64,000 bases of DNA from Chlorobium sp. (lineage in GTDB: Bacteria; Bacteroidota; Chlorobiia; Chlorobiales; Chlorobiaceae): NCBI GenBank assembly GCA_005862225.1, contig SZXV01000002.1:434001-498000 (forward strand), read 5' to 3'. This document shows positions 1-64,000 of this stretch, in pieces; the stretch's first letter is position 1, and the number at the start of each line of letters is the position of its first letter. The translations under genes and the position numbers were made by a program. The notes under the pieces were generated by a model that saw only the letters and a list, made by a program, of their open reading frames with translations, was not told where the DNA came from and searched no databases.

Positions 1-4
1 TCAG

Positions 5-77
5 GCGGGAGTAACTCAGTTGGTAGAGTCACAGCCTTCCAAGCTGTTGGTCGCGAGTTCGAGTCTCGTCTCCCGCT
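5..77 (+). tRNA. tRNA-Gly (anticodon UCC)
   Basis: A full cloverleaf can be folded by eye. The 7-bp acceptor stem pairs positions 5-11 with 70-76. There is a D-arm with AGTTGGTA, an anticodon stem ACAGC/GCTGT with loop CTTCCAA (anticodon TCC), and a T-arm with loop TTCGAGT. The discriminator base is T, as usual for glycine. CCA is not encoded. It lies only 35 bp upstream of rplX, so it probably shares the transcript or sits at the junction of the spc operon; the gene before it is outside the window. Confidence 0.93.
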
Positions 78-112
78 CAGGATTTTATGAAATACTATCA
101 TATCAGTGAAAA

Positions 113-355
113 ATGAAAACAGGGATCAAGAAGGTTAAGTTGCACGTCAAAAAAAACGACTCAGTGGTCGTTATCAGTGGTAATGATAAAGGAAAAGCTG
201 GTAAAATTTTGAAAGTATTTCCTGAAAAAAGTCGTGTGATTGTGGAGGGTGTCAATATAAGAAAGCGTCATACGCGTCCTGCCCAGGGTCAGACCCAAGG
301 CTCAATTATTGAAAGGGAATTCCCTATTCACTCTTCCAATGTGAAGAAAAGTTAA
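113..355 (+). CDS. rplX: 50S ribosomal protein L24
   Basis: The 80-residue protein carries an amino-terminal KOW motif (about residues 10-40, with [20 protein letters not shown]) followed by the conserved [10 protein letters not shown] segment. L24 nucleates assembly of the large subunit by binding 23S rRNA. It is shorter than the roughly 100-residue enterobacterial form, lacking most of the carboxy-terminal extension. It opens the visible part of the spc operon; the usual neighbour rplN is not seen upstream, where a tRNA-Gly gene lies instead. The ATG has no clear Shine-Dalgarno sequence. Confidence 0.97.
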
Positions 356-414
356 GTGTTTTTTCTAAATGCAAGGATGACAAAGACCATCCCGGTAAAC
401 TGATAACGAACAAG

Positions 415-1002
415 ATGGACAAGAATAAAGAGATGACACAGGGTACTCCCTCCTTGGCAAGACTTGAGACATTCTACAAAGAGAAGGTAACGCCAAACCT
501 TATGGAGCGTTTCCAATACAAGAATGTCATGAAAGTTCCAAGGCTTAAAAAAATATCAATTAATATAGGGGTTGGTGCTGCTGCTGCTGAGCCAAAGTTG
601 CTTGAGATTGCTGTGCAGGAGCTTGCACAGATTACTGGTCAGAAACCTCAGATCCGTAAGTCGAAAAAAGCGATATCGAACTTTAAGCTGAGAGAGGGCC
701 AGGCTATTGGTTGTCGTGTGACACTTCGTCGTAAGGCCATGTATGAGTTCTTTGACCGTTTTGTCAGTCTTGCCGTTCCAAGGATACGTGATTTTCGCGG
801 TCTCAGTGATACCAGTTTTGATGGACGTGGAAACTATACTGCCGGAGTCAGGGAGCAGATTATATTTCCGGAAATTGATATTGACAAAGTGCCCAGAATC
901 TCCGGAATGGATATCAGTTTTGTAACTTCTGCTTCTACAGACGAAGAGGCTTACGTGCTGCTTTCGGAACTTGGAATGCCATTTAAAAAGAAGAACAACT
1001 AA
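415..1002 (+). CDS. rplE: 50S ribosomal protein L5
   Basis: The 195-residue protein matches L5 along its whole length: KISINIGVG near residue 46, the [22 protein letters not shown] block, and the [17 protein letters not shown] block towards the end. L5 binds 5S rRNA and contacts tRNA at the P site. About 12 extra amino-terminal residues precede the usual start. If those are not translated, an internal ATG at codon 7 could be used. It lies 59 bp after rplX and 16 bp before rpsN in one operon. Confidence 0.97.
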
Positions 1003-1018
1003 ATAATTCAGAACACAG

Positions 1019-1288
1019 ATGGCCAAGAAAAGCGTTATAGCAAGGAACGAAAAAAGAATAAGACTTGTAGCCAAGTATGCCGAACTTCGTGCGGAGTTAG
1101 TTAAAACTGGTGACTATGAAGCCCTCAGGAAACTGCCAAGGGATAGTTCGCCAACAAGAGTCCGTAATCGTTGTGTGCTTACAGGCCGTGGCAGAGGTGT
1201 GTATGCAAAATATGGGCTTTGCAGGCATATGTTTCGCAAGTTCGCTCTTGAGGGAAAGTTGCCTGGTGTAAAGAAGGCAAGTTGGTAA
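1019..1288 (+). CDS. rpsN: 30S ribosomal protein S14, zinc-free form
   Basis: The 89-residue protein begins [13 protein letters not shown] and carries the conserved [12 protein letters not shown] and [19 protein letters not shown] segments. Its length, and the absence of the two CxxC pairs of the 61-residue zinc form, place it in the C-minus class of S14. S14 assembles late into the head of the small subunit. It sits between rplE and rpsH as in other bacteria. Confidence 0.97.
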
Positions 1289-1354
1289 GTATATTTGCTT
1301 GCCTGTAGTCAAAGAAAGGTATTTGTTCATTATTGAAAGTAACCAACGTTCGCT

Positions 1355-1750
1355 ATGCCTGTAACGGATTCTATTGCAGATTATATCACCCGTATCAGAA
1401 ATGCGGGAAGAGCAAAAAACAAAACAACCGATATCCCTTATTCAAAGCTTAGGGAAAATCTTTCGCAATTGCTTGTAGAGAAAGGGTATATCAAAAGCTT
1501 TACGGTGATCACGACTGAAAAATTCCCATTCTTGCGGATTGATCTCAAGTATACTGCTCAGGGAGATCCTGCTATAAAAGAGATTACCAGAGTCAGTAAG
1601 CCTGGTCGTCGTGTTTATGACGGAAAAGATATTAAAAAATATCTTGGTGGTCTCGGGTTATATATCCTTTCATCGTCCAAAGGGGTTATAACAGATAAAG
1701 AGGCAAGGGCACAGGGTGTAGGTGGAGAAATCCTGTTCCGTATCTATTAA
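1355..1750 (+). CDS. rpsH: 30S ribosomal protein S8
   Basis: This 131-residue S8 starts [17 protein letters not shown] and ends with the conserved [23 protein letters not shown]8 binds the central domain of 16S rRNA. In other bacteria it represses the spc operon by binding the mRNA near rplE; no such site is recognisable by eye here. It follows rpsN after 66 bp and precedes rplF by 29 bp. Confidence 0.97.
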
Positions 1751-1779
1751 TTATATAAGCCAGAGAGCATTAGAATACC

Positions 1780-2319
1780 ATGTCAAGAATAGGAAAAATG
1801 CCCATAATCCTGAGCAATCAGGCAAAAATAGAGATAAGTGACCTGAACATCAGGGTATCTGGTCCGAAAGGTACTCTTGAGCAGAGGCTGACTGATCAGG
1901 TAAAGATTACTGAAGAGGGAGGTATCCTTACTGTTTTGCGCATTGATGATAGCAAAAAGGCAAAGTCTCAACATGGCCTTTATCGAATGCTTGTCAGCAA
2001 TATGGTTGATGGTGTTACAAAAGGATTTACCAGAAAGCTTGAAATTGCAGGTGTTGGATATCGTGCCGAGCTGAAAAATGATCTGCTTGCACTTACTCTT
2101 GGCTATTCACATATGATCTATTTTAAGGCGCCGGATGAGATTAAAATTGAGGTGCCTGATCAGGTCACTATTCTGGTCAGTGGTATTGATAAAGCATTAG
2201 TGGGTCAGGTGGCTGCCAAGATTCGTTCATTCAGAAAGCCAGAACCTTATCGTGGCAAGGGTATTAAATATGCAGGTGAAGTGGTTCGCCGCAAGGAAGG
2301 CAAGGCTGCGGGCAAGTAA
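1780..2319 (+). CDS. rplF: 50S ribosomal protein L6
   Basis: The 179-residue protein has the two-fold L6 architecture. It begins MSRIGKMPIILSN, has the central GFTRKLEIAGVGYRAEL block, and ends with the signature RKPEPYRGKGIKYAGE followed by VVRRKEGKAAGK. L6 sits at the factor-binding side of the large subunit, near the sarcin-ricin loop. Length is typical. It is part of the collinear spc operon. Confidence 0.97.
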   Translation: MSRIGKMPIILSNQAKIEISDLNIRVSGPKGTLEQRLTDQVKITEEGGILTVLRIDDSKKAKSQHGLYRMLVSNMVDGVTKGFTRKLEIAGVGYRAELKNDLLALTLGYSHMIYFKAPDEIKIEVPDQVTILVSGIDKALVGQVAAKIRSFRKPEPYRGKGIKYAGEVVRRKEGKAAGK

Positions 2320-2375
2320 GAAGTGAATGAAGAGCAAAGTTGTCAGGCAATAAAATTTTACAACGGTTCAAGATA

Positions 2376-2735
2376 ATGAGTCAAATCGATAAAGCCTCCC
2401 GGAGGCAGAAAATCAAGGACAGAAGCAGAGCGAATGTCCAGGGTACCGCGATCAAGCCCAGGCTTTGTGTTTACAGGAGCCTTTCACAGATTTATGCACA
2501 GTTGATCGATGATGTGAATGGCAAAACATTGTTGGCTGCTTCAACAATGTCAAAGGATAATAAGGCTATTCAGGGGAGCAAGTCGGAACGTTGCCGCATC
2601 ATCGGTCAGCAGATCGGGCAGAAGGCTCTTGCTTCAGGTATAACAAATGTGGTGTTTGACAGGAATGGATTTCGTTATCATGGCAGGGTGAAGGCCTTGG
2701 CTGATGGAGCGCGAGAGGCAGGACTGATCTTTTAA
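2376..2735 (+). CDS. rplR: 50S ribosomal protein L18
   Basis: This 119-residue L18 starts [23 protein letters not shown] and contains the conserved [17 protein letters not shown] segment and a carboxy-terminal [26 protein letters not shown] block. L18 binds 5S rRNA together with L5. The reading frame stays open upstream to a TTG at 2340, but the ATG at 2376 gives the normal family start, so I use it. Confidence 0.96.
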
Positions 2736-2759
2736 AAACTTTTCAAAGAGATAGAGTAA

Positions 2760-3278
2760 ATGGCGAAAACATCTGCTAAGAGTATCAGACCCGGTGAATT
2801 AAATCTGAAAGAGAAGCTGGTTCATATCAACAGGACTGCAAAGGTGGTTAAGGGCGGCAAGCGCTTTGGGTTTAACGCAATTGTAGTTGTGGGTGATAAA
2901 GAGGGCCATGTTGGATACGGGCTTGGAAAAGCAAACGAAGTTCAGGACGCTATTGCAAAAGGCATCGAAGATGGCAAGAAAAATGTTATCAAGGTTCCGA
3001 TTGTGAAGGGGACGATACCTCATCAGATTGTGGTCAAGTATGGCTCAGCCAAAGTTATGATGAAACCTGCAACGCCAGGTACAGGACTTATTGCTGGAGG
3101 TGCGGTAAGGGCGGTTCTCGAGATGGCAGGTATTCATGACATTCTGACCAAATCACTTGGATCATCCAATCCGCACAATGTCGTTAAAGCGGCAATCAAA
3201 GGACTTCAGAGTATATCTGATGCTTATGATGTCGGTGAAAGACGGTCAAAGAGCCTGACTGAGGTTTTTGAAAGCTAA
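2760..3278 (+). CDS. rpsE: 30S ribosomal protein S5
   Basis: The 172-residue S5 shows the amino-terminal double-stranded RNA-binding fold ([20 protein letters not shown], about residues 17-36), the loop [17 protein letters not shown], and the carboxy-terminal [29 protein letters not shown] region. S5 helps form the mRNA entry tunnel and affects decoding fidelity. It lies 24 bp after rplR and 17 bp before rpmD. Confidence 0.97.
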
Positions 3279-3295
3279 AATGAGAAAATGCGATC

Positions 3296-3481
3296 ATGAG
3301 TGAGAAAATATTGAAAATTACCCAGGTGCGCAGCGTTATCGGTGGCACGAAAAAGCAGAAAGCAACCATCCAGGCTCTTGGACTTGGAAGGCCGAACTAT
3401 AGTGTTGACAGGCCGGATAATGCCTGTACCAGAGGACAGATAAGGGTTGTACAGCACCTTGTAAAGGTTGAAGAAGTATAG
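3296..3481 (+). CDS. rpmD: 50S ribosomal protein L30
   Basis: The 61-residue L30 starts MSEKILKITQVRSVIGG and contains the conserved KATIQALGLGRPNYSVDRPD segment. L30 is a small peripheral protein of the large subunit and is missing from some bacterial lineages; it is kept here. It lies in the standard rpsE-rpmD-rplO order. Confidence 0.96.
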   Translation: MSEKILKITQVRSVIGGTKKQKATIQALGLGRPNYSVDRPDNACTRGQIRVVQHLVKVEEV

Positions 3482-3515
3482 GATTTTTACTAATAGCAAG
3501 TCGGGAATTGAAACC

Positions 3516-4070
3516 ATGGATTTAAGTTCACTTCGTCCAGCAAAAGGCGCAGTTAAAAACAAAAAACGGGTCGGCCGCGGTCAGGGTTCAGGTAATGGAA
3601 CGACTGCCGGAAAAGGTAACAATGGCCAGCAGTCTCGAAGTGGTTACAAGAGGCCACTCATTGAAGGCGGACAGGTTCCGGTATATCGGCGTTTGCCTAA
3701 ATTTGGTTTTACCTCTCTTGATAAAAAGCCGGTAAACACTGTCAATCTTACTCAGATTGATAAATGGATACAGGATGGGCTGGTTGGTGCAGAGATTACG
3801 ATTCTTGATCTCAAATCGCTTCTTCATGCCAGTAATGCGGATTATTTCAAGGTTCTTGGCAATGGGGAACTGACGAGCGCGGTTACCATCACTGCTCATG
3901 CGTTCAGCAAAAGTGCTGAGGAAAAAATTGTTGCAGCAGGCGGTCAGGCGGTTAAAGCTTTCCGTACGCTTGAAGAGGCTTCAAAAGTCAGGGATCTTCC
4001 TTTTGAAAAGGCGCTCTTGAAACCAAAAGCGAAACTGGTTAAGAGAACCAAGAAATCTACCAAGCCCTGA
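3516..4070 (+). CDS. rplO: 50S ribosomal protein L15
   Basis: This 184-residue L15 begins MDLSSLRPAKGAVKNKKRVG, followed by the glycine/arginine-rich RGQGSGNGTTAGKGNNGQQSRSG tract that threads into rRNA, then PVYRRLPKFGF. The carboxy end runs on about 30 residues beyond the usual 145-150, ending in a lysine-rich tail. The frame is open back into rpmD, but the ATG at 3516 fits the family start. It is followed after 18 bp by secY. Confidence 0.96.
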   Translation: MDLSSLRPAKGAVKNKKRVGRGQGSGNGTTAGKGNNGQQSRSGYKRPLIEGGQVPVYRRLPKFGFTSLDKKPVNTVNLTQIDKWIQDGLVGAEITILDLKSLLHASNADYFKVLGNGELTSAVTITAHAFSKSAEEKIVAAGGQAVKAFRTLEEASKVRDLPFEKALLKPKAKLVKRTKKSTKP

Positions 4071-4088
4071 ATCCGTTAAAAGGACACT

Positions 4089-5420
4089 ATGAAGCTTAAT
4101 GATAGTATAAGGAACATTAATAAAATCCCTGAGCTCCGTCAGAGGATACTTTATACGCTTCTTTTATTATTTGTCTACAGGCTTGGTTCACACATTACCA
4201 TTCCAGGTGTTGATGCGTCAGCAGTGTCCGGCGCATCACAGACTCATTCCAACGATCTTTTTGGACTGTTTGATTTGTTTGTGGGCGGAGCTTTTGCAAG
4301 AGCCTCGATTTTTTCTCTTGGCATCATGCCCTACATCTCTGCTTCGATTATCGTCCAGCTTCTTGGAGCTGTGACTCCATATTTTCAGAAATTGCAGAAA
4401 GAAGGGGAGGACGGTCGTCAGAAAATCAGTCAAATGACTCGATATGGAACGGTATTTATTGCTGTTCTTCAGTCCTGGGGTGTGAGTGTCAGTCTTTCAA
4501 GTCCAGCCTCTTTTGGGAAGGTGATTGTCCCTGATCCAGGTATATTTTTTACGGTAACCGTTGTTATACTCCTTACGTCTGCGACTGTTTTTGTCATGTG
4601 GCTCGGTGAAAAGATTACAGAGAGGGGGATCGGGAACGGTATATCACTCATTATTATGATTGGTATCCTTGCCAGATTTCCACAGGCTCTTGTCGCTGAA
4701 TTCCGTTCAGTGTCACTTGGAAGCAAGAACTGGATTATTGAGATCATCATTTTAGCTCTGATGGCGGCTATTGTAGCTTTTGTCGTTGTCTTGACTGTCG
4801 GTACCCGGCGCATACCTGTGCAGCATGCGAAAAGGGTTGTGGGCCGCAAAGTTTATGGTGGCAGTACCCAGTATATTCCGATGCGGATCAATACTGCCGG
4901 AGTTATGCCGATTATTTTTGCGCAGTCTATCATGTTTCTTCCTGGAACGTTTCTCTCCTTTTTTCCTGAGAATGAGGTGATGCAAAGAATTGCTGGGTTA
5001 TTGGCTTATGATTCTTGGTGGTATGCGCTGATGTTTGGCACCATGATTGTTTTCTTTACCTATTTTTATACAGCTATAGCATTTAATCCCAAGGAAGTTG
5101 CAGATACGATGCGTCGTCAGGGAGGTTTTATTCCCGGTGTACGTCCAGGAAAAAGTACAGCCGATTTTATCGATCATATTTTGACCCGAATCACGCTTCC
5201 AGGTGCCATATCACTTGCTATAATAGCGATTCTGCCAACTTTTCTGACAAAGTTTGGTAATGTAACTCAGGGTTTTGCACAATTTTTTGGTGGAACAAGC
5301 CTTCTTATTATTGTTGGTGTTGGACTCGATACTTTGCAGCAGGTTGAAAGCCATTTGCTCATGCGTCACTACGATGGCTTTATGAAGTCAGGGAAGACAC
5401 GCGGTCGCCAGAGCAGATAG
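4089..5420 (+). CDS. secY: protein translocase subunit SecY
   Basis: The 443-residue membrane protein forms the SecYEG pore that carries proteins across and into the inner membrane. Ten hydrophobic segments can be traced. The family blocks GIMPYISASIIVQLL (about 79-93), a cytoplasmic loop with GTRRIPVQHAKRVVGRKVYGG, and RPGKSTADFIDHILTRIT are all present. An AGGACA Shine-Dalgarno-like sequence precedes the ATG. The position after rplO and before map is the classical one. Confidence 0.97.
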   Translation: MKLNDSIRNINKIPELRQRILYTLLLLFVYRLGSHITIPGVDASAVSGASQTHSNDLFGLFDLFVGGAFARASIFSLGIMPYISASIIVQLLGAVTPYFQKLQKEGEDGRQKISQMTRYGTVFIAVLQSWGVSVSLSSPASFGKVIVPDPGIFFTVTVVILLTSATVFVMWLGEKITERGIGNGISLIIMIGILARFPQALVAEFRSVSLGSKNWIIEIIILALMAAIVAFVVVLTVGTRRIPVQHAKRVVGRKVYGGSTQYIPMRINTAGVMPIIFAQSIMFLPGTFLSFFPENEVMQRIAGLLAYDSWWYALMFGTMIVFFTYFYTAIAFNPKEVADTMRRQGGFIPGVRPGKSTADFIDHILTRITLPGAISLAIIAILPTFLTKFGNVTQGFAQFFGGTSLLIIVGVGLDTLQQVESHLLMRHYDGFMKSGKTRGRQSR

Positions 5421-5429
5421 CGCATTCCT

Positions 5430-6227
5430 ATGATTACGATTAAAAGTGAACGGGAAATCGAGCTTATGAGAGAAGCTGGAGCCCTTGTGGCAAAGGTACT
5501 CGATATGCTTGAGATAGAAATAGTGCCAGGTATGACGACCAAACAGCTTGATACCATGGCTGAAGAGTATATTCGTGATCACCATGCAGTGCCAAGTTTT
5601 CTGAATTATGTCCCGAAAAGTGATCCTGGAGTGACGCCCTATCCTGCAACACTTTGTGTTTCTATTAACGAAGAGGTTGTTCATGGGGTTCCGAGTAAAA
5701 AAAGAGTTTTGAAGGAAGGCGATATAGTATCGGTCGATTGTGGTGTTTATAAAGGCGGTTATCATGGTGATGCGGCACGAACTTTTGTGCTTGGCATTAT
5801 TGATGACAAGGTACAGGTGCTTGTTGATGCCACAAAAGAGTGTCTGGCAAGAGGAATTTCAATGGCAGTGGAAGGAAATCGTCTTCATGATATTTCATCA
5901 GCGATAGAAGATTATGCCCGCTCGTTCGGTTTTGGTGTTATTGAAAATATGGTTGGTCATGGTATTGGAAGTGAATTGCATGAAGATCCTGCTGTCCCCA
6001 ATTATGGCAGGAAAAATACTGGAGTGAAGTTGCGGGCAGGCATGACACTTGCAATCGAACCCATGATCGCTCTTGGAAAATCACGTAAAGCAATCAGTAA
6101 ACGCGGTGCATGGGTTGCAGTAACAGAAGACGGAAAGCCGGCAGCTCACTTTGAGCATACTATAGTCGTAAGGCCAGGGAAAGCTGAGATACTGACAAAG
6201 AGCTTTCTTGAAGAAAAACAGGCTTGA
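5430..6227 (+). CDS. map: methionine aminopeptidase, type I
   Basis: The 265-residue enzyme removes the initiator methionine from nascent proteins. The dinuclear metal ligands of the family are visible: D103 and D114 (VDCGVYKGGYHGDAART), H177 (VGHGIG), E210 (AIEPM) and E242 (FEHT). H85 is the substrate-side histidine. It lies 9 bp after secY, so the two are very likely co-translated. The preceding PTCLC-type zinc finger domain found in some homologues is absent. Confidence 0.96.
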   Translation: MITIKSEREIELMREAGALVAKVLDMLEIEIVPGMTTKQLDTMAEEYIRDHHAVPSFLNYVPKSDPGVTPYPATLCVSINEEVVHGVPSKKRVLKEGDIVSVDCGVYKGGYHGDAARTFVLGIIDDKVQVLVDATKECLARGISMAVEGNRLHDISSAIEDYARSFGFGVIENMVGHGIGSELHEDPAVPNYGRKNTGVKLRAGMTLAIEPMIALGKSRKAISKRGAWVAVTEDGKPAAHFEHTIVVRPGKAEILTKSFLEEKQA

Positions 6228-6264
6228 ACGCGACAACACTTTATCGAATTAAGGAGAGAACAAT

Positions 6265-6483
6265 TTGGCAAAAGAAGAATCAATTGAGATTGAAGGAGTG
6301 ATTCTGGATGCACTTCCGAATGCGCTGTTCAAAGTAAAACTTGAAAACAGTCTGGAGGTTCTTGCACATGTTTCCGGAAAGATCAGGATGCACTATATCA
6401 GAATACTTCCTGGCGACAAAGTTAAAGTACAGATATCTCCCTACGATATTACCAAGGGCAGGATTACTTACCGCTATAAATAA
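6265..6483 (+). CDS. infA: translation initiation factor IF-1 (TTG start)
   Basis: The 72-residue protein is a single S1-type OB fold: [20 protein letters not shown], then [19 protein letters not shown] and the end RITYRYK. IF-1 occupies the ribosomal A site during initiation. The only in-frame start giving the family amino terminus is TTG at 6265. It is supported by an AAGGAG Shine-Dalgarno sequence at 6251-6256 with 8-nt spacing. It lies between map and rpmJ. Confidence 0.96.
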
Positions 6484-6592
6484 GTGATAAAAGTGATAAT
6501 GATGATATTGGTTTTACAATCTTTATTATTACATTACAAGCCTTTTCACATTTCGGATTGAGTTGGTTTAATTATTGCATGTCGGGTTTATT

Positions 6593-6709
6593 ATGAAAAT
6601 ATATTCTTCTATTAAAAAGCGTTGTGAGCATTGCCGCATTGTTAAGCGCAAAGGCAAGAGATATGTGATTTGTAAAGTAAATCCCAGCCATAAGCAGCGC
6701 CAGGGTTGA
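6593..6709 (+). CDS. rpmJ: 50S ribosomal protein L36, zinc form
   Basis: This 38-residue gene lies between infA and rpsM. The protein starts [14 protein letters not shown] and ends NPSHKQRQG. The zinc ligands C11, C14, C27 and H33 of the C-plus form of L36 are all present. L36 binds helices of 23S rRNA. It is the first gene after a 109-bp gap from infA, a position where the alpha operon often has its own promoter, although no convincing promoter is visible. Confidence 0.95.
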
Positions 6710-6742
6710 TCTTCAGAAAAACAATAGAACTTTAAAGAGAAT

Positions 6743-7120
6743 ATGAGGATAGCTGGGGTAAATTTGCCGTTGAACAAACATGCTGTTATCGCATTGACGC
6801 ATGTTTATGGTATTGGAAGAGCATCAGCAGAAAGTATTTTGCAGAAAGCTGGTATTGCGCCTGACAGAAAGATCTCTGAGCTCAATGACGAGGAAGCTCA
6901 TGCAATCAGAGAAATTATTGCCGAAGAATACAAGGTTGAGGGGCAGGCCCGGGGTGAACAACAGACTGCCATAAAACGTTTGATGGATATCGGCTGCTAC
7001 AGGGGACTTCGTCACCGCCGGTCGCTTCCAGTTCGTGGACAGAGGACGCGCACTAATGCAAGAACCAGAAAGGGTAAGCGAAAGACCGTCGCAGGCAAGA
7101 AGAAGGCTGTCAAGAAGTAG
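6743..7120 (+). CDS. rpsM: 30S ribosomal protein S13
   Basis: The 125-residue S13 begins [29 protein letters not shown], with the helix-hairpin motif, and ends with the basic tail [18 protein letters not shown]13 contacts P-site tRNA and bridges the subunits. Length and position (rpmJ-rpsM-rpsK) are standard. Confidence 0.97.
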
Positions 7121-7165
7121 TAGTGTACAGGCAATAAATCTTAGAGACTTAAAGAGTGTAAGTTC

Positions 7166-7549
7166 ATGGCTACAATAAGCAGGAAAAAAAAGAAAGTTAA
7201 GGTTACCGCCGAAGGTGCTGTACATATAAAAGCATCGTTCAATAATATTATGGTGACCATTACCGATGTACAGGGTAATACGGTTTCTTGGTCAAGTGCC
7301 GGTAAAAACGGCTTCAAAGGCTCTAAAAAGAATACACCATACGCATCGCAGGTGACTTCTGAAGCTGCGGCCAAGGAAGCTTATGATCTCGGGATGAGGC
7401 ATGTCAATGTTTTTATCAAAGGCCCGGGTGCAGGACGTGATGCTGCTATTCGTGCATTGCAGGGAGCTGGCCTTGACGTTCGTACCATCAAGGATATCAC
7501 ACCTCTTCCGCACAATGGCTGCAGGCCTCCAAAACGCAGAAGGGTCTGA
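7166..7549 (+). CDS. rpsK: 30S ribosomal protein S11
   Basis: This 127-residue S11 shows [35 protein letters not shown], and the carboxy-terminal signature with [14 protein letters not shown] and [18 protein letters not shown]. It lines the platform of the small subunit near the mRNA exit. The initiator is ATG at 7166. Confidence 0.97.
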
Positions 7550-7586
7550 TTTTATATATTCATAGAATTTCAATGAAGCAATTGAT

Positions 7587-8198
7587 ATGGCAAGATTCAG
7601 AGGATCAATAACAAAAGTATCCCGCAGGTTAGGAATAGCACTTGCACCAAAGGCTGAAAAATATCTTGAAAGACGTCCATTCCCTCCGGGTCAGCATGGT
7701 CAGGGGCGAAAGGGTAAAGTTTCTGAATATGCACTCCAGCTCAGAGAGAAGCAAAAGATGAAATATCTTTATGGCATTCTTGAGAAGCAGTTCAGCAATT
7801 ACTACCAGAAAGCGGTAGCCCAGAGAGGTATTACCGGTGATAACCTTGTGAAGCTTCTGGAACGTCGTTTTGATAATGTCGTTTTTCGCGCTGGTTTTGC
7901 TCCGTCAAGGTCAGGTGCCCGTCAGCTTGTTACTCATGGTCATCTTTTAATTAATGGCAAGAAGGTAGATATTCCTTCATATATCGTTTCTCCTGGTGAG
8001 CTGATTGAATTCCGGCAGAGAAGCAAGAATATGGGCGCAGTTACTGATTCTCTCAATAAGGCTCCTGAATCTCGCATACCATCATGGATTCAGGTTGACA
8101 AAGCAAACCAGAAAGCAGTATTTTTGAGTATTCCTGAGAGGGAGGAAGTTCAGGAGCCATTCAACGAACAGTTGGTTGTTGAATTGTACTCGAAGTGA
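7587..8198 (+). CDS. rpsD: 30S ribosomal protein S4
   Basis: The 203-residue S4 has the typical RRFPPG-like segment ([14 protein letters not shown]), the helical [19 protein letters not shown] region and the S4 RNA-binding domain with [23 protein letters not shown]. It lacks the amino-terminal zinc-cysteine motif of some homologues. S4 starts assembly of the small subunit and, in enterobacteria, represses the alpha operon. Confidence 0.97.
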
Positions 8199-8226
8199 TT
8201 TTAATGAATTCTAAGGTATAAATACT

Positions 8227-9210
8227 ATGATATACCAGATGCAGATGCCTGCAAAAATTGAGGTAGACGAAGCTTCGCATAGTGATTGTTTCGGGAGGTT
8301 TATTGCGCAGCCGCTTGAACGCGGTTACGGAGTTACCCTTGGAAACGTTATGAGAAGGGTTCTTCTTGCCTCGCTTCCGGGAACTGCAATAACAGGGATC
8401 AAGATTGACAATGTCTATCACGAGTTTGCAGCAATCGATGGTGTGCGTGAAGATGTTCCAGAAATTATACTGAACCTCAAGAAAGTACGTTTCAAATCAA
8501 CCTGTAAAAGGAACTGCAAGACATCTTTGTCTCTTGTCGGACCTATGGAGTTCACTGCCGGTGATATTATTGCGCAGGAAGGCGAGTTCGAAGTCTTGAA
8601 TAAAGAGATGTACATTGCGACCATCAATGCAGGTGTGACACTTAAAATTGACCTCTATATTGGACGAGGTCGAGGTTACATGCCAGCGGAGGATAACAGG
8701 CCAGAGGGCATGCCTATCGGTTATATAGCAATTGATGCGATTTACACTCCGATAAGAAATGTAAAGTTTACCGTTGAGAATACCCGTGTTGGTCAGCGTA
8801 CCGATTATGAAAAAATGATTCTTGATGTTGAGACTGACGGTTCAGTCAGTCCTGACGACTCTATCAGTCTGGCAGGCAAGATTATTACTGAGCATGTTAT
8901 GTTTTTTGCCAATTTCTCACCGACAGAGGAAGAGTTCACTGAGGAGGAGTTCAAGCAGCAGGATGATGAGTTTGAAACCATGCGCAGGCTGTTTAATACC
9001 AAAATAGAGGATCTTGATCTTTCAGTTCGTTCGCATAATTGCCTCAGGCTGGCAGAGATTGATACTATTGGTGAACTTGTTTCTCACAAGGAAGACGAAT
9101 TGCTTAATTATAAAAATTTCGGCAAGAAGTCACTGACAGAACTGAAAGAGCAGCTTGAGAAATTTGATCTCAAGTTTGGTATGGATACTACCAAGTATCA
9201 GATGAAATAA
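8227..9210 (+). CDS. rpoA: RNA polymerase alpha subunit
   Basis: The 327-residue protein has the dimerising amino-terminal domain (about 1-230, including [24 protein letters not shown] near residue 30) and a carboxy-terminal domain (about 250-320, with [16 protein letters not shown] and [19 protein letters not shown]) that binds UP elements and activators. The linker is acidic. Length and gene order rpsD-rpoA-rplQ are typical. Confidence 0.98.
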
Positions 9211-9257
9211 TAAGATTAGTAACCGTTTTTTTGAATTATTGAGATCAGGAAACAGTC

Positions 9258-9713
9258 ATGCGTAAAGTTAAGCCAGTAAGAAAACTTGGAAGAACCGCAG
9301 CTCATAGAAAGGCGACACTCAGCAATCTCTCTACCCAATTACTTGTTTACAAGAGAATTGAGACGACAGAAGCTAAAGCCAAGGAGACCAGAAGGGTAGT
9401 TGAGAAAATCATTACCAAGGCCCGGAAAGGTACGGTTCATGCCCAGCGTGAAATTTTCAAGGACATTCGGGATAAACAGGCTATAAGAATTCTCTTTGAA
9501 GAGATTGTCGCAAAAGTCGGGTCACGTAATGGCGGTTACACCAGAGTGGTCAAGCTTGCACCTCGTTATGGCGATGCTGCAAAAATGGCAGTGATCGAGC
9601 TGGTTGATTATACAGAAGCTCCATCACAAACTCAGAAGACCGGGAAACAGGATCGCGCAAAACGAGTTAAAGGTTCAAAGAAAACTGCTGAAGCAGCTTC
9701 CACAGCAGAGTAA
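9258..9713 (+). CDS. rplQ: 50S ribosomal protein L17
   Basis: The 151-residue L17 starts [21 protein letters not shown] and contains the L17 core up to about residue 120 ([28 protein letters not shown]). A lysine/alanine-rich tail of about 30 residues follows that the core family lacks. It is the last gene of the operon; a strong hairpin follows 23 bp after its stop. Confidence 0.97.
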
Positions 9714-9736
9714 CTCATTCTTTGCCACACTTATTG

Positions 9737-9782
9737 ATAGTCATTGCATACAGAAAAGAAATTATCTGTATGCAATGACTAT
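9737..9782. terminator. bidirectional rho-independent terminator shared by rplQ and rsmG
   Basis: A perfect 17-bp stem pairs 9737-9753 with 9766-9782, followed on the plus strand by TTTCTTTT and preceded by a TTATTG stretch. It ends the ribosomal operon. The right arm is also coding sequence: it encodes the last residues of rsmG on the minus strand, and the rsmG stop codon (9762-9764) lies in the loop. Confidence 0.9.
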
Positions 9783-10415
9783 TTTCTTTTCCGAGAAATA
9801 TGGGCTTATCCCATTAATAGGATGTTGTTCTATCTTAAAGGGGAAGCCAAAGTTACTGTTGCTTGAACTCATTGCCTTCTGTATTTCACCATCAAGATTT
9901 CCGCCCTTGAGGCAGATCAGCATACCCTTTGGTTTCAAAAGCCTGCCAGCATAGGCGCAGAGCTTATCGAGAGAGGCGACCTGCCTGGAGAGTATGGTAT
10001 CAAAAACAACATCATCCAGTTCTTCAACCCTTGAATGAATGGCAACCACGTTTTTAATCCCAAGTTCTTTGATCATCTCCTGACAGGCCATAATCTTTTT
10101 TCCTGTCGAGTCCACAAGAAGAAAATGTGTTTGGGGAAAAACGATGGCAAGCGGAATGCCGGGGAGTCCTCCTCCTGTTCCAAGATCCAGAACCTGCTCG
10201 CCGTTACTGAAGGAGTGATACAGGGTAATCAAGAGTGAATGAAAAATGTGTTTGATTATGACCGGGGCCTCTTCCTTTCGGCTGATCAGGTTAATTTTTT
10301 GGTTCCACTGGTCAAGATAGTCTCCATAGGCAAGCAGTTGCTGAAGCATCGCTGGTTCGATCTCTATTGCATGTTCAGCACATAAAGTCTGGAGTGTCGT
10401 CAATTCTTCATTCAT
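9762..10415 (-). CDS. rsmG: 16S rRNA (guanine-527-N7)-methyltransferase RsmG
   Basis: The 217-residue class I SAM methyltransferase modifies G527 of 16S rRNA. The SAM-binding motif is VLDLGTGGGLPGIPLAI, followed by FLLVDSTGKKI, and then SRQVASLDKL with a late LICLKGG. The frame is open to an ATG at 10520, but the upstream part does not look like RsmG, so I place the start at 10415 (MNEELTTLQ). It converges on rplQ and shares its terminator. It diverges from the gene at 10608. Confidence 0.9.
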   Translation of the reverse strand: MNEELTTLQTLCAEHAIEIEPAMLQQLLAYGDYLDQWNQKINLISRKEEAPVIIKHIFHSLLITLYHSFSNGEQVLDLGTGGGLPGIPLAIVFPQTHFLLVDSTGKKIMACQEMIKELGIKNVVAIHSRVEELDDVVFDTILSRQVASLDKLCAYAGRLLKPKGMLICLKGGNLDGEIQKAMSSSNSNFGFPFKIEQHPINGISPYFSEKKIVIAYR

Positions 10416-10607
10416 TTGTTCATCATTGATAATCCCTTTAAGAGTAAGTGGTTTAGCAAAAAAACAATATTTTGCACTGAATGGCAAATCGGTGTTGATG
10501 ATTGTCTTTATCCGCAACATCTTTTCTACAGAAATAGTACTAAATTACACAACAAGGTAAATGCTGCTCTGTTTTCTTTTACGCAATTAGTGATTAAGTA
10601 AAGTATT

Positions 10608-11729
10608 ATGAGTAATGGTTCCGGCTCTCATGTCTATGCTGTTATTATGGCCGGTGGATTCGGCAAGAAGCTTTGGCCTGTGTCAAGAAAAAAAATGCCA
10701 AAGCAGTTTGTCGACTTGTTGGACGATGGAACAATGATTGCCAAAACGGTTCAACGCATCTCGGGATTAGTGGAAGAAGAACATATTTTTATCATTACCA
10801 GCGAATTGGGGCGTTCACTTCTGGCTACATCCTTCAGCAGCTTTTCCCAGGCGAATATTCTTGTGGAGCCAGCCAGTCGTAATACTGCTCCATGTATTGC
10901 TCTTGCAACCGCGCATATAAAAAAAAGAGATCCTGATGCGGTGACCATTGTGCTGCCATCTGATCATCTTGTGTCGGATCGCAATGCATTTATCAAAATT
11001 GTTAAGGCAGGAATAGAGGTTGCCAGCGAAAAGAAGGGGTTGGTGACCATAGGTATTAAACCCGACAGGCCTGAAACTGCTTATGGCTATATTCAGGCAA
11101 ATGGGGAGCTCTCGCTACCACCAGATTGTTCCTCTGATTCTGATTTTCGTTTGTTCAGAGTAAAGGCTTTTGCTGAAAAGCCGGACTACATGACGGCGGT
11201 TGAGTTTCTTGAAAGCCATGATTTTTATTGGAACAGCGGGATTTTTATCTGGCATCTTGATGCTATATCCAGAGAGTTTGAACGCTCCATGCCCGATTTG
11301 TACAAGGATCTTCTCAATATTTATCAAAGTCTTGGCTCTCAGAGTGAACACAAGGTTATTGAAGATGTTTACTCATGGATTCATCCTCTCTCTATTGATT
11401 ATGGTATTATGGAGAAGGCTGAAACAGTTTTTGTACTGACAGGGGAGTTTGGCTGGACTGATCTTGGATGCTGGGATGAAGTACTAAAGGTTGCCGGAAG
11501 CCGGAATGTGGTTGACGACAAAAAAACCGACAAGCGTCAGGTGCAGGTGGACTGCGAAAATGTCTTTATTAAAAATACCGCAAACAAAGTTGTCTGTACA
11601 ATCGGGTTAAAGGATATTATTATTGTCGAGACTCCTGACGCGTTGTTAATTTGCAGCAAAGGCCACTCCAACAGGGTGCGTGACGTCGTTGATACGCTCA
11701 GGCGTGAAGGGCTTGAGGAGTACCTTTAA
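10608..11729 (+). CDS. manC: mannose-1-phosphate guanylyltransferase
   Basis: The 373-residue nucleotidyltransferase makes GDP-mannose from mannose-1-phosphate and GTP, for surface polysaccharide. The pyrophosphorylase signature is near the start (VIMAGGFGKKLWPVSRKKMPKQF, residues about 12-34), followed by EPASRNTAPCIALA, VLPSDH and FAEKPD. It has only the transferase domain, without the phosphomannose-isomerase domain of the long ManC/AlgA type. The GGxGxRLWP arginine is a lysine here. It stands alone between rsmG and the convergent cysS. Confidence 0.9.
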   Translation: MSNGSGSHVYAVIMAGGFGKKLWPVSRKKMPKQFVDLLDDGTMIAKTVQRISGLVEEEHIFIITSELGRSLLATSFSSFSQANILVEPASRNTAPCIALATAHIKKRDPDAVTIVLPSDHLVSDRNAFIKIVKAGIEVASEKKGLVTIGIKPDRPETAYGYIQANGELSLPPDCSSDSDFRLFRVKAFAEKPDYMTAVEFLESHDFYWNSGIFIWHLDAISREFERSMPDLYKDLLNIYQSLGSQSEHKVIEDVYSWIHPLSIDYGIMEKAETVFVLTGEFGWTDLGCWDEVLKVAGSRNVVDDKKTDKRQVQVDCENVFIKNTANKVVCTIGLKDIIIVETPDALLICSKGHSNRVRDVVDTLRREGLEEYL

Positions 11730-11742
11730 GCATCGGACTGTT

Positions 11743-13182
11743 TTATGACCAGATGACCCCGTCCTTTGTGTCCTTGATCTCAATACCTGCCTCAAGGAGC
11801 TGGTCTCGTATCTTGTCACTGAGCGCAAAATCCTTACTTTTTCTGGCTTCGATTCTTAGATCGAGGAGAATATTCATCACCCTGGCCAGTTTGTTTTCAG
11901 ACCCTTCAAGCTCTCTGTTACTGGATTGACCATCTTGATTGAGGATGCCAAGTGCCTCTCGTCCCGCTCGGTCAAGGAATGCCTCAATGACTTTGCGAGT
12001 TGTATCAGAGAGCCCGTCGTTGCAATCGAGTGCAGCATTTATGGCTTTTGACAGTTCGAAAAGCACTGCGATTGCGACTGGTGTATTGAAGTCATCATCC
12101 ATTGCCTCTGTAAATCGAAGGATGAAGGATGAGCAATCAAACTCACCGGTTCCCGGTTTTTGTTCCCGGAGGCGCCTTTGAGTGTCATGAAGTTTTGCAA
12201 GTCCGGTTGTTGATGCCTTTATGGCAGTTTCTGAATAATCGAGTTGTGATCGATAGTGGGATTGAAGAATGAAAAATCGAATCACCATAGGGTCTGTCGT
12301 TCTGAAGATATCTTTCAGGTTGACTGAATTTTTCAGGGACTTCCCCATTTTAATGCCATTGATCGTCACCATGTTGTTGTGCATCCAGAACCTGACATAC
12401 GGTTTGCCGGTTGCAGCTTCAGACTGGGCGATCTCACAGTCATGGTGCGGGAATTTGTTTTCCATGCCGCCACCGTGAATATCAATCGTTTCACCAAGAT
12501 ATTTCATCGACATGGCTGAACATTCAAGATGCCATCCGGGATAGCCGACGCTCCATGGTGAATTCCACTTCATCAGGTGCCGTTGATCTGCCTTTTTCCA
12601 GAGAGCGAAATCGGCAGGTTCCCTCTTCTCAGATCGTACACCTACCCTGATACCTGATTGCATGGCCTCCTGGTCGGTGCGTCCCGAAAGTTTGCCATAT
12701 CGGCCAAATGATTTGACTGAAAAATAGACATTACCATTGACTTCATAAGCGTAGCCGCATTTGATCAATTTTTCGACAAGAGCAATCTGTTCCGGAATGT
12801 GGGCAGTGGCTGCCGGAGCAATATTGGGACGCAGAACCCCAAGCTGATCCATATCTTCATAGAAACTGCGAGTATAGTACTGGGCAATTTCCATTGGGTC
12901 TGTTTTTTCAAGCTGGGCCTGTTTCATGATCTTGTCTTCCCCCTCATCAGCATCATCGGTCAGATGTCCCACATCGGTTATATTTTGTATATATTTTACC
13001 CGATATCCGCTTAACCGCAGCCAGCGAACAACAACATCAAATGAGACATAGCTTTTCGCGTGGCCGAGATGAGAATGGCCGTAAACGGTCGGGCCGCAGA
13101 CATACATGCTTACGATGTCCGGATGGAGAGGTTCGAACTTCTCTTTTGTTCTGCTGAGGGAGTTATAAATGAAAAGTGACAT
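11743..13182 (-). CDS. cysS: cysteinyl-tRNA synthetase
   Basis: The 479-residue class I synthetase charges tRNA-Cys. Visible features are the zinc ligand C29 (MYVCGPTVYG), the HIGH-type motif HSHLGH (36-41), the second zinc region with PGWHLECSAM and KFPHHDCEIAQSE, and a KMSKS-type motif written KMGKS near residue 272. The carboxy part is the helical DALR-like tRNA-binding domain. It converges on manC with only a 13-bp gap and no terminator visible between them. Confidence 0.96.
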   Translation of the reverse strand: MSLFIYNSLSRTKEKFEPLHPDIVSMYVCGPTVYGHSHLGHAKSYVSFDVVVRWLRLSGYRVKYIQNITDVGHLTDDADEGEDKIMKQAQLEKTDPMEIAQYYTRSFYEDMDQLGVLRPNIAPAATAHIPEQIALVEKLIKCGYAYEVNGNVYFSVKSFGRYGKLSGRTDQEAMQSGIRVGVRSEKREPADFALWKKADQRHLMKWNSPWSVGYPGWHLECSAMSMKYLGETIDIHGGGMENKFPHHDCEIAQSEAATGKPYVRFWMHNNMVTINGIKMGKSLKNSVNLKDIFRTTDPMVIRFFILQSHYRSQLDYSETAIKASTTGLAKLHDTQRRLREQKPGTGEFDCSSFILRFTEAMDDDFNTPVAIAVLFELSKAINAALDCNDGLSDTTRKVIEAFLDRAGREALGILNQDGQSSNRELEGSENKLARVMNILLDLRIEARKSKDFALSDKIRDQLLEAGIEIKDTKDGVIWS

Positions 13183-13324
13183 CTTCTGCTGCTCTGCCTT
13201 TTTTCTTGGGGTGAAGTGATTGTGTTTCTGTAAAAAGTCCGATGAAAGTTAAACATTTGGGTTTTTAACGCAAGGTTTTTAGCTTCCTTTTTATTCCTCT
13301 TTTTTTGAGACCGCTTTCCATGGT

Positions 13325-13906
13325 ATGAAGATTACTGTTGCCGCCTTTCACATCAGTGTTTCCGCTCTTTCAGGGCTTCCAGAAGAATCAGTTCCTGAAA
13401 TTGTTTTTACAGGCAGGTCAAATGTAGGAAAATCTACCCTCCTCAACTCTCTCACCGGGGTAAAGGGTTTGGCAAAAACCAGCGCAACTCCCGGCAAGAC
13501 AAGGTTGATCAACTATTTTTGGGTTAATCACGAATTTTATTTTGTCGATCTTCCGGGGTATGGTTATGCCGCAGTTGGTCATGCAGAGAAAGCTGCCTGG
13601 GGTCATCTGCTGGCATCCTATATCGAGAGCCGGAGAACGATTTCACTTATTGTGCTGCTGCTCGATTCCCGCCATCCTTCGATGTCTTCTGACCGGGCGA
13701 TGATAGATTTTCTGGAGTATCATGAAAGGCCCTACGGGATTGTTCTGACCAAGTATGACAAGCTGACGCAAAAGGAAAAGGTACACACCAGGCGCATGAT
13801 GGAAAGCTCTGCGACAAAAGCCAAATTTATTGTAAATTATTCATCTTTTTCGGGCAAGGGCAAGGATGAGCTTCTGGCTCATTTTGATCATTATATCTGT
13901 CAATAA
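13325..13906 (+). CDS. engB: ribosome biogenesis GTPase EngB/YsxC
   Basis: The 193-residue small GTPase assists assembly of the large subunit. Motifs in order are G1 GRSNVGKST (30-38), a G2-region threonine ([11 protein letters not shown]), G3 DLPGYGYA, and G4 TKYDKL. Length is standard. It diverges from cysS across a 142-bp pyrimidine-rich gap and is followed after 11 bp by purA, so the two probably form one transcript. Confidence 0.95.
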
Positions 13907-13917
13907 AAACAATCGTC

Positions 13918-15222
13918 GTGGAATCAAAAAAATTCAGGGCACCGTCACAGTCGGCAACCGTGATTGTCGGCACACAGTTCGGTGATGAAGGAAAAGGAAA
14001 GCTTGTTGACTATCTTTCTGACAAGTATGATATTGTTGTCCGTTATCAGGGGGGGGCGAATGCTGGCCATACGATCTGTTTCGACAATAAAACCGTCGTT
14101 CTGCATCTGATTCCATCCGGAATATTCCACAAGGGATGTGTCTGTGTCATCGGCAATGGTGTTGTGATTGATCCGGCGGCACTGCTTGATGAAATCAGAA
14201 AGGTTGAAGAGCTTGGTTATGAGGTGACGGGCAGGTTGTTTATCAGCCATAATGCCCACCTTATCATGCCTTATCACAAATTGCTTGATTCTCTCCATGA
14301 AACTGCCCAGGGAGACCAGAAGATCGGTACAACTGGCCGTGGTATTGGCCCAAGCTATGAAGACAAGTTTGCGCGCAAGGGTATTCGTGTTGTGGACCTT
14401 CTCAATCCTGAATTGCTGCAGGAGAAGCTCCGCGAAAATCTTGCCGCCAAAAACAAACTGTTTAAAAATATTTATGAAAGGGAAGAGCTTGATGTTGAAC
14501 TCATGGTTCGGGAGTATGAAGAGTTTGACAAGATTATCGACCCGTACGTGACCAACACGCAACTCTTTCTGAACCGTCAGCTCCAGGCGGGAAAAACCGT
14601 TCTGCTTGAAGGAGCACAAGGGTGCCTGCTCGATGTTGATCATGGCACCTATCCTTATGTGACCTCATCAAATCCTACATCCGGAGGCGCCTGTACGGGT
14701 TCCGGCATTGCTCCAAACTATATCGGCAAGGTGATCGGGGTCTGCAAGGCCTACATGACCAGAGTGGGCAACGGAGCTTTTCCTTCGGAACTGCTTGATG
14801 AGACTGGTGAGCTTCTTGGCAAGATCGGCCACGAGTTTGGCGCTACGACCGGCAGAAAACGTCGGTGTGGCTGGATTGATCTTGTCGCTCTCCGTTATTC
14901 ACTGACCGTTAATGGTGTGACTGAAATTGCCCTGACCAAGCTTGATGTGCTTGACAGCTTTGAAGAGATAAAAGTTTGTACTTCCTATATGCTTGAAGGC
15001 AAAGAGATTCATGATTTTCCGACCGATCACCAGACACTTTCAAAAGTTACTCCTGTCTATACCAGCATGAAAGGCTGGAAGGCCTCCAACGCTCATGCAA
15101 GAACTTTTGCGGATATGCAGCCCGAAGCACAGAAGTATGTGGCTTTTCTTGAAGATGAACTTCAGGTGCCAGTCACCTTTATCTCTGTTGGGCCGGGACG
15201 CGAAGAGACTGTTTTTAAATAA
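13918..15222 (+). CDS. purA: adenylosuccinate synthetase
   Basis: The 434-residue enzyme converts IMP and aspartate to adenylosuccinate using GTP, the first committed step to AMP. The glycine-rich GTP loop GDEGKGKLVDYL (about 22-33), NAGHT, QKIGTTGRGIGPSYEDK, LLEGAQG and TTGRKRRCGWID are all present. The start is GTG at 13918, 11 bp after engB; the first dozen residues exceed the family core. Confidence 0.96.
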   Translation: MESKKFRAPSQSATVIVGTQFGDEGKGKLVDYLSDKYDIVVRYQGGANAGHTICFDNKTVVLHLIPSGIFHKGCVCVIGNGVVIDPAALLDEIRKVEELGYEVTGRLFISHNAHLIMPYHKLLDSLHETAQGDQKIGTTGRGIGPSYEDKFARKGIRVVDLLNPELLQEKLRENLAAKNKLFKNIYEREELDVELMVREYEEFDKIIDPYVTNTQLFLNRQLQAGKTVLLEGAQGCLLDVDHGTYPYVTSSNPTSGGACTGSGIAPNYIGKVIGVCKAYMTRVGNGAFPSELLDETGELLGKIGHEFGATTGRKRRCGWIDLVALRYSLTVNGVTEIALTKLDVLDSFEEIKVCTSYMLEGKEIHDFPTDHQTLSKVTPVYTSMKGWKASNAHARTFADMQPEAQKYVAFLEDELQVPVTFISVGPGREETVFK

Positions 15223-15239
15223 TTTCCAGTTTTTTTGCC

Positions 15240-15560
15240 ATGGCCTTGATGGATATTGCGGTTATTCCTCTCGACAGTAAAGAGGGGAGCCTGAGTGGTT
15301 TTGTAGCCGGATTGCAGGAGATTCTGGCAGCCAGCGGCTGCAGTTACCGACTTCATGATATGGGTACGACAGTGGAAGGGCCAGCACCTCTCCTGTTCGA
15401 GCTGGCGCTGAAACTGCACGAATATTCGTTCAGTCAGGGTGGGAAACGTGTTTATTCGGTTATGAAAATCGATGACCGCCGGGATCGGGCCGTTCGTCTT
15501 GGAGAAAAAACGGCATCAGTGAAAGCCAAAATAGCCCCGACAAGGAGGTCGGGAGAGTAG
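15240..15560 (+). CDS. MTH1187/YkoF-type thiamine-binding-like protein
   Basis: The 106-residue protein matches the small MTH1187 family: AVIPLDSKEGSLSGFVAGLQEIL at the start, the YRLHDMGTTVEGPAPLLFELALKLHE centre, and RVYSVMKIDDRRDR near the end. Members are ferredoxin-like folds that form tetramers, and several bind thiamine-like ligands. The actual role here is unknown. It lies 17 bp after purA and 95 bp before bchN, so it is probably the last gene of the engB-purA transcript. Confidence 0.82.
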   Translation: MALMDIAVIPLDSKEGSLSGFVAGLQEILAASGCSYRLHDMGTTVEGPAPLLFELALKLHEYSFSQGGKRVYSVMKIDDRRDRAVRLGEKTASVKAKIAPTRRSGE

Positions 15561-15609
15561 GGGGATTACCGAAAATATTTTATCTTCACCTTCTTTATGA
15601 TTGACCGTT

Positions 15610-15623
15610 GTAACACGGGTTAC
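15610..15623. promoter_or_regulatory. palindrome upstream of bchN
   Basis: Arms GTAAC and GTTAC are separated by 4 bases, 33 bp before the bchN start. A TTGACC hexamer at 15601-15606 immediately precedes it and could be a -35 element, but no good -10 follows at the usual distance. It is a candidate operator for the bchNBL genes. The arms are only 5 bp, so chance is a real possibility. Confidence 0.25.
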
Positions 15624-15655
15624 CATCGGCAAGTAACTCTCAACAGAAAACAGTA

Positions 15656-16918
15656 ATGATGCAGGTTCCCGGTGATATTCAGATAATCAAGGAAGATAAC
15701 GTCACGCACAGTTTTTGTGGTCTGGCCTGTGTTGGCTGGATGTATCAGAAGATCAAGGACAGCTTTTTTCTCATACTTGGAACGCATACCTGCGCCCATT
15801 TTTTGCAGAATGCTCTTGGTATGATGATTTTTGCCAAACCGCGTTTTGGCATTGCCCTTATGGAGGAGGGAGACCTCTCCAAGAATGAGCCTACCCTTCA
15901 GGAGATTATCAGTGAAATCAAGGCGGATCATCATCCATCTGTTATTTTTCTCCTCTCATCATGTACACCGGAGGTGATGAAGGTTGATTTTAAAGGCCTG
16001 GCTCACCATCTCAGCACTCCGGAAGTTCCAGTCCTCTTTGTTCCAGCCAGCGGTCTCGTCTATAATTTTACCCAGGCAGAAGATTCCGTTCTTGCAGCAC
16101 TTGTGCCATTTTGTCCCCAGGCGCCTGCCGGAGAAAAGAAGGTGGTGTTCCTTGGGTCGGTTAATGATTCGACAGCGGATGACCTCAGGGCGGAGGCTGA
16201 AGAGCTTGGAATTTCTGTCGGTGGATTTCTTCCTGAATCGCGTTTCGACAAGATGCCTGCCATTGGTCCCGATACCGTTCTGGCTCCGATACAGCCCTAT
16301 CTTTCAAGAGTCGCCGTCAAGCTTGCCCGTGAACGGGGATGCAGCGTTCTTCATTCGCTGTTTCCTTTTGGACCTGATGGCACCAGAGCATTCTGGGAGG
16401 ATCTCGCCCGTGAATTCGGTATTACTGTTGATCTTCGCGATCGTGAAAAAGCTGCATGGGAGAAGATTCGCAAACAGACAGATCTCCTGAAAGGCAAAAA
16501 GGTTTTTTTGACTGCTGATACCATGATGGAGCTGCCACTTGCACGTTTTCTCCACAATGCCGGAGCCGATGTTGTCGAGTGCAGCAGCGCTTATATTATC
16601 AAGAAGTTTCATGCACGTGAGCTTGAGGCTCTTGAAGGCGTGCGCGTTGTTGAACAGCCGAACTTTCATCGCCAGCTTGAGGATGTCAGGCGCATTAAAC
16701 CCGATCTGATTGTCACTTCGCTGATGACCGCTAATCCTTTTGTGGGGAATGGTTTTGTGGTGAAGTGGAGCATGGAGTTTATGCTCATGCCGATTCACAG
16801 TTGGTCAGGAGTAATCTCTCTTGCCAATCTCTTTGTTTCACCGCTCCAGCGCCGCAGCAAGCTGCCGGCATTTGATGAAAAAGTATGGCTTGAAGGTGTT
16901 ATGCCGAGTGCCGAATAA
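15656..16918 (+). CDS. bchN: light-independent protochlorophyllide reductase subunit N
   Basis: The 420-residue protein is the NifD-like half of the nitrogenase-like reductase that reduces ring D of protochlorophyllide without light. The cysteines that hold the NB [4Fe-4S] cluster are present: C21 (FCGLACVGW), C46 (THTCAHF) and C103 (SSCTPEV). The fourth ligand comes from BchB. The ATG at 15656 is immediately followed by a second ATG, and either may be used. It is followed by bchB after 39 bp. Confidence 0.97.
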
Positions 16919-16957
16919 TTTATTGCAACTCAATGCAACAACAAACGTTATAGAAGT

Positions 16958-18568
16958 ATGCGCTTAGCTTTCTGGCTCTATGAGGGAACAGCCCTTCATG
17001 GTATCAGCCGAGTCACCAATAGTATGAAAGGGGTTCACACCGTCTATCATGCCCCGCAAGGCGATGATTACATTACGGCCACTTATACCATGCTTGAAAG
17101 AACCCCGCAATTTCCGGGGTTATCCATCAGCGTCGTTCGCGGCAGAGACCTTGCGCAGGGGGTCTCACGACTTCCGACAACATTGCAGCAGGTTGATAAC
17201 CACTACCATCCAGAACTTATCGTCATTGCGCCAAGTTGCAGCACGGCTCTTCTTCAGGAAGATCTGCACCAGCTTGCCGCCCATTCAGGGGTGTCGAATG
17301 AACGACTGATGGTCTATGCGCTGAACCCGTTCAGGGTTTCGGAAAACGAAGCGGCAGATGGCCTGTTTACGGAATTGGTGAAGCGTTACGCCGTCAGTCA
17401 GGAAAAAACGGCAGTGCCTTCGGTGAATATTCTTGGCTTTACTTCACTTGGCTTTCATCTTCGTGCCAATCTGACCAGTATCACCCGTATGTTGCAGACG
17501 CTGGGCATCACGGTGAATGTCGTCGCTCCATGGGGCAGCAGCATTGAGGATCTCCGAAGACTTCCCGCAGCATGGCTCAATATTGCCCCTTATCGGGAAA
17601 TTGGTGTCAATGCAGCCGCCTATCTTGAAGAGAGTTTCTCCATGCCATCACTCACTGAGGCACCTCTCGGGGTTGAACCCACCATGGCATGGTTGCGGTC
17701 ACTTCTTGAAAAATTGAATGCTCTTGGCGCCCAGCGGGGTGTGCCTCCTCTTGCCATGCCGAATCTCAATGCATTTTCACTTGATGGTCTCAGTGCCCCG
17801 AGCGGAGTGCCTTGGTTTGCCCGCACGGCTGACATGGAGAGTTTCAGCAATAAAAAAGCTTTTGTTTTTGGCGATGCCACGCATACCGTCGGTATTGTCA
17901 AGTTTTTGCGCGACGAGCTTGGTATGCAGATTATCGGTGCAGGAACCTATCTCGAACAGCATGCCGACTGGGTGCGCAAGGAGCTGGAAGGGTATCTTCC
18001 AGGTGCTCTTATGGTTACCGATCGTTTTCAGGATGTGGCCCAGGTTATTGAAGATGAGATGCCTGATCTGGTTTGCGGAACACAGATGGAACGCCACAGT
18101 TGCCGCAAGCTTGATGTGCCTTGTATGGTTGTCTGCCCTCCAACCCATATTGAAAACCATCTGCTTGGCTACTATCCGTTTTTTGGATTTGCTGGTGCCG
18201 ATGTTATTGCCGACAGAGTCTATCTCTCCTGTAAACTTGGCCTCGAAAAACACCTTATTGATTTTTTTGGCGATGCGGGTCTTGAGTATGAAGAGAGTTC
18301 ATCGGCGGCAGAAGCTCCGGTTGACCGGTCAGACAGTAATGAGGGTGTCTCTGCGGCCGTCGTTTCCACATTACCATCTGAGGTGAGTTCAGTTGCGGAC
18401 GATGGAGAGATGAAGTGGACAGATGATGCTGAAACCATGCTGAAGAAGGTGCCATTTTTTGTTCGCAAAAAGGTGCGAAAGAATACAGAGAACTTTGCCC
18501 GTACTATTAACGAGCCGGTCATTACCGTGGATGTGTTTCGCAAGGCCAAGGAGTCTCTCGGTGGATAA
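16958..18568 (+). CDS. bchB: light-independent protochlorophyllide reductase subunit B
   Basis: The 536-residue NifK-like subunit pairs with BchN. D36 (HAPQGDDYI), the unusual aspartate ligand of the shared [4Fe-4S] cluster, is in place, as are [13 protein letters not shown], the [16 protein letters not shown] block and the carboxy-terminal [20 protein letters not shown] domain. An acidic, serine/alanine-rich linker at about residues 445-485 separates core and tail. It lies between bchN and bchL. Confidence 0.97.
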
Positions 18569-18604
18569 GATTTTTCTAATCAATCATATTCTTTGTTAAA
18601 TATT

Positions 18605-19432
18605 ATGAGTTTAGTCTTAGCGGTCTATGGAAAGGGCGGTATAGGAAAAAGCACCACAAGTGCCAACATTTCAGCGGCACTTGCCCTGAAAGGGGCCAAG
18701 GTACTGCAGATCGGTTGCGATCCCAAGCACGACAGCACCTTTCCGATTACCGGAAAACTGCAAAAAACCGTTATTGAAGCGCTGGAAGAGGTCGATTTTC
18801 ACCACGAAGAGTTGAGTGCTGAGGATATTATTGAGACGGGATACGCCGGTATTGACTGTCTTGAAGCTGGAGGCCCTCCTGCGGGAAGTGGCTGCGGCGG
18901 TTACGTGGTTGGTGAATCAGTCACTCTGCTCCAGGAGCTGGGACTGTACGACAAGTATGACGTTATCCTTTTTGATGTGCTTGGCGATGTTGTCTGCGGT
19001 GGTTTCAGTGCCCCGCTCAACTATGCGGATTATGCCATCATTATCGCTACTAACGACTTCGACAGTATCTTTGCTGCCAATCGCCTCTGCATGGCTATTC
19101 AGCAGAAAAGTGTGCGTTACAAGGTGAAACTTGCCGGCATAGTTGCCAACCGTGTTGATTATACCACTGGCGGAGGTACGAACATGCTCGACCAGTTCGC
19201 TGAAAAAGTTGGCACCAGACTTCTTGCCAAAGTGCCCTATCACGAACTGATCCGCAAAAGCCGTTTTGCCGGAAAAACTCTCTTTGCCATGGATGAGGCT
19301 GAAGGAAAAGCGGATTGCCTGGTACCATACAACGAGATTGCCGACACTTTGGTTCAGGACGAACCCATAGCATCAATTCCGGTGCCTATCGGCGACAGGG
19401 AGATCTTTAAAATGGTTAATGGGTGGCAGTAG
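18605..19432 (+). CDS. bchL: light-independent protochlorophyllide reductase ATP-binding protein L
   Basis: The 275-residue NifH-like ATPase delivers electrons to BchN/BchB. The P-loop GKGGIGKST is at 9-17, and the cysteines bridging the dimer's [4Fe-4S] cluster are C97 ([11 protein letters not shown]) and C131 ([11 protein letters not shown]). The frame is open to a TTG at 18593, but the ATG at 18605 gives the family start [12 protein letters not shown]. It closes the bchN-B-L operon and faces bchJ. Confidence 0.97.
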
Positions 19433-19472
19433 TATCAGAGAAAAGTCCCTTTTCTGTAAGTGTTGTTATGAG

Positions 19473-19503
19473 TTATCGTCCTGTATGGGATACAGGACGA
19501 TAA
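19473..19503. terminator. hairpin between convergent bchL and bchJ
   Basis: A perfect 14-bp stem pairs 19473-19486 with 19490-19503 around a 3-base loop, in the 80-bp gap between the two convergent genes. There is no long T-run on either side, so it is a weaker rho-independent candidate, but its position suggests it ends both transcripts. Confidence 0.65.
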
Positions 19504-19512
19504 GAGTTTGAT

Positions 19513-20085
19513 TCAAATCTCACAACGGTAATGACACCGTATATGCCCATTCTCCTTCCGAATATCGGCCTTGATCTTTGTTTCAGGATTGACCAGCTCC
19601 TGTAAAAGCGCATTAAACGTGCCGAGGTAAAAGTTGCCGACCACTGGCTGGGTAGGGAAAGTGACCTTTACTGATATTTCGGGTGGGCGATTCATGGTGT
19701 AGCTAAACTCACCGCTTCCGGCAAAGGTCCACGCATTTTTGCTGATGGCAAAGAGGAAAAGCTTGAATGCAGGGCGTGGCGGCAGAAGCTTAAGGAATTT
19801 CTGAAAAATGCCGGGAATACGGACTTTCAACAGGTAGCGGGCAGTTCGTTCTCCGGATTCTTGCAGAATTCTTGCGGTCGCTGTTTCACCGATCTCTTTC
19901 TGCAGCGCTCCGACGAGTGTATGAAATTTTGTCTCTTCAACCATCTCTTTCGGCAAATTGCCGACAATGTATCCTTGGCCGATTTTGCGTAACATGTTTT
20001 CAGCCTTGGTTTTGCCGTAGGTTGCTTCAAGAGCGGCAACGGTCTGGATAATGGAATTCGGTCCTATTTTGGATGAGGTGGTCAT
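19513..20085 (-). CDS. bchJ: BchJ, V4R-domain protein of bacteriochlorophyll synthesis
   Basis: The 190-residue protein resembles BchJ, long annotated as a 4-vinyl (8-vinyl) protochlorophyllide reductase. The carboxy half (about 110-190) looks like a V4R-type small-molecule-binding domain, ending in a CHYRCEI stretch. From family knowledge, the 8-vinyl reductase activity in green sulfur bacteria is mainly assigned to BciA or BciB, so BchJ is better seen as an accessory, perhaps substrate-carrying, protein. It lies head-on to bchL, and its start is 16 bp from the end of the upstream lipoprotein gene. Confidence 0.85.
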   Translation of the reverse strand: MTTSSKIGPNSIIQTVAALEATYGKTKAENMLRKIGQGYIVGNLPKEMVEETKFHTLVGALQKEIGETATARILQESGERTARYLLKVRIPGIFQKFLKLLPPRPAFKLFLFAISKNAWTFAGSGEFSYTMNRPPEISVKVTFPTQPVVGNFYLGTFNALLQELVNPETKIKADIRKENGHIRCHYRCEI

Positions 20086-20101
20086 AGAAATGGTTTATGG
20101 T

Positions 20102-21208
20102 TTACTGGGCATTCTTGATATGTATATCGATGTGCTCCGTCGGCCATCCTGCCCGTACCGTCACCTTTTCCGGATAATAGCCGAATGGTTCGGCGGGCTG
20201 AAAAGGTTCTAAGGAACCCGGGTTCCATAGCTGTATGGAATCAGGCTTGTTATTGCCGGAAAGAACATAGGCACTGATGGTATAGCGGCCCGGAGGAATC
20301 TCAGGAAAAGAGTAGTAAAATGTGCCATTTTGGCTCCTCGAAGCTGTCGTTCGGTAAGATGCCGTTGCACTTGATGCCTCAATGACAAGGTATTGTCCCG
20401 GCGCAAAGCATGTTCCCGAAATACTTCCCGTTGTAGTCATTGCAGAAGCCTGGGTGACTGGGGAAGGCCGAGCGCTGTCAGGCACTCCGGAAAATCTGAA
20501 GAGCAGATCGGAAGAGCCTGTGGGCACAAAAGCTGAACTGCACAGTCCAATCTCTTCTGATCCTGGGGTGTAGCGAAGGTCATTGTTTTGGTCGTTGACC
20601 GCAATAATCCTATACAAGCCGTTTGCAATATGCCGGAAAGAAAAAGCTCCGGAAGTCTCGGCTTGAATAAGATAGTCAGGTTTTCTGGTCGTCAGACTTT
20701 CTTGTCCATTAGTGTCGTTGCGTTCGGCAAAAGCAAGAATTAATGCGTTGCTTGCGGGTGAAAAATCGTAGTTGATAACCTTTCCGCTGATGGTGCCGTT
20801 ATCAATAACAGCCCCAGTGGAAAATGCGGTGGTAACAGGCGCAGGCAAGCTTCTGCCCTGAATGTCCTTGAGGTTTTTGTCGAGAGTGATGATATAGGTT
20901 TGGTGAGGAGCAAGGGGTTTGTCGAGTATCAGCTCTGCTTTTCTTCCATCAATAGCTATATCAAACTCTCCAATAGAAGCAGAAAAGAAGAGCGCGTTAA
21001 GCAATTGCGGCCCGGCAACGTCATGGTTGAAGGTCAAACGAAGTCTGTTGGTTGCAACATTAACGCTCGAAGGCGCCGGATCGAACATCACCTGTAGGGG
21101 TCTGGTATTTGCAGGGCCTCCTGAAGGGGGTCGATCAGAAGCGCAGCCACCTGCAAACAATGGCAGAAACATGAGGAAAAGGTACAGGGCACGGAAGTTA
21201 CTTTGCAT
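20102..21208 (-). CDS. lipoprotein with Ig-like domain
   Basis: The 368-residue protein begins with a hydrophobic signal and a lipobox ending at C22 (FAGGC), so it is probably anchored in the outer membrane. Residues about 35-130 look like the SbsA-type Ig-like domain (LRLTFNHDV, LAPHQTYIITLDKNLKDIQGR). The rest forms beta-rich repeats of the carboxypeptidase-regulatory sort (SGAFSFRHIANGLYRIIAV and FPEIPPGRYTISAYV). Such proteins are common in Chlorobi and Bacteroidetes, and the function is unknown. It probably shares a transcript with bchJ. Confidence 0.75.
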   Translation of the reverse strand: MQSNFRALYLFLMFLPLFAGGCASDRPPSGGPANTRPLQVMFDPAPSSVNVATNRLRLTFNHDVAGPQLLNALFFSASIGEFDIAIDGRKAELILDKPLAPHQTYIITLDKNLKDIQGRSLPAPVTTAFSTGAVIDNGTISGKVINYDFSPASNALILAFAERNDTNGQESLTTRKPDYLIQAETSGAFSFRHIANGLYRIIAVNDQNNDLRYTPGSEEIGLCSSAFVPTGSSDLLFRFSGVPDSARPSPVTQASAMTTTGSISGTCFAPGQYLVIEASSATASYRTTASRSQNGTFYYSFPEIPPGRYTISAYVLSGNNKPDSIQLWNPGSLEPFQPAEPFGYYPEKVTVRAGWPTEHIDIHIKNAQ

Positions 21209-21333
21209 GAAAATCCTTCAGCTTCCCGGTGAACGAGGCTTGATTGTATCTGACTGTGAAAATTCGTAAATTAGAAACTTATGTAGTTCTATAAAAGTTT
21301 TTCATGAAAAATTATAGATTGAGTGCCATATAG

Positions 21334-22803
21334 ATGTCCAGACGAAACATTAAAGTTCTTTATGTATCAGGTGAAGTCTCTCCTTTTGTAAGAATCAGCC
21401 CCCTTGCTGATTTTATGGCATCATTTCCCCAGGCTATCGAGGAGGAAGGATTCGAGGCCCGCATCATGATGCCGAAGTATGGCACTATAAATGACCGTAA
21501 ATTCAGGTTGCACGATGTTCTGCGTCTCTCCGACATAGAAGTTGATCTCAGGGAAAAAATTGATTTGCTCCATGTGAAAGTGACGGCGTTGCCTTCAAGC
21601 AAGATCCAGACATATTTTCTTTATAACGAAAAATATTTCAAGCGTAACGGTCTTTTTTCCGATATCTATAATGGAAACGATCTGAAAGGAAATGTTGACA
21701 AGGTTGTCTTTTTTAATGTGGGTGTGCTTGAGACCTTGCAGCGGTTGGGCTGGAAGCCGGATATTATTCACTGTCATGACTGGCATGCAGGTCTAATTCC
21801 TCTTCTTTTGAAAACGTTGTATGCTTCTCATGATTTTTTTCAGGATATAAAAACGGTTTTTACTCTTCATAATATTTATCGTCAGGGTATTCTGCCCTAC
21901 AAGGCATTCCAGCGTCTGCTTCCGGATGAGGTATGTTCATCATTGAATTGCATCAATGATGAGGTTAATATGCTCTGTACTGGTGTTGAACATGCTGATC
22001 TTCTGACGACAACATCGAAATATTATGCCGAGGAGATTGCTCACGATGGGCCGCTGACGTTTGGGCTTGGTCGGGTTATCGGGGAGTTTCAGGCAAACTT
22101 TTATGGTATTGTTAATGGCATCGATATCAGGCAATGGAATCCTTCGACTGACAAACTCATCAAAAAGCGTTACAGTATCGAAAATTTTGAGGGCAAGCTT
22201 GATAATAAAAAGGCCTTGCTTCAGGAGGCAGGGCTTCCATTCCGTGAAGGTATTCCTGTGGTGGGCGTGATCGCCAATTTTGATGAATTTCAGGGTGCGG
22301 ATCTTCTGCAAAAAAGTCTTGAACAGCTTGCAGGTCTCGATATCCAGTTTATTATCAGCGGTTCCGGTGAAAAACAGTATGAAAAGGTTTTTCAGGATTT
22401 TGCGTTGGCTCATCCCGAGCAGATAAGTTTTCAGACAGAATATTCCGATGCTTTGTTTCATCTTTCCATTGCGGGTCTGGATATTCTTCTTATGCCCGGT
22501 ATGATTGAATCGTGCGGCATGATTCAGATGTTTGCCATGAGTTATGGAACGATTCCGGTTGCTTATGCCGGAGGCGGGATAGTGGAAACCATCGAAGATC
22601 ATCTTGAAAAGAGAGGCTCTGGATTCATTTTTTATGACTATACCAGCGAATCCCTTATCGAAAAGCTCAAGGAGGCGATGAGCTGCTTCCATGACGAGGA
22701 GAGTTGGCAAGAGATTGTTGCCAATGCCATGACGCGAGATTTCACATGGAAAAACTCGGCGGAAGAGTATGATCACTTGTACCGTGAACTTCTTGAAAAA
22801 TAG
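21334..22803 (+). CDS. glgA: glycogen/starch synthase-like glycosyltransferase (GT5)
   Basis: The 489-residue protein follows the GlgA plan: an amino-terminal Rossmann domain opening with KVLYVSGEVSPF, the central PDIIHCHDWHAGLIPLLLK and FTLHNIYRQG blocks, NGIDIRQWNPSTD, and a carboxy domain with LLMPGMIESCGMIQMFAMSYGTIPVAYAGGG. GlgA elongates glycogen from ADP-glucose. The KxGGLADV loop near the start, which binds ADP-glucose, is replaced by VRISPLADFMASFP, and the usual E-P-C-G-L-x-Q motif reads E-S-C-G-M-I-Q. Substrate use may differ. It is divergent from the lipoprotein gene and 6 bp from gmhB. Confidence 0.85.
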   Translation: MSRRNIKVLYVSGEVSPFVRISPLADFMASFPQAIEEEGFEARIMMPKYGTINDRKFRLHDVLRLSDIEVDLREKIDLLHVKVTALPSSKIQTYFLYNEKYFKRNGLFSDIYNGNDLKGNVDKVVFFNVGVLETLQRLGWKPDIIHCHDWHAGLIPLLLKTLYASHDFFQDIKTVFTLHNIYRQGILPYKAFQRLLPDEVCSSLNCINDEVNMLCTGVEHADLLTTTSKYYAEEIAHDGPLTFGLGRVIGEFQANFYGIVNGIDIRQWNPSTDKLIKKRYSIENFEGKLDNKKALLQEAGLPFREGIPVVGVIANFDEFQGADLLQKSLEQLAGLDIQFIISGSGEKQYEKVFQDFALAHPEQISFQTEYSDALFHLSIAGLDILLMPGMIESCGMIQMFAMSYGTIPVAYAGGGIVETIEDHLEKRGSGFIFYDYTSESLIEKLKEAMSCFHDEESWQEIVANAMTRDFTWKNSAEEYDHLYRELLEK

Positions 22804-22809
22804 GCTGTT

Positions 22810-23400
22810 ATGGTGCAGAAAATAAAAGTTCTTTTTCTTGACCGTGATGGTACCATCAATCAGGATACCGGTTCTTATATTGCGACAAGAGAGCAGTTGC
22901 AGCTTATAGATCGTGCCGATGAGGCTATTGCGCTGGCAAGGAGTGCAGGGTTTCGCATTGTTATTGTGAGCAACCAGGCGGGCATTGCACGAGGCATCGC
23001 TACAGTCGAGCAGGTCGAGGAGGTGAATCGTTACCTCAATGAGCTGCTTTCACAGAAAAATGCCGGGTTTGACCGTTGCTATTACTGTCCCTTTCACCCC
23101 GAATATCCTCATCCGGAGTACGATCGTTATGTCGATTTCCGTAAACCTGCAACAGGTATGGTTGAGCAGGCTATTGATGAATTTTTTTCCGAAGGCTTGA
23201 CTGTAGACCGTGGAGCTTCTTTTTTTATCGGAGATAAAATGCTTGATGTTGAGTGCGGTATGCGTGCCGGGCTCCGGTCGGTGCTGGTACGAACCGGGCA
23301 CAATGAGGAAGCGCTCTGTTTGAGTCGCAATATTATCCCCGAATATGTGGCTGATGATCTTTATAAAGCAGTGACGGAGTATATTCTTGTTACGTCATGA
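22810..23400 (+). CDS. gmhB: D-glycero-D-manno-heptose-1,7-bisphosphate 7-phosphatase
   Basis: The 196-residue HAD phosphatase acts in ADP-heptose synthesis for the LPS core. The HAD motif I is FLDRDGTINQD, motif II sits in VSNQAGIARG, and motif IV is IGDKMLDVECG. The zinc-loop CYYCPFHPEYPHPEY is typical of GmhB. It follows the glgA-like gene by 6 bp, which suggests shared transcription. Confidence 0.9.
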   Translation: MVQKIKVLFLDRDGTINQDTGSYIATREQLQLIDRADEAIALARSAGFRIVIVSNQAGIARGIATVEQVEEVNRYLNELLSQKNAGFDRCYYCPFHPEYPHPEYDRYVDFRKPATGMVEQAIDEFFSEGLTVDRGASFFIGDKMLDVECGMRAGLRSVLVRTGHNEEALCLSRNIIPEYVADDLYKAVTEYILVTS

Positions 23401-23436
23401 TCGTTTTTTGCATCATGCTTTACGCATTTTGCGGTC

Positions 23437-24561
23437 ATGCTGACTCTTTATGTGCACATTCCCTTCTGTAAGGAGCGCTGTCTTTACTGTGATTTTTATC
23501 TTGTTACAGGCCTTCAGCACATCGGAGCCTTTTTCAGGGCACTCTCGTTTGAAACAGCATCACGATCGGCTGAGCTGAAAGGAAAGACGGTGAGCGCCAT
23601 TCATTTTGGCGGTGGTACTCCTTCACTGGTACCAGTGCATTTCCTCGCCGGATGGCTTGAGGAGCTTGCAGCCTTGTGCACCTTTTTGCCTGATATTGAG
23701 ATCGCTCTTGAAGCCAATCCAGAAGATCTCACAACCGAAACAATGGATGAGCTTCGGGCGGCGGGGATCACGCGACTCAGTATAGGTGTGCAGTCGTTTA
23801 CTGACGAAAAGCTTCGGGCGCTTGGCCGCACTCATACCGCGCGTGAATCTCGGCAGGTGACCGCCGGTGCGCTTCAGAGATTTGATTCTGTAAGTGTTGA
23901 TCTTATTTGCGGAGTTCCGGGAGAGCATCCGGCGATATGGGAAGCTGATCTCCATACAGCCATTGAGCTCTATCCCCACCATCTGTCAGTCTATATGCTT
24001 TCTGTAGAGCCGAAGACGCGTCTTCATTGGAACATATCGAAAGGGAGACTGACGGTGCCGGACGACTCCTCGCTGGCCACGTTTTATGCAAAAGCGATCA
24101 GTGAGGTTTCCCGTTATGGATACACCCATTACGAGGTTTCAAATTTTTGTCTGCCGGGTTATCATTCCCGTTATAATCTTGCAAGCTGGAAGCGAGAGCC
24201 ATACCTCGGTTTTGGGCCATCGGCACACAGCTTTCAGGTTTCTGAAAAGAGCGAAGTGCGAACGGCAAATGCCTCAAGTTTGAGCCGATATCTTGCTGAT
24301 CCCGACAATGCGGTGGTGTTTCGTGAAGAGCTGTCGGCAGAAGAGCAGTTTACTGAACAGGTTTTTCTGACTTTGCGAATAAACAGCGGGCTTGATGTTG
24401 AGTTTTTGCGAAAAGAAAATAAATTAGGGCAAACCTGTTTACAGAGCATCGAGCAATTCGCAGAAAAAGGATGGATCACGCAGAAAGAGGGGTGCCTTTA
24501 CCTGACCGATAAAGGTTTTTTGTTTGCCGATCTTATTGCTGGCGATCTTATTTTCGGCTAA
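23437..24561 (+). CDS. hemW: heme chaperone HemW (radical SAM)
   Basis: The 374-residue protein is a HemN-like radical SAM enzyme. The cluster cysteines C11, C15 and C18 (FCKERCLYCDF) lie right at the amino terminus, followed by FGGGTPSLVP, ITRLSIGVQSF and NLASWKREPYLGFGPSAHSF. The lack of an amino-terminal extension and of the extra HemN cysteine places it with HemW, which inserts heme, rather than with true coproporphyrinogen dehydrogenases. It could be relevant to the heavy tetrapyrrole traffic of this organism. Confidence 0.9.
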   Translation: MLTLYVHIPFCKERCLYCDFYLVTGLQHIGAFFRALSFETASRSAELKGKTVSAIHFGGGTPSLVPVHFLAGWLEELAALCTFLPDIEIALEANPEDLTTETMDELRAAGITRLSIGVQSFTDEKLRALGRTHTARESRQVTAGALQRFDSVSVDLICGVPGEHPAIWEADLHTAIELYPHHLSVYMLSVEPKTRLHWNISKGRLTVPDDSSLATFYAKAISEVSRYGYTHYEVSNFCLPGYHSRYNLASWKREPYLGFGPSAHSFQVSEKSEVRTANASSLSRYLADPDNAVVFREELSAEEQFTEQVFLTLRINSGLDVEFLRKENKLGQTCLQSIEQFAEKGWITQKEGCLYLTDKGFLFADLIAGDLIFG

Positions 24562-24591
24562 TCCAAGTTATAATCAGCGCACGTTTTATCT

Positions 24592-27225
24592 ATGACACAC
24601 CGGACGATTAACCGCACTCTTGCCGTTCTTCTTTTTCTTTTTGCTGAAGTCTTATATCTCCGCACCATGGCCCCAACCTTTTCATTCTGGGATTGCGGAG
24701 AGTTTATTGCTACAGCGTATACACTCGGTATTCCACATCCTCCTGGAGCGCCTCTTTTTTTACTGCTCGGGCGGCTTTTTTCCATAATGCCTTTTTTCAG
24801 TGATATCGGTGCGCGAGTGAACCTGATCAGTACTCTCGCAAGCGCAGCGACTATCATGCTGACCTATCTCATAACGGTACGCTTGATCATTCTCTACCGA
24901 AAAAGTGAACCAAACCTCTGGAGTTTTGCTGAAAAGATAGCGGCCTATGGGGGTGCAGTTATAGGGGCACTTGCTCTTGCGTTGTCTGACAGTTTCTGGT
25001 TCAACGCTGTTGAAGCTGAGGTGTATGCACTTTCTTCCCTTTTTACGGCGGTGGTTGTCTGGCTTATTCTCTGTTGGTATGAAGAGGAGCCAAAGCAGGG
25101 TCATGAGCGTCTCCTGCTGCTGGTCATGTATATTATAGGACTTTCGATCGGCGTGCATCTGCTCAGTTTGCTTGCCGTTTTTGCCATAGCGCTGGTTTAT
25201 TACTTTAAAAAATACAAGGTGACTGTAAAGTCTTTTGCACTCCTTGTCCTTGTTTCCTCGGGCTTATTTTTTCTTATCTATATTGTTATTATAAAAGGCC
25301 TTCCGCTATTACTGCAAATGATCTCATGGTGGGGATTTTGCCTCTTTCTTGTTTTGCTGGTTTATGGCACCTGGTATTCGCACAAACACAGGATGGTACG
25401 TCTGAATACCATGTTGCTGTCACTTTTTCTTCTCATTATCGGTTATACGTCTTATGGGATGATCTCAGTGCGGGCGCAGGCCATACCACCGATAAACGAA
25501 AATAATCCATCATCATCTGAGGCTTTTGTTTCTTATCTCAATCGTGATCAGTACGGAGATATGCCGCTTTGGCCAAGGCGCTGGTCACCAGAGCCGGTAC
25601 ATCAGTATTTCTATCAGCAATATTCGAGTGACTTGGACTTTTTTCTGACCTATCAGATGCGGAAGATGTACTTCCGTTATTTTGGCTGGCAATTCATAGG
25701 TCGTGAGCATGATATGGAGGGAGCCGGTGTTGACTGGTCTGTGCTTTGGGGCATTCCTTTTCTTGTTGGAATGGTTGGAGCAGTGACTCATTTCAGACGT
25801 CAGTGGAAGATGGGGCTTGTGGTGACAGCGCTGTTTGTTCTGACTGGTGCAGCACTGGTTATCTATCTTAATCAGACTGAACCTCAACCGAGGGAGCGGG
25901 ATTACAGTTATGTCGGCAGCTTTTTTGCTTTTGCACTCTGGATAGGTATAGGGATCGAAAGCATCTGGCAGTGGCTGGGCGTTCGGTTTAAGAGGGCACC
26001 TGTGCTCGTTGCAATGCTGACGGTTGTTACTGGTTTATTCTTGATTGACGGTCGGATGTTGCAGGCAAACTATCGTGTACACGACCGTTCGGGCAACTAT
26101 GTTCCATGGGACTGGGCCTGGAATATGCTCCAGAGTTGTGAAAAAGATGCTATTCTTTTTACCAATGGTGATAACGACACTTTTCCCTTGTGGTACTTGC
26201 AGGAGGTCGAACGTATCAGGACGGATGTGCGTGTTGTCAATTTGAGTCTTGCCAATACCGGCTGGTATCTTGATCAGTTGAAAAACACAAGTCCGCGAGG
26301 CGCAAAACCAGTTGCATTTGGTTTAAGTGACGGGGAGATATCCGGCATTACTTATATGCCGATTGATTCGGTGGATGCTGTTCTTCCATCAATGATTGCC
26401 AAGCGGGAGCTGTTGCACGAGTCTCAAATGCATGGACTTTCGTTACCAGCCGAGCCGGCCGATACGATGACCTGGTTGTTGAAGCCCGGATTAACGTTTG
26501 ATGGTCAGGGGTATCTTCGTCCACAGGATATTGCTGTTTATGAAATTCTGATGAATAATTTTTCAGGTCGTCCAATCTATTTCGCCCTGACGGTTGATCC
26601 CGAAAGCATGATAGGCCTTGAAAACTATCTGCGCCTTGACGGCCTGGCCTACAAGGTTGTTCCGCTTAAAAGCGACGATCCTATGAGTTTTGTCGATCCG
26701 GCACTTCTCTACAGGAATCTTGTTCAACGCTACCGATATACAAATCTCAATAATGCTCACATTACTCTTGAAGAGACATCACGAAGGCTTTGTGGCAACT
26801 ATAATCCGCTTTTTGTCCGACTTGCCCTTGGTTTGGCGGCCCAGCCAGATGAATTTCTTCCAATACGTGATGTATCGGGTAATGAGCGTCGTGTGCGACG
26901 AGGAACCCTTGCACTTCAGGTGCTTGATACGTCAGCACGGCTTTTGCCTCTTGCGCAGTATCCCATGAATCCTGAGCTTGCAGGCTCTGTTGTTGCTCTT
27001 TATGTTCGGCTTGGTGAAAAGGAGAAAAGCTCTGCGTATATTACTTATCTTGAAAAACTGGGCAGTCACTCCACGCCAGGCTCCGATCCTCAACTGTATT
27101 ATGTCCTCGCCAGGGCATATCAGGATGTGGGCAGAAAAAAGGATGCCAGACAGATTATCGAGATGCTGGCCAAAGAGTTGAAACAGCCCACACTACTTGA
27201 GAAGTTTGAAACCACGAAGGAATAA
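24592..27225 (+). CDS. DUF2723 multi-pass membrane protein
   Basis: The 877-residue protein has about a dozen hydrophobic segments in its first 500 residues and a soluble carboxy-terminal half. The amino-terminal block APTFSFWDCGEFIATAYTLG followed by HPPGAPLFLLLGR is the hallmark of DUF2723, a family resembling protein O-mannosyltransferases and found in Chlorobi and Bacteroidetes. A glycosyl transfer role in the envelope is plausible but unproven. It lies 5 bp upstream of lpxA, so it is likely co-expressed with lipid A synthesis. Confidence 0.85.
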   Translation: MTHRTINRTLAVLLFLFAEVLYLRTMAPTFSFWDCGEFIATAYTLGIPHPPGAPLFLLLGRLFSIMPFFSDIGARVNLISTLASAATIMLTYLITVRLIILYRKSEPNLWSFAEKIAAYGGAVIGALALALSDSFWFNAVEAEVYALSSLFTAVVVWLILCWYEEEPKQGHERLLLLVMYIIGLSIGVHLLSLLAVFAIALVYYFKKYKVTVKSFALLVLVSSGLFFLIYIVIIKGLPLLLQMISWWGFCLFLVLLVYGTWYSHKHRMVRLNTMLLSLFLLIIGYTSYGMISVRAQAIPPINENNPSSSEAFVSYLNRDQYGDMPLWPRRWSPEPVHQYFYQQYSSDLDFFLTYQMRKMYFRYFGWQFIGREHDMEGAGVDWSVLWGIPFLVGMVGAVTHFRRQWKMGLVVTALFVLTGAALVIYLNQTEPQPRERDYSYVGSFFAFALWIGIGIESIWQWLGVRFKRAPVLVAMLTVVTGLFLIDGRMLQANYRVHDRSGNYVPWDWAWNMLQSCEKDAILFTNGDNDTFPLWYLQEVERIRTDVRVVNLSLANTGWYLDQLKNTSPRGAKPVAFGLSDGEISGITYMPIDSVDAVLPSMIAKRELLHESQMHGLSLPAEPADTMTWLLKPGLTFDGQGYLRPQDIAVYEILMNNFSGRPIYFALTVDPESMIGLENYLRLDGLAYKVVPLKSDDPMSFVDPALLYRNLVQRYRYTNLNNAHITLEETSRRLCGNYNPLFVRLALGLAAQPDEFLPIRDVSGNERRVRRGTLALQVLDTSARLLPLAQYPMNPELAGSVVALYVRLGEKEKSSAYITYLEKLGSHSTPGSDPQLYYVLARAYQDVGRKKDARQIIEMLAKELKQPTLLEKFETTKE

Positions 27226-27230
27226 CCATT

Positions 27231-28028
27231 ATGCAGAGCACAATTCATCCTACAGCCATTATTGCACCGGGCGTTGTTCTTGGAGATGGTGTTGTTATAG
27301 GTCCTTACACAGTCATTGAGGATGATGTTGAAATAGGTGACGGCACCGCGATAAGGTCACATGTACACATTGCATCAGGCGCGAGGATTGGCTGTGATTG
27401 CAGGATTCATTCAGGCGCTGTGCTTGCTACCGAACCTCAGGATCTTAAATTTGCCGGAGAAAAAACCTCTCTTTTTATCGGTGACAGGACGGTCATAAGG
27501 GAGTGTGTCACGCTGAACAGAGGGACAAAAGCAAGTGGGAAAACCGTCGTCGGATCTGATAATCTTATCATGGCCTACGTTCATGCCGGGCATGATTGTG
27601 TGATTGGTAATCACGTCGTTATTGCAAATTCAGTTCAATTCGGCGGTCATTGTGAGGTTGGAGATTATGCGGTTATCGGCGGACTGACTGGTGTGCATCA
27701 ATTTGTCCGAATTGGTCGATTTGCCATGGTTGGGGGAATTGCAAGGGCCTCCGTTGATGTTCCACCTTTTGTGATGGCTGGAGGGCATGAATCTTTTCGC
27801 TACGAGGGTCTCAACGCGATTGGCTTGAAGCGTCGCGGGTTCTCTTCTGCACAGATAACCCTCATTAAAGATGCCTACAGGATTCTTTTTCAGTCAGGTC
27901 TTCTGCTTGCCAATGCTCTTGAAAAGGTGAAGTCAGAATGTCCGTCTGAACCGGAAATTGTTGAAATTCTTGACTTTTTTTCGTCAGGCACTCATGGCCG
28001 GAAGTTTATCAGGCCGTTCAATCAATAA
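27231..28028 (+). CDS. lpxA: UDP-N-acetylglucosamine O-acyltransferase
   Basis: The 265-residue left-handed beta-helix protein performs the first step of lipid A synthesis, moving an acyl chain from acyl-ACP to UDP-GlcNAc. The hexapeptide repeats run over the first 190 residues. The catalytic histidine lies in YVHAGHDCVIGNHV, followed by the family block GGLTGVHQFVRIGRFAMVGG. The carboxy-terminal helices include GLNAIGLKRRGFS. Length is normal. The next gene starts 16 bp after its stop. Confidence 0.95.
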   Translation: MQSTIHPTAIIAPGVVLGDGVVIGPYTVIEDDVEIGDGTAIRSHVHIASGARIGCDCRIHSGAVLATEPQDLKFAGEKTSLFIGDRTVIRECVTLNRGTKASGKTVVGSDNLIMAYVHAGHDCVIGNHVVIANSVQFGGHCEVGDYAVIGGLTGVHQFVRIGRFAMVGGIARASVDVPPFVMAGGHESFRYEGLNAIGLKRRGFSSAQITLIKDAYRILFQSGLLLANALEKVKSECPSEPEIVEILDFFSSGTHGRKFIRPFNQ

Positions 28029-28044
28029 GAGAAAATTTTTCAGT

Positions 28045-29028
28045 ATGTCTCGATGGGCACTTGGTATTGATTTAGGCGGCACAGCCATTAAGGCTGCTGT
28101 TGTTTGTGAGAAACGGGGAATTCTGGCCGACAGGAGATTTCTTACTGATACGGCATCAGGTCCTGCGGGTATTGTTGCACAGCTTGCGACAATTATTGCG
28201 GATCTTTATCGGGATGCTTCCAGGACAAATGAGCCAGACAATTTTGCGGGAGCAGGACTTGGTGCACCGGGAGCAGTTGATACTGTTAATGGAGTACTGA
28301 GTTATCCGCCGAATCTGCCGGGTTGGAGCATTTTTCCCCTGCGCGACGAACTGCGTAATTGCATGGAGCAACAACAGGGTCTTTCGATTCCGGTGAGTAT
28401 CGACAATGATGCAAATGCGGCTGCTTTCGGTGAAGCGGTCTATGGAGCAGGCCGTGAGTTCCGTGACTTTCTGATGGTGACGCTTGGTACCGGTGTGGGA
28501 GGAGGCATTGTTCTGGACAGGAAGCTTTATCGGGGAGCTCATGGTACTGCCGGTGAGTTAGGGTTCATGATTCTTGATTTTGAAGGGCCAAGTCTGCATG
28601 CAGGTATACGAGGTACGCTTGAAAGCCTCATTGGAAAAAAGGCCATTGTGGCATGTGCTTCCCGGATGATTGAGGCCAGTCAATCCGGTTCCACTTCAAG
28701 CCATCTTTGTGGCCATGACTATACAAAGCTTTCGCCGCGTCATCTTGAACAGGCTGCAATTGCCGGAGACGAAGTTTCTCTTGCGCTCTGGCATCGGGTT
28801 GGCTCTATACTTGGTGTAGGACTTGCCAATGTTGCCGTACTGATGGATATTCGAAAATTTGTCATTGGAGGCGGAATTTCAGGCGCAGGCAACCTTATTT
28901 TTGTTCCTGCTTTTGAGCAGCTCAGACGCTCAATGCTTCCATCTATGCATGAAGGGCTTGAGATCGTCCCTGCGCAGCTTGGCAATAAAGCAGGAATGTA
29001 TGGCGCCGCCGCATTATGCTTCGGCTAA
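28045..29028 (+). CDS. ROK-family sugar kinase, probably glucokinase
   Basis: The 327-residue protein has the ROK pattern: ATP loop GIDLGGTAIKAAVV at the start, GAPGAVDTVNGVLSYPPNLPGW, the catalytic DNDANAAAFGEAVYGAG, and LGTGVGGGIVLD. The zinc-binding CxCGxxGCxE segment that characterises most ROK kinases is replaced by LHAGIRGTLES, so the cysteines are missing. Glucokinase is the likeliest role; N-acetylhexosamine kinase is possible. The frame is open back into lpxA, but the ATG at 28045 fits the family. Confidence 0.82.
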   Translation: MSRWALGIDLGGTAIKAAVVCEKRGILADRRFLTDTASGPAGIVAQLATIIADLYRDASRTNEPDNFAGAGLGAPGAVDTVNGVLSYPPNLPGWSIFPLRDELRNCMEQQQGLSIPVSIDNDANAAAFGEAVYGAGREFRDFLMVTLGTGVGGGIVLDRKLYRGAHGTAGELGFMILDFEGPSLHAGIRGTLESLIGKKAIVACASRMIEASQSGSTSSHLCGHDYTKLSPRHLEQAAIAGDEVSLALWHRVGSILGVGLANVAVLMDIRKFVIGGGISGAGNLIFVPAFEQLRRSMLPSMHEGLEIVPAQLGNKAGMYGAAALCFG

Positions 29029-29047
29029 CCACTAAAGAGAGTTTTTA

Positions 29048-29740
29048 ATGCGTGAACAGCTCCTTCATCTGCTTTTTCCCCATGTTTGTCTGGTCTGCAA
29101 GAAACTTCTTCAGCCAGGGGAAGAGTATTGCTGTTCATCTTGTATGACAAAGTTTGATCCTTTTGCGACCCCTTCTGAGTCTGAAAAAGTTTTGCGTCAG
29201 ACTATTGTCTCTCATTTCGGAGAGCATTTCCCGTTTGAACGCAGTTGGTGCCGTTTTCAGTTTCACAAGAAGAGCCCGCTGCAGCAGGTGCTACATTCCA
29301 TGAAGTACGAAGGGTTATTCAATCTTGGCACAAGTTTCGGCCGTCAACTGGGAGCCTGGATGCTTTCGGAAGGCCCTCCTGGAGATATAGAGTGTATTGT
29401 TCCGATTCCGCTTCATCGCCTGAAAAAGATTGAACGCTCCTACAACCAGTCTGAAAAAATTGCCAAAGGTATCGCACAATCGTTGCGGCAACCGGTGCGG
29501 TCAGAACTTCTTGTCAGGAAGCGATTTACAGTATCTCAGACAGGACTTTCTGCCCAGGCACGGAAACAAAATGCTGAAGGGGCATTTCTTGCCGGCAAAG
29601 ATGTGCGTGGCCGTCATGTGCTGCTGGTTGATGATGTTGTCACAACCGGAGCTACTATGGCTGCTGCTGCACAGGCACTGCGTGAGGGGGGAGCCAGAAG
29701 TGTTTCTCTTGCCGCTGTAGCAGTCGCAGCCAAAGAGTAG
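29048..29740 (+). CDS. comF: ComF-family phosphoribosyltransferase-like protein
   Basis: The 230-residue protein has the double-CxxC amino terminus (CLVCKKLL, then CCSSCMTKF) and a phosphoribosyltransferase fold with the PRPP motif VLLVDDVVTTGATMAAAA near residue 195. ComF proteins are linked to DNA uptake in naturally transformable bacteria, although biochemical function is not settled. It precedes rsmE by 7 bp. Confidence 0.87.
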   Translation: MREQLLHLLFPHVCLVCKKLLQPGEEYCCSSCMTKFDPFATPSESEKVLRQTIVSHFGEHFPFERSWCRFQFHKKSPLQQVLHSMKYEGLFNLGTSFGRQLGAWMLSEGPPGDIECIVPIPLHRLKKIERSYNQSEKIAKGIAQSLRQPVRSELLVRKRFTVSQTGLSAQARKQNAEGAFLAGKDVRGRHVLLVDDVVTTGATMAAAAQALREGGARSVSLAAVAVAAKE

Positions 29741-29747
29741 GAGGCGA

Positions 29748-30491
29748 ATGGAACTTTTTTATACTCCGGCAGAGAAGATCTCGCTTGATGACGAGACTCT
29801 TGTAATAGATGGTGATGAGTTTCATCATCTGGTGCGGGTTCTCCGAAAAAAAGAGGGAGAACGGATTCTCGTAACCGATGGTCATGGCTTTAGGAGTGAG
29901 GTTCTCATTTCGGTTATTGGCAAAACGTCACTTCAGTGCAGGATGCTCAGCCATGCACACGTTGATCGTCCGGCAACCAGTGTGACGGTAGCTCTCTCAC
30001 TGCTCAAGGCGCCACAGCGTTTTGAGCTGTTTCTCGAAAAAGCTACTGAGCTTGGGGTGACGTCCATTATTCCCATGATCACCGCCCGGACACTTTCTCA
30101 GTTATCTCTTGACAGAGCTGAGAGCAAACTCAACAGGTGGAGAACAATCATGCTCTCTGCAGCACGGCAGTCAAAACGCTTGTACCTGCCGGAACTCTGT
30201 GAACCACTCTCTTTCAGCAAGGTCATTGCTCTTAAGGGTTACGATCTCAAGCTGATACCTTATGAGGGTTCAGAGGTGCCTCCCGGGGTTCAGTATGCCG
30301 GGAAAAAGACGCTTTTTGTGATTGGTGGCGAAGGTGGATTTACTGCCAGTGAGATACAGAATGCGGGGGCTGCGGGATTTTGCGCCATTTCGCTGGGAAA
30401 AACAACTCTCAGGGCAGAAACTGCCGGAATTTTTGCTATTGCCTGTGTTCGCGCAGAGCTTCTGGCAGAAGAGAGCATACAATGGTTATAA
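29748..30491 (+). CDS. rsmE: 16S rRNA (uracil-1498-N3)-methyltransferase RsmE
   Basis: The 247-residue SPOUT methyltransferase has an amino-terminal PUA-like part (DEFHHLVRVLRKKEGERI) and the knotted SAM-binding carboxy part with EKATELGVTSIIP, FVIGGEGGFTASEI and LGKTTLRAETA. It methylates U1498 of 16S rRNA. It overlaps no neighbour, lies 7 bp after comF and 30 bp before the permease gene. Confidence 0.93.
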   Translation: MELFYTPAEKISLDDETLVIDGDEFHHLVRVLRKKEGERILVTDGHGFRSEVLISVIGKTSLQCRMLSHAHVDRPATSVTVALSLLKAPQRFELFLEKATELGVTSIIPMITARTLSQLSLDRAESKLNRWRTIMLSAARQSKRLYLPELCEPLSFSKVIALKGYDLKLIPYEGSEVPPGVQYAGKKTLFVIGGEGGFTASEIQNAGAAGFCAISLGKTTLRAETAGIFAIACVRAELLAEESIQWL

Positions 30492-30521
30492 GACTTTTCA
30501 AGACCAACAAAAAGAACAATC

Positions 30522-31604
30522 ATGAACAGTCTCAAAGCGAATCAGCTTATTCTCCTCTTGCTTCTCCTGTTTATCTCGGCCCTTTTTTTTGCCATGATCC
30601 GATATTTTCTCATGGTCATTTTGCTTGCGGCCATTTTTTCAGCCTTTGCCATGCCAGTGTTTACCCGTTTCGAACGCTGGTTCAGGGGAAATAAAAGTGT
30701 GAGTGCGGCCATGACGATGCTGACCATGCTTCTCATGATTGTACTTCCTCTGGCAACTCTCCTTGGCATTGTTGCCAGGCAGGCTATCAGGGTAAGTCGC
30801 CTTGCCATGCCCTGGGTAGAACAGCAGATCCTCGAGCCAACCGCATTTGATCAGCGTCTTCGTTCTTTATCCATTTATCCCGAACTTGAACTGTATCGTG
30901 AGGATATTCTTCAAAAGGCAGGAGAGCTTGCCAGTACAATGGGGTCGATACTGTTCAGTACACTTTCCTCCTTTACCTACTCTGCGGTTAACGACCTTTT
31001 TCTGCTCTTTATTTTTTTGTACACCATGTTCTTTTTTGTAAGGGATGGACGGGAGTTGCTGGCCAAAATTCTCTCTTATCTTCCTCTGACCCATACCGAT
31101 CAGCATCGGTTGCTTGACAGGTTTCTTTCCGTGACCAGGGCGACCATCAAGGGCAGCATGGTTGTGGGGATAGTGCAGGGTTCTCTCGCCGGGCTTGCCC
31201 TTCATCTGGCCGGTATCGACAGCGCTGTTTTCTGGGGTACTATCATGTCTTTGATTTCGGTTGTTCCTGTGCTTGGCCCTCCAATTGTATGGGTACCAGC
31301 CGTCTTCTATCTTGCAGCAACCGGTCAGTATCCCCAGGCAATCGGGGTTTTCCTCTTTTGCAGTCTTGTGGTTGGTCAGATCGACAATGTTATTCGGCCA
31401 ATCCTGATAGGGCGAGACACGCAAATGCACGAACTGCTTATTTTTTTTGGGACGCTTGGCGGTATCGGGCTCTTTGGTATTTTTGGTTTTATCTTCGGGC
31501 CGATCGTAGCTGCACTTTTTGTAACAGTCTGGGAGATGTATGGGGAGACGTTCAGGGAGTATCTTACCGGGTTAAAAAGCGATAGCCCGTCAAGCCAAGG
31601 GTGA
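30522..31604 (+). CDS. AI-2E family (PerM-type) membrane protein
   Basis: The 360-residue protein has seven to eight hydrophobic segments and the AI-2E/UPF0118 pattern, including FFVRDGRELLAKILSYLPL near residue 175 and the carboxy-terminal LLIFFGTLGGIGLFGIFGFI and FGPIVAALFVTVW segments. Family members are exporters or antiporters with varied assigned substrates, so I give no symbol. A terminator follows 28 bp after the stop. Confidence 0.85.
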   Translation: MNSLKANQLILLLLLLFISALFFAMIRYFLMVILLAAIFSAFAMPVFTRFERWFRGNKSVSAAMTMLTMLLMIVLPLATLLGIVARQAIRVSRLAMPWVEQQILEPTAFDQRLRSLSIYPELELYREDILQKAGELASTMGSILFSTLSSFTYSAVNDLFLLFIFLYTMFFFVRDGRELLAKILSYLPLTHTDQHRLLDRFLSVTRATIKGSMVVGIVQGSLAGLALHLAGIDSAVFWGTIMSLISVVPVLGPPIVWVPAVFYLAATGQYPQAIGVFLFCSLVVGQIDNVIRPILIGRDTQMHELLIFFGTLGGIGLFGIFGFIFGPIVAALFVTVWEMYGETFREYLTGLKSDSPSSQG

Positions 31605-31631
31605 TCCTGTCACCATTGCACGATATGTCAC

Positions 31632-31660
31632 AAAAAAAGCGATCACAGGATCGCTTTTTT
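31632..31660. terminator. bidirectional rho-independent terminator
   Basis: The stem GCGATC/GATCGC (31639-31644 with 31649-31654) is extended by an A-run on the left and a T-run on the right that pair with each other. It lies between the convergent permease gene and ndk and serves both. Confidence 0.9.
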
Positions 31661-31680
31661 GCGGTGTGCTGCACTATGGT

Positions 31681-32103
31681 TCAATTCCCTCGGACAACCT
31701 CTTCGGTTGAGAAAAAGAAGGCAGCTTCGATGGCTGCGTTTTCGTCAGAGTCAGAGCCGTGGACGATGTTCTCACCTTTGCTGTCAGCATAGAGTTTGCG
31801 AACCGTGCCTTCATCTGCCTGTGCAGGGTCGGTGGCGCCAATAACGGTGCGGAAATCTGCAACAGCATTATCCTTTTCAAGAATCATCGGAACACAGGGC
31901 CCGGAAGACATGAACTCAACCAGTTCGCCGTAAAAAGGGCGTTCGCGATGCACAGCATAAAATTCTCCGGCAGTCTCCTGGGTGAGTCGGATTTTTTTCA
32001 TGGCCACAACGCGGAAGCCGGCACGTTCGATGTGGTTGATGACGGCACCGACAAGATTTTTGCGGACGCAATCGGGTTTCAGGATGGTCAGTGTTCTTTC
32101 CAT
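31681..32103 (-). CDS. ndk: nucleoside diphosphate kinase
   Basis: The 140-residue enzyme balances NTP pools. The active-site histidine lies in the [11 protein letters not shown] motif near residue 116. The amino terminus [20 protein letters not shown] and the [18 protein letters not shown] segment are typical. It converges on the permease gene with a terminator between. Confidence 0.96.
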
Positions 32104-32213
32104 GGTGGTGGATACAATAGTGTTTCGTTATGGAAAACAAAAAGTTCGAGCGAAGATACGGAAATGTGCTGGATTATTGAAACTCGCAGGCCACTATTCC
32201 TCATGTTTTGCTC

Positions 32214-32660
32214 TCACACCCCATCAATTCTGGCCAGCAAATCCTTCATTGGCTGGTAGAGTATCGGCAGAAAGTCGCTGTAGGCCAGCAAAACCATTCC
32301 CGTTTCATCAACCAGCACATAAGCACGTTGCGACATGCCAAGAAAACCGAGGGCGTCGTAAGCCTTTGCCACGCTTTTTTCAGTATCACTCAAAAGGGTG
32401 AAGGGGAGATTATTGCGCTCGGCAAAGCTTTTGTGTGATGTAACACTGTCGGAGCTGATACCGACAGTCACAATACCACGCTTTGTGAACTCCTGTACAT
32501 TGTTTCGGTAATCACACAGTTGCGCAGTGCAGACCGGTGTATCGTCACCGGGATAAAAAATGATCAGTACTTTTTTTCCCGCAAAGTCGCCAAGAGAGAC
32601 GTTTTTTCCTTCCGAATCAGGAAGAGTAAATGCTGGCGCTTTTGTATTTTCTGCTATCAT
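32214..32660 (-). CDS. bcp: Bcp-type peroxiredoxin
   Basis: The 148-residue thioredoxin-fold peroxidase reduces hydroperoxides. The peroxidatic cysteine is C44 in FYPGDDTPVCTAQLC, with a possible resolving C49 five residues on, the arrangement of PrxQ/Bcp enzymes. The frame is open to an ATG at 32738, but the family start fits MIAENTKAPAFTLPD at 32660. Oxidant defence is expected in a strict anaerobe. It is divergent from the rodZ-like gene. Confidence 0.9.
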   Translation of the reverse strand: MIAENTKAPAFTLPDSEGKNVSLGDFAGKKVLIIFYPGDDTPVCTAQLCDYRNNVQEFTKRGIVTVGISSDSVTSHKSFAERNNLPFTLLSDTEKSVAKAYDALGFLGMSQRAYVLVDETGMVLLAYSDFLPILYQPMKDLLARIDGV

Positions 32661-32836
32661 GATAGTCTGTTCCTGGTTCGGGAGCCTTATTAATTTTGGG
32701 AAAAAAGCTTCTGTTGGCAGAGATGCCGGAATGAACAATTTAATTCTTCTGCTTCAGTAGAGAGGATAGTTTTTTTTTAGTAAATTTCTGAAAATTATGT
32801 GTCTGTAATTTTATTTATCGCTATCCGGATTGAGTT

Positions 32837-33772
32837 ATGACGGAAAAGGTGTCAGTGAGCAAGAGCCTGGAGCATATGGCCAGGGAATTGAAAAATGCCA
32901 GAATGGCAAGAGAGCTTTCCCTTGATGAAGTTAGCAAGCGGGTCACGATTCAAAAGAGTTATCTTGAAAAAATAGAGGAGGGGGATTTCGGCTTTCTGCC
33001 CAGGGTCTATATTTTCACTTATATAAAGGAATATGCCCAGGAGATGGGAGTCGGTAATGATGAAATTCTTGAGCAGTGCAAGAAGGATCTCCAGATTTAC
33101 CGGGTAACCCGGAGTAACGTTCCCCCGGATACTTCCACAGAGAAGCCCGTCAAGGCTGAAGGTGAAGTACATGCAGGAATTCGATTGCCGTCAGTCATGA
33201 ACAGAGTGATCATCGGGGTCGTCCTTTTGGTGCTTGTGCTCGTGGCTTCGTTTTTTGCTTTTGATAACGGGAAATTATCGACTTTTTTATCTCGTACCCA
33301 GGCGTCCCTTTCATCCGGCAATGTTGAGCACTCTGCTCGTCAATCAGCCACAATCGCTCAGCTCAAAAAAGAGAAAAGTCCTGTATCGGTCCCAGTGGCA
33401 CTGCCGGCACAGCCAGCACTGCCAGCCCAGCCATCATCTTCCGCTCTTGTCAGTCAAGCCTCTGCTTTGTCCACCTCTTCTCCAGATTCCCGGGAATGGG
33501 CAAAAGGGATCTCTTTTACTCCGGCATCACAATCTTCTTCGTATCAGAAGGTGCTTGTTGTTCGCGTTGTGAAAGGGTTTTCATGGGTAAAAGTCATTGT
33601 TGACGATAATCCAAAGAGCGTGCCTGGTACCGAGGTTCAAACTGGCCAGGTGCTTCGTTTTGAGGCACAAAAAAAGATTTGGCTCAATGTTGGCAGGCCA
33701 GAAAATGTTGAGTTGTACCTTAACGGGAAAAAAGTGCCCCCATTTACCATCCGCACCCTTGTTTTTGAATGA
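32837..33772 (+). CDS. RodZ-like membrane protein with amino-terminal HTH
   Basis: The 311-residue protein has a RodZ architecture: a Cro/C1-type helix-turn-helix (about 12-85, with LSLDEVSKRVTIQKSYLEKIEEGDF), a single membrane segment near 121-142 (VIIGVVLLVLVLVASFFAF), a proline/alanine/serine-rich linker, and a carboxy-terminal DUF4115 domain (about 235-311). RodZ links MreB to the cell wall machinery in rod-shaped bacteria. The domain order is clear, the exact role less so. Confidence 0.82.
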   Translation: MTEKVSVSKSLEHMARELKNARMARELSLDEVSKRVTIQKSYLEKIEEGDFGFLPRVYIFTYIKEYAQEMGVGNDEILEQCKKDLQIYRVTRSNVPPDTSTEKPVKAEGEVHAGIRLPSVMNRVIIGVVLLVLVLVASFFAFDNGKLSTFLSRTQASLSSGNVEHSARQSATIAQLKKEKSPVSVPVALPAQPALPAQPSSSALVSQASALSTSSPDSREWAKGISFTPASQSSSYQKVLVVRVVKGFSWVKVIVDDNPKSVPGTEVQTGQVLRFEAQKKIWLNVGRPENVELYLNGKKVPPFTIRTLVFE

Positions 33773-33899
33773 TCAATCGTGTTTCTCATTATCCTTTTCA
33801 GGAAAACTTATGATGTTATTAGTGGTAATAGGACAAAAAATGTCTTATATTAAAAAGTATAAGGCTTGTTTATAGCTCTGTTGGTATATCTGAACGGGT

Positions 33900-33920
33900 T
33901 AAATTCTTGTAAAGAATTTA
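33900..33920. promoter_or_regulatory. inverted repeat upstream of nifS
   Basis: Perfect 9-bp arms TAAATTCTT (33900-33908) and AAGAATTTA (33912-33920) surround GTA, 45 bp before the nifS start. The size and symmetry fit a dimeric repressor site, for instance one sensing iron, Fe-S status or peroxide. No -35/-10 pair can be placed with confidence around it. Confidence 0.45.
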
Positions 33921-33965
33921 TTTTAAAGGCTTCAACTGTAATAAGGAATTCTGAAAGTAATAATT

Positions 33966-35168
33966 ATGGCATATATGAAGGTTTATTTTGATCACAATGC
34001 CACGACGCCGCTGCACCCGGAGGTCAAAAAGGAGATGATCGCGGGTATGGAGATGTTTGGCAATCCATCAAGCATGCATGCTTATGGTCGTGAAGCGAGG
34101 GCTAATGTGGAGGATGCACGCCGAAAAGTAGCTGATTTTATCGGAGCTCATGAGAATGAAATTATTTTTGTCGGAAGTGGTTCGGAAGCAAACAATACGG
34201 TGCTGTCTCTTTTTGTCTGCTCATCCAGCCAGTGTATACCCGGCTCCAGGCGCAGCACCATTATTACGACCAAAATAGAACATCCTTGCGTGCTTGAGAC
34301 CTCCGAATGTCTTGCTCACCGGGGTGTAAGGGTAAAATATCTTGATGTTGACCGGTATGGAAAAGTGGATCTTGATCAGCTTGCCGGTATGCTTGGGGAC
34401 GATGTTGGTCTTGTGTCGGTCATGATGGCCAACAATGAGATTGGCACACTGCAGGATATTGGGGCCATAACCAAAATGGTGCATGAAAGTGGCGCTTACA
34501 TGCACACCGATGCCGTGCAGGCTGTCGGGAAGGTGCCCGTTGATGTCCGTGACCTTGGTGTTGATTTTCTTACGATTTCTGCCCATAAAATATATGGTCC
34601 AAAAGGAGTTGGAGCACTTTTTGTAAAACAGGGTATTCCATACTGTCCATTGATCAGGGGTGGTCATCAGGAGCGTGGTCGACGAGCAGGAACTGAAAAT
34701 ACACTTGGTATTCTTGGTATGGCCCGAGCTGTTGAGATGAGAATGATTGAGATGCCCGAAGAGGAAGAGCGGTTGCTTCATCTTAAGCAGGTGCTTCGCC
34801 AGGGTATTGAGGAGCGTATTGATGATATTTCAATTAACGGCCATCCGACTGATGCGCTTGCAAGTACACTCAATGTCTCCTTTACAGGTGTGGAAGGTGA
34901 GGCGATTCTTCTCTATCTTGACCTCGAAGGCATTGCTGTCTCCACAGGATCAGCCTGTGCATCGGGCTCTCTGGATCCCTCACATGTGCTTCTTGCAACG
35001 GGTGTTGATGCAGAGCTTGCTCATGGGTCAATCCGCTTCAGTATGGGACGCCAAACTTCAATGCAGGAGGTGGAGTACCTGCTTAACGTGTTACCACCAA
35101 TAATTAAAAGAATCAGAAACATGTCAACGGCATATATAAAAGGAGGATTGCATGCTGCAAGCAGGTGA
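33966..35168 (+). CDS. nifS: cysteine desulfurase NifS/IscS type
   Basis: The 400-residue PLP enzyme takes sulfur from cysteine for Fe-S cluster assembly. Visible residues are H106 (KIEHPCVLET), D182 (HTDAVQA), the PLP lysine K208 (SAHKIYGPKG) and the active cysteine C331 (STGSACASGSLDPSH). It overlaps the start of nifU by 17 bp, so the two are translationally coupled. The start may be the ATG at codon 4 (MKVYFDHNATTP). Demand for Fe-S clusters is high here (BchNBL, BchE, HemW, MiaB). Confidence 0.95.
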   Translation: MAYMKVYFDHNATTPLHPEVKKEMIAGMEMFGNPSSMHAYGREARANVEDARRKVADFIGAHENEIIFVGSGSEANNTVLSLFVCSSSQCIPGSRRSTIITTKIEHPCVLETSECLAHRGVRVKYLDVDRYGKVDLDQLAGMLGDDVGLVSVMMANNEIGTLQDIGAITKMVHESGAYMHTDAVQAVGKVPVDVRDLGVDFLTISAHKIYGPKGVGALFVKQGIPYCPLIRGGHQERGRRAGTENTLGILGMARAVEMRMIEMPEEEERLLHLKQVLRQGIEERIDDISINGHPTDALASTLNVSFTGVEGEAILLYLDLEGIAVSTGSACASGSLDPSHVLLATGVDAELAHGSIRFSMGRQTSMQEVEYLLNVLPPIIKRIRNMSTAYIKGGLHAASR

Positions 35169-35763
35169 GTGGGCATATAGCGAAACACTGAAGGAACATT
35201 TCATGAACCCGAAGAACATTCTCCAGGGTGAGAATACCGATGATTTTGATGGAGTCGGGATGGAGGGTAATCTGCAGTGCGGGGATCAGATGATGGTGGT
35301 TATCAAGGTTGACAAGGAGAAGGATGTTATTACCGATTGTCAGTGGAAGACCTATGGTTGTGCCAGCGCGATTGCAAGCACATCGGTTCTCTCTGAAATG
35401 GTGAAGGGCAGAACGCTTGATGCCGCTTTTCATATCTCTCCAAAAGAGGTTGCCCTGGAGCTTGGAGGCCTTCCCGATCACAAGATTCACTGTTCAGTGC
35501 TTGGAGACAAGGCATTGCGTGCGGCCATCAATAATTATTATACTCGCAATGGTCAGGAGGATAAGGTAAAGCAGGAGCAGGTCAAAGTTATCTGCCAGTG
35601 CATGAACATTACTGATCATGATATTGAGGATGCTGTGCTTGAAGGCGCCCGAACCTATTTTGAACTTCAGGAGCGCACCAAGTGTGGCACTGTCTGTGGT
35701 CAGTGCAAGGATGAATCTGAGGCGCTGCTCGAAAAGTACAAGCACATCCATTTTGGCGCATGA
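35152..35763 (+). CDS. nifU: NifU-type Fe-S scaffold lacking the Nfu domain
   Basis: The 203-residue protein has two parts. The first (1-130) is an IscU-like scaffold with ligand cysteines C43, C70 and C114. The second (145-190) is a BFD-like [2Fe-2S] domain with C148, C150, C182 and C185. The carboxy-terminal Nfu domain of full-length nitrogenase NifU (about 280-300 residues) is missing. A strong AAAGGAGG Shine-Dalgarno sequence precedes the ATG. It overlaps nifS by 17 bp and touches miaB, forming a tight operon. Confidence 0.92.
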
Positions 35764-35764
35764 G

Positions 35765-37096
35765 ATGATGAGGGCCGAAAGAGGAAATACCTTTTTTATT
35801 CATACGTTTGGTTGCCAGATGAACCAGGCTGATACCGGCATTATCTCAGCGTTTCTCCAGGCTGAGGGTTATTGTCTGGCAACAAACGAGGCGGATGCAG
35901 GCATTATTTTGCTCAATACTTGTGCAGTCAGGGAAAATGCGGTTGATCGAATTGAGCACTTCCTGCAGCATCTGTACGGGCAGAAAAAAAGAGATAAAAA
36001 GCTTATTGTCGGAGTCGCAGGATGTATTCCGCAGTACCGGCGTGAAGAGATGTTTTCACTTTATCCTGCAATTGATTTTCTTGCCGGTCCGGATACTTAT
36101 CGTACAATTCCCTCACTTGTTGAGCAGGTTCGAAGTGGCGGAAAGCTTGCATCACTGGAGTTTAACTCTGCCGAGACCTACGACGGCGTTGAGCCGGTAA
36201 GGCAGAGTGCCATCAGCGCCTTTGTGCCTGTCATGCGGGGCTGTAACAATATGTGCGCTTATTGTGTTGTGCCGTTTACGCGGGGCAGGGAGCGAAGCCA
36301 GCCTTTCAGCTCGGTTATCAAAGAAGTCAGGACACTTGCTGCCGCCGGGTATCGTGAGATGACGTTGCTTGGGCAGAATGTCAATTCCTATTGTGATATG
36401 GAAAGGGGATCCGATTTTGCGGATTTGCTCGATGCCGTCAGTCGGGAAGCGCCTGAGACCCGGATCAGGTTTACGACATCTCATCCAAAAGACATCTCAG
36501 CATCCCTTGTTAAGACCATTGCCGCACGTCAGAATATCTGTAACTCTATTCATTTGCCAGTGCAGTCTGGCTCATCACGAATGCTTGGCCTCATGAATCG
36601 CGGCCATTCTATTGCAGAGTACAGGGAAAAAATAGCGTTGATTCGTTCGATTCTTCCTGATGTTGCCCTTTCAACTGATATTATCGCGGGATTTTGTGGC
36701 GAGAAGGAGGAGGATCACCAGGCTTCCCTTGAGCTTCTGGCTGATATCAGGTTTGACTCTGCCTATATGTTTTTTTACTCAACAAGACCGGGCACTCTTG
36801 CCGCAAAAACGCTTGAGGATGATGTGCCGGAACCTGTCAAAAAACGGCGTTTACAGGAGATTATTGATCTTCAGAATCGCATTTCAGGTGAGCTTTTTCA
36901 GGAGGCGATCGGCACAGTTGTTGAAGTACTTGCCGAATCAGAAAGTCGTCGCTCTTCGGCACAGCTCATGGGGCGGACGGCTGGCAACCGCGCAGTCGTC
37001 TTCGATCGGGAGTGTTATAACCCTGGTGATCTGTTAAGCGTTCTCATCACTGCCGCAACTTCGGCAACGCTTACCGGTCGGCCTGCACAGGTATAG
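35765..37096 (+). CDS. miaB: tRNA-2-methylthio-N6-dimethylallyladenosine synthase MiaB
   Basis: The 443-residue methylthiotransferase modifies A37 of tRNAs reading UNN codons. The amino-terminal domain has three cysteines for the auxiliary cluster (C17 in HTFGCQMN, C53 in [10 protein letters not shown]87). The radical SAM cysteines are C160, C164 and C167 ([10 protein letters not shown]), and a TRAM domain ends the protein. The open frame extends back inside nifU, but the ATG at 35765, one base after the nifU stop, is the natural start. Confidence 0.94.
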
Positions 37097-37215
37097 CTGG
37101 ATTATGCTTCTCATTATTTCAGAGTTTTTTATCTTGTGTGGTATTTGTAAATTAAGGCTCTGAAGAATGCAAATCATTTAATCGGCCCAGTTGGGCTTTG
37201 GAGAGAAGTAAGAGT

Positions 37216-38223
37216 ATGCCAGTTCCCGGAAAATTTGGGCTGATCGATAAAGTTAGAGCACATCTTGAATTGCTTGATCCTGTTACATGGATCAGTGTTT
37301 TTCCTTGTCTTGCCGGTGGAGTCATGGCATCAGGTGCCATGAAGGGCACTGCTCATGATTATCTTTTGCTGCTTGCTGTTTTTCTGATGTTTGGTCCGAT
37401 GGGCACCGGCTTCAGCCAGTCGGTCAACGACTGTTTTGATCTTGAGCTTGACCGGGTCAATGAACCATCCCGTCCGATTCCGTCAGGTCGCCTGAGTGAA
37501 AAAGAGGGGTTATGGAACAGCATTATTGCCCTGTTGCTTGCTATAGGCACCGGATTGTTTCTGTGGATTCATATTGGAGGAATAAGGGGTTTGGTCATAC
37601 TGATCTCAATATTGGTCGCTCTGTTTGTTGCCTATATCTATTCTGCTCCACCTCTCAAGCTGAAAAAAAATATTTTCACATCAGCGCCGGCAGTAGGTTT
37701 TTCTTATGGTTTTGCTCCTTTTTTGTCAGGAAATGCCTTGTTTGGAGATATACGTCCCGAAGCCTTGTGGCTTGCCAGCCTGAACTTTTTTATGGCAGTT
37801 GCATTAATTATTCTTAATGATTTCAAGTCGGCTGAAGGTGACAAGGAGGGAGGGCTCAAGTCGCTTACTGTTATGATTGGCGCCAGAAATACTTTTCTGG
37901 TTTCATTTATGATTATTGACGCTGTATTTGCTGTACTTGCTTATCTCTCTTTTACTTGGGGTTTTGTTATCCCCGCCGGTTTTGTCCTGCTTGGGCTTGT
38001 CTTGAATATGGTGCTTCAGGTGCAGCTTTTGCGTGATCCCAAGGGAGGGATATCTTTTATGAAAGGCGCGGTTGAAGATGGTTTTGGAAATGCGATAGGA
38101 AAAAGTGATGTCCAGGAACATAACACATTTCTTCGATTTCAGGTTGCGAACAATGTTTTGTTTTTAGTCAACAATCTGCTTGTTGCGGGTATGGTTGGTA
38201 CGAAATACATTCAAGGGCTCTGA
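37216..38223 (+). CDS. bchK: (bacterio)chlorophyll synthase, probably BchK (bacteriochlorophyll c synthase)
   Basis: The 335-residue UbiA-type membrane prenyltransferase attaches the isoprenoid tail to a chlorophyllide. The first Asp-rich motif is SVNDCFDLELDRVNEPSRP (about 69-87), and the second lies in NDFKSAEGDKEGGLKSL. The motif has NDCFD where typical BchG and ChlG read NDWYD or NDYFD. Green sulfur bacteria have three paralogs (BchG, ChlG, BchK). I favour BchK because, as I recall, bchK and the chlorobactene glycosyltransferase gene lie a few genes apart in C. tepidum, which matches here. BchG or ChlG remains possible. Start is the ATG at 37216. Confidence 0.75.
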   Translation: MPVPGKFGLIDKVRAHLELLDPVTWISVFPCLAGGVMASGAMKGTAHDYLLLLAVFLMFGPMGTGFSQSVNDCFDLELDRVNEPSRPIPSGRLSEKEGLWNSIIALLLAIGTGLFLWIHIGGIRGLVILISILVALFVAYIYSAPPLKLKKNIFTSAPAVGFSYGFAPFLSGNALFGDIRPEALWLASLNFFMAVALIILNDFKSAEGDKEGGLKSLTVMIGARNTFLVSFMIIDAVFAVLAYLSFTWGFVIPAGFVLLGLVLNMVLQVQLLRDPKGGISFMKGAVEDGFGNAIGKSDVQEHNTFLRFQVANNVLFLVNNLLVAGMVGTKYIQGL

Positions 38224-38278
38224 TTTTCAAATAACTCCTTTAGCAAGGAAGTCTAACATCTTAAATCATCGGTACGCT

Positions 38279-38992
38279 ATGGATACTCTTCATGCAACAT
38301 TTTTTTCGCTTCCGGTGGTGTGGCATAATGCACTGGTAACTCTTCTTACCTTTGTTTATGTTTTCAGCGTGCCACCGCTGATGGATTATCTTGTGACCAA
38401 TCACTCCCTTCCAAGGGATATCAGTCGTAAAATTACCCATATCTGTGCGGGTTCAACTATTATTTTTCTTCCGCTTTTTGTGGATGGAGACTGGTCACAG
38501 TATCTTAATATTACGGTTTTTGCTGTCTGGACCTTGTTGCTGATACAGAAAGGACTCTTTGCCGCCGATGATGATCAGGCGGTTAAAACCATGACGCGTA
38601 CGGGCAACAAACAGGAGCTGCTCAAAGGGACGCTCTATTTTGTGATTGTCGCCATGATCTGCGGTACCATCTATTACAAGCAGCCTGCCGGTGTTCTTGC
38701 CATGGCCATTCTTGGTTGGGGTGATGGTCTGGCTCCGATTATCGGTACTCGGTATGGAAAGATGAAATACCATATACTGAGTGACAAAAGTGTGGAAGGG
38801 AGTCTTGCCTTTCTTGTCGGCAGCCTCTGTGCTGCATTGTTTTTTGTTCATTTGATTGTGCCGGAATCATTTAATGTTGGAAAAATAGTACTGATTGCAC
38901 TGATCGCAACTATTGTCGAAGGAGTGAGCCCCAAAGAGGTTGATAACCTGACCATTCCTCTCGCTGTTATTGCTGCTTACCGTTTTTTGTGA
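38279..38992 (+). CDS. phytol/farnesol kinase-like membrane protein (VTE5-like)
   Basis: The 237-residue protein has six to seven hydrophobic segments and the dolichol/phytol kinase-type carboxy block GWGDGLAPIIGTRYGKMKYH followed by KSVEGSLAFL. Plant VTE5 uses this fold to phosphorylate phytol. The location directly after a chlorophyll synthase suggests that it phosphorylates the isoprenoid alcohol released from, or destined for, bacteriochlorophyll; this is inference. A CDP-alcohol or diacylglycerol-type substrate is the alternative. Start is the ATG at 38279; the frame is open 99 bp further upstream into the synthase gene. Confidence 0.75.
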   Translation: MDTLHATFFSLPVVWHNALVTLLTFVYVFSVPPLMDYLVTNHSLPRDISRKITHICAGSTIIFLPLFVDGDWSQYLNITVFAVWTLLLIQKGLFAADDDQAVKTMTRTGNKQELLKGTLYFVIVAMICGTIYYKQPAGVLAMAILGWGDGLAPIIGTRYGKMKYHILSDKSVEGSLAFLVGSLCAALFFVHLIVPESFNVGKIVLIALIATIVEGVSPKEVDNLTIPLAVIAAYRFL

Positions 38993-39015
38993 GATAAACG
39001 CGTCAAGAGAGGGAG

Positions 39016-39747
39016 ATGTCGGCAAATTATTTTATCAGTGACATTCATTTAGGTCTTCAGGACGATAAAAGCGAGCAGCTTAAACTTGATAACCTTGAAC
39101 GACTTTTTGCCATTATCAAGGCGGAAGGTCGTTCACTCTATATGCTTGGTGATATTCTTGATTACTGGATGGAGTTTCGTCATCTTATCCCAAAGGGCTT
39201 TACCAGGTTTTTTTGTCTTTTGTCTGATCTTGTTCGACATGGCATTGAGGTGGTTTATGTTGCTGGAAACCATGACTTTTCACTTGGCCGTTATTTTGAT
39301 GAAGAGCTTGGAGTCAAAACAATGTATGGGCTGCATGAGTTGCAGCTTGATGGCCAGACCTTTATGATTGCCCATGGTGATGGACTGGGAAAAGGGGATA
39401 TAGGCTACAAGCTTTTCGCCTCTGTTATCAGGAACAGTTTTAACCTCTCATTATTGTCTGGATTTCATCCGGATATGGCAATTAGTCTTATAAAAAGGTT
39501 ATCACGATTGAGTCGTGCGCATAAACCTGCCGACACTGTTTTTGAGATTGATCGTTTGTTTAACTTTGCGGAAGCTTTGGCTGGTGAAAAGGAGTTTGAT
39601 TACTTTGTCTGCGGCCATAATCATGTCAAAGGAATAACAGAGCTTTCACCTGGATCTGGCAGGTATGTCAATCTCGGCACCTGGATTGATGGCTGTTTTT
39701 CTTATGGCGTATTTAACAATGGTATTTTTCAGCTCACGGAATTATAA
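39016..39747 (+). CDS. lpxH: UDP-2,3-diacylglucosamine pyrophosphatase LpxH-like
   Basis: The 243-residue calcineurin-like phosphoesterase has all metal-binding blocks in order: SDIHLG near the start, GDILDYW, AGNHDF, AHGDGLG and CGHNHV. It would cleave UDP-2,3-diacylglucosamine to lipid X in lipid A synthesis, matching lpxA elsewhere in the window. It follows the kinase-like gene by 23 bp. Confidence 0.87.
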   Translation: MSANYFISDIHLGLQDDKSEQLKLDNLERLFAIIKAEGRSLYMLGDILDYWMEFRHLIPKGFTRFFCLLSDLVRHGIEVVYVAGNHDFSLGRYFDEELGVKTMYGLHELQLDGQTFMIAHGDGLGKGDIGYKLFASVIRNSFNLSLLSGFHPDMAISLIKRLSRLSRAHKPADTVFEIDRLFNFAEALAGEKEFDYFVCGHNHVKGITELSPGSGRYVNLGTWIDGCFSYGVFNNGIFQLTEL

Positions 39748-39773
39748 TTTTAATGTAATAGATAATTGTTGTT

Positions 39774-40658
39774 ATGAGTAATGTCAACCAGGTGCTGAAA
39801 CTCGGCTTGCCAAAAGGTAGTCTGCAGGATTCAACTATCGACCTTTTTGGTCAGGCAGGATTTCATTTTTCTGTTCAGAGTCGTTCCTATTTTCCCTCAA
39901 TTGATGATGATGAGCTGGAAGCTATCCTGATCAGGGCCCAGGAGATGGCCCACTATGTCGAACTCGGCGCTTTTGATGTGGGACTTACAGGAAAGGACTG
40001 GATTATTGAAACGGATGCTGATGTGGTCGAGGTTGCTGATCTGGTTTATTCAAAAGCCTCCATGAGACCAGTGCGCTGGGTGCTATGCGTTCCTGAAAAT
40101 TCAAAAGTCATGTCTGTTAAAGATCTTGAAGGAAAGCATATTGCTACCGAAGTGGTCAATATCACCAGGAAATATCTCGCAAAAAACGGGGTCAATGCTT
40201 CAGTGGAATTCAGTTGGGGTGCGACAGAAGTCAAGCCGCCTGATCTTGCTGATGCTATTGTTGAGGTGACTGAAACCGGTTCTTCGCTCAGGGCCAACAA
40301 GCTGAGGATTGTTGACACTATTCTTGAGTCCAACACAAAACTTATTGCCAACAAAAATTCGTGGAACGATCCATGGAAACGAGAAAAAATTGAGAACATG
40401 GCCATGCTGTTGCTTGGAGCCATCAATGCTCAGGGCAAGGTTGGTCTGAAAATGAACGCACCGAAATCTGCGCTTGACAAAATTATCGCTATTATTCCGG
40501 CCTTGCGCCAACCGACCATATCCAGTCTTGCTGAAGATCAGTGGGTTGCGCTTGAAGTCATTGTGACCGAAAAAATTGTGCGTAAACTTATCCCGGAGTT
40601 GAAAAGAGCCGGAGCGGAAGGTATTTTTGAGTACAATATCAATAAGCTGATCGACTGA
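39774..40658 (+). CDS. hisG: ATP phosphoribosyltransferase, long form
   Basis: The 294-residue enzyme starts histidine synthesis. It is the long form: a catalytic part with [18 protein letters not shown] near the start and the PRPP-binding [17 protein letters not shown], plus a carboxy-terminal regulatory domain (about 215-294) where histidine feedback acts in this class. A terminator follows 29 bp after its stop, so it ends a transcript. Confidence 0.95.
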
Positions 40659-40687
40659 AAAAGTTTTTCATACTCATGAACCATTCA

Positions 40688-40713
40688 GGCTGCCCGCAAG
40701 GGTGGCCTTTTTT
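40688..40713 (+). terminator. rho-independent terminator after hisG
   Basis: The stem GGCTGCCC/GGGTGGCC (40688-40695 with 40700-40707) closes a GCAA tetraloop and includes two G-U pairs. Six T residues follow. It ends hisG but lies only 15 bp before the apparent start of the next gene on the same strand. Confidence 0.85.
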
Positions 40714-40727
40714 ATCTCTGCCATGCT

Positions 40728-41864
40728 GTGATTATCTATCAGATACTGGTGTTGTTTTCATTACTGGTTTTTCTGGCAATTGTGCTGAGAAACCTGCTGG
40801 ATCTTCGTGCTCTGCCAACAGATACTCCGGAGGAGGCCCCATTTGTTTCGGTTTTGGTGCCGGCCCGTAATGAAGCACTGAACATAGAGCGCTGCGTGCG
40901 TTCACTTTTGCAGCAAGACTACAAGGCATTCGAGATTCTTGTGCTTGATGATGCTTCAACCGATGCTACACCAGAGTTGCTTCATGCTCTTGTCCACGAA
41001 TCGTTCGGGTGTCTGCACACTCTTCAGGGACAATCGCTTCCTGACGGGTGGCATGGCAAGTCATGGGCCTGTTTTCAGCTTGCCCGTCAGGCAAAAGGTG
41101 AGCTGCTTCTTTTTACTGATGCTGATACCATGCACCAGCCTGATGCACTGCGCCGATCTGTAGCCGCTCTTCAGGCAACCCGGGCAGATATGCTTTCTCT
41201 GACTCCGTTCCAGGAGCTTGGCTCATTTTGGGAAAAGCTTGTGGTGCCGCTGGTCTATTTTATTCTTATGTGTTTTCTGCCTCTTCGTCTGGTATGGAGA
41301 AGCCGCAACCCGGCCTTCAGTTTTGCCAATGGTCAGTTTATTCTTTTCCGCCGGGATTTTTATGACAGCATCAACGGTCATGCTGCTGTCAAGGGAAATA
41401 TTGTTGAAGATGTCTGGCTCTGCATGGCAGTGAAAAAAGCTGGCGGCACTGTTGTGGCGTTTAATGGTACCGACACGGTCAGTTGCCGAATGTATCGCAA
41501 TGGCAAGGAAGTTTGGGAGGGGTTTTCAAAAAACCTTTTTGCTGGTCTCGGCTATAACACTCCAGTTCTTTTTCTGATGATTGTCATGACGGCCTTGTTG
41601 TACATCGCTCCCTATCTGTTTCTTGTCCGTTCACTCTTTGTTGCTGAGTTCAGCATTTCGCTTTTCTGGTTTCCGCTCTCACAGATCTTTGTTGTTTATC
41701 TCAGCAGAATCATTATTGCGCTTGCGTTCCGTCAGTCACTGCCAGCAGTGCTTCTTCACCCCCTCTCCCAAGCATTGCTGCTTGCCATAGCCATGAACTC
41801 ATTTTACAGTATAAAATTCGGCAGAGGGGCGCAATGGAAAGGGAGAAACTACAATTTTTCCTGA
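40728..41864 (+). CDS. family 2 glycosyltransferase, CruC-like (chlorobactene glycosyltransferase?)
   Basis: The 378-residue protein has an amino-terminal membrane helix, a GT-A domain with SVLVPARNEALNIERCVRSLL, LDDASTDATPELL, the DxD site in LLLFTDADTM and the acid motif IVEDVWLCMAVK, and three to four carboxy-terminal membrane helices. The DGWHGKSWACFQLA block recalls hopanoid/carotenoid glycosyltransferases. Chlorobactene glucosyltransferase CruC is the best guess given the neighbouring pigment genes. The frame can start only at GTG 40728 or at an internal GTG; no Shine-Dalgarno sequence is seen. Confidence 0.7.
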   Translation: MIIYQILVLFSLLVFLAIVLRNLLDLRALPTDTPEEAPFVSVLVPARNEALNIERCVRSLLQQDYKAFEILVLDDASTDATPELLHALVHESFGCLHTLQGQSLPDGWHGKSWACFQLARQAKGELLLFTDADTMHQPDALRRSVAALQATRADMLSLTPFQELGSFWEKLVVPLVYFILMCFLPLRLVWRSRNPAFSFANGQFILFRRDFYDSINGHAAVKGNIVEDVWLCMAVKKAGGTVVAFNGTDTVSCRMYRNGKEVWEGFSKNLFAGLGYNTPVLFLMIVMTALLYIAPYLFLVRSLFVAEFSISLFWFPLSQIFVVYLSRIIIALAFRQSLPAVLLHPLSQALLLAIAMNSFYSIKFGRGAQWKGRNYNFS

Positions 41865-41986
41865 CGGAGGCGAGAATTCGGGGAAGGTGATATTTTTTTT
41901 TAAATTACACGGTAATAATCAGTATCTCCATTCAGGCGATCTGTTTTGCAGGCAAATGCGTTTCAATTCAAACAAGAGTAGTGCTT

Positions 41987-42937
41987 ATGGGTTTCTTATC
42001 GAACATATTCGGGAAAAAGGAAGTAGAACTGAAACTTCCCAAGGTTATTGAGGATGTCAACCTGATAAAGACGATGGAAGGCCATCTTGACAGGGTGCTG
42101 GGTGTAAAATTCAGTTCCGATGGCAAAAAGCTTGTTAGTGGCAGCTTTGACGAAACGGTCATGCTGTGGGATGTGGAATCTGGTCGCAGCCTGCTTACCA
42201 TGAAAGGGCATGATACCTGGGTTGAGTGTATTGATTACAGCCGCGATGGCAAACGACTTGCCAGCGGGAGCACTGACAGTACGGTAAGGATATGGGATGC
42301 GGCAACAGGACAGTGCCTGCACGTTTGTAAAGGTCATGATACGGCTGTTCGTATGGTGGCGTTCAGTCCGGACGGCAAGATCGTGGCGAGCTGTTCCCGC
42401 GATACCACGATCCGGCTCTGGGATGTAGAAACAGGAAAAGAGTTGTCCAGGATTCTCGGTCATAAATCCTATATTGAGTGCCTTGCATACAGCCATGATG
42501 GCACAAGGCTTGCAAGTTGTGGTGAAGAAGAGGTTATAAAGATATGGGATGTTGCTACGGGCAAGAATATTGCCAATTACAAGACCGACGACAGGCTTTC
42601 GCACGCATTGGCTTTCAGTCCTGACGACAAGCTTATTGCTTTTTGTGGACGAGACGCCCTGGTCAAGATTCTGGATGCCTCAAGTGGAGAGATTATCAAA
42701 GTGCTTGAAGGTCATCAAGATGCTGTTCGCAGTGTCTGTTTTACTCCTGATGGTACAAAAGTTGTCAGTGCAGCCAATGATGAATCGGTCAGGTTGTGGG
42801 ACATACAATCAGCAAGGCAGCTCCATCTTTATCGCGGACATGTTCTCGAAGTGCAGTCAGTTGATGTTTCTCCAGATGGTAAAATAATTGCCAGTGGAAG
42901 TGATGATCGCAAGATAAAGCTCTGGGGAATCAATTAG
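41987..42937 (+). CDS. WD40-repeat protein (single seven-bladed propeller)
   Basis: The 316-residue protein consists of a short amino-terminal tail (GFLSNIFGKKEVELKLPK) and seven WD40 repeats of about 42 residues, from EGHLDRVLGVKF to the last KIKLWGIN. Six have a GH dipeptide, and most end in WD or a close variant. Repeat 5 has a degenerate GH and ends ILD. This is exactly one closed propeller with no catalytic domain, so it is probably a scaffold. A GTG 6 bp upstream is an alternative start. It stands alone. Confidence 0.87.
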   Translation: MGFLSNIFGKKEVELKLPKVIEDVNLIKTMEGHLDRVLGVKFSSDGKKLVSGSFDETVMLWDVESGRSLLTMKGHDTWVECIDYSRDGKRLASGSTDSTVRIWDAATGQCLHVCKGHDTAVRMVAFSPDGKIVASCSRDTTIRLWDVETGKELSRILGHKSYIECLAYSHDGTRLASCGEEEVIKIWDVATGKNIANYKTDDRLSHALAFSPDDKLIAFCGRDALVKILDASSGEIIKVLEGHQDAVRSVCFTPDGTKVVSAANDESVRLWDIQSARQLHLYRGHVLEVQSVDVSPDGKIIASGSDDRKIKLWGIN

Positions 42938-43076
42938 AGCCTTTTTTTATAAGGTTTTAATGCGTTTTTGAGGCTTCTGGCAGGCTTGGTGTTTTTTTTT
43001 GTCAATTATAAAAAAGCAGCGGAAACCACAGAACTTCCTTTTTGAATTAGCATAAAGTAAGTAAATTGATCATGCA

Positions 43077-43094
43077 AAAAATTAATTAATTTTT
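43077..43094. promoter_or_regulatory. perfect 18-bp AT palindrome in the csp leader
   Basis: The sequence AAAAATTAATTAATTTTT is perfectly self-complementary and lies 69 bp before the cold-shock start codon, inside a 226-bp gap. It may be a protein-binding site or a leader RNA hairpin. It is AT-only, so the chance of coincidence is higher than for a mixed palindrome. Confidence 0.35.
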
Positions 43095-43163
43095 GAGCGC
43101 CTCATGTCGAGGTTTGTTCATTGTAACGCCAAGTTTTACTGGCAAAAATAAAAAGAGGTAGGT

Positions 43164-43373
43164 ATGGGTACTCAGGTTGAAGGAACTGTAAAATGGTTCA
43201 ACGAAGAAAAGGGTTACGGCTTTATCGAACAGAAAGGCGGCAAGGATGTTTTTGTTCATCACAGTGCGATCAATGGCACCGGGCGCAAAACGCTTGTTGA
43301 AGGTCAGAAAGTTTTGATGGAAGTAACTCAGGGAGCAAAAGGCCTTCAGGCTGAAGATGTAACTCCTCTTTAA
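43164..43373 (+). CDS. cold-shock domain protein
   Basis: The 69-residue protein is a single cold-shock OB fold with RNP1 (KGYGFIEQ) and RNP2 (VFVHHS), beginning [14 protein letters not shown] after a five-residue lead. It binds single-stranded RNA or DNA as a chaperone. AAGAGGT precedes the ATG. The upstream gap is long, as is usual for cold-shock genes with regulated leaders, and a terminator follows. Confidence 0.95.
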
Positions 43374-43429
43374 TTTATTTTCGTTTTGTCCGGGTAACTG
43401 GCGGGCGTTTATTATTACAAAAAAACAGA

Positions 43430-43460
43430 GGGCGCACCATCATGCGCCTTTTGTTTTTTT
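43430..43460 (+). terminator. rho-independent terminator after the cold-shock gene
   Basis: The stem GGCGCA/TGCGCC (43431-43436 with 43443-43448) around a six-base loop is followed by TTTTGTTTTTTT. It separates the cold-shock gene from the gene that begins at 43481. Confidence 0.85.
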
Positions 43461-43480
43461 GCAAACAGATATTGAGAGTT

Positions 43481-44218
43481 ATGGCAGATGAACCAGATCT
43501 GATACCAGGAATCTACATCTATTGTGACCGCTGGTGTGATCGTTGTGCATTTACCTCTCGTTGTCTTCAGTTTCGTATAGAAGCCGAAGAGAGGGATAGT
43601 GGTGATGCATTGCCTGACTTTGACGCCTTGAATGTGCAGTTCTGGCATGAGATGGGTGAGGCGCTGCTTAAAACCGTGCGTCTTATCAGGGAGATCGCCA
43701 TACAAGAGGGCATTGATCCTGATGATTTGCAACATGAACCCGCATCTTCCGAACCATCCGAAAGTCTTCTGCGCGACGCTCGTGAACACCCCTGTGCACA
43801 TGCCGCTCTTCTTTATGTCGGCATGGTTAACGATTGGTTTCCGGTCGTTGATGAGGGCTCTGATGCCGAGGAGGAGTCAAGCCCAACACATGCTTCACGC
43901 TCTCTGGAAGAGCCAATGCAGGTGATCAGGTACTACCAGTATTTTATCTACCCGAAAATTGTGCGAGCTGTCGAAGGTCGTCTTTCTCAACAGGTCTCTG
44001 TACATGCCCAGTCAGACACTGATGCCTGTGGTACGGCCAAAGTGGCATTGATAGCCATTGACCGTTCTCTTGCTGCCTGGAGCCTTATGTATGAAGAGTT
44101 TCCGTTACATCAAGACAGAATCATTTCGATCCTGCTTCATCTTGACCGACTGCGCCGTGCCGTTGAAGTTATTTTTCCTGAAGCCCGTGCATTTATACGA
44201 CCGGGGCTCGACGGATAA
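43481..44218 (+). CDS. protein of unknown function with amino-terminal Cys cluster motif
   Basis: The 245-residue protein is not one I can name. Near its start is YCDRWCDRCAFTSRC, giving cysteines C15, C19, C22 and C28, a spacing that could bind zinc or an Fe-S cluster. The rest is helical and acidic, without membrane segments or signal peptide, and has HDR/HLDRLRRAVEVIFPEA helices at the end. The CxxxCxxC spacing matches radical SAM enzymes, but no TIM-barrel motifs follow. The start is the ATG at 43481, immediately after a terminator. It is followed after 40 bp by the DUF4438 gene. Confidence 0.75.
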   Translation: MADEPDLIPGIYIYCDRWCDRCAFTSRCLQFRIEAEERDSGDALPDFDALNVQFWHEMGEALLKTVRLIREIAIQEGIDPDDLQHEPASSEPSESLLRDAREHPCAHAALLYVGMVNDWFPVVDEGSDAEEESSPTHASRSLEEPMQVIRYYQYFIYPKIVRAVEGRLSQQVSVHAQSDTDACGTAKVALIAIDRSLAAWSLMYEEFPLHQDRIISILLHLDRLRRAVEVIFPEARAFIRPGLDG

Positions 44219-44258
44219 TATTTTTTTCCTTTCTGATTAATACCATTACCGATAAGCT

Positions 44259-45155
44259 ATGCTGAATACAAACGAACAAAAACTTGTAGAATTTTTGCTG
44301 CAGTGCCATCCGGGACAGCCAAAAACCAGAGGAACCTGGGAGGTTGACCATCAGGGTATTCCCTTTCTTCTTCCCGCAATCGGTGGTATTACCCTGAACG
44401 TTCAGGTTGGTGACCCCGCATTTGGCTGGCAGGGCGACCATATAGAGCCAGGAGTCAGTTGTACCGCTGATACCATGAAACCTTTCGAACATCCCAACGT
44501 TGGCCTGCAAATCTTCTCTTGTGCAGGTAATACGGCGACTGTCGCCACTGGCGAGGCCAAAGGGGCTGAAGGTCGTGTTCTCGGTCACCATGGCGGGTCA
44601 GAGCATGTGATTGTGAATTTTGATCGTGATGTCAAAGAGAAGCTGCTCTACAGCGATACCATCATCATTCGAGGCAAAGGGCAGGGACTGAAGCTCAGTG
44701 ATTATCCCGATATCGTCCTGTTCAATCTTGATCCAGCTCTTCTTCATGCCATGAAGATCCGTGAACTTGAAGGCGGTGTTCTCGAAGTGCCAGTCACCAC
44801 CATTGTGCCCGCAGTCTGTATGGGCTCAGGAATTGGTTCAGCCCATGTCGCCAAAGGAGATTACGACATCATGACCAGCGATGCAGGCACTGTAAAGGAG
44901 TACGGGATTGACAAGATACGTCTCGGTGACTTTGTTGCCCTGCTTGATCACGACAACCGCTATGGCAGAGCATACCGAAAAGGTGCAATTTCAATCGGCA
45001 TCGTTATCCACAGTGACTGCCTTGAAGCTGGACACGGCCCAGGCGTTACAACGCTGATGACCTGTGCCTCTCCGCTCATCAGGCCGGTTATTGATCCGGC
45101 GGCCAATATTGCAGACCTGCTCGGGATTGGTACCAGGTTGGCAGATAAAAAGTGA
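44259..45155 (+). CDS. DUF4438 family protein
   Basis: The 298-residue protein matches DUF4438 in pattern: [22 protein letters not shown] near residue 50, [41 protein letters not shown] and the closing [21 protein letters not shown]. The family has structures but no settled function. There is no signal peptide or membrane segment. It probably shares a transcript with the Cys-motif gene before it and converges on the protease/inhibitor pair. Confidence 0.8.
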
Positions 45156-45170
45156 GAAAATGCTGGTTTT

Positions 45171-45234
45171 GGCCAGATATGGAGTTGCGCATTTGCAATA
45201 ATAACCATCATGGTTAAAAACAACATATCTGGCC
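45171..45234. repeat. inverted repeat in the convergent gap after the DUF4438 gene
   Basis: Perfect 11-bp arms GGCCAGATATG (45171-45181) and CATATCTGGCC (45224-45234) enclose 42 bases that contain a second small inverted repeat, AACCA/TGGTT. It fills most of the 99-bp gap between the convergent DUF4438 and inhibitor genes. It has no T-run, so it is either an unusual terminator or a protein-binding site. Confidence 0.55.
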
Positions 45235-45254
45235 GAAAGGTGGAGTTCACGATT

Positions 45255-45584
45255 CTAAATCACCGTAACCTGAAAAGACTCGATTTTTGCTGGTGGGGTT
45301 CCTTTTTCCCATGGTCGTCTCAGGGAAAATTTTACCTCAACTGATCCTGTGCCTATCGCTTCGAGAATATAGGTGCTTTCCACGCTGTAGGTTTGGAGAG
45401 GTGCGGGATGAACAGGGGATGTTTTTCCCGGAGGCCCGGTACGAACCAGTACCACACCCTGGGGTCCGACTATTTCGGACTCCCAGGTGTATCCGGCACT
45501 TCCAAGACTTCCGAGTGCCAGCTGATACTCGCCGCCAGGGCGAAGTGTTATCTCAGACGATGCTTCCAAATACCACTCCTTCAT
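45255..45584 (-). CDS. chagasin-like cysteine protease inhibitor (I42 type)
   Basis: The 109-residue protein is read in a frame different from that of the protease and overlaps its end. Chagasin-like features are the beta strand EITLRPGGEYQLALGS, the GSAGYTWES segment (about 28-36, the L2 loop region, where the NPTTG core is degenerate), IGTGSVEVKF (the L4 region) and the L6 signature RRPWE at 89-93. These loops block papain-type active sites in known family members. The start may be this ATG, an ATG at 45599, or TTG at 45569, which has an ideal AAGGAG sequence 6 nt upstream. No signal peptide is visible. Confidence 0.8.
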   Translation of the reverse strand: MKEWYLEASSEITLRPGGEYQLALGSLGSAGYTWESEIVGPQGVVLVRTGPPGKTSPVHPAPLQTYSVESTYILEAIGTGSVEVKFSLRRPWEKGTPPAKIESFQVTVI

Positions 45585-47505
45585 GCCACCCGGCACCATC
45601 GCGCCAGTAATGCTGAAGTTTGTTGTCGGTACGAAGTACGATGACTTCAAGGTTGAAGCCGAAACTTCCTTCAACCAGCGAAATAACGGACTGAACATTA
45701 TGCCCGAAAGTCGCACTTTGCCGCCACAGACCATCACCCTGATTGTTGCGCCACCAGTGCTGGACGACTCCTCCAACAGCGACACAAAGCTCGAAATTCC
45801 CGACTGCTTTTTCGTTGGCGGCACCGTATGAGCCTTCGATCATGCATGGGGGACTGCTTACTCCATTTCCGAATTGGACTCCGACATTCCAAACCATACC
45901 GTGGTCGTTATCGCGCCAGCAATGCTGCATTTTGCCGGAAGTCAAGACGCATACCACTTCAAGATTTCCTTGTGTTCCAAAGTGGCTCTGGACCAAACTT
46001 GCTCCGCTGTAAGCCACATTAGTTCCAAACTTTGCGCCGTTATGCCATCCACCGCCGTCTCTCCAGCAATGGGTCAGTTTGTTGTCGGCAGTGCGCACCA
46101 CAACTTCAAAATTTCCTGGGGCACCATAGTTTCCTTGAATGAAACCCGGGATTCCTGCGGTATCGGGTGGTCCGAAAATGCCAGCATCATTCCATGGTCC
46201 GGAAGGCTGACGGAACCACCAATGGTGAAGTCTATTCGAAGTGGTGAGATGAACCGATTCAAAATTGCGGTTGAATGTGGTTGAGATGAGGGTTGGACAA
46301 GATGCTGCGTCATTGCCAAAACTTACTCCTTTATTCCATGGAAATCCTGTTGTGCTGTTGTCGCGCCACCAATGTTGCACCTTGTTGCCTGGGCCAGTGG
46401 TCAGCAACTCGAAATTGCGGTGGGAAGCGCCATTGCCACTTTCAAGCATACCGCCATTGTGCATCCGCCGTTTTGTCCAGGGATCAGGATTAACACCTGT
46501 AAGGCCTACTTTGGCGCTGCTGTCGATACCTACTTCACCGTAACCAATTTTGATGTATCCTCCATCACCCCATCCAGCTCCCCAGGAATTTTTTACGATC
46601 CAGCAATTCAGTGTATCGTCATATCCAACAACAAGCATAACATGCCCGCCTTCTACTTTGTTTGGTTGGTTGCCAACCATTGCCTGTTTGTGATAGACAC
46701 CTGTTCCGTAGTAAAAGAAATCTGTCCAGACCGTCATTCCGCAAACCAGGGGTCCAACAGTGTCGAGCCATCTTTTCTGGTCAGCAACGCTACCGACGTG
46801 GGTGTAGGCAGGTATTCTGACAGAGCGTCCCGAGCGGTCTGAAGATGGGGTATAGGGGACAGCATCGTGTGGACCACCACCTGTGCCGCCGCAGCCAGAG
46901 CAGGCTGCTGTTGTGACTGGCCAGGCGAAACAGCCTGGGTCTGCTACACCATTGTCTTTCATCCAGTTGAGGGCATTTTCAGGATTTCCGCATTGACAGC
47001 ATGTTGCGTGTAATCCCTTATGGACGTCGCCTTCGGAGAGCCATGGCCATACACAATGTTCAATGCGAACCATAGCCTCTACCAGGGCGACAGCGCCAAA
47101 TACCCAGCAGGCTTCGCAACCATTTTGATTTCGAATGGTCGTAATCCATGGCCATCCCCATCTGTTTCGCCAGTCAACCACCGTGGGTATTGGGTCGCGG
47201 CTTGTTATTTCTCCCTCTCCAGCGGTTAATCCCTGCACAGAACCAATGTACAGTGCCGGTTTTGAGACCATTGCCTGTGGAATGCCGTTGGCAAGACGTC
47301 TTTCTAAAATAAAGGGGTTGTTCGTTGGCACGGCAAGCAGATTTACAAAATCAAGGGGCTTGATTTGAGCTGCCGGTACAAAGTTGTCTGAAAATCCGCC
47401 AAGCCTGAACTTGGGAAGTTCCGCAAGATTCAAAAGATTTTCATTGACTCGCCAACGGGCTTGATTTTGTTTAAGCGATGCTTTGAGGTCAAGAGCAATA
47501 GGCAT
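45553..47505 (-). CDS. papain-like cysteine protease (C1A) with W-rich repeat domain
   Basis: The 650-residue protein has three parts. Residues 1-105 form a pro-region-like segment. Residues 106-345 are the peptidase, with Q127, catalytic C133 (NQNGCEACWVF), H288 (EGGHVML) and N306 (VKNSWGAGWGDGGY). Residues 360-650 hold six W-rich repeats (pattern NFEvv...KLqHcWRdg..W..g..FG), resembling PLL/tectonin-type propeller lectins. Cysteines cluster at 169-205. The start is set by a perfect AAAGGAG 7 nt before the ATG at 47505; no signal peptide is apparent there or in the 16-residue upstream extension. The last 32 bp overlap the inhibitor gene. Confidence 0.88.
   Translation of the reverse strand: MPIALDLKASLKQNQARWRVNENLLNLAELPKFRLGGFSDNFVPAAQIKPLDFVNLLAVPTNNPFILERRLANGIPQAMVSKPALYIGSVQGLTAGEGEITSRDPIPTVVDWRNRWGWPWITTIRNQNGCEACWVFGAVALVEAMVRIEHCVWPWLSEGDVHKGLHATCCQCGNPENALNWMKDNGVADPGCFAWPVTTAACSGCGGTGGGPHDAVPYTPSSDRSGRSVRIPAYTHVGSVADQKRWLDTVGPLVCGMTVWTDFFYYGTGVYHKQAMVGNQPNKVEGGHVMLVVGYDDTLNCWIVKNSWGAGWGDGGYIKIGYGEVGIDSSAKVGLTGVNPDPWTKRRMHNGGMLESGNGASHRNFELLTTGPGNKVQHWWRDNSTTGFPWNKGVSFGNDAASCPTLISTTFNRNFESVHLTTSNRLHHWWFRQPSGPWNDAGIFGPPDTAGIPGFIQGNYGAPGNFEVVVRTADNKLTHCWRDGGGWHNGAKFGTNVAYSGASLVQSHFGTQGNLEVVCVLTSGKMQHCWRDNDHGMVWNVGVQFGNGVSSPPCMIEGSYGAANEKAVGNFELCVAVGGVVQHWWRNNQGDGLWRQSATFGHNVQSVISLVEGSFGFNLEVIVLRTDNKLQHYWRDGAGWHEGVVFGSIV
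45576..45581 (-). promoter_or_regulatory. internal Shine-Dalgarno sequence for the inhibitor gene
   Basis: AAGGAG lies inside the last codons of the protease gene, 6 nt before an in-frame TTG (45567-45569) that would begin the inhibitor. This spacing is ideal and favours translational coupling of inhibitor to protease. The nearby ATG at 45584 has a weaker GGTGG upstream. Confidence 0.5.
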
Positions 47506-47671
47506 TTTGGTGCTCCTTTTGAATTGGTTATGCCGGGAAGCAAATAACACCAACCATGTCCGGCTTCAAGGAAGGTGTGTTGTTGCATACAATTCAGAAA
47601 AAGAATCGTCTAACAAAAGATGAATGGGTGATATCTGCGTGAAAGATGTGCTTGATAAACGCACTATCTTA

Positions 47672-47699
47672 ATTATAGGGATATAAAATGATTTTTCAA
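47672..47699 (-). promoter_or_regulatory. sigma70-type promoter for the protease gene
   Basis: On the minus strand TTGAAA (47694-47699) and a consensus TATAAT (47672-47677) are separated by 16 bp. It lies just downstream of the bchE terminator and would give a 5' leader of about 160 nt before the protease start. Confidence 0.6.
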
Positions 47700-47710
47700 A
47701 AAAGCTGTGG

Positions 47711-47751
47711 ACATGAAAAAGCCCTTCGTTTTCGGAAGGGCTTTTTCATGT
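47711..47751. terminator. terminator downstream of bchE
   Basis: A perfect 17-bp stem (47711-47727 with 47735-47751) around a 7-base loop includes A-runs and T-runs, so it can work in both directions. It ends bchE 19 bp after its stop and insulates the protease gene behind it. Confidence 0.9.
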
Positions 47752-47769
47752 CTATGACGTTAGAAATGC

Positions 47770-49410
47770 TCAGCAGTTGCGAACAGTTGAAGAGGTACGA
47801 TCCTTGATGGTGGTCTCGTCAAACTCGTCCCAGTTGTGCTCGTCATGCTCACGCTGGTAACCAGCCTCTTTCAGCCCGAAGCTCATGTCGGCGACCATTT
47901 CAGGGCGAAGTTCCTTGAGGTTCTTTACCTCATTCTGCGTCAGAATTCTCGCCTTGTCAAAGCCAAGGTCAATCTCGATTTTGCGGTTCTTGGTCTTGAC
48001 GCGGTCGATGTCGTAGAAGCGTTTGGTAATGGTGGTCTGTGCAAACGCCTTGAGACAGCCAAGCATGTACTTGCGGACATAAGGATCCTTGATCCATGGG
48101 TAGCCAAAAAAGGTTTTGCGTGCGTAGAATCGTGCATAGGATTTCAGCACAAGTTTCAGCACATCCTCACGCTCCATGTTATCAGGCTTGATAATTGGCG
48201 TCACAAAGTTGTATTTGGAGTAGTCGCGCACCTCCACTCTGTCTCCAAGCTCCTTGAAGAGGTCGGAGAAGGGCCATGGGGTGTAGATGGTCCAGTTGGC
48301 CATATCGGGATCCCAGTCTTTGCAGAGCTGGTAAGTCTCTTCAATGGTTTCAGGCGTTTCGTGTTCAAGACCCATAACAAACTGTGCTTCAGCAACAATT
48401 CCATTTTTCTGCAGCAGCTTGATGGCAAGCTTGTTTTCCTCAATGGTCGTCTCTTTGCGGAAACGGTTCAGGTTCATCTGGCTGGCAGCTTCTGTGCCGA
48501 GCGATACATGGACAAGACCTGCCTTGCGGAAGAACGGCAGCAGATCGGCATCTCGCATGATGTCCGTCACGCGGGTGTTGATACCCCAGGTAACGTCAAG
48601 TTTGCGGTCGATAAGCTCTTGGCAGAGTGAAACAAACTTCTGCTTGTTGATGGTTGGCTCTTCATCAGCAAGGATGAAAAAGCCCACTTTGTGCTGTTTG
48701 ACCAGTACCTCAATTTCATCGACAAACAGCTTGGGACTGCGTGCACGGTAGCGACGCCAGAACTGCCACTGTGAGCAGAAGGTGCAGGTAAATGGACATC
48801 CTCTTGCAAAGTTTGGAACCGCAAGACGGCAGTTCAGAGGGGTGTAGATGTATTTATCCCAGTCGTAAAGGCTCCAGTCGGGGCTGAGGGTATCAAGATC
48901 CTCGATCACCGGATGTGCAGCCGTTGCAAACACTTTGCCGTCGTCATCGATATAGGCGATACCGGTAATCTCTCCACGGTTCTGTTTATCGGTTCCTGCG
49001 GCGATCTCCCTGATGAGGTTCACCGTCACCTCTTCACCTTCACCACGAACAACATAATCGGTTTCAGGTGCTTCGCTGAGTACCTGTGGGTACATGAAGG
49101 TTGAATGGATGCCACCCATGATCGTTCTGATCTTCGGATTCACCTTCTTGGCAAGCTTCATGATAGCCTGTGCCTTGAAAATCGAAGGAGTGATATTGGT
49201 TGTCATCACAACATCCGGCATGTTCTTGCGGATGATCTCCTCAATCTGGTCGTCAGGAATGTCGTCTGCCATGGCGTCAACAAATTTCACCTGATCGAAT
49301 CCTGCCTGTTTAAGGGCGCCACCGATATAGGCGACCCAGCTTGGCGTCCAGTTACCGGCTATTTCGGCTCCACCTGAATGGTAATTTGGCTGAACCATCA
49401 GTATTTTCAT
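47770..49410 (-). CDS. bchE: anaerobic Mg-protoporphyrin IX monomethyl ester cyclase
   Basis: The 546-residue enzyme closes the fifth ring of chlorophyll without oxygen. The amino-terminal part is a cobalamin-binding fold (about 1-140). The radical SAM cysteines are C205, C209 and C212 (RGCPFTCTFC). Motifs such as FFILADEEPTINKQKF and FVMGLEHETPETIEETY follow, with a long carboxy-terminal domain. An SD-like GGAGG precedes the ATG. It follows bchM by 148 bp, which leaves room for its own promoter. Confidence 0.97.
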   Translation of the reverse strand: MKILMVQPNYHSGGAEIAGNWTPSWVAYIGGALKQAGFDQVKFVDAMADDIPDDQIEEIIRKNMPDVVMTTNITPSIFKAQAIMKLAKKVNPKIRTIMGGIHSTFMYPQVLSEAPETDYVVRGEGEEVTVNLIREIAAGTDKQNRGEITGIAYIDDDGKVFATAAHPVIEDLDTLSPDWSLYDWDKYIYTPLNCRLAVPNFARGCPFTCTFCSQWQFWRRYRARSPKLFVDEIEVLVKQHKVGFFILADEEPTINKQKFVSLCQELIDRKLDVTWGINTRVTDIMRDADLLPFFRKAGLVHVSLGTEAASQMNLNRFRKETTIEENKLAIKLLQKNGIVAEAQFVMGLEHETPETIEETYQLCKDWDPDMANWTIYTPWPFSDLFKELGDRVEVRDYSKYNFVTPIIKPDNMEREDVLKLVLKSYARFYARKTFFGYPWIKDPYVRKYMLGCLKAFAQTTITKRFYDIDRVKTKNRKIEIDLGFDKARILTQNEVKNLKELRPEMVADMSFGLKEAGYQREHDEHNWDEFDETTIKDRTSSTVRNC

Positions 49411-49487
49411 CGGTCTCCATCCTCCAGATATATTTATTACAAAAAGTGATTACACTTGCGAAACGACGTAAACTTCGTCTTGACTTT

Positions 49488-49518
49488 ATTATAAAAGCCC
49501 TTGTTCCCGAATTTACAA
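49488..49518 (-). promoter_or_regulatory. possible promoter for bchE
   Basis: In the gap between bchM and bchE, the minus strand shows TTGTAA (49513-49518) and a consensus TATAAT (49488-49493) separated by 19 bp, slightly longer than ideal. Just downstream are short inverted arms GACG/CGTC. It is weak evidence that bchE can be transcribed apart from bchM. Confidence 0.35.
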
Positions 49519-49558
49519 TTAATTTATAGAATTTTCATAGGCTTTTCGTTCAACCCGT

Positions 49559-50257
49559 TTACTTGTGCGATGCGTTCATCAGCATGGTATGATAAAACCC
49601 GAAACTTATCTTTTCTCTGGATTTTACCTGCATGCCCGCAGCGGCCATAGCATTCTGCATTTCCTCATCGCGGATCATCTGTATGGTTGTGCGACGCTCT
49701 TTTTTCGGGAAATAACCACCAAGCCAGTGCTGGAAGGCAAGAATTTTATTGTAGGGGGCATAGGTGAAAATAATAGAACCTTTTGTGAGACTGCTAAGGT
49801 TCTGGAACGCCTGGGCAAAACCTTCAGCCGGGTAATGAATCAGAACGTCAAAGCAGACGACGGCATCATAAGTGCCGCTGACTGATTCGATGGTATTAAC
49901 TTCAAACTCAATGTTTTTATGTACTCCTTGTTTAATGGCTTCAGCTTTTGCCTTGTCTACCATCTGTGAAGCAATATCGACCGACTTTACCTTGTATCCC
50001 TCTTTCGCAAGTCTGATGCTGAAAAGACCTGTTCCGCAACCAGCGTCAAGTACCGTCGCCCCTTTTGGCAGACCAAGTTGCTGAAGCCAGTCGAATGCCT
50101 TGTCCATCATGACGGCATGGCCCTGACGAACAGTATTGCGTACGGAAGAGAGTTTATCATCTCCGTAAATTGATGCCCATCGTTGAAAGCCCTGACCGTT
50201 GAAATACGAACGGAGCATTTTTTTGTGTTCTTCAGCATTGAAAGTAGAGCTGCTCAT
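49559..50257 (-). CDS. bchM: Mg-protoporphyrin IX methyltransferase
   Basis: The 232-residue class I SAM methyltransferase esterifies the ring C propionate. The SAM site is [21 protein letters not shown] (about 67-87), followed by [14 protein letters not shown] and CFDVLIHYP. It lies 57 bp after the BchS-like gene and ahead of bchE, so consecutive pathway steps are encoded in order: chelation, methylation, cyclisation. Confidence 0.95.
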
Positions 50258-50314
50258 AGTATAAGTTTTGACGGTTGTGTTTTTTACTCTTTACAATATA
50301 GTGATGCAGGTGGC

Positions 50315-53300
50315 TTAATGGTTAATCCCTTCAATTCTTGATTCAAGATCTGCGTAAAGCTCCTGTAGTTCTTCAATAGTGCTCTCATCAGCCTCCCAGA
50401 ATCCCCGGGAATGAGCTTCAAGCAGTCTTCGGGTCATGGAGATGGTTGCATGGGGGTTAAGACTGGCAAGACGTTCAAGCATGGCTTTGTCATGCAGAAA
50501 GGTTTCATTGAACTGGTCATAGGTCCAGTTTTTTACAGCCGATGCTGTGGCGCTCCATCCATAGGTGTTGCTGAGATGCGACTCAATCTCCCTTACTCCC
50601 TCATACCCGTGTTCGAGCATGGCTTCATACCATTTCGGATTCAGCAATTTGGTACGTGCCTCAAGTGAGACCATCTTTTCAAGTGAACAGATGCGCTGCT
50701 TTTTCCCTGTTCCATCAATATCTCCGACCATGACCGCTGGCTTTGCCTTGCTGAGGTGCTCCACGGTTTTTGAAACTCCACCAAGATACTCATAATAATG
50801 ATCAATATCAGAAATACCGATTTCGTAGCTGTCGATATTCTGAAAGGTGAGAGTGACATGACGGAGGGCGGATCGCAGTGCGTCAGGGCACTCATGCCAC
50901 TCTCCAGTTGGTGTTATGGCAAAACTTTTGCGACTGACAAAAGCGTCGGCAAGTTGGTTATCCTCTTCCCAGGTGCTGCTTTCAACCAGATGGTTTACAT
51001 TTGCCCCATAGTTTCCGGGAGCGTTCGAATAGACCCGGTTGGAGGCTTCCTCAAAAGAGCAGCCTCTCTCGGCCATCTCCTGCTGCACATGCTTTCGAAT
51101 GAAGTTCATCTCATCCGACTCATTGGCTGCCGCCGCGAGCCGTGCCGCCTGATCGAGTAATTTGACCTGTACGGAGAGCAGATCGCGGAAAATGCCGCTG
51201 ATGGTCATAATGACGTCAATACGCGGACGTCCAAGTTCCGCAAGAGGGATAAGCTCGACCAGCCCGATCTTGCCCAGTTCATCGGTTTTAGCCCTTGCAC
51301 CCATAAGCGCAAGTGCCTGTGCAACTCCTTCTCCGTCACTCTTCAGATTATCTGTTCCCCAAAGGATCAAGGCAATTGATTCAGGGTTTTTTCCGCTCTC
51401 TTTTCGGTACTGCAACAGCAACTCTTCAGCCGACAGCTTGCCTGCCTGTTGCGCAAAACTTGAAGGAATAGTGTAGGGATCCAGACTGTGAATGTTTCTT
51501 CCGGTTGGGACAATGTCAGGGTTCCTGACAAGATCATTACCGGGTGATGGAGGCGTATACTTTCCCTCAAGGGCATGCAGTACTGCGTTCAGTTCGTTGT
51601 TTTCAGCAAGATTTATGAGAACAATATTCAGAAATTGCCACAAGCGATTGAGTTCTGGCGGTTTGATTCCTGTTTCATGGTGCAGATAGTTGTCGGCCTC
51701 CTCTTTTCTGACGATAAAGCTTCCTTCCAGCAACGTCGACATTGGCAAGGTGCTGGTTGTGTCGAAATGCCCTGTAAAGCGCTTGACAGCTTCCCGGCTG
51801 ATTGTCGTTATCTGCCGCCATCTCTGCTGGGCTTCATGGTTATCAGCCAGATGCTCTGCCAAACGATGGTAATCATACTTTAAATGGTTGCTGATGAGCT
51901 CGGGCAGGGATTTTCCATCAAGCTCGGGGCGGCTATGTTCTGCCAGAAGTGCCAGATGATCGCCGACGCTTTCCGGTGAAGGCGCTTCGCCCATGATATG
52001 CAACCCAAGCGGAATCATGCGCTCCTCAATGGTGTAGAGTTCACTGTAGAGCCGCGAGATATAGTTTTCTGCCGGCATCTCAATAGTGCTGCCATCAATG
52101 TCGAGAGCGACTGAGAGTTCCCTGATCTCTTCAAAAACTTCATCCGATGGAGAGTTTCTGAAGCTTGCTACCAGTTCTTTCAGTTTTTGCAATCCCTTGT
52201 AAAGCCCGGAGTGTTCAAGAGGTGGGGAGAGGTAGCTCACCAGTGTGGCCAAGCCACGGCGTTTGGCAATAGCCCCTTCACTCGGATTGTTGACGCAGTA
52301 ACAGTAAAAGTTCGGAAGGCTGCCGATAAGCAGCTTTGGCCAACAGGAGCTTGAAAGCCCGACCTGTTTGCCGGGCATAAACTCAAGGGCGCCGTGAGTG
52401 CCGAAGTGCAGCACGGCATCCGCGTCAAAGCATTGTTCAATCCAGGTGTAGAAGGCGGCAAAAGCATGGTTTGGTGCGGCGTCCTTTGCCATCAGCAGGC
52501 GCATTGGATCGCGTTCGTAGCCAAAACTCGGCTGCTGGCCGATAAAAATGTTGCCCAGTGAACAGCCGAGAATATGAAAATGCTTACGGTCATTGAGGAT
52601 TTCGCCGGGAGCATCGCCCCAGAAGGGTTCGATTCTCTCAAAGGAAGGGAAGAGTTTGCGGTACTCCTCAACAGGCAAATGTGCGTCAACATTGCCGTCA
52701 GTGCCATACATCAGACGGTTTCCTTCAAGCAGTCGCTCTCTCAGCGCATCAGTTGTTTCCGGCACTTCAACATGGTATCCTGCTGCTCTCATCTCCTTGA
52801 GAAGGCGGTGAAGGCTTTCAAAAACATTGAGATATGCAGCAGTTCCTGCATTGCCGAGATTCGGGGGAAAATTAAAGAGAACAATGGCAATTTTTTTGTC
52901 GGCCGTTTTTTTCTCCTGCAACCTGAGGAGCCGCTGTACCCGACCTGTAATAATGCGAATTTCCTCTTGAAGCGGGATGGTGCGATCACTTCCACTTTCG
53001 GTGCCAGCGTACACCAGTGGCTCAATAGAACCATCCAGTTCAGTAACGGCAACACTCAGCGCTGTCTGAAGTGGAGTGAGGCCCAGATTGCTGTCGCGCC
53101 ACTGTTCAATAGGCTGAAAAGAGAGCGGAATAAGGTTCAGGCAGGGGACATCAAGCTTTTTCAGCACAATAATTGTTTCAGCGGCCTTGCTTTCGGCAGG
53201 GCCCCCGACAAGTGAAAATCCGGTTGAATTTATTAACAGTGAAAGTTTCAGGGAACCGGGAGTTTCAGGATTGAAAAAGCGTTCAAGAGCTGGTCTGAAA

Positions 53301-54139
53301 TCAAGACCACCACTGTATGCGATGCAGCTTTTTATTCCATTTGATTCAAAAGAGTGAACCAGAGAGTTCAGGTGATCCATGTTCTTGCCGAGGACGGTCG
53401 AGCGCATGGCAAGAATGATCACCTCTCCGTTGTTCAGCTTTGACTTGTTTTTCCTTTGCCACTCAAGAAACGGTTGGGCTGCAAAAAATGGTTCAGGTGC
53501 ATCGGGGTGGCAGATAGCAGCATCAGGATAAAAGAGAGGGTCTTTTTGTGGCAGTTTTCCCTTCCAGCCGGGCACGTATCGCTCTACCAGAAGGGAGAGA
53601 AAGCGCTCCATGTTTTCCTGGGAACCGTTGAGCCAGAACTGGTGGGCAGCAATAAATGTATGGATATCGCGGGCCTTGCCTGGAATGAACTTCATCACCT
53701 TGCTGACACTTCGAACCAGTGCAAGTTGTCGCTGGCTTTCTCCATGGCTCTGCCTGGGCATCAGTTTTTCTGCCCATTGCTTGAAGACACTTGTCTCTTT
53801 TTGCTCCTCTTTTTTTGGCTTGCGGAGTGAAAACTTTCCGACTCTTGTCTGGGTGATAAGGGCCGGGTTGCTGGTGATCATGCAGACCGGGCAGGATAAC
53901 CCCTCAAGAAGTTTCTCGAGCGGTCGAACAACCTCTTCGCTGAAAAGCATCGAACCAAACACAAAATCAGCGTTCGGAAAAGTTTGTTCCAGCGTTTCCC
54001 AGAGTTTTTTACTGTTATGGAGACCAAGACTGAAGACCGAAACCTCCAGACCGATGTTGAACGTTCTGTTCAACTCAACAGCAGCAGCCTTCAGCGCGCT
54101 GTTGTTGGTGGCCTCCATAGTAAGGAACACAAAGTGCAT
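50315..54139 (-). CDS. bchS: Mg-chelatase H-subunit paralog, BchS-like
   Basis: The 1274-residue protein is a CobN/BchH-type subunit that binds protoporphyrin for magnesium insertion by the BchI/BchD motor. Visible landmarks are the amino terminus [40 protein letters not shown] near residue 577, the [12 protein letters not shown] segment, [13 protein letters not shown], and the closing [11 protein letters not shown]. It differs from its upstream neighbour throughout, so it is an old paralog. Green sulfur bacteria carry BchH, BchS and BchT; position next to bchH suggests BchS. It starts 29 bp after bchH. Confidence 0.85.
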
Positions 54140-54168
54140 AAATGCAATCTCTCAATAACCTGTGATCT

Positions 54169-57100
54169 CTAAACCTCAATTCCCTCAAGGCGGTCTTCAA
54201 GGTCGGAATAAATCTCCTGTAACTTTTCAATCATGTCGGGGTCTGCACTCCACATACCGCGTCCACTTGCTTCAAGCATACGGCCTACAATGTTTTTGAA
54301 GGCTTTCGGATTCACCTTCATGAGGCGCTCGCGCATGTTTGGATCCATGGCGTAGGTCTCAGCCGCCTCTTTGTATACCCAGTCATCAACTCCTTTGGTG
54401 ACGGCATCCCATCCGAGCATATAGGTAAAGCGGTTGCTGATTTCGGCGGCGCCGCTATGCCCCTGGTCGAGCATTGTCTCGAACCATTTCGGATTAAGCA
54501 GTTTGCTGCGGAACTCCACCTTCAAGGCCTTGTCGGCATCGTCGATTTTTACATCCGCAGTAAAGGTCTCAACATAATTTAACTTGACATTGTCGCCCTT
54601 TGGATTGCGACGACGTGCCGAAAGTTGCAGTGCTCCCGATGAAGAGAAATAGCGGTCAATGTCGGTAATGCCGAACTCAGCCGAGTCAACCTGCTGCACC
54701 ACGCGATCCACAGTACTGAGAAGACCTTTGAGAATATCGGTCTGCTGATCTCCGTAGCGGTTGCCACCGTAGGCAAAACCGGTGCGCTTGATGAACATGT
54801 TGTCGAGATCCTCTTCCGATTCCCATGCTGAATCTTCGACCAGTTCTTCGACCTGTGAGCCATAAGCGCCGGGTGCCTGGGTGAAAAGACGCGATGTGGC
54901 GCTTTCAAAATCTTTCCCCTCTTTCAGGGCAGCGTCAACATGTTTTTTGATATGGTTCATCTCGTGCGGCTCAATTGCTTTTGCGGCATCTTTCACCAGC
55001 TTGTCAAGATGATCAACAAGCACGCCGAACGTATCACGGAAAATTGAGCTGATCTGGATCAGCACATCAATTCTTGGCCGTCCAAGCTTTTCAAGCGGTA
55101 CCAGACGGTAGTGGCTGATTTTGCCCTGGGCGTCATAGGCGGGCTCTGCGCCCATCAGGTGAATGATCACGGCAACCGCTTCGCCCTTGCTCTTGATGGT
55201 GTCAAGTCCCCAGAGTACCTGCGCGATTGTTTCGGGGTATTCACCGTTGTTCTCTTCAACGTGTCGGTTTAGGATGCTCTCAGCAATCTGTTTGCCGCGC
55301 TTGAAGGCAAGTTCAGAAGGAATGCGCCAGGGGTCAATGGCGTGAATGTTGCGCCCTGTCGGCAAAATACCTGCGCCATCGCGCACAAGATCACCGCCTG
55401 AACCTGAAGGAATGTACTCACCGCAGAGGGCTCTCAGGAAGCCTTTCATCTCATTGCGGTTGTCTTCAAGGGCCTTTTTAAGAGCCAGACCGTCGTGCAG
55501 TGCGCTGTTGATAGCCTCAGCCATCTCTGCTGTTGCCTTTCCTCCGCCGGTCATCTGGCTGAAAACGGTTGTCGGATTGGTTTGGCCAAAAATGCTCTTT
55601 TCGATAAACGCTCTGGTATGTTCGTCCACTGTTTCACGGACGGTCATGGCCTGCTGTTCACCCTTTCGGGCGAGGGTGGCAAGGGTGGCGTAATCGCCCC
55701 AGGCTTTGTCTTCACCGATAGCCTGCATGATGACTGATGGCAGCGACCTTTCATTGCCGCGCACCTTCAGATACTCAGTGATGGTGGTTACCTGGGTTTC
55801 AAGCTTCGGTGTTTCGCCAAAAACGTGCAGCGAGTTTGAAATCAGACGACCCTCAAGCTCCATCATATAGGTGTAGAGGCGACTGATATAGTCCTGGAAG
55901 TTTTCTCCCTGAACACGCGGACAGTCGTCCGTCAAATTGAGCTGCTGTGCCTTGTTGATGATGACCTCTTCTGTCTCAGCATCTGCTGTCGTCTCAAGCC
56001 CGCGCTCGCGATAATCGTTCAGCATCTCCTTGAAGGCAGGCAGCTCCTTGTAGAGACCAGCACGAGCCAGCGGTGGAATATTGTGTGAAATCATCGTGGC
56101 GTAACCGCGACGTTTGGCGATGTTGGCCTCACTCGGGTTATTGATCGGATAAATATAGAAATGGGGTACCTCTCCGAGCAGCGCATCCGACCAGCAGTCG
56201 CCAGTGACGCCAAGCTGCAAACCAGGCATCCACTCCGCCGTGCCATGCATACCAATGTGCACCATCGCATGGGCTCCAAAAATGCGGCTGATCCAGCGAT
56301 AAAATGCGATATACTGATGGTGCGGGGTGTTCTCTTTGTCGAAGAGCAGTCGCATCGGATCTCCCTGAATACCAAGACGGGGCTGCACTCCGATAAAAAT
56401 GTTTCCAAGCGTGATGCCGCCAATAAAAAGCTTGTCAGGTTTGATTGGGGCAATTTCTCCGGGGAACCCGCTCCAGCGGCCTTCAATTCGTTCGCGCTCT
56501 CTGTTGCTGGTGATGCTGTTGAACTGTTCGCGGTCTATGGCAAAGCACTCCTGTTCGTGAGCCTGGATTTCGTAATCAGTGGCTTTGTCGAGCATTGAAA
56601 GCAAAACTTCAGGAGATTCAGGCAACTCTCCGACATTGTACCCTTCAGCGCGAAGCGTCAGAATAATGTTGTAAATGCTTTTTGGGACATCAAGCAGGGC
56701 GGCGCTGGCTTTTTTGCCCATACCCGGCGGATAGTCGTAGACAACCAGAGCAACTTTTTTATCCTTGTTGGGCACCTGGCGCAGTTCTGAAAACTTTTTG
56801 GCAAGTCCGGCAAGTCTGTCCAGTCGATCCGGAACGGTTTGCAGGCGCCCATCCTTGATGGCGCCGAGTACTACCGGGCAGACAGCTCCGTCCATTTCAG
56901 GGAGCGAATAGGTCATGGCCGATTGCAGCGGCACAACGCCTTGTGACTTCCAGGAGGTAAAGTCCTGAATAAAGAGAGGTTGGGAGACGACATAAGGGGC
57001 ATTGATCTTGCCGAGAATCTCTTCACGAGCGGCTGATGATGCGCCTGGAGTGGTTGCGCCAGCAGGGCCGCCAACAAAACCAAAGCCCATCATATTGATG

Positions 57101-57972
57101 AGCATGTCGATGTTGTTGTGGGTAAACCATTCTCTGGCGGCAACGTGTCCTTCAACACCCATCACAAAAACTGGCAGCGGATTGAGTCCTTTGGCCTCGA
57201 TCGCACGAATCGTATTATCTATATATTCTTTCTCCTGCAACAGATGTTTACGGAAAAAGAGCAGGCCGATGTTGCGTTTTTTTGTTGCGTTTCGGTCGCG
57301 TTTATGAAGCCATTTTTCGTAATGGTGCAGATCTTTCTGATACTCTGGTGCATCGGGGTGATAGAAGCCCATTGTCGGAACCTCCTGTACCTTCTCAACC
57401 TTGACACCAACCTCGAAGTATTCAGCCATAATATAGTTGAACATCGACGCCAGATTCTCGGTCGTAGGGTTCATCCAGTAGGTGTAGACCTGCATCCAGT
57501 TCTTGAAATCCTTAGCCTTTTTCGGAATCAGCGGCAGCATGGTGCGCATAATCTTAAGCAGCTTCATATAGCCGTAGAGCGCATCTTCGTCGCGTCCTTT
57601 AACCAGCATTTTTGCAACTTTTTTGACAATGTCAGGCATGCCGCTTCCGTCGCCCGAAACCACATAATTGCCAATTTTCGTCATCTGCATCACTTCAGGC
57701 ATCGACTCGTAGGCAAAAACTACCTTTACCTTTGACTTGTCGACCTGCTCCTGTAACCAGTCAGCCTGGCCTTTGAACTGAATCAGGGTGGTGAAAATAC
57801 AGTCGGCATTGTGAATAGCTTCGGCAGCTTCAGGGTTCTGATGTTCGAGATCCTGATCTGTCCATTGGGTCAGTTCGGCATGATCGGCTATTTTGGAGGT
57901 CACTTCGCGCCATACCCGCTGGTTGCATTGTTCCATCCCGACAATAGCGGCAATTCTTATTTTATCGTACAT
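54169..57972 (-). CDS. bchH: Mg-chelatase H subunit
   Basis: The 1267-residue protein is the canonical porphyrin-binding subunit. Landmarks are IRIAAIVGMEQCNQRVW at the start, MVHIGMHGTAEWMPGLQLG near residue 565, INNPSEANIAKRRGYATM, GRNIHAIDPWRIPS, and SDLEDRLEGI at the end. It loads protoporphyrin IX for Mg insertion. It opens the bchH-bchS-bchM(-bchE) cluster. The TonB receptor gene upstream is separated from it by a strong terminator, so the cluster must have its own promoter in the 83-bp gap. Confidence 0.93.
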   Translation of the reverse strand: MYDKIRIAAIVGMEQCNQRVWREVTSKIADHAELTQWTDQDLEHQNPEAAEAIHNADCIFTTLIQFKGQADWLQEQVDKSKVKVVFAYESMPEVMQMTKIGNYVVSGDGSGMPDIVKKVAKMLVKGRDEDALYGYMKLLKIMRTMLPLIPKKAKDFKNWMQVYTYWMNPTTENLASMFNYIMAEYFEVGVKVEKVQEVPTMGFYHPDAPEYQKDLHHYEKWLHKRDRNATKKRNIGLLFFRKHLLQEKEYIDNTIRAIEAKGLNPLPVFVMGVEGHVAAREWFTHNNIDMLINMMGFGFVGGPAGATTPGASSAAREEILGKINAPYVVSQPLFIQDFTSWKSQGVVPLQSAMTYSLPEMDGAVCPVVLGAIKDGRLQTVPDRLDRLAGLAKKFSELRQVPNKDKKVALVVYDYPPGMGKKASAALLDVPKSIYNIILTLRAEGYNVGELPESPEVLLSMLDKATDYEIQAHEQECFAIDREQFNSITSNRERERIEGRWSGFPGEIAPIKPDKLFIGGITLGNIFIGVQPRLGIQGDPMRLLFDKENTPHHQYIAFYRWISRIFGAHAMVHIGMHGTAEWMPGLQLGVTGDCWSDALLGEVPHFYIYPINNPSEANIAKRRGYATMISHNIPPLARAGLYKELPAFKEMLNDYRERGLETTADAETEEVIINKAQQLNLTDDCPRVQGENFQDYISRLYTYMMELEGRLISNSLHVFGETPKLETQVTTITEYLKVRGNERSLPSVIMQAIGEDKAWGDYATLATLARKGEQQAMTVRETVDEHTRAFIEKSIFGQTNPTTVFSQMTGGGKATAEMAEAINSALHDGLALKKALEDNRNEMKGFLRALCGEYIPSGSGGDLVRDGAGILPTGRNIHAIDPWRIPSELAFKRGKQIAESILNRHVEENNGEYPETIAQVLWGLDTIKSKGEAVAVIIHLMGAEPAYDAQGKISHYRLVPLEKLGRPRIDVLIQISSIFRDTFGVLVDHLDKLVKDAAKAIEPHEMNHIKKHVDAALKEGKDFESATSRLFTQAPGAYGSQVEELVEDSAWESEEDLDNMFIKRTGFAYGGNRYGDQQTDILKGLLSTVDRVVQQVDSAEFGITDIDRYFSSSGALQLSARRRNPKGDNVKLNYVETFTADVKIDDADKALKVEFRSKLLNPKWFETMLDQGHSGAAEISNRFTYMLGWDAVTKGVDDWVYKEAAETYAMDPNMRERLMKVNPKAFKNIVGRMLEASGRGMWSADPDMIEKLQEIYSDLEDRLEGIEV

Positions 57973-58055
57973 AGAATTACAAAAGATGTGCGTTTGCTTG
58001 TGGTTTTAAAAGGATTGCAAAATGTAATAAAATCCCTTGATGTAAACTAACGATT

Positions 58056-58094
58056 AAAAAAAGAGCCAGCCCCTGATGGTTCAGGGGCTGGCTC
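58056..58094 (-). terminator. terminator after the TonB-dependent receptor gene
   Basis: A perfect 14-bp GC-rich stem (58063-58076 with 58081-58094) with a four-base loop is followed on the minus strand by seven T residues. It ends the receptor transcript before bchH. Confidence 0.93.
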
Positions 58095-58128
58095 GGGTAA
58101 TCCTGATTTTTAGTTGCTTACAGCTTTC

Positions 58129-60585
58129 TTAGAAGATGAAATCTACTCCTGCAACATAACTGCGTCCAGGAGCACGGAAGTTGACGACTTCTTCGTACTG
58201 AGTGTTGTTGATGTCGTAGCACGTCAAGGAAGCCGATACATTCTCGCTGACCTGATACTTTGTCCCCAGGTTGAACAGCACGAAATTACCGGGGTAGCCT
58301 GAACCCGTGAGATTGGTACTCGAACTGATGTTCTTGTACTTACCTATATACCGCCCGTTCGTGTTGAAAGTCAGGCTCTTTGTCGCTTTCCACGACACGC
58401 TTGCTGATGCCGAGTGCTCGGGCCTGTACGGCAGCCATTGGGGATCCGGATTAGCGTCAACTGTTGCGTTTCCAGGTGCATACGATTTGTTCTTGGCGTT
58501 CATATAGGTGTACGCCAAGTTGAAGGTAACCGGATCGACAGGTCTGATATTCAAACTCGTCTCAATGCCCCAGATTCGTGCTTTTGAGATGTTCTGGTAT
58601 TGGAATATCGGCATGGAAATAGCATCGGTACCAATCTGTACAGATTCAATCAAGTTATTGTAGTCGTTTATAAATCCTGATACGTCAAAAGAGACCCTCT
58701 CACTGAACTGCTTGAATAGACCCAGTTCATAGGCTGTCATGGTCTCTTTGTCCAGAAGACCGTTTGGCCTTACACTACCATACCCGCCTGCATCCGTAAC
58801 GAAGCGCTCGTAGATTGTTGGAGCGCGGAAACTCCTGCCCCATGAGGCACGCAAGCTCATGTCATCCATAGCCTTGTAGTTCAAGGCGAAACGGGGGCTC
58901 AACGCATCAACCGATTTGTTTTGGATAGTGCCCGTATAATAGGTCTTGGTAGGAACAAATCCTACCAGAATGTACTGCGAGTAATTGAATGTATCGGCAT
59001 CAATGTTGCTCCGGTCATAACGCAACGATGCGAGCGCTGTAAGCTTTTCGGCGATTTTCCACTCGTCCTGAAGGAAAGATGATAACGTCTTTTCCGGTTC
59101 GCTATTGAACGAACTGTTCGTTGAGAAGAGTGACGACGAAGTCACTGTGGCGAGGTTCGCGTCTACGCCTGCAAGTAAACGGTGCTGATCGCTGAGTCTC
59201 CAGTCGAGTTTTGTCCCCACGCCTGCTCTGTCTGAGTAGGTTTCGTTAAAACTGGAGTATTCCGTAAATGATCCAGGGGGAGGGGTGGGGTTGTATGTAT
59301 AATTTTTAGGGAACTCATTGCGGGTGCCGTTGTGCGTATAGTAAGCCTTGGTGTCAAGGGATACGTTGTCGTTGAAGAGCTTGACGTAGTTCAAGCCAGC
59401 AAGCGCATTTCTCCTGCGGGTTGTTGCAGTGCTATACTTCCCAACGGGAGTCATGGGGGAGGAATAGGCATCATATGCGTGGGCTGGATTAGGCCACTGA
59501 TACTGATAGCCTCCGAACGACTCGTTGTAGAAGCTGGAGAGCTGCAGGTACTGGGTTGCATCAATGTCGTACCGGGCTTTCAGCTTGATGTCGTTCAGTT
59601 GATATTGGGTGTTCGCCTTGTAGCCATCGTCGGAAGCATGTGTATAGAGGAGGCTGTAATTCCACTTGCCGCTTTTGTTACCGAGCCCGAAGTAGGTGTT
59701 CCACAGCCAAGGGGTTCCTATTGACGAGGCGGTTGTCCCCGCAGGCTTGCGATAGTTGCTCTGATCGGACGATGGAGGCGCATCGTAGAACCCGCCACTT
59801 ACACCATACTTTACTTCCATTTTGTCTGGGAGGTGGCCTGAAACGTTAACAACTCCGCCCATGGCACCTGAGCCGTAGAGTGTTGCCGCAGCACCTTTCA
59901 GTACCTCAACCTTATCAACGGAGTTCAGGCTCGCTGTCTGCCATACGATTTCACTGGATTGCGGGGCGTTGATCGGGAATCCATCGTAGAACGCGTTGAC
60001 ACGGGTTCCGATACCACCGCCCTGATAGGTGTTGGAGCCTCGGATCTGCAGGGAGGATGCTGTCTGACCGCCAGCGCGGCTCATGACGACACCGGGAATC
60101 GACTCGAGTATCTTGTCGAGTGTCGGATTGGCATCCTGCTTGATTTTTTCCCTGGATACCACGTTGACGGTTACAGGGACGTCGAGGCGATCCTGCTTGT
60201 AGAGTGATGCGCCAACCACAACCTCTGAGGCCATAATGGTGGTCTGGCCAAGTTGCAGGGTTACCAAAGAGGTTTGGCCGGAAGCAACTGAAACAAGCTG
60301 ACTTGTTGGGGCGTAACCGACGATGGATACAGATACTTTCTGGGATTTTGCGGGGACGTTCTGGAGGGTAAAGTTGCCGTTCATGTCAGTTGCTGTGCCG
60401 ATGGTGGTACCGGCTATGGTGACCGAAGCACCGTAAACACCTTCACCGTCAGCCTTGTCAATGACTTTGCCCTTTACCGTTCCGGTATCGGCTCCATAAG
60501 AGGGGAGTGGTACCAGCAATGCCATCAGGCAGAATGCCGATAGAACAAAACGGACGAAGCGAAACGCCTGTAGTTTTGTTTTCAT
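58129..60585 (-). CDS. TonB-dependent outer-membrane receptor
   Basis: The 818-residue protein has a signal peptide (cleavage expected after SYGA, near residue 32), a carboxypeptidase-regulatory-like beta domain (about 36-115, VKGKVIDKADGEGVYGASVT), a plug domain with DKILESIPGVVMSR and VDKVEVLKGAAATLYGSGAMGGVVNV, and a barrel ending in phenylalanine. It imports a scarce ligand with energy from TonB. Its place beside bchH-S-M-E suggests a corrinoid, cobalt or other metal complex, but no riboswitch or partner transporter supports a choice. It resembles SusC-type receptors only in the added amino-terminal domain. Confidence 0.92.
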   Translation of the reverse strand: MKTKLQAFRFVRFVLSAFCLMALLVPLPSYGADTGTVKGKVIDKADGEGVYGASVTIAGTTIGTATDMNGNFTLQNVPAKSQKVSVSIVGYAPTSQLVSVASGQTSLVTLQLGQTTIMASEVVVGASLYKQDRLDVPVTVNVVSREKIKQDANPTLDKILESIPGVVMSRAGGQTASSLQIRGSNTYQGGGIGTRVNAFYDGFPINAPQSSEIVWQTASLNSVDKVEVLKGAAATLYGSGAMGGVVNVSGHLPDKMEVKYGVSGGFYDAPPSSDQSNYRKPAGTTASSIGTPWLWNTYFGLGNKSGKWNYSLLYTHASDDGYKANTQYQLNDIKLKARYDIDATQYLQLSSFYNESFGGYQYQWPNPAHAYDAYSSPMTPVGKYSTATTRRRNALAGLNYVKLFNDNVSLDTKAYYTHNGTRNEFPKNYTYNPTPPPGSFTEYSSFNETYSDRAGVGTKLDWRLSDQHRLLAGVDANLATVTSSSLFSTNSSFNSEPEKTLSSFLQDEWKIAEKLTALASLRYDRSNIDADTFNYSQYILVGFVPTKTYYTGTIQNKSVDALSPRFALNYKAMDDMSLRASWGRSFRAPTIYERFVTDAGGYGSVRPNGLLDKETMTAYELGLFKQFSERVSFDVSGFINDYNNLIESVQIGTDAISMPIFQYQNISKARIWGIETSLNIRPVDPVTFNLAYTYMNAKNKSYAPGNATVDANPDPQWLPYRPEHSASASVSWKATKSLTFNTNGRYIGKYKNISSSTNLTGSGYPGNFVLFNLGTKYQVSENVSASLTCYDINNTQYEEVVNFRAPGRSYVAGVDFIF

Positions 60586-60746
60586 GATTGTATGTGGTTT
60601 AGTTGCGATTGATACAGATGAACAAATTAAACAGGGCTACTATCTTTTTGGTGTCAAGTATGTTTTTCAGATCATCAGAACATTCTATCAGCAATCAGGG
60701 AGAAATACACATCACGCTATTCCGCTCCAAACTTTAATATTTATAA

Positions 60747-60775
60747 TCTATAAAAAAAATAATAGAAATGCTCAA
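60747..60775 (-). promoter_or_regulatory. possible promoter for the TonB receptor gene
   Basis: On the minus strand TTGAGC (60770-60775) and TATAGA (60747-60752) are spaced by 17 bp, each one or two mismatches from consensus. The transcript would carry a leader of about 155 nt. Confidence 0.4.
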
Positions 60776-60830
60776 CTATTGACGTAAGAAGGGGTTCTGC
60801 AGAGAGCTTGCGAATGATTCATATCAGGGG

Positions 60831-60861
60831 AAAAAATAAATCCCCGGCGGATACCGGGGAT
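60831..60861 (-). terminator. terminator after the oxoamine synthase gene
   Basis: The stem ATCCCCGG/CCGGGGAT (60840-60847 with 60854-60861) has a six-base loop and is followed on the minus strand by TTATTTTTT. It begins 33 bp after the gene's stop codon. Confidence 0.88.
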
Positions 60862-60893
60862 GATGCAGCAGTAATTTTGGAGATGCCGCTGTT

Positions 60894-62096
60894 TCAGATG
60901 ATTCCCAGCTCCCTGCCGATAGTGCAGAATTCAGTGATCACCTTGTCGAGATGTTCACGCTCATGAGTGGCCATAAAGCTTGTGCGCAACGCCTCGTGGC
61001 CAGGCATGACTCCGGGTCGGATAAAAGCGTTCACGTAAACGCCGGCATCAAAAAGTTTTTTCCAGAACAGAAGCGTTTTTTCCTGGTCTCTGATCAGCAC
61101 GGTAACAATAGCCGTGCGGGATGGCATAAGTGTAAATCCGGCTTTGAGCAGTGCCTGGCGAACGTAATCGGTATTTGCAATAAGCCTGTGCATAAGTTGC
61201 GGCTCAGTGCGGATGATGTCGAGAGTCGTCAAGACGGCAGCAACACTTGCAGGAGTCGGTGACGCGCTGAAGATCAGCGATGCGGCATTATGCTTGATGT
61301 AGTTAATGACGGAGCGGTCACCAACGACGTAACCTCCAAGCGAACCAAAGGTTTTTGAGAAGGTGCCCATGATCAGGTCAACCTCATTGACAAGATCAAA
61401 CTCTGAGGGAGTGCCTCTGCCTGTTTTTCCAATGACGCCGACAGCGTGAGCATCATCAATGAGAATACGGGCGCCATATTTTTTTGCAAGTTTCACAAGA
61501 TTTGGGAGATCGACAATTTCTCCTGATACCGAAAACACACCATCTGAAACTATCAGGCGGCTTGCAGATTCAGGAAGCGTTTGAAGCACACGCTCCAGAT
61601 CCTCCATATTGTTGTGGTTATAGCGTACCAGATTTGCTCCGGCACCCTGTGCCATAATTGAGGCGGCAACAAGACTTGCATGGTTGTCCCGGTCTGAAAC
61701 AATGTATTCACCACGCTGAACCAGCGTCGGGATGATGCCCTGTCCTGTCTGGTAGCCAGTGCTGAAAAGCAGGCAGCGCTCTTTTTCAAAAAAGTCAGCA
61801 AGTTTTTCCTCCAGTTCAACATGAAGGTTTACCGTTCCGGTCATATAACGGGAGCCGCTGCAACTTGTGCCATATTTATTTATAGCATTTATTGAAGCTG
61901 CTTTTACTCTTGGATCGGCAGTAAGGCCGAGGTAGTTGTTTGACCCAGCCATAACCAGCTTTCGTCCACCGAAAGAGACAACCGGGCCTTCATTTTCATC
62001 TATTGGATGAAAAAAAGGATATACACCCTGAGATTTTACCTCATCGGCAATTGTATACTCAACGCATTTTTTAAATAAGTCTTTAATGTTCTCCAC
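60894..62096 (-). CDS. alpha-oxoamine synthase (KBL/BioF/serine palmitoyltransferase family)
   Basis: The 400-residue PLP enzyme condenses an amino acid with an acyl-CoA. Family residues are H139 (DRDNHASLV), D214 and H217 (IDDAHAVGV) and the PLP lysine K248 ([12 protein letters not shown]), with [11 protein letters not shown] and [13 protein letters not shown] early on. Candidates are 2-amino-3-ketobutyrate CoA ligase, BioF and serine palmitoyltransferase. No biotin or threonine-catabolism genes are nearby. The divergent SDR gene and the family resemblance leave a sphingoid-base role open. The start is GTG, giving [10 protein letters not shown]. Confidence 0.85.
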
Positions 62097-62338
62097 AGGA
62101 ATACAATTTTACTTCAGCTACAGATAAAAAAGCTGGAATTTCTTGATTTACGGTCGCCTCTTTTTGATTGATTTGACCAAGGGATACTTGTTTATGGAAG
62201 CAAAATTCGCTCATAAACCGAAATGTATTAAAAATTTTTATTTTTTTCTGTTAATAACCGGTACGGTTTTTTGGAGATGGAGAAGCTAACCGTTCTAATG
62301 GCAGTGGGTGTGCCTGATAAAATGGAGTTGTCCTGGAT

Positions 62339-63331
62339 ATGGGTGAAAAAATATTGGTGACTGGTTCAACCGGTTTTATTGGCAAGCGGCTCCTGAAATA
62401 TCTTTTGGGAGAAGGAGAGAGAGTCAGGGTTTTTCTTCGCCCTGAAAGTAAGGCAGAAGCTTTGCCGGCAGGTATAGAGGTCGTTCGGGGTAGTTTCAGC
62501 AATCTTGATGATCTTGGCCGTGCGGTCAGCGATGTTGATTGTATAGTGCACCTTGCGGGGGTAACCAAAGCGCTTGATGAAGCAGGATATGATGCAGGCA
62601 ATGTGATGCCGGTGCAAAACTTGCTGATTGCCGTCAGGGAGCATAACCCGGATCTCAAGCGTTTTCTTTACGTCTCTTCGCTGACGGTTGGTGGCCCGGC
62701 ATCTGAAGGTACATACGGAGTCAGAGAGTCTGATCGCCCATGTCCGGTAAGTGCCTATGGACGCAGTAAATTAAAGGCTGAAAACCTTTGTATGGAAAGT
62801 TCGGCTCGTCTTCCTGTTACTATTGTGCGTCCTCCCGCAGTGTATGGGCCGGGGGATCAGGACGTGTTTCAGGTATTTCAGATGCTTGCCAAAGGGTTTC
62901 TTGTTTCTGCCGGTAACCAGTCGAGACAGCGTTTCAGCATGATTTATGTTGACGATCTTGTGAACGGTATGATGGCAGCGGCTCGTTCAGAGAAGGCGGT
63001 TGGCCACATATATTATATCACGTCTCCCCGCTCATATTCATGGGATGATGTGATTGCCGCTTCGCGACCGACGCTCGGCTTTACCAAACTTCACAAAATT
63101 TCTCTGCCTCAATCGCTTGTGTTTATCCTTGGCACAGTGATTGGTTCTGCGGGTTATCTGTTGGGTAAGCCTGTGCTTGTCAATCGTGACAAGGCGAATG
63201 AACTGGTGCAGGACTATTGGGTCTGTTCTCCAGAGCAGGCAGCTCAGGATTTCGGCTTTAGCGCAAAAACCCCTCTTGCCGATGGTGTGGCAAAAACGAT
63301 TGCCTGGTACAGGCGCAAAGGGTGGTTGTGA
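62339..63331 (+). CDS. extended SDR, NAD-dependent epimerase/dehydratase family
   Basis: The 330-residue protein has an amino-terminal NAD(P)-binding motif (ILVTGSTGFIGKRLL, residues about 5-19), VHLAGVT, the catalytic serine region YVSSLTVGG, YGRSKLKAE with the Tyr/Lys pair, and RPPAVYGPGDQDVFQ. It is of the type annotated as NAD-dependent epimerase, dihydroflavonol reductase or 3-ketosphinganine reductase. The carboxy part (about 255-275) has a hydrophobic stretch that may touch a membrane. It is divergent from the oxoamine synthase gene across 242 bp and ends 10 bp from holA. Confidence 0.85.
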   Translation: MGEKILVTGSTGFIGKRLLKYLLGEGERVRVFLRPESKAEALPAGIEVVRGSFSNLDDLGRAVSDVDCIVHLAGVTKALDEAGYDAGNVMPVQNLLIAVREHNPDLKRFLYVSSLTVGGPASEGTYGVRESDRPCPVSAYGRSKLKAENLCMESSARLPVTIVRPPAVYGPGDQDVFQVFQMLAKGFLVSAGNQSRQRFSMIYVDDLVNGMMAAARSEKAVGHIYYITSPRSYSWDDVIAASRPTLGFTKLHKISLPQSLVFILGTVIGSAGYLLGKPVLVNRDKANELVQDYWVCSPEQAAQDFGFSAKTPLADGVAKTIAWYRRKGWL

Positions 63332-63341
63332 GTGCTGTCGG

Positions 63342-64000
63342 TTATCCTAGCAGTTTTTGCATGAGTTGCAGAAGCAGATATTTTTCGTCCGGGTAGGATC
63401 GCAGTCCTTTCAGTGCGGCATCAGTTTCCTGCAGGACGGATAACGCCTGCTCGGCATCTTTTTGTGAAAACGATTTGATGTAGGCAAGATAGTTTTTTAC
63501 AAAGTACTCCTGTTTACCGAACATGCCAAGGGTTTTGGCAATTTCAGCATGGGGCATTTTCTGGACCTCGGGTAACGACAGTTTCCAGATTCGGATAAAA
63601 AAAGTTGTAAGGAATCGGATGATATTCCCAAGCCCCTCTTTCTGCCCTTCCTGATCCATGATCATGAGTGAGATGCCGCTGCAGAGCCTCAGGCTTCGTT
63701 CAGCAAGGGCTTTCTCAAGCTCAAAGACATTGTAGGTTCGTGATATACCGACGCAGTCATACACATCATGAGCTGTTATGTGTCTCTCTCCGTTTCGGGT
63801 AGACGCATACATGATGATCTTTTCGATTTCGTGGCATATTTCTCTTGCCGATGGCTGGATATACGCAGTAAATGCTTTCAGCGCGTCGGCATCAAATTCC
63901 CATCCGGAAGCTTTTGCTCTGTTATAGGCAAAAAGGTCGGGGGATTTGATGACGGGAAATTCGTGACGAAATTTTTTAAAGGCACTGAACGGGAGTTTTT
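63342..64000 (-). CDS. holA: DNA polymerase III delta subunit (5' part beyond the window)
   Basis: The reading frame is open from the window edge through 219 codons to TAA at 63342, so this is the carboxy-terminal two thirds of a longer protein. It shows the clamp-loader delta pattern: an amino-acid-binding-like stretch [17 protein letters not shown] (the position of the nELeKL motif), [27 protein letters not shown], and the helical carboxy domain. Delta opens the beta sliding clamp. It converges on the SDR gene with a 10-bp gap and no hairpin. Confidence 0.85.

What the first reader, a model, noticed from the sequence alone, without database searches (positions are those of the whole stretch)
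45255..47505. Papain-like protease overlapped by a chagasin-like inhibitor gene
A C1A protease with all four catalytic positions (Q127, C133, H288, N306) is followed, in a different frame and with a 17-32 bp overlap, by a small gene with the RPW loop and GxG loop of I42 inhibitors. An AAGGAG inside the protease gene is ideally placed for a TTG start of the inhibitor. A protease and its likely inhibitor encoded as a coupled pair, within otherwise conserved bacteriochlorophyll surroundings, looks like a self-protected effector or a toxin/antidote-like unit. The pairing and function are inference; both domains are read directly from sequence.
Basis: partly seen in the sequence, partly recalled or inferred. 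Interest (0 to 1): 0.75.

Follow-up and report, generated by a model that had tools for sequence, protein, structure and literature searches.

The report
Papain-lectin protease with coupled chagasin-like inhibitor
A green sulfur bacterium carries a papain-like protein-cutting enzyme fused to a sugar-binding-type propeller, and the gene directly behind it encodes a small chagasin-like blocker; the same enzyme-plus-blocker arrangement recurs in at least five other bacterial phyla, so these bacterial blockers probably keep the cell's own protease switched off.

Summary
Window 47505-45553 (-) is a C1A papain-family protease (Pfam E 2e-31, four catalytic residues invariant in six relatives) with a C-terminal PLL-type lectin propeller. 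A separate 104-codon gene, 45569-45255 (-), overlaps its last 17 bp in another frame and matches Inhibitor_I42 (E 1.5e-9; its model's six best PDB matches are all I42 inhibitors). The TTG start is supported: in one relative a stop codon directly precedes it.

The pairing is not chance. The same genome has a second, divergent pair. In 25 genomes outside Chlorobiaceae holding both families, 14 have them adjacent or fused (0.03 expected). Relatives occur in Pseudomonadota, Acidobacteriota, Bacillota, Actinomycetota and Deinococcota. Three proteins carry I42 in front of C1, in the propeptide position.

Most likely the inhibitor is a co-translated cognate silencer protecting the producing cell, working like staphopain/staphostatin with other families. 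'Effector' or 'toxin/antidote' is unproven: no secretion signal, and Massilia has the protease without any I42. Nothing in the papers I could search describes the pairing; one states the role of bacterial chagasins is not elucidated.

The parts
45553..47505 (-). C1A papain-family protease with C-terminal lectin-type propeller, 650 aa
   Evidence: ORF; Pfam Peptidase_C1 E 2.2e-31; relatives 47-83% identical over the whole length
47513..47518 (-). AAGGAG ribosome-binding site of the protease, 7 nt before ATG 47505
   Evidence: read from sequence
47191..47505 (-). N-terminal region, residues 1-105: no evident signal peptide, no I29 propeptide match
   Evidence: Pfam finds nothing here; no hydrophobic stretch
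46513..47190 (-). Peptidase_C1 catalytic domain, residues 106-331
47125..47127 (-). Q127, oxyanion-hole glutamine
   Evidence: invariant in alignment A1
47107..47109 (-). C133, catalytic cysteine
   Evidence: invariant in alignment A1
46642..46644 (-). H288, catalytic histidine
   Evidence: invariant in alignment A1
46588..46590 (-). N306, catalytic asparagine
   Evidence: invariant in alignment A1
45556..46479 (-). PLL-type lectin beta-propeller, residues 343-650 (DUF346 repeats)
   Evidence: DUF346; PLL5 and PLL2 by sequence; 22 best Foldseek hits are PLL-family lectins
45576..45581 (-). AAGGAG inside the protease gene, 6 nt before the TTG start of the inhibitor
   Evidence: sequence; same in L006 and L009, GAGG-type in L005
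45582..45584 (-). alternative ATG start, not conserved (absent in L005 and L006)
45255..45569 (-). chagasin-family (I42) inhibitor gene, TTG start, 104 aa
   Evidence: Pfam E 1.5e-9; model closest to EhICP2, PaICP, chagasin; purifying selection
45553..45569 (-). 17-bp overlap of the two genes, different frames
   Evidence: same -17 arrangement in L009, L005 and, from the conserved TTG, L006

Best explanation
A protease and its dedicated inhibitor made together. Ribosomes finishing the protease re-initiate at the TTG 17 nt before the end of its gene, so inhibitor is made next to each protease molecule. The I42 protein folds as an Ig-like domain and plugs the active-site cleft with its L2 and L6 (RPW) loops, keeping the papain domain silent in the cytoplasm, where the protease has neither signal peptide nor I29 propeptide to hold it back. 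The protease becomes active when separated from the inhibitor, most plausibly after release by lysis or an unidentified export route, where the propeller would tether it to glycans. Shown: the two families, the coupling layout, recurrence and fusion. Inferred: inhibition of this protease, silencing as the purpose, glycan tethering, release.
For: Family matches and the I42 model, whose six best PDB hits are all I42 inhibitors. Catalytic residues invariant. Propeller-type proteases: 7 of 8 have I42 directly behind at -35 to +16 nt. A second, divergent pair in the same genome with a CV39L-like propeller. In 25 genomes outside Chlorobiaceae with both families, 14 adjacent or fused against 0.03 expected; Chlorobiaceae 20 of 26. 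All three C1 genes recovered on plasmids by this search (Bacillota, Actinomycetota, Deinococcota) have I42 downstream. Three proteins have I42 N-terminal to C1. Both genes under purifying selection. Both proteins lack evident signal peptides in the window family.
Against: No inhibition, expression or release is shown. L2 (LGSAG) and L4 depart from the canonical motifs. Massilia L007 keeps an intact protease and has no I42 in its draft genome. In many short Chlorobiaceae pairs the inhibitor seems exported while the protease shows no signal peptide, which does not fit simple cytoplasmic silencing there. The catalytic domain was predicted with low confidence.
Confidence: 0.7

Rival explanations
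1. Antagonism or defence cassette: the protease is a weapon (exported effector against neighbours, or a suicide effector freed on phage attack) and I42 is the immunity protein or antidote.
For: Pairs are mobile cassettes: 77% identity of the protease to Nitrosovibrio across phyla, empty site at bchE, presence on plasmids. Three other Chlorobium pairs lie beside type I or III restriction systems or a TIR gene. A caspase gene lies near the pair in L005 and in the Deinococcus plasmid.
Against: No PADLOC match for the pair itself. The window pair lies between DUF4438 and bchE, not in a defence island. No trafficking domain or signal peptide, no relatives found in phages or viral contigs. Massilia lacks the antidote.
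Confidence: 0.25
2. Ordinary housekeeping or nutrient protease regulated by a nearby inhibitor gene, without a conflict or self-protection role.
For: C1A proteases are common; secreted pairs exist (L108-L110).
Against: Patchy distribution and mobility. The lectin propeller and missing signal peptide do not suggest nutrient digestion.
Confidence: 0.15
3. The inhibitor acts on foreign proteases, as shown for Pseudomonas syringae Cip1, and its place behind the protease is incidental.
For: Cip1 of P. syringae is secreted and inhibits tomato proteases; most Pseudomonas genomes lack C1A (PMC5014320). Solo I42 genes occur on Acetobacter and Vibrio plasmids.
Against: Adjacency or fusion about 500-fold above chance; no evident signal peptide on this I42; overlap conserved; I42 fused to C1 in three proteins.
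Confidence: 0.06
4. The two frames are one gene split by a sequencing error or joined by frameshifting.
For: The frames overlap.
Against: Same 17-bp out-of-frame overlap in independently sequenced L009, L005 and L006; the protease ends at a complete propeller repeat; other pairs are separated by 3-65 nt.
Confidence: 0.01

Closest known systems
Staphopain-staphostatin operons and SpeB-Spi (own knowledge, not tested here)
   Same: Papain-fold cysteine protease followed in the same operon by a small cytoplasmic inhibitor thought to protect the producing cell
   Different: Other families (C47 or C10 proteases; staphostatin or Spi inhibitors); those proteases are secreted zymogens with signal peptides; no lectin propeller
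Chagasin family I42: T. cruzi chagasin, P. aeruginosa ICP, P. syringae Cip1
   Same: Pfam I42 match, Ig-like fold, RPW loop
   Different: L2 NPTTG and L4 GxGG replaced; no evident signal peptide, unlike the Pseudomonas proteins; gene coupled to a C1A protease, while most Pseudomonas genomes have none (PMC5014320)
PLL/CV39L-type beta-propeller lectins
   Same: Propeller fold, repeats and best structure matches
   Different: Here fused behind a C1A protease domain; sugar binding untested
Peptidase zymogens with inhibitor-like propeptides
   Same: Three related proteins carry I42 in front of C1, where a propeptide would be
   Different: In the window the inhibitor is a separate gene behind the protease

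Membership tests
Chagasin family I42 | Significant match to the family profile | tested here: met
   PF09394 E 1.5e-9, above cut-off; PaICP by phmmer E 1.9e-6
Chagasin family I42 | Ig-like fold | tested here: met
   AlphaFold model pLDDT 78; best six Foldseek hits are I42 inhibitors
Chagasin family I42 | L6 RPW/F motif | tested here: met
   RRPWEKG in the window; varies in relatives: RPM in L009, RSF in L008
Chagasin family I42 | L2 NPTTG motif (variable among accepted members) | tested here: not met
   LGSAG; only the final G and the following YxW are kept
Chagasin family I42 | L4 GxGG motif (variable among accepted members) | tested here: not met
   TYSV at the aligned position
Chagasin family I42 | Inhibits C1A peptidases | not testable with these tools
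   needs an enzyme assay
Peptidase family C1A | Family profile and Q-C-H-N catalytic set | tested here: met
   PF00112 E 2.2e-31; Q127, C133, H288, N306 invariant
Peptidase family C1A | Signal peptide and I29-type propeptide (common in the family, not required) | tested here: not met
   no match or hydrophobic stretch in residues 1-105
PLL-type lectin | Propeller fold and repeats | tested here: met
PLL-type lectin | Sugar binding | not testable with these tools
   needs glycan binding assay
Toxin-antitoxin / polymorphic toxin with immunity protein | Trafficking domain or signal peptide on the toxin | tested here: not met
Toxin-antitoxin / polymorphic toxin with immunity protein | Toxicity neutralised by the neighbour | not testable with these tools
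   needs expression experiments
Staphopain-staphostatin | Inhibitor gene directly behind a cysteine protease gene | tested here: met
Staphopain-staphostatin | C47 protease and staphostatin-type inhibitor | tested here: not met
   matches are C1 and I42

The most novel reading that the evidence does not exclude
C1A-I42 pairs are a widespread, mobile bacterial protease-antidote module used in conflict (against phage or neighbours), in which a lectin-guided papain is kept silent by a co-translated chagasin until a trigger separates them; eukaryotic chagasin-papain pairs would then echo a bacterial system.
Probability: 0.22. Interest if true: 0.8.

Novelty: new variant of a known kind. Interest (0 to 1): 0.5.

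Why it matters
The natural target of bacterial chagasins is open: a 2016 paper says their role 'has not yet been elucidated' and points to host proteases because most Pseudomonas genomes lack C1A enzymes (PMC5014320). The survey here shows that in several other phyla I42 is encoded beside, or fused to, a C1A protease, which names a concrete target and makes the question testable with two purified proteins.

Tried and rejected
Single split gene or frameshift: rejected by relatives. ATG start for the inhibitor: not conserved. Phage origin: no match in phages or viral contigs. Known defence family: no PADLOC or NCBIfam hit for the window proteins. Promoter and terminator scan: no more sites than shuffled sequence. 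Protease structure model: propeller good, catalytic domain below pLDDT 50, so nothing was read from it. Matching export status as proof of pairing: dropped, because many short Chlorobiaceae pairs seem to have an exported inhibitor with an unexported protease (start codons chosen by a simple rule). Twenty unpaired long C1 genes from the survey: no PLL propeller and no I42 nearby. The 2002 paper on the chagasin family (Rigden et al.), which may discuss gene context, is not held.

Full report
WHAT IS THERE. Window 47505-45553 (-) encodes 650 aa with Peptidase_C1 at residues 106-331 (E 2.2e-31), closest in the PDB to dipeptidyl peptidase I. Q127, C133, H288 and N306 are invariant in six relatives. 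Residues 343-650 form a beta-propeller: DUF346 repeats, Photorhabdus lectins PLL5 and PLL2 by sequence (E 4e-8 and 2e-6), and the 22 best Foldseek matches of the model are PLL-family lectins (pLDDT mostly 60-93 there, below 50 in the catalytic half). No evident signal peptide or I29 propeptide was seen.

THE INHIBITOR GENE. It lies in another frame at 45569-45255 (-). Inhibitor_I42 E 1.5e-9; P. aeruginosa ICP by phmmer E 1.9e-6. The AlphaFold model (pLDDT 78) matches EhICP2, amebosin and PaICP best, with PbICP-C and chagasin close behind. The TTG start with AAGGAG 6 nt upstream is supported: L005 has a stop codon directly before the TTG, L006 lacks the ATG. The overlap is then 17 bp. L6 RPW is present. 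The three motifs and their role are from PMC2607524.

BOTH ARE REAL GENES. Synonymous change exceeds nonsynonymous change in every pairwise comparison: window against L009, pS 0.67 and pN 0.10 for the protease, pS 0.52 and pN 0.23 for the inhibitor (many synonymous sites are near saturation). The inhibitor diverges faster (63% against 82-83% identity).

RECURRENCE. Close relatives with the same overlapping pair: Chlorobium L009, a Lac Pavin proteobacterium L005, Nitrosovibrio L006; more distant: Acidobacteriaceae L008 (35-bp overlap), G221 (3-nt gap, L087), G447 (16-nt gap, L107). Massilia L007 has an intact protease and no I42 found in its genome. The same genome has a second pair at G000:C2, whose protease carries a CV39L-like propeller (E 7e-86, below that model's cut-off) and whose I42 starts 40 nt behind it; G056 and G069 share it.

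SURVEY. Chlorobiaceae, 86 genomes: 27 with I42, 26 of these with C1, 20 adjacent. Gammaproteobacteria, 274: 5 with both, 4 adjacent or fused. Acidobacteriota, 247: 15 with both, 8 adjacent or fused. Other Bacteroidota: 5 with both, 2 adjacent. Outside Chlorobiaceae 14 of 25, against 0.03 expected. The genomes differ in assembly quality, and contig breaks can only hide pairs. On plasmids, all three C1 genes found with this protease are followed by I42: Priestia (22 nt), Streptomyces canus (37 nt), Deinococcus (one gene between). Three proteins carry I42 in front of C1 in one chain (G206, G289, G384). Solo I42 genes also exist. Twenty long C1 genes without a nearby I42 also lacked the PLL propeller.

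SURROUNDINGS. In three relatives the DUF4438 gene and bchE are convergent and about 90 bp apart; of 30 bchE loci only the window has the protease next to it. In G031 the matching DNA spans only the two genes plus a few dozen bases (window 45262-47542), about 13 kb from bchE in other surroundings. The pair looks like a self-contained mobile cassette. Other Chlorobium pairs adjoin restriction systems or a TIR gene.

MECHANISM. The best reading is a co-translated cognate inhibitor that keeps the protease silent in the producing cell; release and a target outside the cell are inference. This works like staphopain/staphostatin (own knowledge), but both families differ, so it is not a member. Effector or antidote status is not shown.

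NOVELTY. Two known families in a pairing that I found in none of the papers searched. A 2009 paper reports the proposal that bacterial chagasins may inhibit own or host proteases (PMC2784779), so the idea is not new; the cross-phylum pairing, the fusion and the lectin propeller are the additions. Library coverage is limited, so earlier mention cannot be excluded.

Noticed in passing
L115 13113-19501; L174 11830-18001; L173 1717-4293: Three other Chlorobium C1A-I42 pairs lie next to type I RM, type III RM with Fic/Doc and PDC-M59A, and a TIR gene with a type I R fragment, which hints at defence islands.
   Followed up: partly
L005/L120 3865-4692; L041 6778-10705: Caspase-family genes near C1A-I42 pairs in two unrelated bacteria (a Lac Pavin proteobacterium and a Deinococcus plasmid).
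   Followed up: partly
L041 4812-6726; L106 (G424): A three-gene order C1 - small gene - I42 occurs in Deinococcus and Acidobacteriota; the small protein resembles the C-terminal part of the protease (by eye, RNxW...GW motif).
   Followed up: no
L042-L063 (Chlorobiaceae short pairs): Short C1 genes without an evident signal peptide are followed by I42 genes that often begin with a signal or lipoprotein-like sequence: an export mismatch that cytoplasmic silencing does not explain.
   Followed up: partly
window 45169-45236: Inverted repeat GGCCAGATATG ... CATATCTGGCC between the inhibitor gene and the DUF4438 gene; could be a terminator or an insertion scar.
   Followed up: no
L007 4932-6890: Massilia eburnea has an intact protease relative, but no I42 was found in its genome.
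   Followed up: yes
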